From the NCBI GenBank assembly GCA_013821865.1, contig PNJM01000058.1, positions 1-11,100 of the forward strand: a DNA stretch of 11,100 nt. The letters are read 5' to 3'. Shown one piece after another: positions 1-11,100 of this stretch (position 1 is the stretch's first letter; the number at the start of each line of letters is the position of its first letter). The translations under genes were made by a program, and so were the position numbers. The notes under the pieces were generated by a model. The model was not told where the DNA came from, did no database searches, and was given only the letters and a program-made list of their open reading frames with translations. The stretch is from Rhodocyclaceae bacterium (GTDB lineage: Bacteria > Pseudomonadota > Gammaproteobacteria > Burkholderiales > Rhodocyclaceae).

Positions 1-86
1 ACCTCGGCGGATACATCGCCATATCCGGCATCATCGCCGGCGCCTGGGTCGGTTCGCTGATCTACAAGAAAATCCTGGAGGGTTGA
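1..86 (+). CDS. C-terminal tail of a membrane protein, probable first half of a split YeeE/YedE transporter (partial)
   Basis: Only the last 27 codons are present, read from base 3 to the TGA at 84-86. The residues are mostly Ile, Ala and Gly and form most of one membrane helix (YIAISGIIAGAWVGSLIY), ending in a basic KKILEG tail. This fits the end of a polytopic inner-membrane protein with a cytoplasmic C-terminus. The next gene starts 4 bases later and is a YeeE/YedE half-protein, and in many proteobacteria this family is split over two adjacent genes. Identity as the partner half is therefore inferred from position and composition only; the fragment carries no diagnostic motif. Confidence 0.6.
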   Translation, partial: LGGYIAISGIIAGAWVGSLIYKKILEG

Positions 87-90
87 GACG

Positions 91-762
91 ATGACGCCTG
101 TCGCCGAGTGTCTCATTGCGTTCGTGTTCGGTTCCATCGTCGGGTTGCTGGTGCAGCGCTCCCGCTTCTGCAACACCGCCGCGCTGCGCGACGCCATCAT
201 GTTCAAGACCTACCGCAACACCAAGGCGCTGCTGGTGGCGATGATGATCCTGACCGTCGCGTTTACCGGGTTCATGTCGGTCGGCGCCGGACACCCGCTG
301 GATTTCGACGTCGGCTTCAATACCTTCATCGGCCTGTTCCTGTTCGGTATCGGCATGGTGCTCGCCGGCGCGTGCACCGTGTCCACCTGGGTCAAGGCCG
401 CCGAGGGCAATATCGGCGCCGTCTGGGCGCTGTTGTTCACCTTCATCGGGATGTTCCTGTTCTCGCTGATCTGGTCGTGGAACTACTGGCCGCCGGCCCC
501 CGCGAGCATGACGGGCGAGCCCAACCTGCCCGCGCTGCAGCTCGGCGCGGCCAACGCGCTCACGCTGCAGGAGAAGCTGGGCATCCCGGCGATCTTCTTC
601 GGGCTGGCGCAGACGCTGGTGCTGTTCATGATCTACCGGGCCCTCCGGCGCAAGGAACGGGCCCAGCAGACGAAGCACGAGGCGGAGGCGACCATACACA
701 AGGCGAAGGCCATGACGACGCAGGAAGGGGCCGGAACGGCGGCGCATGCCGCGTCGGAGTGA
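91..762 (+). CDS. YeeE/YedE-family sulfur transporter subunit (second half of a split pair)
   Basis: A 223-aa polytopic inner-membrane protein of the Sulf_transp (YeeE/YedE) family, whose studied member TsuA imports thiosulfate. Two family signatures are visible, each with a Cys in a short loop between helices: RSRFCNTAALRD (Cys27) and GIGMVLAGACTVSTW (Cys95). In TsuA, cysteines in such positions line the substrate path. About five hydrophobic segments are present (around residues 8-22, 46-64, 78-98, 108-128 and 167-183). The length is about half that of a full YeeE, as expected for a two-gene transporter. After the last helix comes a charged, Ala/Lys/Glu-rich cytoplasmic tail of about 40 residues. 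The ATG at 91 has a GGAGGG site at 78-83, inside the end of the preceding gene. The transported species (thiosulfate, persulfide or another sulfur compound) cannot be read from the sequence. Confidence 0.88.
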   Translation: MTPVAECLIAFVFGSIVGLLVQRSRFCNTAALRDAIMFKTYRNTKALLVAMMILTVAFTGFMSVGAGHPLDFDVGFNTFIGLFLFGIGMVLAGACTVSTWVKAAEGNIGAVWALLFTFIGMFLFSLIWSWNYWPPAPASMTGEPNLPALQLGAANALTLQEKLGIPAIFFGLAQTLVLFMIYRALRRKERAQQTKHEAEATIHKAKAMTTQEGAGTAAHAASE

Positions 763-787
763 GTGGAAAACAGGGGGAGCCGGCACA

Positions 788-1096
788 ATGGGTTTGTTCG
801 GATCGAAGAAAAGCAAGGAAGAGGCGGGCGCGGCGGCCGGCGAGGTGACGCTCGGCGACGGCGCCACCTACCGGATCGCGCGCCGCGTGGATTGCCTGGG
901 GGATTCCTGCCCGCGCCCGCAGCTGATGACGAAGAAGACGCTGGGTGAGCTGGGCATGGGCGAAGTCGTCGAGGTGATGGTCGACAACCCCTCCTCGGTC
1001 GAGGCCCTGCCGCCGATGTGCGACGAGCTGGGTGCGACGCATCTCGAAACAATGAAGGCCGCCAACTGCTGGCGGGTCTTCATCCGCAAGGACTGA
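788..1096 (+). CDS. TusA-like sulfur carrier protein with N-terminal extension
   Basis: A 102-aa protein of the TusA/SirA/YeeD family. These small cytoplasmic proteins carry sulfane sulfur as a persulfide on the Cys of a CPxP motif. Here the motif is CPRP at residues 41-44, in the context VDCLGDSCPRPQLMTKKTL, with a second Cys at 36 and two more later (PPMCDE, ANCWRV). The rest follows the family fold, ending in a beta strand. About 30 residues precede the domain (MGLFGSKKSKEE and an acidic/Ala stretch), which ordinary TusA of about 80 aa lacks. I chose the ATG at 788 over the in-frame ATG at 746 because the run CAGGGGGAG at 770-778 is well placed for it and 746 lies inside the previous gene. 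It sits 25 bases after the transporter gene; YeeE-TusA pairing is common, and the carrier is thought to accept imported sulfur. Confidence 0.9.
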   Translation: MGLFGSKKSKEEAGAAAGEVTLGDGATYRIARRVDCLGDSCPRPQLMTKKTLGELGMGEVVEVMVDNPSSVEALPPMCDELGATHLETMKAANCWRVFIRKD

Positions 1097-1108
1097 CGGA
1101 GACGGTAC

Positions 1109-1321
1109 ATGATCGCGCGCTGGTTGATGCGGCTGTTCGTACTGGTATCGGCGGTTGCCTGCGTGGCCGGCCTCGCCTACGTCTATGCCAGGCCGCCGCA
1201 GAGCATGCTCGTGACGCGGGACGGCATTCCGCACTTCACGCCGCCGGTGATCGATCCCAGGACGGGCGAAGGCGTTCCGGTGGAGCGGCTCGTGCGCCAC
1301 TATCGGGGAGAACGGCAATGA
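1109..1321 (+). CDS. Small single-span membrane protein (70 aa), unknown function
   Basis: A 70-aa protein with a basic N-terminus (MIARWLMR), one hydrophobic helix at residues 8-26, and a soluble tail of about 44 residues expected to lie in the periplasm. The tail contains IDPRTGEGVPVERLVRHY, which is closely matched by a motif in the 91-aa protein at 1423-1698, so the two appear to be paralogues. A GGAG at 1098-1101 precedes the ATG. It starts 12 bases after the TusA-like gene, and its stop overlaps the next ATG (ATGA at 1318-1321), which implies translational coupling. I do not recognise the family. The helix could be an uncleaved signal anchor. The only Cys (residue 18) is inside the helix. 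Confidence 0.75.
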   Translation: MIARWLMRLFVLVSAVACVAGLAYVYARPPQSMLVTRDGIPHFTPPVIDPRTGEGVPVERLVRHYRGERQ

Positions 1322-1410
1322 CGCTCGATTTCGAGACGACGATGCAGTTGGCGATGTTTGTGGTCGCTTTTGGCGTGTTCTATCTCGCCCTGACCAGCGA
1401 TTCGCTCTGA
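1318..1410 (+). CDS. 30-aa membrane microprotein
   Basis: A 30-residue open frame, MTLDFETTMQ followed by a hydrophobic helix (residues 11-26, LAMFVVAFGVFYLAL) and a short polar TSDSL end. Its ATG overlaps the stop of the preceding gene as ATGA, and a GGGGAG site lies at 1305-1310 with 7 bases to the start. The acidic N-terminus and single helix suggest an integral microprotein, perhaps a subunit or stabiliser of the nearby membrane complex. No family is recognised. Support comes from the coupled start, good ribosome-binding site, tight fit between two genes and clean transmembrane composition; there is no homology evidence. Confidence 0.6.
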   Translation: MTLDFETTMQLAMFVVAFGVFYLALTSDSL

Positions 1411-1422
1411 CGCGGAGAAAAC

Positions 1423-1698
1423 ATGGACCGTGGAAGCTGGTTTTACTGCCTAGGCGCGCTGGCGGCCAGCCTCGCCGTGTGCGCCGCGGGTTTTTCGTTT
1501 GCCGCGATGCCGCGAGACGCCCTCGAGGCGGCGAAGCGGCCGGCGTCGGCCGAAACCCTGCCGGACATCGACCTCGGCAGCGGATTCGGCAAGGTTTCGG
1601 TTGTCGAGCTGGTGGGTTACTACATCGAGAACCCGCCGGCGCCGGCCGGCGCCGCGGGCGGTGCCGTTCCGGCGGCGAAGCGTTTCGGCGGCTGTTGA
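1423..1698 (+). CDS. Membrane-anchored small protein with C-terminal Gly-Gly-Cys arm (91 aa)
   Basis: A 91-aa protein with one hydrophobic segment (residues 7-28) followed by a periplasmic part. Residues about 46-70 carry PDIDLGSGFGKVSVVELVGYY, the same pattern as in the 70-aa protein at 1109-1321 (I-D, then G-x-G, then V-x-V-x-x-L-V-x-x-Y). The last 20 residues are almost wholly Pro, Ala and Gly, then KRFGGC and the stop, so the protein ends on a cysteine at the tip of a flexible arm. This arrangement recalls SoxY, whose GGCGG arm carries the sulfur substrate during thiosulfate oxidation, although no SoxY domain is visible. GGAG at 1414-1417 precedes the ATG. The next gene begins 2 bases after its stop. 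Function is unknown; a sulfur-carrier or docking role is inferred. Confidence 0.75.
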   Translation: MDRGSWFYCLGALAASLAVCAAGFSFAAMPRDALEAAKRPASAETLPDIDLGSGFGKVSVVELVGYYIENPPAPAGAAGGAVPAAKRFGGC

Positions 1699-1700
1699 GC

Positions 1701-2681
1701 ATGCATTCCCGGCAGATCATCGCTGCGGCCGGCCTGCTCCTGCTGGCGCTTGCGTCCCCGCTGCGCGCGGCCGGCGACTTTGCCTATGTCCGGGCGTCGC
1801 GGCCGGCGCTCGATGCCGGCGCCGTGGTGATCGACGCCCGGCCGCTCGATGCCTGTACCCAAAGAAGCTTCGCCGGCGCGCGCTGCCTTGCCGCCGCGGA
1901 ATTCCTCGGTCCGCACCGTCGGCTGGCCGGCTTCCGCGACATTCTCTGGCTGCTCGGCACCGCCGGATTGCGCGGCAACGAAACCGTGCTGGTGATCGGA
2001 CAGGATCCGCTCGAACGCGATTTCGTCGCCGGCCTGCTCCACCTGGCCGGACAGGCGCGGGTGCTGATCCTGACGGCGCCTGCGACGCGCGAACTGGCCG
2101 GAGGGCTTCCGGCCGCTCCGGGGGTTGCGCGCAGCTTTACCCGCGAAGTCGTGTTCGAGGCGCCCATGCGTGACACCCTGGTCGTTCTCGGGCGCGAGTT
2201 GCGCGGCATGCAGCCGGCGCCTCTCCTGCTGGACGGCCGGAACGCGGAAGAATACTGGGGCGAGACGGTACGCGCCGCGCGCGGCGGGCATCTGCCCGGC
2301 GCCGTCAGCCTGCCCGCGGCGCAACTGCGTGCCGCGGAGAAGGCGTCCGGCACGTCGCTGCCGGCGGGCTCGCCCGTGGCGTACGGCCATGACGCCGTCG
2401 AGGGCATCGCCTACTTCACCCTGCTGCGGGCCGGCCACGACACGCCGGCGCGCGTCTATGTCGAGGGCTGGGCCGAGTGGGCCGCCAACGGCGCCTTGCC
2501 GGCGGACAGCGTGGCCTACCCCGACCGGGCGCCCGTCCCGGGCGCTTTGCCGGCGGAAAGTTCGCCTCGCGGCGAAGAGTCGCCGGCCGGACCGTGGATC
2601 GCCGCGGCCGCCGCCATCCTCGCGGCGCTGGCGGCGGCATTCGTGCTGGGGCGCGCAATGGGCCGCGGGAGCGCTGCCTGA
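1701..2681 (+). CDS. Membrane-anchored tandem rhodanese-like protein lacking catalytic cysteines
   Basis: A 326-aa protein. Residues 1-23 form a signal peptide (MHSRQIIAAAGLLLLALASPLRA). Two rhodanese-like domains follow at roughly 28-150 and 160-275. In the first, VVIDARPLDAC and GARCLAAAEF match the usual aspartate strand and substrate-loop positions; in the second these are LLLDGRNAEEYWGE and GGHLPGAVSLP. Where rhodaneses have the catalytic Cys loop, domain 1 has VIGQDPLERD and domain 2 has VAYGHDAVEG (Gly at residue 229), so neither can form the normal persulfide. A hydrophobic helix (about 296-317) and a short basic tail anchor the C-terminus, leaving the domains in the periplasm. I chose the ATG at 1701 because it gives a complete signal peptide and lies 2 bases after the upstream stop; longer in-frame starts would overlap the previous gene. 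It may bind sulfur compounds or scaffold partners rather than catalyse. Confidence 0.85.
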   Translation: MHSRQIIAAAGLLLLALASPLRAAGDFAYVRASRPALDAGAVVIDARPLDACTQRSFAGARCLAAAEFLGPHRRLAGFRDILWLLGTAGLRGNETVLVIGQDPLERDFVAGLLHLAGQARVLILTAPATRELAGGLPAAPGVARSFTREVVFEAPMRDTLVVLGRELRGMQPAPLLLDGRNAEEYWGETVRAARGGHLPGAVSLPAAQLRAAEKASGTSLPAGSPVAYGHDAVEGIAYFTLLRAGHDTPARVYVEGWAEWAANGALPADSVAYPDRAPVPGALPAESSPRGEESPAGPWIAAAAAILAALAAAFVLGRAMGRGSAA

Positions 2682-2971
2682 TGGAAATCCTGTTCCATGT
2701 CACTACGGCGGCGGGCGCGCGATTGCTGCCGCCCCTGGCCCGCGCCTGCGGCCGGGCGGGGCGCAGCTTCGGCTGCTTCTTCACCCATGATGGAGTGGCG
2801 GGCCTGCGCGACGCGGCCCTGTCGGCGGCGCTGGCCGGGGCATCCCGGGCGGTGGTGTGCGAGGAATCCTGGCACCGCTTTTGCGCCGATGCGCCGTGCC
2901 CGGTGGAACTCGGCAGCCAGACCATCAACAGCGCGCTGATGGGCGAATCGGCGCGCGTGGTCAGCCTTTGA
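2681..2971 (+). CDS. DsrE-like sulfur relay protein, cysteine-rich
   Basis: A 96-aa cytoplasmic protein of the DsrE/DsrF-like alpha/beta fold: an initial strand (MEILFHVTT), a helix, a second strand (FGCFFTHDGV), then a strand ending ASRAVVCEESW and a terminal ARVVSL strand. It has five cysteines, at 23, 32, 60, 68 and 73. Cys60, at the end of the third strand, is the best candidate for the conserved persulfide-carrying Cys of DsrE/TusD, and the FCADAPC pair nearby may support it. DsrE-type proteins take sulfur from TusA-like carriers, and a TusA-like gene lies upstream in the same train. The start overlaps the previous stop as TGATG (2679-2683). The following gene encodes a second DsrE-like protein with the same VVSL ending, 4 bases downstream. 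Confidence 0.82.
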   Translation: MEILFHVTTAAGARLLPPLARACGRAGRSFGCFFTHDGVAGLRDAALSAALAGASRAVVCEESWHRFCADAPCPVELGSQTINSALMGESARVVSL

Positions 2972-2975
2972 AATC

Positions 2976-3266
2976 ATGAGGACGGAGAGCAGGAGGAAGG
3001 AGATTCTCGTTCTGGCGAGGCGCGACCACACCGAGGCCATGCGCGTCGCCGCCGGCCTGACCATTTTCGGCCATGCGGTCGGCCTCGTCTTCATGGGCCG
3101 GCCGGTGGCGGAGAACGAGGAGAACGCCGCCATGGCGGAATTGCTGGAACTGTCGGACATCGCGCCGCGCACCACGGTGGCGGCCATGGCGGAGGATCTG
3201 CCATACCTCGACGCCGGCGCCTTCGCGAAAGCGCTGCGCGCCGCCGATATAGTGGTCAGCCTCTGA
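2976..3266 (+). CDS. DsrE/DsrF-like protein, cysteine-free
   Basis: A 96-aa protein with the DsrE-like alpha/beta pattern: strand EILVLARRD, a helix with EAMRVAAGLTIFG, strand HAVGLVFMGRPV, an acidic ENEENAAMAELLEL segment and a final AADIVVSL strand. It contains no Cys, so it cannot carry persulfide and may be a structural partner of the Cys-rich neighbour, much as only some subunits of DsrEFH/TusBCD carry sulfur. The ATG at 2976 is used. Its residues 8-11 (KEIL) align with residues 1-4 (MEIL) of the preceding protein, and AGGAGGAAGGAG lies at 2991-3002 inside the reading frame, so the first seven residues are an extension relative to its neighbour. The next gene starts 2 bases after the stop. 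The family call rests on fold pattern and context. Confidence 0.75.
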   Translation: MRTESRRKEILVLARRDHTEAMRVAAGLTIFGHAVGLVFMGRPVAENEENAAMAELLELSDIAPRTTVAAMAEDLPYLDAGAFAKALRAADIVVSL

Positions 3267-3268
3267 GA

Positions 3269-3460
3269 ATGAGCATGCGGATTTTGCAGTTGCACACCGG
3301 GCTGTTCCCGGACGCGGATACGATATTCGATGCGCTTGCGGGGCTGTCGTCCGGCGACGCCGTCGAGCGCATCGACATCTCGCGGCCGGAGATGGGGGAG
3401 GAGGACTGGGATCGGGTGGTTGAGGCGGTCCTGGCTTCCGATCGGGTTATAACCACATGA
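3269..3460 (+). CDS. Small conserved-looking protein of the DsrE-like cluster (63 aa)
   Basis: A 63-aa cytoplasmic protein: an initial strand (MRILQLHTGLF), a helix (ADTIFDALAGL), a short strand (AVERIDI), a charged helix (EMGEEDWDRVVEAVL) and a final SDRVITT strand. The last part resembles the ends of the two preceding DsrE-like proteins (AADIVVSL). It contains no Cys. It sits 2 bases after the previous stop; an in-frame ATG at 3275 is an alternative start. The position after two DsrE-like genes is where DsrH/TusB stands in the dsrEFH order, but the sequence is shorter and I see no DsrH signature, so I leave it unassigned. Coding status is supported by tight spacing and a balanced alpha/beta composition. 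Confidence 0.68.
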   Translation: MSMRILQLHTGLFPDADTIFDALAGLSSGDAVERIDISRPEMGEEDWDRVVEAVLASDRVITT

Positions 3461-3479
3461 CGCACCAAGGAGGATACTC

Positions 3480-4415
3480 ATGAAAAAGCGAATGGCAACA
3501 AAGCTCCACGCCTTGCTCGGCGGCGCACTCGTCCTGCTTTTCACATCCTTGCAGGCATTCGCCGCCGTCGAGCCGCTGGTCGACGTTGAATGGGCCAAAG
3601 CGAACACCGGCAAGCCGGGAGTCGTATTCATCGACTTCCAGCCGGCCACCGACTATCTGCGCGGCCACATCCCGGGTGCGGTCAACAGCAACTACGGCAA
3701 GGACGGCTGGCGCGAGGAACGCGCCGACAAGGTGCCCGACATGCTGCCGGCCAAATTCGACGCGCTTGCCGACATGATCGGCAAGCTCGGCATCGACAAC
3801 CAGACCCACGTCGTACTGGTGCCGCCGGGCATGTCGTCGACCGACATGGGCATCGGCACCCGCGTCTACTGGACCTTCAAGGTGCTGGGCCACGACAAGG
3901 TTTCCCTCCTCGACGGCGGCATGGCGGCCTACACCAGGGACAAGAAGAATCCGCTGCAGGCCGGAGGCGCCAAGCCGGAGGCGAAGAGTTTCAAGGTGGA
4001 TGTCCGCAAGGAAATGATCGTCACCATGGACGACGTCAAGAAGGCCAAGGCTGCCGGCGTGCTCCTGGTCGACAACCGGCCCGAAGACCAGTTTGCCGGC
4101 ATCAACCGGCACCCGAAGGCCACCGAAAGCGGCACCATCGAGGGCGCGAAAAACCTGCCGAATACATGGATGACCGTCAACGGCATGGGCGAATTCCGCA
4201 AGCGCGCCCAGCTCGAGCAGCTCTACAAGGTCGCGGCGGTGCCGACCAGCGGCGAGCAGATCAACTTCTGCAACACCGGCCACTGGGCGTCCGTCGGCTG
4301 GTTCGTCTCCAGCGAACTGATGGGCAACAAGAAGGCGAAGCTCTACGACGGCTCGATGACGGAATGGACCATGCTCAAGGGCGGCTCCGTCGAGCAGAAG
4401 GTCAAGCTCCAATAA
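3480..4415 (+). CDS. Periplasmic tandem-rhodanese sulfurtransferase with active-site Cys
   Basis: A 311-aa secreted sulfurtransferase. A signal peptide covers residues 1-28 or 29 (MKKRMATK, a Leu-rich core, then AFAA). Two rhodanese domains follow. Domain 1 (about 30-160) has VVFIDFQPATDYLRGHIPGA and DGGMAAY but no Cys in its active loop (VLVPPGMSST). Domain 2 (about 180-300) has VLLVDNRPEDQF, a GTIEGAKNLP segment and the loop CNTGHWAS with the presumed catalytic Cys264, then YDGSMTEW. This is the usual two-domain layout with an inactive first and an active second domain, which transfers sulfane sulfur (for example from thiosulfate) to a thiol acceptor. A strong AAGGAGG site at 3467-3473 lies 6 bases before the ATG, suggesting high expression relative to the rest of the train. 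It shares base 4415 or its TAA stop region with the cytochrome start that follows. Confidence 0.9.
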   Translation: MKKRMATKLHALLGGALVLLFTSLQAFAAVEPLVDVEWAKANTGKPGVVFIDFQPATDYLRGHIPGAVNSNYGKDGWREERADKVPDMLPAKFDALADMIGKLGIDNQTHVVLVPPGMSSTDMGIGTRVYWTFKVLGHDKVSLLDGGMAAYTRDKKNPLQAGGAKPEAKSFKVDVRKEMIVTMDDVKKAKAAGVLLVDNRPEDQFAGINRHPKATESGTIEGAKNLPNTWMTVNGMGEFRKRAQLEQLYKVAAVPTSGEQINFCNTGHWASVGWFVSSELMGNKKAKLYDGSMTEWTMLKGGSVEQKVKLQ

Positions 4416-5053
4416 GCGCGCGGAAACGTCGCATCCTGTTCTTCGCCGTGGCGGCCGTGCTGGCCGCCACGGCGCTTGCGCAGGACGAACATCAGCGGCG
4501 GCTCGGCGCGGAACTGGTCGTCATGGCCGGCGATGCGCGCCGGCTTGCGGCGGGGAGCGAGCCGGCGAGGCAGCTGGCCGGGGTTCGCGCGCGGCTGGCG
4601 GGAGCTTTTTCGTCGCTGCCGCTATTGCTGCGCCAGGCCGGCGGCGGCGGCGCCGAACGGGTGCCGGGGTTGCGCGCGGCTTTCACGCGCGGCGACTGGA
4701 AAGCGCTCGACAAGGGACTGGGCGAACTGCGCCGGCGCCACCCGCTCGACCTGGGCCGCATACTGCCGGCGACGCCGACAGCAGAGCGCCTGCGTCTGGG
4801 AGAGTCGATTCACCGCCAAGCCTGCGCCGGCTGCCACGATACGCCGGCTGCCGACGATCGGGGAAAGTCCCGGCCGGATGTCTTCCTCCCCGCATTCAAC
4901 CTGGCCGGCCAGATGCGGACCATGCCGCAGGAGGAGTTTGCGGCCCGCCTGCTGAATGGCGTGCGGGGAAACGCAAGCACCGCCTACCACAACCCCTTCA
5001 GCGACCTCGAGATCCGGGCCCTGATCGCCTACTATGCCGGCGGCGCACGCTGA
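4412..5053 (+). CDS. Secreted c-type cytochrome with helical N-terminal region; probable non-canonical start
   Basis: A periplasmic monohaem cytochrome c. The haem-binding motif CAGCH is at 4823-4837 (residues 138-142 if translation starts at 4412), and the C-terminal FSDLEIRALIAYYAGG is the typical last helix of class I cytochromes. About 100 residues of Ala/Arg/Leu-rich helical sequence come first and match no domain I know. A full signal peptide, SARKRRILFFAVAAVLAATALAQ, is encoded from 4415, but no ATG or GTG precedes it in frame. The best start is ATA at 4412, overlapping the rhodanese stop as ATAA, with AGAAGG at 4396-4401 upstream. CTG at 4436 and GTG at 4448 are alternatives that lose the basic n-region, and the first ATG (4523) would remove the export signal. 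Expected Met ligation is also uncertain: His193 (AYHNP) stands near the usual Met position. It probably takes electrons from sulfur chemistry in this cluster. Confidence 0.82.
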   Translation: MSARKRRILFFAVAAVLAATALAQDEHQRRLGAELVVMAGDARRLAAGSEPARQLAGVRARLAGAFSSLPLLLRQAGGGGAERVPGLRAAFTRGDWKALDKGLGELRRRHPLDLGRILPATPTAERLRLGESIHRQACAGCHDTPAADDRGKSRPDVFLPAFNLAGQMRTMPQEEFAARLLNGVRGNASTAYHNPFSDLEIRALIAYYAGGAR

Positions 5054-5071
5054 TCTCCCCGGGCCGGGACA

Positions 5072-6805
5072 CTACCCGGTTACCTTCCGCACCAGCGCCC
5101 GCCCCACCATGCGCAGCCGCAGCGCCAGCGGAAAGCGCTTGAAGTTGGTCTTCACCGCGCCCCGGGTGAAGGCGGTGCGCTTCGAATAATCGATGTTCAC
5201 ATCCACGATCACCGGCCGGCCGGTTGCCGCGATGCGCCGCGCCTCGGCGATGGAGGCCTCTATGTCTTCGTTGCTGTCCATCATCACGCAGGCGGCACCT
5301 GTGGCGGCGGCCACGCCTTCGATATCGAGCGCGCCGAGGATGGAGCAGGGCTTGCGGTTATAGGGGATTTCCTGCGCCTGGGCGATCTGCGACAGCTCGC
5401 CGTCGTGAAAGACATAGAACACCACGCCCAGCCCCTGCATGGCGGCGGTGACGATCTCCATGCAGGTCATCATGAAGGCGCCGTCGCCGACGATGGCGAA
5501 CACCTCGCGTTCCGGCCGCGCGATCTTCGCGCCGATCGCTGCCGGCACGGCGTAGCCCATGCAGTTGAAGTCCGTCGGCACGATCAGGCAGCGCGACTGG
5601 TGCACCGGAAACAGCTCGGCGGTGAGATAGGTGTGGTTGCCGTCGTCCACCGAGGCGATGGCATCGTCGGGCATCTGCCGGCGCAGGGCCTCGAAGAAGC
5701 GCGCCGGGTTGACGCGGTCGCCGCTGTCGTGGGCGAACCACTCGTCGCGGTAGGCCTGCTTGTCGCGGCGGATCGCTTCATGCAGCGCGGCATTTGCGGG
5801 ACGCGGCTGCGTGCGCGAGCGCAGTTCGGCCAGCAGGGCTTCCAGCACCACGCGCGCATCGCCCTCGATGGCCAGCTTCGCCGGGTAGTTCTGGTTGAAT
5901 ACCGCCGGGTTGATGTCGACGTGGATCAGGTTCTCCGGCACCGTGACGCCGAAGCTGCCGGTGGCGAGTTCGCCGAAGCGCGTGCCTACGGCGAGCAGGC
6001 AGTCGCAGGCCTTGAAGGCGTTCTTCGCCGCCGGTACCGCAGTGGCGCCGAAGCTGAAGCCGGCATGCAGCGCATGTCTGGCCGGAAATGCCGAGAGCCC
6101 TTGCAGCGTGGTCGCGGCGGGCGCCTGCAGGAAGTCGGCCAGCGCCACGGCTTGCGCGGTGGCGTCGCACGCACCCCAGCCGACGAAGAGGCCGGGCCGC
6201 TTTGCCGCCAGCAGCAGGTCGGCGGCAAGGGCGATGTCGTTCGCAGCCGGCGCGGGGGCCGGCGGCGCAGGCGTGAAGACGGGCAGCTCGCCGACTTCCT
6301 CGGGGAAGAGCTGCAGGTTCACCGGCAGCTCGATGTACACCGGCCCCGGCTCGCCCGAGGTGGCGATGCGGTACGCCTCGAAGAAGGTGGGCACGATGTC
6401 CGCATGGCGCTTGAGGCGGAAGGTCGCCTTGGTCAGCGGGCGCATGTAGGCGTGCTGGTCGATCTCGTGCAGCTGGTAGCGCTTGTCGAGATCCGTGCGG
6501 ATGCCGCCGGTGATTACCAGCATCGGCACCCCGGCGAGGAAGGCCTCGCCGATGCCGCTCGAGGCATGGGTAAGGCCCGCCGCCGGCACGATGGCCAGCG
6601 TGCCGACGGTGTCGGAGACGCGGCTCACCGCATCGGCCATGAAGGCGGCGCCGCCCTCGTGCGTCACCAGGATGGGCGTGATCTTTTCCGAGTTGTTCAG
6701 CTCGTCGTAGAACTCGGTGTTGTGCACGCCGGGGATGCCGAAGGTGTAGCGCACGCCGAGCTGTTCCAGGGCGTATACGGCGAGCCAGGCTCCGGTCTTC
6801 TTCAT
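5072..6805 (-). CDS. Acetolactate-synthase-like thiamine-diphosphate-dependent enzyme
   Basis: A 577-aa cytoplasmic enzyme of the ThDP-dependent decarboxylase/synthase superfamily. The N-terminal pyrimidine-binding domain (about 1-170) has FGIPGVHNTEFYDEL and the conserved catalytic Glu50 in THEGGAAFMAD. The central domain (about 190-330) includes LFVGWGA and LIHVDIN. The C-terminal diphosphate-binding domain (about 360-545) has GDGAFMMTCMEIVTAA near residue 440. The motif normally ends in Asn-Asn, but here it reads FHDGELSQIAQ, so Asp takes the place of the metal-binding Asn. Family members condense or cleave 2-keto acids or 2-hydroxyacyl-CoA; the substrate is not readable here. The gene follows an FAD dehydrogenase by 10 bases on the same strand and has AGGAGA just before its ATG. 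It converges on the cytochrome gene with an 18-base gap. Acetolactate synthase itself is unlikely without a regulatory-subunit gene beside it. Confidence 0.85.
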   Translation of the reverse strand: MKKTGAWLAVYALEQLGVRYTFGIPGVHNTEFYDELNNSEKITPILVTHEGGAAFMADAVSRVSDTVGTLAIVPAAGLTHASSGIGEAFLAGVPMLVITGGIRTDLDKRYQLHEIDQHAYMRPLTKATFRLKRHADIVPTFFEAYRIATSGEPGPVYIELPVNLQLFPEEVGELPVFTPAPPAPAPAANDIALAADLLLAAKRPGLFVGWGACDATAQAVALADFLQAPAATTLQGLSAFPARHALHAGFSFGATAVPAAKNAFKACDCLLAVGTRFGELATGSFGVTVPENLIHVDINPAVFNQNYPAKLAIEGDARVVLEALLAELRSRTQPRPANAALHEAIRRDKQAYRDEWFAHDSGDRVNPARFFEALRRQMPDDAIASVDDGNHTYLTAELFPVHQSRCLIVPTDFNCMGYAVPAAIGAKIARPEREVFAIVGDGAFMMTCMEIVTAAMQGLGVVFYVFHDGELSQIAQAQEIPYNRKPCSILGALDIEGVAAATGAACVMMDSNEDIEASIAEARRIAATGRPVIVDVNIDYSKRTAFTRGAVKTNFKRFPLALRLRMVGRALVRKVTG

Positions 6806-6815
6806 GACTTTTCTC

Positions 6816-8432
6816 CTATGTGCTTGCCTTGCCGGCGATCGATTGCCCCGCCGCCCGGCCGGTCAGAATGCAGCAGCCGAGGAAGGTGCCTTCCAGCGCG
6901 CGCAGGCCGTGGCTGCCGCCGCCGCCGAAACCGGTCGCTTCGCCCGCCGCATACAGGCGCGGGATCGGCCGGCCGGCCGGGTCGAGCACGCGGCTTTCCA
7001 GGTCGGTCTGGATGCCGCCCAGGCTCTTGCGGCTGACGATGAACTCGCGGATGGCGATGAGCGGCAGCGCGTTGGTGTCGAGGATCTTCTGGAACTTGCA
7101 GGTGCGGATGCGATCCCCCTTCCATTGCCGCACGTAGGCGATGCGCCGCAGCTGCTCGTCGTTGTGGAAGGTCTCGCCGCGCTCGATCTGCGCATCGTAG
7201 CGGTTGATCGCCTCGCTCACGGCATCCAGCCGCACCGCGTCGTCGCCCTGCAGGGCATTCATTTTTTCCACCAGGTCGGGCAGCGAGCCGGCGACGACGA
7301 AGTCCTCGCAGTTCCCCAGCATCTGATCCACCAGCCAGCGGTTGCCGAAGAGCAGGTCGCGCAGGAAGGCCAGCTTCTTCTTGTCGCGGATGGACGGGTT
7401 GAATTCGGCGCCGGAGACGGCCAGCTCCTTCAGCGCGATCTTGCGGTTGAGCAGCTGCCAGGAATACTGCCGCTCCTCGGCGCAGATGCGTGTCACCAGC
7501 TCGCGCGTGTCGAAGCCCGTCACCAGCGGCTGCGGGCCGATGCGGCGGCCTTCCCAGTTCAGCCACAGCGCCGAGCGCGGCGGCACCAGGGACAGGCCGT
7601 GGCCGGGCTTGCGCGGCCTCCAGTGGTGCACGCCGGCGGCGTAGTCCCACATCTTGTCCAGATGCGTGATGTTGCCGCCCATCGCCTGCACGGCATCGTG
7701 CAGGCGGCCGTCGGCGTAGCGGTGCGAGCCGTTGAGGATTGTTTCCGGCGGCGTGCGCCAGTCGGCATGCCAGTGCCGGCGCACCCGCTCGATGTTGCCG
7801 TTGATGCCGCCGGCGGCCACCACCAGGCAGTCGCCGAACGCCTCGAAGGGCTCACCGTCCGGCTCCATTGCGCCGCTGCAGCCGCTGATGTCGCCCATCA
7901 GCGTGCACAGGCCGTCGACCCGGTGGTTGAAATGAACGGTGAGTTTGCCCGCGTTGGCGTGGCCGCGCAGGCGCGCGATGAGTTGCACGGCGAGTTCGCG
8001 GCCGGTGCCCCAGACGATGTGGAAGCGCGGCACCGAGTTGCCCGGCGTGAACTGGCCGCGCTCGACCCAGTGCGGCACGGGGAAGAAGCCGATGCCGCGC
8101 GCCTTGAGCCACTGGTAGACGTCAGGATTGCAGCGGTGCGTGTAGGCCTCGGCCCAGCGCCGCGGCCAGTGGTCGTCGGGGCCGAACTCGGCGAAGGAGC
8201 ACCAGTCCGAGAAGGCCAGCTGCGGGGAATCCTTGATGCCGGCGCGCCGCTGCTCGCCGCTGCCGACGATGAAAATGCCGCCGAAGCTCTCCCTGGCCAG
8301 GCCGCCGAGATTCTCCTCGCCGTCGCGGTCGAGGATGGTCACGCTCTTGCCGGCGTCGAGCAGCTCCAGCGCCGCGGCGATCCCCGCCAGGCCGCCACCG
8401 ATGATGACGGCGTCGCTCTTGTAGGTGCGCAT
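6816..8432 (-). CDS. FAD-binding dehydrogenase, KstD-like (COG3573 type)
   Basis: A 538-aa flavoprotein of the fumarate reductase/3-ketosteroid dehydrogenase superfamily, close in layout to the predicted oxidoreductases of COG3573. The N-terminal dinucleotide-binding motif is VIIGGGLAGIAAALELLDAG (GxGxxG at residues 12-17), followed by ILDRDGEENLGGLARESFGG. The C-terminal FAD signature is RLYAAGEATGFGGGGSHGLR and EGTFLGC. There is no signal peptide or haem domain, so it is probably cytoplasmic. The frame is open upstream to about 9200, but the ATG at 8432 is the true start: it has GGAGGGGA just upstream and begins directly before the first flavin-binding strand. It is the first gene of a two-gene operon with the ThDP enzyme and is transcribed away from the bactofilin gene. 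The substrate is unknown; a ketone or enoyl-type dehydrogenation is the family's usual reaction. Confidence 0.87.
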   Translation of the reverse strand: MRTYKSDAVIIGGGLAGIAAALELLDAGKSVTILDRDGEENLGGLARESFGGIFIVGSGEQRRAGIKDSPQLAFSDWCSFAEFGPDDHWPRRWAEAYTHRCNPDVYQWLKARGIGFFPVPHWVERGQFTPGNSVPRFHIVWGTGRELAVQLIARLRGHANAGKLTVHFNHRVDGLCTLMGDISGCSGAMEPDGEPFEAFGDCLVVAAGGINGNIERVRRHWHADWRTPPETILNGSHRYADGRLHDAVQAMGGNITHLDKMWDYAAGVHHWRPRKPGHGLSLVPPRSALWLNWEGRRIGPQPLVTGFDTRELVTRICAEERQYSWQLLNRKIALKELAVSGAEFNPSIRDKKKLAFLRDLLFGNRWLVDQMLGNCEDFVVAGSLPDLVEKMNALQGDDAVRLDAVSEAINRYDAQIERGETFHNDEQLRRIAYVRQWKGDRIRTCKFQKILDTNALPLIAIREFIVSRKSLGGIQTDLESRVLDPAGRPIPRLYAAGEATGFGGGGSHGLRALEGTFLGCCILTGRAAGQSIAGKAST

Positions 8433-8561
8433 GATGTCCCCTCCATCCCGGGCGCAGGCCGGCGCCCGGCGCGGGCGGTTGTTATTGGTCTGCTGCCGAG
8501 GTGTGCCCGCAGGGGGAAGGATAGCGCAACGCGGGCGCCGATGCAGTTGCTCCGTGCCAGG

Positions 8562-8577
8562 GTCGTTTCGCAACGAC
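8562..8577. promoter_or_regulatory. Inverted repeat, possible operator
   Basis: GTCGTT and AACGAC form a perfect 6-base dyad around a 4-base centre (TCGC). It lies about 130 bases upstream of the FAD dehydrogenase start and about 225 bases upstream of the bactofilin start, a position where a regulator could act on the - strand operon. No regulator gene is in the window and the motif matches none I know, so the operator call is tentative. Confidence 0.3.
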
Positions 8578-8738
8578 AAGCCAAGTCCGTGTCCGGCAAG
8601 GCTTAGTGCCAAACGGCGCTGTTTGCGTCGGCGGGAGACGACAGTTTTCAGGGAGTTCTTTCGCGGGTCGCGGCCCCATGCGGCTGATCCATTGGAGGAA
8701 GTCCCGCCAGGCACGCCGCTTGCATAGGTGATGGCAGG

Positions 8739-8759
8739 CGCCGGAAACATTTTCCGGCG
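8739..8759 (+). promoter_or_regulatory. Perfect 9-base hairpin upstream of the bactofilin gene
   Basis: CGCCGGAAA and TTTCCGGCG form a perfect 9-base-pair stem around the trinucleotide CAT, ending 42 bases before the bactofilin ATG. No T run follows, so it is not a classical intrinsic terminator. It may be a 5'-leader structure or a dyad operator covering the promoter. The spacing leaves the ribosome-binding site at 8791-8797 free. Confidence 0.45.
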
Positions 8760-8801
8760 TCGCTGCAAGGATGTGCTGTGCCATTCAATCAAGGAGTCAC
8801 T

Positions 8802-9404
8802 ATGCTCGACAAGATGCATCTCTTCGGCAAACAGAATGATCCGCAAACCGCCCAGAAGCCCGCCACTCCCGGAGTCAGGAAGCCCGCCGAGCCCGCCCCG
8901 GCGCCGGCCAGGGCCGAGCCGGCGCCGCCAGCGGTGGCGACACCGGCCAAAGCAGCGGACAAGTCCGAGGATTTCCAGGGCAGCAAGCTGACCGTCGGCC
9001 CCGGCGTCAAGCTCAAGGGCGCGGAGATCGCCGACTGCGGCACCCTCGTCGTCGAGGGGCGGGTCGAGGCAGTGGTGGACAGCCAGGCGATCCAGATCGC
9101 CGCGCAAGGCTCGTTCTCGGGGAATGTGGTTATCGATGTCGCCGAGATCCAGGGCCGCTTCGACGGCGATCTGACCGCGCGCAAGCGGCTCGTGATTCAC
9201 TCGACCGGGCGCGTCTCCGGCAAGATCCGCTACGGCAAGATCGTCATCGAGGAGGGCGGCGAGCTCTCCGGCGATGTGCGCTCGCTTGCCTCCGAGCAGG
9301 TTGTTGCCGCCCCCGTGTCGGCCGCTCCCGACGAAGCCAGGCGGCCGGAACTGGTCAGCGCGGACCTGGCCGTAGCCAGGGCCAGGTCGGTTTTCTCGAA
9401 GTAA
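8802..9404 (+). CDS. Bactofilin (polymer-forming cytoskeletal protein)
   Basis: A 200-aa protein with the bactofilin (DUF583) layout. A disordered N-terminal tail of about 58 residues is rich in Pro, Ala and Lys. Then a beta-helical core spans about 62-162, where short strands alternate with Gly turns (LTVGPGVKLKG, LVVEGRVEA, GSFSGNVV, GRFDGDLT, GRVSGKI, GELSGDV). A C-terminal tail of about 38 residues follows. Bactofilins self-assemble without nucleotides into filaments that localise cell-wall enzymes or polar structures and associate with the membrane. The ATG at 8802 is preferred over the in-frame ATG at 8778 because AAGGAGT (8791-8797) sits 4-5 bases ahead of it. No peptidase or other morphogenesis gene adjoins it here, so its particular role is open. 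It appears to be monocistronic, with a hairpin after the stop. Confidence 0.92.
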   Translation: MLDKMHLFGKQNDPQTAQKPATPGVRKPAEPAPAPARAEPAPPAVATPAKAADKSEDFQGSKLTVGPGVKLKGAEIADCGTLVVEGRVEAVVDSQAIQIAAQGSFSGNVVIDVAEIQGRFDGDLTARKRLVIHSTGRVSGKIRYGKIVIEEGGELSGDVRSLASEQVVAAPVSAAPDEARRPELVSADLAVARARSVFSK

Positions 9405-9419
9405 GCCAAGCCTCCCGGC

Positions 9420-9442
9420 ACGGGCGCCGCGCAGGCGCCCGT
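9420..9442 (+). terminator. GC-rich hairpin after the bactofilin gene, terminator-like
   Basis: ACGGGCGCC and GGCGCCCGT form a perfect 9-base-pair stem with a 5-base loop (GCGCA), starting 15 bases after the bactofilin stop. Stem strength and position suit a transcription terminator, but what follows is a C-rich run rather than a T run, so termination efficiency is uncertain. Confidence 0.5.
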
Positions 9443-9507
9443 ACGCCCCCTTGCCTCCTCCTGCAAGGATTCTTCACGGCATAGCCGGCTCAAAATCCCT
9501 GCGCTGC

Positions 9508-10832
<1,325 letters not shown>

Positions 10833-10852
10833 GGCAAGAGGCAAGGCCAACC

Positions 10853-11100
10853 ATGGAATTCTTCGAAACATTCGGCTGGCGCGAGGCGGTGATCGGCATG
10901 GCCGCCCTGGTCGGCATCTACGCCGGCATCATCATCATCCGGCTCTCCCGCGTGTCTCGGCCGAAACAGGACGCAGAACCCGCGTGGAAGCAGGACGCAA
11001 AACCCGCGTGGAAGCAGGATCCGGCCGAGTTCGGGGAGCAGGTCTTCAGGAGCGGCGTCGAGGCGGAGTTGAAGGATCTGCGCGAGCAGGTCGTCGCCTT
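10853..11100 (+). CDS. Single-span membrane protein with internal repeat, unknown function (partial, runs off the window)
   Basis: The first 82 codons of a gene that begins 20 bases after the sulfhydrylase, with AAGG at 10843-10846 before the ATG. Residues 9-30 (WREAVIGMAALVGIYAGIIIIR) include one membrane helix near the N-terminus. Next comes a charged linker with a tandem repeat (KQDAEPAW, KQDAKPAW, then KQDPAEF), and then an acidic segment, VEAELKDLREQVVAF, that looks like the start of a coiled coil. I do not recognise the family. The layout, an N-terminal anchor and a cytoplasmic helical part, suggests a scaffold or regulator. The tight spacing suggests co-transcription with the sulfhydrylase. 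Confidence 0.75.
   Translation, partial: MEFFETFGWREAVIGMAALVGIYAGIIIIRLSRVSRPKQDAEPAWKQDAKPAWKQDPAEFGEQVFRSGVEAELKDLREQVVA
10964..11011 (+). repeat. 24-base tandem repeat, two full copies inside a coding region
   Basis: Two adjacent 24-base units (10964-10987 and 10988-11011) differ at only two positions, and a third begins at 11012 with AAGCAGGA. The unit is a multiple of three and encodes KQDAEPAW then KQDAKPAW, so copy-number change would keep the frame. Confidence 0.85.

Follow-up and report, generated by a model that had tools for sequence, protein, structure and literature searches.

The small protein encoded at positions 1423..1698 of the window (the whole 11,100-nucleotide stretch of DNA that was analysed), hereafter s91, is a candidate membrane-tethered periplasmic carrier, which would take sulfane sulfur from a rhodanese and pass it to the cysteine channel of a YeeE transporter; we put the probability of this reading at about 0.5. 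Its terminal Cys is constant, its gene sits in an operon and co-occurs with an operon partner across genomes, and each named part of the relay proposed below contains an invariant Cys. Because a constant Cys tip is found within a sulfur-import operon, s91 could be the component, missing so far, that hands sulfur on to the transporter. The means by which sulfane sulfur is transferred into the cytoplasm were called unknown in the available part of one report (PMC11582611), and this import step gains a specific candidate in a protein family whose terminal Cys is constant and whose gene is locked in an operon with those of a transporter, TusA and a DsrEFH-like trimer.

A membrane-anchored protein with a constant Gly-Cys terminus

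1423..1698, + strand: s91, 91 aa, with a transmembrane (TM) anchor at about residues 3-27, a conserved region at 46-73, a flexible arm at 74-91 and a Gly-Cys-COOH end
1684..1695, + strand: codons of the terminal Phe-Gly-Gly-Cys of s91

The start codon (ATG) of s91 is preceded by GGAGA, and the 91-aa translation ends in AAKRFGGC followed by the stop. The first-pass annotation of this DNA had described an open reading frame of this length with one N-terminal hydrophobic segment, a conserved region and a flexible tail, and both the translation and an AlphaFold2 model confirmed this description. The model, built from a 63-row alignment (mean pLDDT 76.9, pTM 0.41), predicted a helix at 3-27, a short helix at 31-38 and a helix at 60-69, with low confidence over 70-91, as expected for a protein with a single hydrophobic stretch, a short conserved part and a mobile tail. 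Searches of Pfam, NCBIfam and the PDB gave no family for s91, in line with the earlier view of the protein as undescribed; a Foldseek search with the model retrieved nothing similar, and no protein of this kind appeared in the available portions of the literature matches listed. A Pfam CBP match (0.0099, below the cut-off, in 2/63 members) was taken as chance similarity in the TM segment.

Invariance of the terminal Cys had been set beforehand as the test on which the carrier idea could fail, and no exception to it was encountered. A protein search at E<=1e-3 returned 105 homologues, and with the query included the Cys was at the C-terminus in 106/106. When the best 120 of the 338 matches from a profile search were added, the set grew to 164 proteins, two of them short (63 and 71 aa), all 164 of which ended in Gly-Cys-COOH. 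A contig scan yielded 27 loci, every one with an F-x-G-C end, and C91 was present in 28/28 aligned rows, the window row included. These loci were found by the pattern [GAS][YF]Y[IL][ED][NH]PPA, which excludes the tail, and thus the conservation of the tail is no product of selection by the search. They are partly non-independent: L030 and L031 have the same s91 protein, L033, L034 and L036 are near-identical, and several loci are the same contigs as genomes in the 149-relative sample described below. The residue two before the Cys is mostly Gly, though R, S, C, Q, E and A also occur, and the tail Phe is replaced by Leu in one protein and by Ile in a few genomes. The FGGC end pointed out earlier is therefore true of the window protein, whereas the constant part of the tip is Gly-Cys-COOH, with F-x-G-C nearly always present. 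The two most divergent genomes retain the terminal Cys, one of them in a frameshifted gene. At locus L055 (contig C1 of G563, a genome 95% complete) s91 has frame changes, with the KRFGGC-stop end in another frame; this frameshifted copy was counted as a holder.

Conservation along the protein is uneven. Across 63 aligned proteins, the entropies were 1.39 bits for the TM segment (8-28), 0.72 for the conserved region (46-73), 1.83 for the linker (74-85) and 0.14 for the last four residues. A freely varying tail had been named as evidence against a carrier; the linker does vary in this manner, but the last four residues do not. The distance from the conserved PP to the C-terminus is 16-21 residues (160 proteins in which the motif was found), and no further Cys follows the TM segment in 153 of the 156 scorable proteins out of 164. 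In the 27 loci, the Cys codon is TGC in 19 and TGT in eight, and the last Gly codon is GGC in 16, GGT in six, GGA in three and GGG in two. The free variation of the linker together with these synonymous codon changes indicates selection on the protein. Taken together, a domain under constraint, an unconstrained linker and an unchanging Cys at the tip are what a carrier arm would look like, by analogy of design.

The TM segment is preferably read as an anchor rather than as a cleavable signal peptide, because it is itself conserved (F8, C9). A27-A28 is near-invariant, and an aromatic residue (Phe, Tyr or Trp) precedes it in few proteins (19 among the patterns listed), so that cleavage retains some likelihood. 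A lipoprotein was considered and rejected: the window Cys at residue 20 (L-A-V-C) is lipobox-like, but Ser, Ala or Leu stands there in 11/28 rows.

An operon of constant gene order

The window starts with twelve co-directional genes separated by gaps of at most 25 bp, the first of them cut by the contig start. Besides s91, these are:

3..86, + strand: end of YeeE_a, the C-terminal-half-type subunit of a split YeeE, cut by the contig start; it reads LGGYIAISGIIAGAWVGSLIYKKILEG up to the stop
91..762, + strand: YeeE_b, N-terminal-half-type YeeE subunit (Sulf_transp; PF04143, 2.1e-24)
788..1096, + strand: TusA-family sulfur transferase (PF01206, 2.6e-18)
1109..1321, + strand: s70, a one-TM small protein without a conserved Cys and without a Pfam family
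1318..1410, + strand: s30, a 30-aa one-TM peptide
1701..2681, + strand: RhoA, exported rhodanese-like protein with two domains and, in the window, a C-terminal TM helix (PF00581, 2.5e-9)
2681..2971, + strand: DsrE1, DsrE-like small protein with an invariant C60
2976..3266, + strand: DsrE2, DsrF-like by position and size only
3269..3460, + strand: s63, DsrH-like by position and size only
3480..4415, + strand: RhoB, exported tandem rhodanese (PF00581, 1.2e-24; matches PDB rhodaneses), with C264 in CNTGHWAS
4415..5053, + strand: exported mono-haem cytochrome c (CAGCH; PF13442, 4.6e-7)

The same gene order on one strand was found in 27/27 loci, as far as the contigs extend: a split YeeE, TusA, one or two tiny membrane peptides, s91, RhoA, three DsrEFH-like subunits, RhoB and cytochrome c. 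Among these 27 loci, YeeE_b was present in 24, TusA in 25, s70 in 26, s30 in 14 (at E<=1e-3, which is difficult to attain for so short a peptide), s91 in 27, RhoA in 26, and DsrE1, DsrE2, s63, RhoB and cytochrome c in 24, 24, 24, 23 and 24, respectively. Absences other than those of s30 are due to contig ends, with the exception of L044, which lacks RhoB; at L044:2034-2900, s63 is directly followed by cytochrome c. Adjacent yeeE and tusA genes were both seen in 24/27 loci and TusA alone in one more, with the rest at contig starts. The surroundings reported in the first-pass annotation, a sulfur transporter/TusA pair and rhodaneses, were thus borne out, with the first YeeE half cut by the contig start. 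When open reading frames of at least 90 aa were taken from six reference loci, none beyond the block from YeeE_a to cytochrome c recurred in more than eight loci.

The two tiny membrane peptides are themselves conserved. In s70, P30, G39, P41, V47, P50, L61, H64 and G67 are found in all 27 rows, and its LVRHYKG end is faintly like LVGYYIEN of s91; as a sign of common ancestry, the hhalign comparison of s91 with s70 was weak (probability 22.6, E 9e-4). The s30 gene overlaps the end of s70 by 4 bp, and D4, T7, F14, F18 and D28 are found in all 15 rows recovered. Upstream of the Thiobacillus locus L034 (4246-7957, scanned with Pfam) are genes for a phosphonate-binding-type protein, for a histidine kinase and for a sigma-54 response regulator; the same three gene types were recognised by similarity only at L037:4260-7995, a locus of the cultured Sulfuriferula multivorans TTN, and relatives of the L034 genes occur in 5-7 loci. 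This set could possibly be a dedicated sulfur sensor. Downstream in the window (5072-10832), outside the conserved block, a TPP enzyme, an FAD-binding protein, a bactofilin and a Cys/Met-metabolism PLP enzyme are encoded; TPP and FAD queries across the 27 loci gave just one weak FAD match.

A putative cysteine relay into the cytoplasm

The longer versions of YeeE_a contain one invariant Cys, in R-x-A-[FY]-[VI]-C-N, in 17/17 correctly framed loci (20 were tried, and L033, L034 and L045 were left out of the count as wrongly framed rows). In YeeE_b, C7, C27 and C95 are present in 25/25 rows, and alignment with TsuA (6leo) places C27 on C22 and C95 on C91. The channel of TsuA was described, in the available part of the source, with the Cys order C293, C91, C22 and then C17 of YeeD (PMC11073785); we infer that YeeE_a corresponds to the C-terminal half of TsuA and its Cys to C293. 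TusA has C36 and C41 in 26/26 rows, and DsrE1 has C60 in 25/25. A weak Pfam DsrE match was obtained for 4/13 DsrE1 members (best 0.0034), the window copy not among them; DsrE2 had no DsrE/F Pfam match, and the search with the DsrE-like genes gave no meaningful PDB match. Judging from gene order, size and the single Cys, with a weak sequence match, DsrE1, DsrE2 and s63 may form a DsrEFH type II set, in which the active Cys belongs to DsrE. RhoB has C264 in 24/24 rows. The N-termini of RhoA, RhoB and the cytochrome c are signal-peptide-like, and the three proteins were taken as periplasmic.

According to the carrier reading, the TM helix of s91 would hold the protein beside the split YeeE transporter, the small conserved region would dock on a partner, and the disordered arm that follows the conserved PP would swing the terminal Cys. 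A rhodanese in the periplasm (C264 of RhoB, where RhoB is present) could load this Cys with sulfane sulfur to form a persulfide, which the Cys would then present at the periplasmic mouth of YeeE. Sulfur would then pass from RhoB C264 to s91 C91, to the YeeE_a Cys, to YeeE_b C95 and C27, to TusA C41 and to DsrE1 C60, and in most hosts onward to DsrC and reverse Dsr. The placement of the tail in the periplasm, the persulfide chemistry, the direction of flow and every hand-over in this scheme are our proposal. Since L044 has s91 without RhoB, RhoB is not the donor everywhere. The genome of the window, an incomplete MAG with neither dsrA nor dsrB over the cut-off, also speaks against the scheme.

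RhoA as a possible partner of s91

RhoA resembles the tandem rhodaneses (A. vinelandii 1e0c; EanB) in fold, and differs from them in that it has no catalytic-loop Cys, has a C-terminal TM helix in some loci and has a truncated second domain in seven. Its Pfam rhodanese domain covers 172-262 only. The AlphaFold2 model (mean pLDDT 86.0) retrieved 1e0c in Foldseek (E 2.1e-12, TM 0.73 by target length), and RhoA aligned with RhoB in hhalign at a probability of 98.4, placing it in the rhodanese fold. The catalytic-loop Cys is absent from both domains: G100 stands there in 27/27 rows, and position 229 is Ala in 18, Gly in eight and a gap in one. Gly229 of the window protein lies opposite RhoB C264 in the hhalign alignment and opposite the loop Cys of 2eg3; domain 1 of EanB likewise has a Gly at the aligned loop position. 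Inactive rhodanese domains are common. In the first domain, D45, R47, C52, C62 and G100 are invariant in 27/27 rows, short copies included; the first alignment had covered 16/26 loci and the window, with short copies left out, and the later set comprised all 27 rows. Seven copies of 200-224 aa (L022, L027, L030, L031, L035, L038 and L039) have a truncated second domain and lack the anchor, the L026 copy is incomplete at its contig edge, and those of L032 and L045 show no clear TM helix at the C-terminus, so that the helix is present in 15/24 complete-frame loci and in the window and absent in 9/24. Where these seven truncated copies occur, s91 is intact, so RhoA can do without its second domain and the pocket in it.

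An alternative is that s91 carries no sulfur and serves in assembly, with its Cys held in a stable disulfide with a partner such as C52 or C62 of RhoA and the rhodanese thereby clamped to the transporter. The truncated, anchorless RhoA copies add weight to this alternative: C52 and C62 are invariant even in the short copies, a tether could help in the 9/24 loci whose RhoA has no C-terminal TM helix, and the RhoA gene adjoins s91 at a distance of 2 bp. Furthermore, a Cys-less one-TM protein next to a YeeE-family gene is known, namely the 56-aa Hden_0678 beside soxT1A of Hyphomicrobium denitrificans (available part of PMC11582611). However, RhoA of 15/24 complete loci and of the window has its own C-terminal TM helix, and a clamp does not call for a Cys at the extreme end of so long and variable a linker, a placement that suits a mobile arm. 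We regard the clamp as unlikely, while giving it a real share of the odds.

A bolder version of the carrier reading is that the F-x-G-C tip of s91 docks in the empty pocket of the RhoA first domain, provides the active Cys in trans and then passes the sulfur to YeeE. C91 might exchange with C52 or C62 of RhoA, and the loaded arm would swing to the YeeE cysteine channel. If true, a rhodanese would have its active-site residue on the movable arm of a different protein that is tethered to the membrane. The seven RhoA copies with a truncated second domain weaken this version, which must rest on the first domain, and we consider it a long shot.

Orientation of the arm

A sulfur carrier loaded by exported rhodaneses would need its tail in the periplasm, as the earlier annotation had assumed, and the charges around the TM segment of s91 bear on this in two ways. 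Before the segment there is one Lys/Arg in 161/162 proteins and two in the remaining one. After the uncharged stretch, two or three Lys/Arg fall within 15 residues in 127/162 proteins, a count that appears ambiguous and even unfavourable to a periplasmic tail. On the other hand, the first seven residues after the segment have a net charge of zero or below in 136/156, and the charge directly after the segment leans towards N-in, C-out. The assumption is thus supported by the residues next to the membrane and questioned by the wider count, and we judge, without a computed value, that the tail is quite probably periplasmic.

Conversely, the tail could lie in the cytoplasm, where it would shuttle sulfur among YeeE, TusA and the DsrEFH-like trimer. 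TusA and the DsrE-like genes do share the operon with s91, and Lys/Arg are more numerous in the 15 residues after the TM segment than before it. Against this, the residues that directly follow the segment are neutral or negative in those 136/156 proteins, a positive residue precedes it in 162/162, and in the complex described in the available part of PMC11073785 YeeD binds YeeE directly, which makes an extra arm unneeded. This arrangement therefore seems distinctly improbable. Least convincing among the alternatives is a redox arm, with the C91 thiol oxidised or acting as a haem or metal ligand and passing electrons to the operon cytochrome c during sulfide or persulfide oxidation: this mono-haem protein is indeed encoded in 24/27 loci (C141 and C144 in 25/25 rows), but a lone Cys cannot cycle a disulfide alone, no conserved His or Met stands beside C91, and the remaining named operon parts fit sulfur transfer, so that we hold it to be very improbable.

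Comparison with known sulfur-handling systems

SoxY has its Cys in a C-terminal GGCGG motif, and DsrC/TusE proteins have a C-terminal Cys arm in a Dsr-linked pathway. Like SoxYZ, s91 is a sulfur-pathway protein with its Cys on a flexible arm; unlike SoxY, its Cys is the last residue (164/164), it is anchored by a TM helix with about 63 residues outside the membrane, and it has no known second subunit. The SoxY domain (PF13501) gave no match to s91 at E<=1, nor any at E<=0.1 among 63 members. A true SoxY coexists with s91 in 16/17 genomes (G008 is the exception), and SoxY is common anyway (101/149 relatives). The resemblance to DsrC/TusE consists in the Cys arm at the C-terminus within a Dsr-linked pathway, and the difference in the membrane anchor and the single Cys outside the membrane; no DsrC-family domain match was obtained for the window protein or in the 63-member scan. 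By the features compared, s91 thus appears SoxY-like in design, but is neither SoxY nor DsrC. The persulfide-carrier role put forward in the first-pass annotation is partly supported: the terminal Cys is constant, and the tail leans towards the periplasm. The SoxY Cys is carried on a flexible swinging arm, according to the available part of PMC5336275.

The core of the operon, with YeeE, TusA and three small DsrE/F/H-like genes, can be likened by description to the YTD cluster (yeeE-tusA-dsrEFH type II) of Desulfobacterota and cable bacteria, for which yeeE, tusA and three dsrEFH-like genes are given in the available parts of PMC13293266 and PMC13047784. In the available part of the former, the cable-bacterium DsrEFH type II trimer acted as a sulfur transferase in vitro, and DsrEFH type II subtype 1 was placed partly in Pseudomonadota (PMC13293266). 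Unlike the YTD cluster as described there, the operon has a split YeeE and, in addition, s70, s30, s91, RhoA, RhoB and cytochrome c. Since the YTD cluster is described without an arm in these parts of the sources, such an arm is not required by every YeeE. From this comparison, Betaproteobacterial sulfur oxidisers seem to have their own version, enlarged by a set of exported parts, of the yeeE-tusA-dsrEFH cluster known from sulfate reducers and disproportionators. The SoxT1A neighbourhood, as far as given in PMC11582611, is also similar in combining a YeeE-family transporter with a helper in the periplasm and a very small membrane protein. DsbA or SoxS was suggested there as presenter to SoxT; the SoxT1A helper is DsbA-like with CxxC motifs, and Hden_0678 differs from s91 in having no Cys. 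The available part of a report on genomes of neutrophilic sulfur oxidisers mentions neither rhodanese nor YedE (PMC6397845).

Distribution and genomic context

The s91 gene was found in 17/149 relatives, 11/300 genomes of the order and 2/398 genomes of the phylum, in samples that overlap. Among the relatives there were 19 matches, two of which (L018 and L019) were weak and were dropped as chance after inspection of the sequences; in the order there were 12, of which the weak match of G108 (E 2.9e-4 in an 897-aa frame) was taken as chance. DsrE2 occurred in exactly these 17, 11 and 2 genomes. With the two genes in one operon such co-occurrence is expected; it adds that genomes retain or lose the operon whole. 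A plasmid search gave no match. The record names of the s91 hosts are Rhodocyclaceae, Sulfuritalea, Thiobacillus and Sulfuriferula, together with other MAG labels, some of them Alpha- or Gammaproteobacteria. At L033, under a Rhizobium MAG label, s91 is nearly the same as in the Thiobacillus loci, and the identical s91 of L030 and L031 stand under different labels; these labels may be unreliable.

A dsrB over the cut-off was found in 14/17 genomes with the module and in 27/132 without it (41/149 in total), as raw counts that ignore kinship. Below the cut-off, the dsrB model also matched 11/14 control genomes, and only matches over the cut-off were therefore counted. The three module genomes without such a match are G000, to which the window belongs (81.7% complete), G006 (53%) and G014, which has two partial pieces. 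In G000, dsrA and dsrB over the cut-off were both absent, and contig C8 contains aprA (6220-8169) and SoxY (13317-13607).
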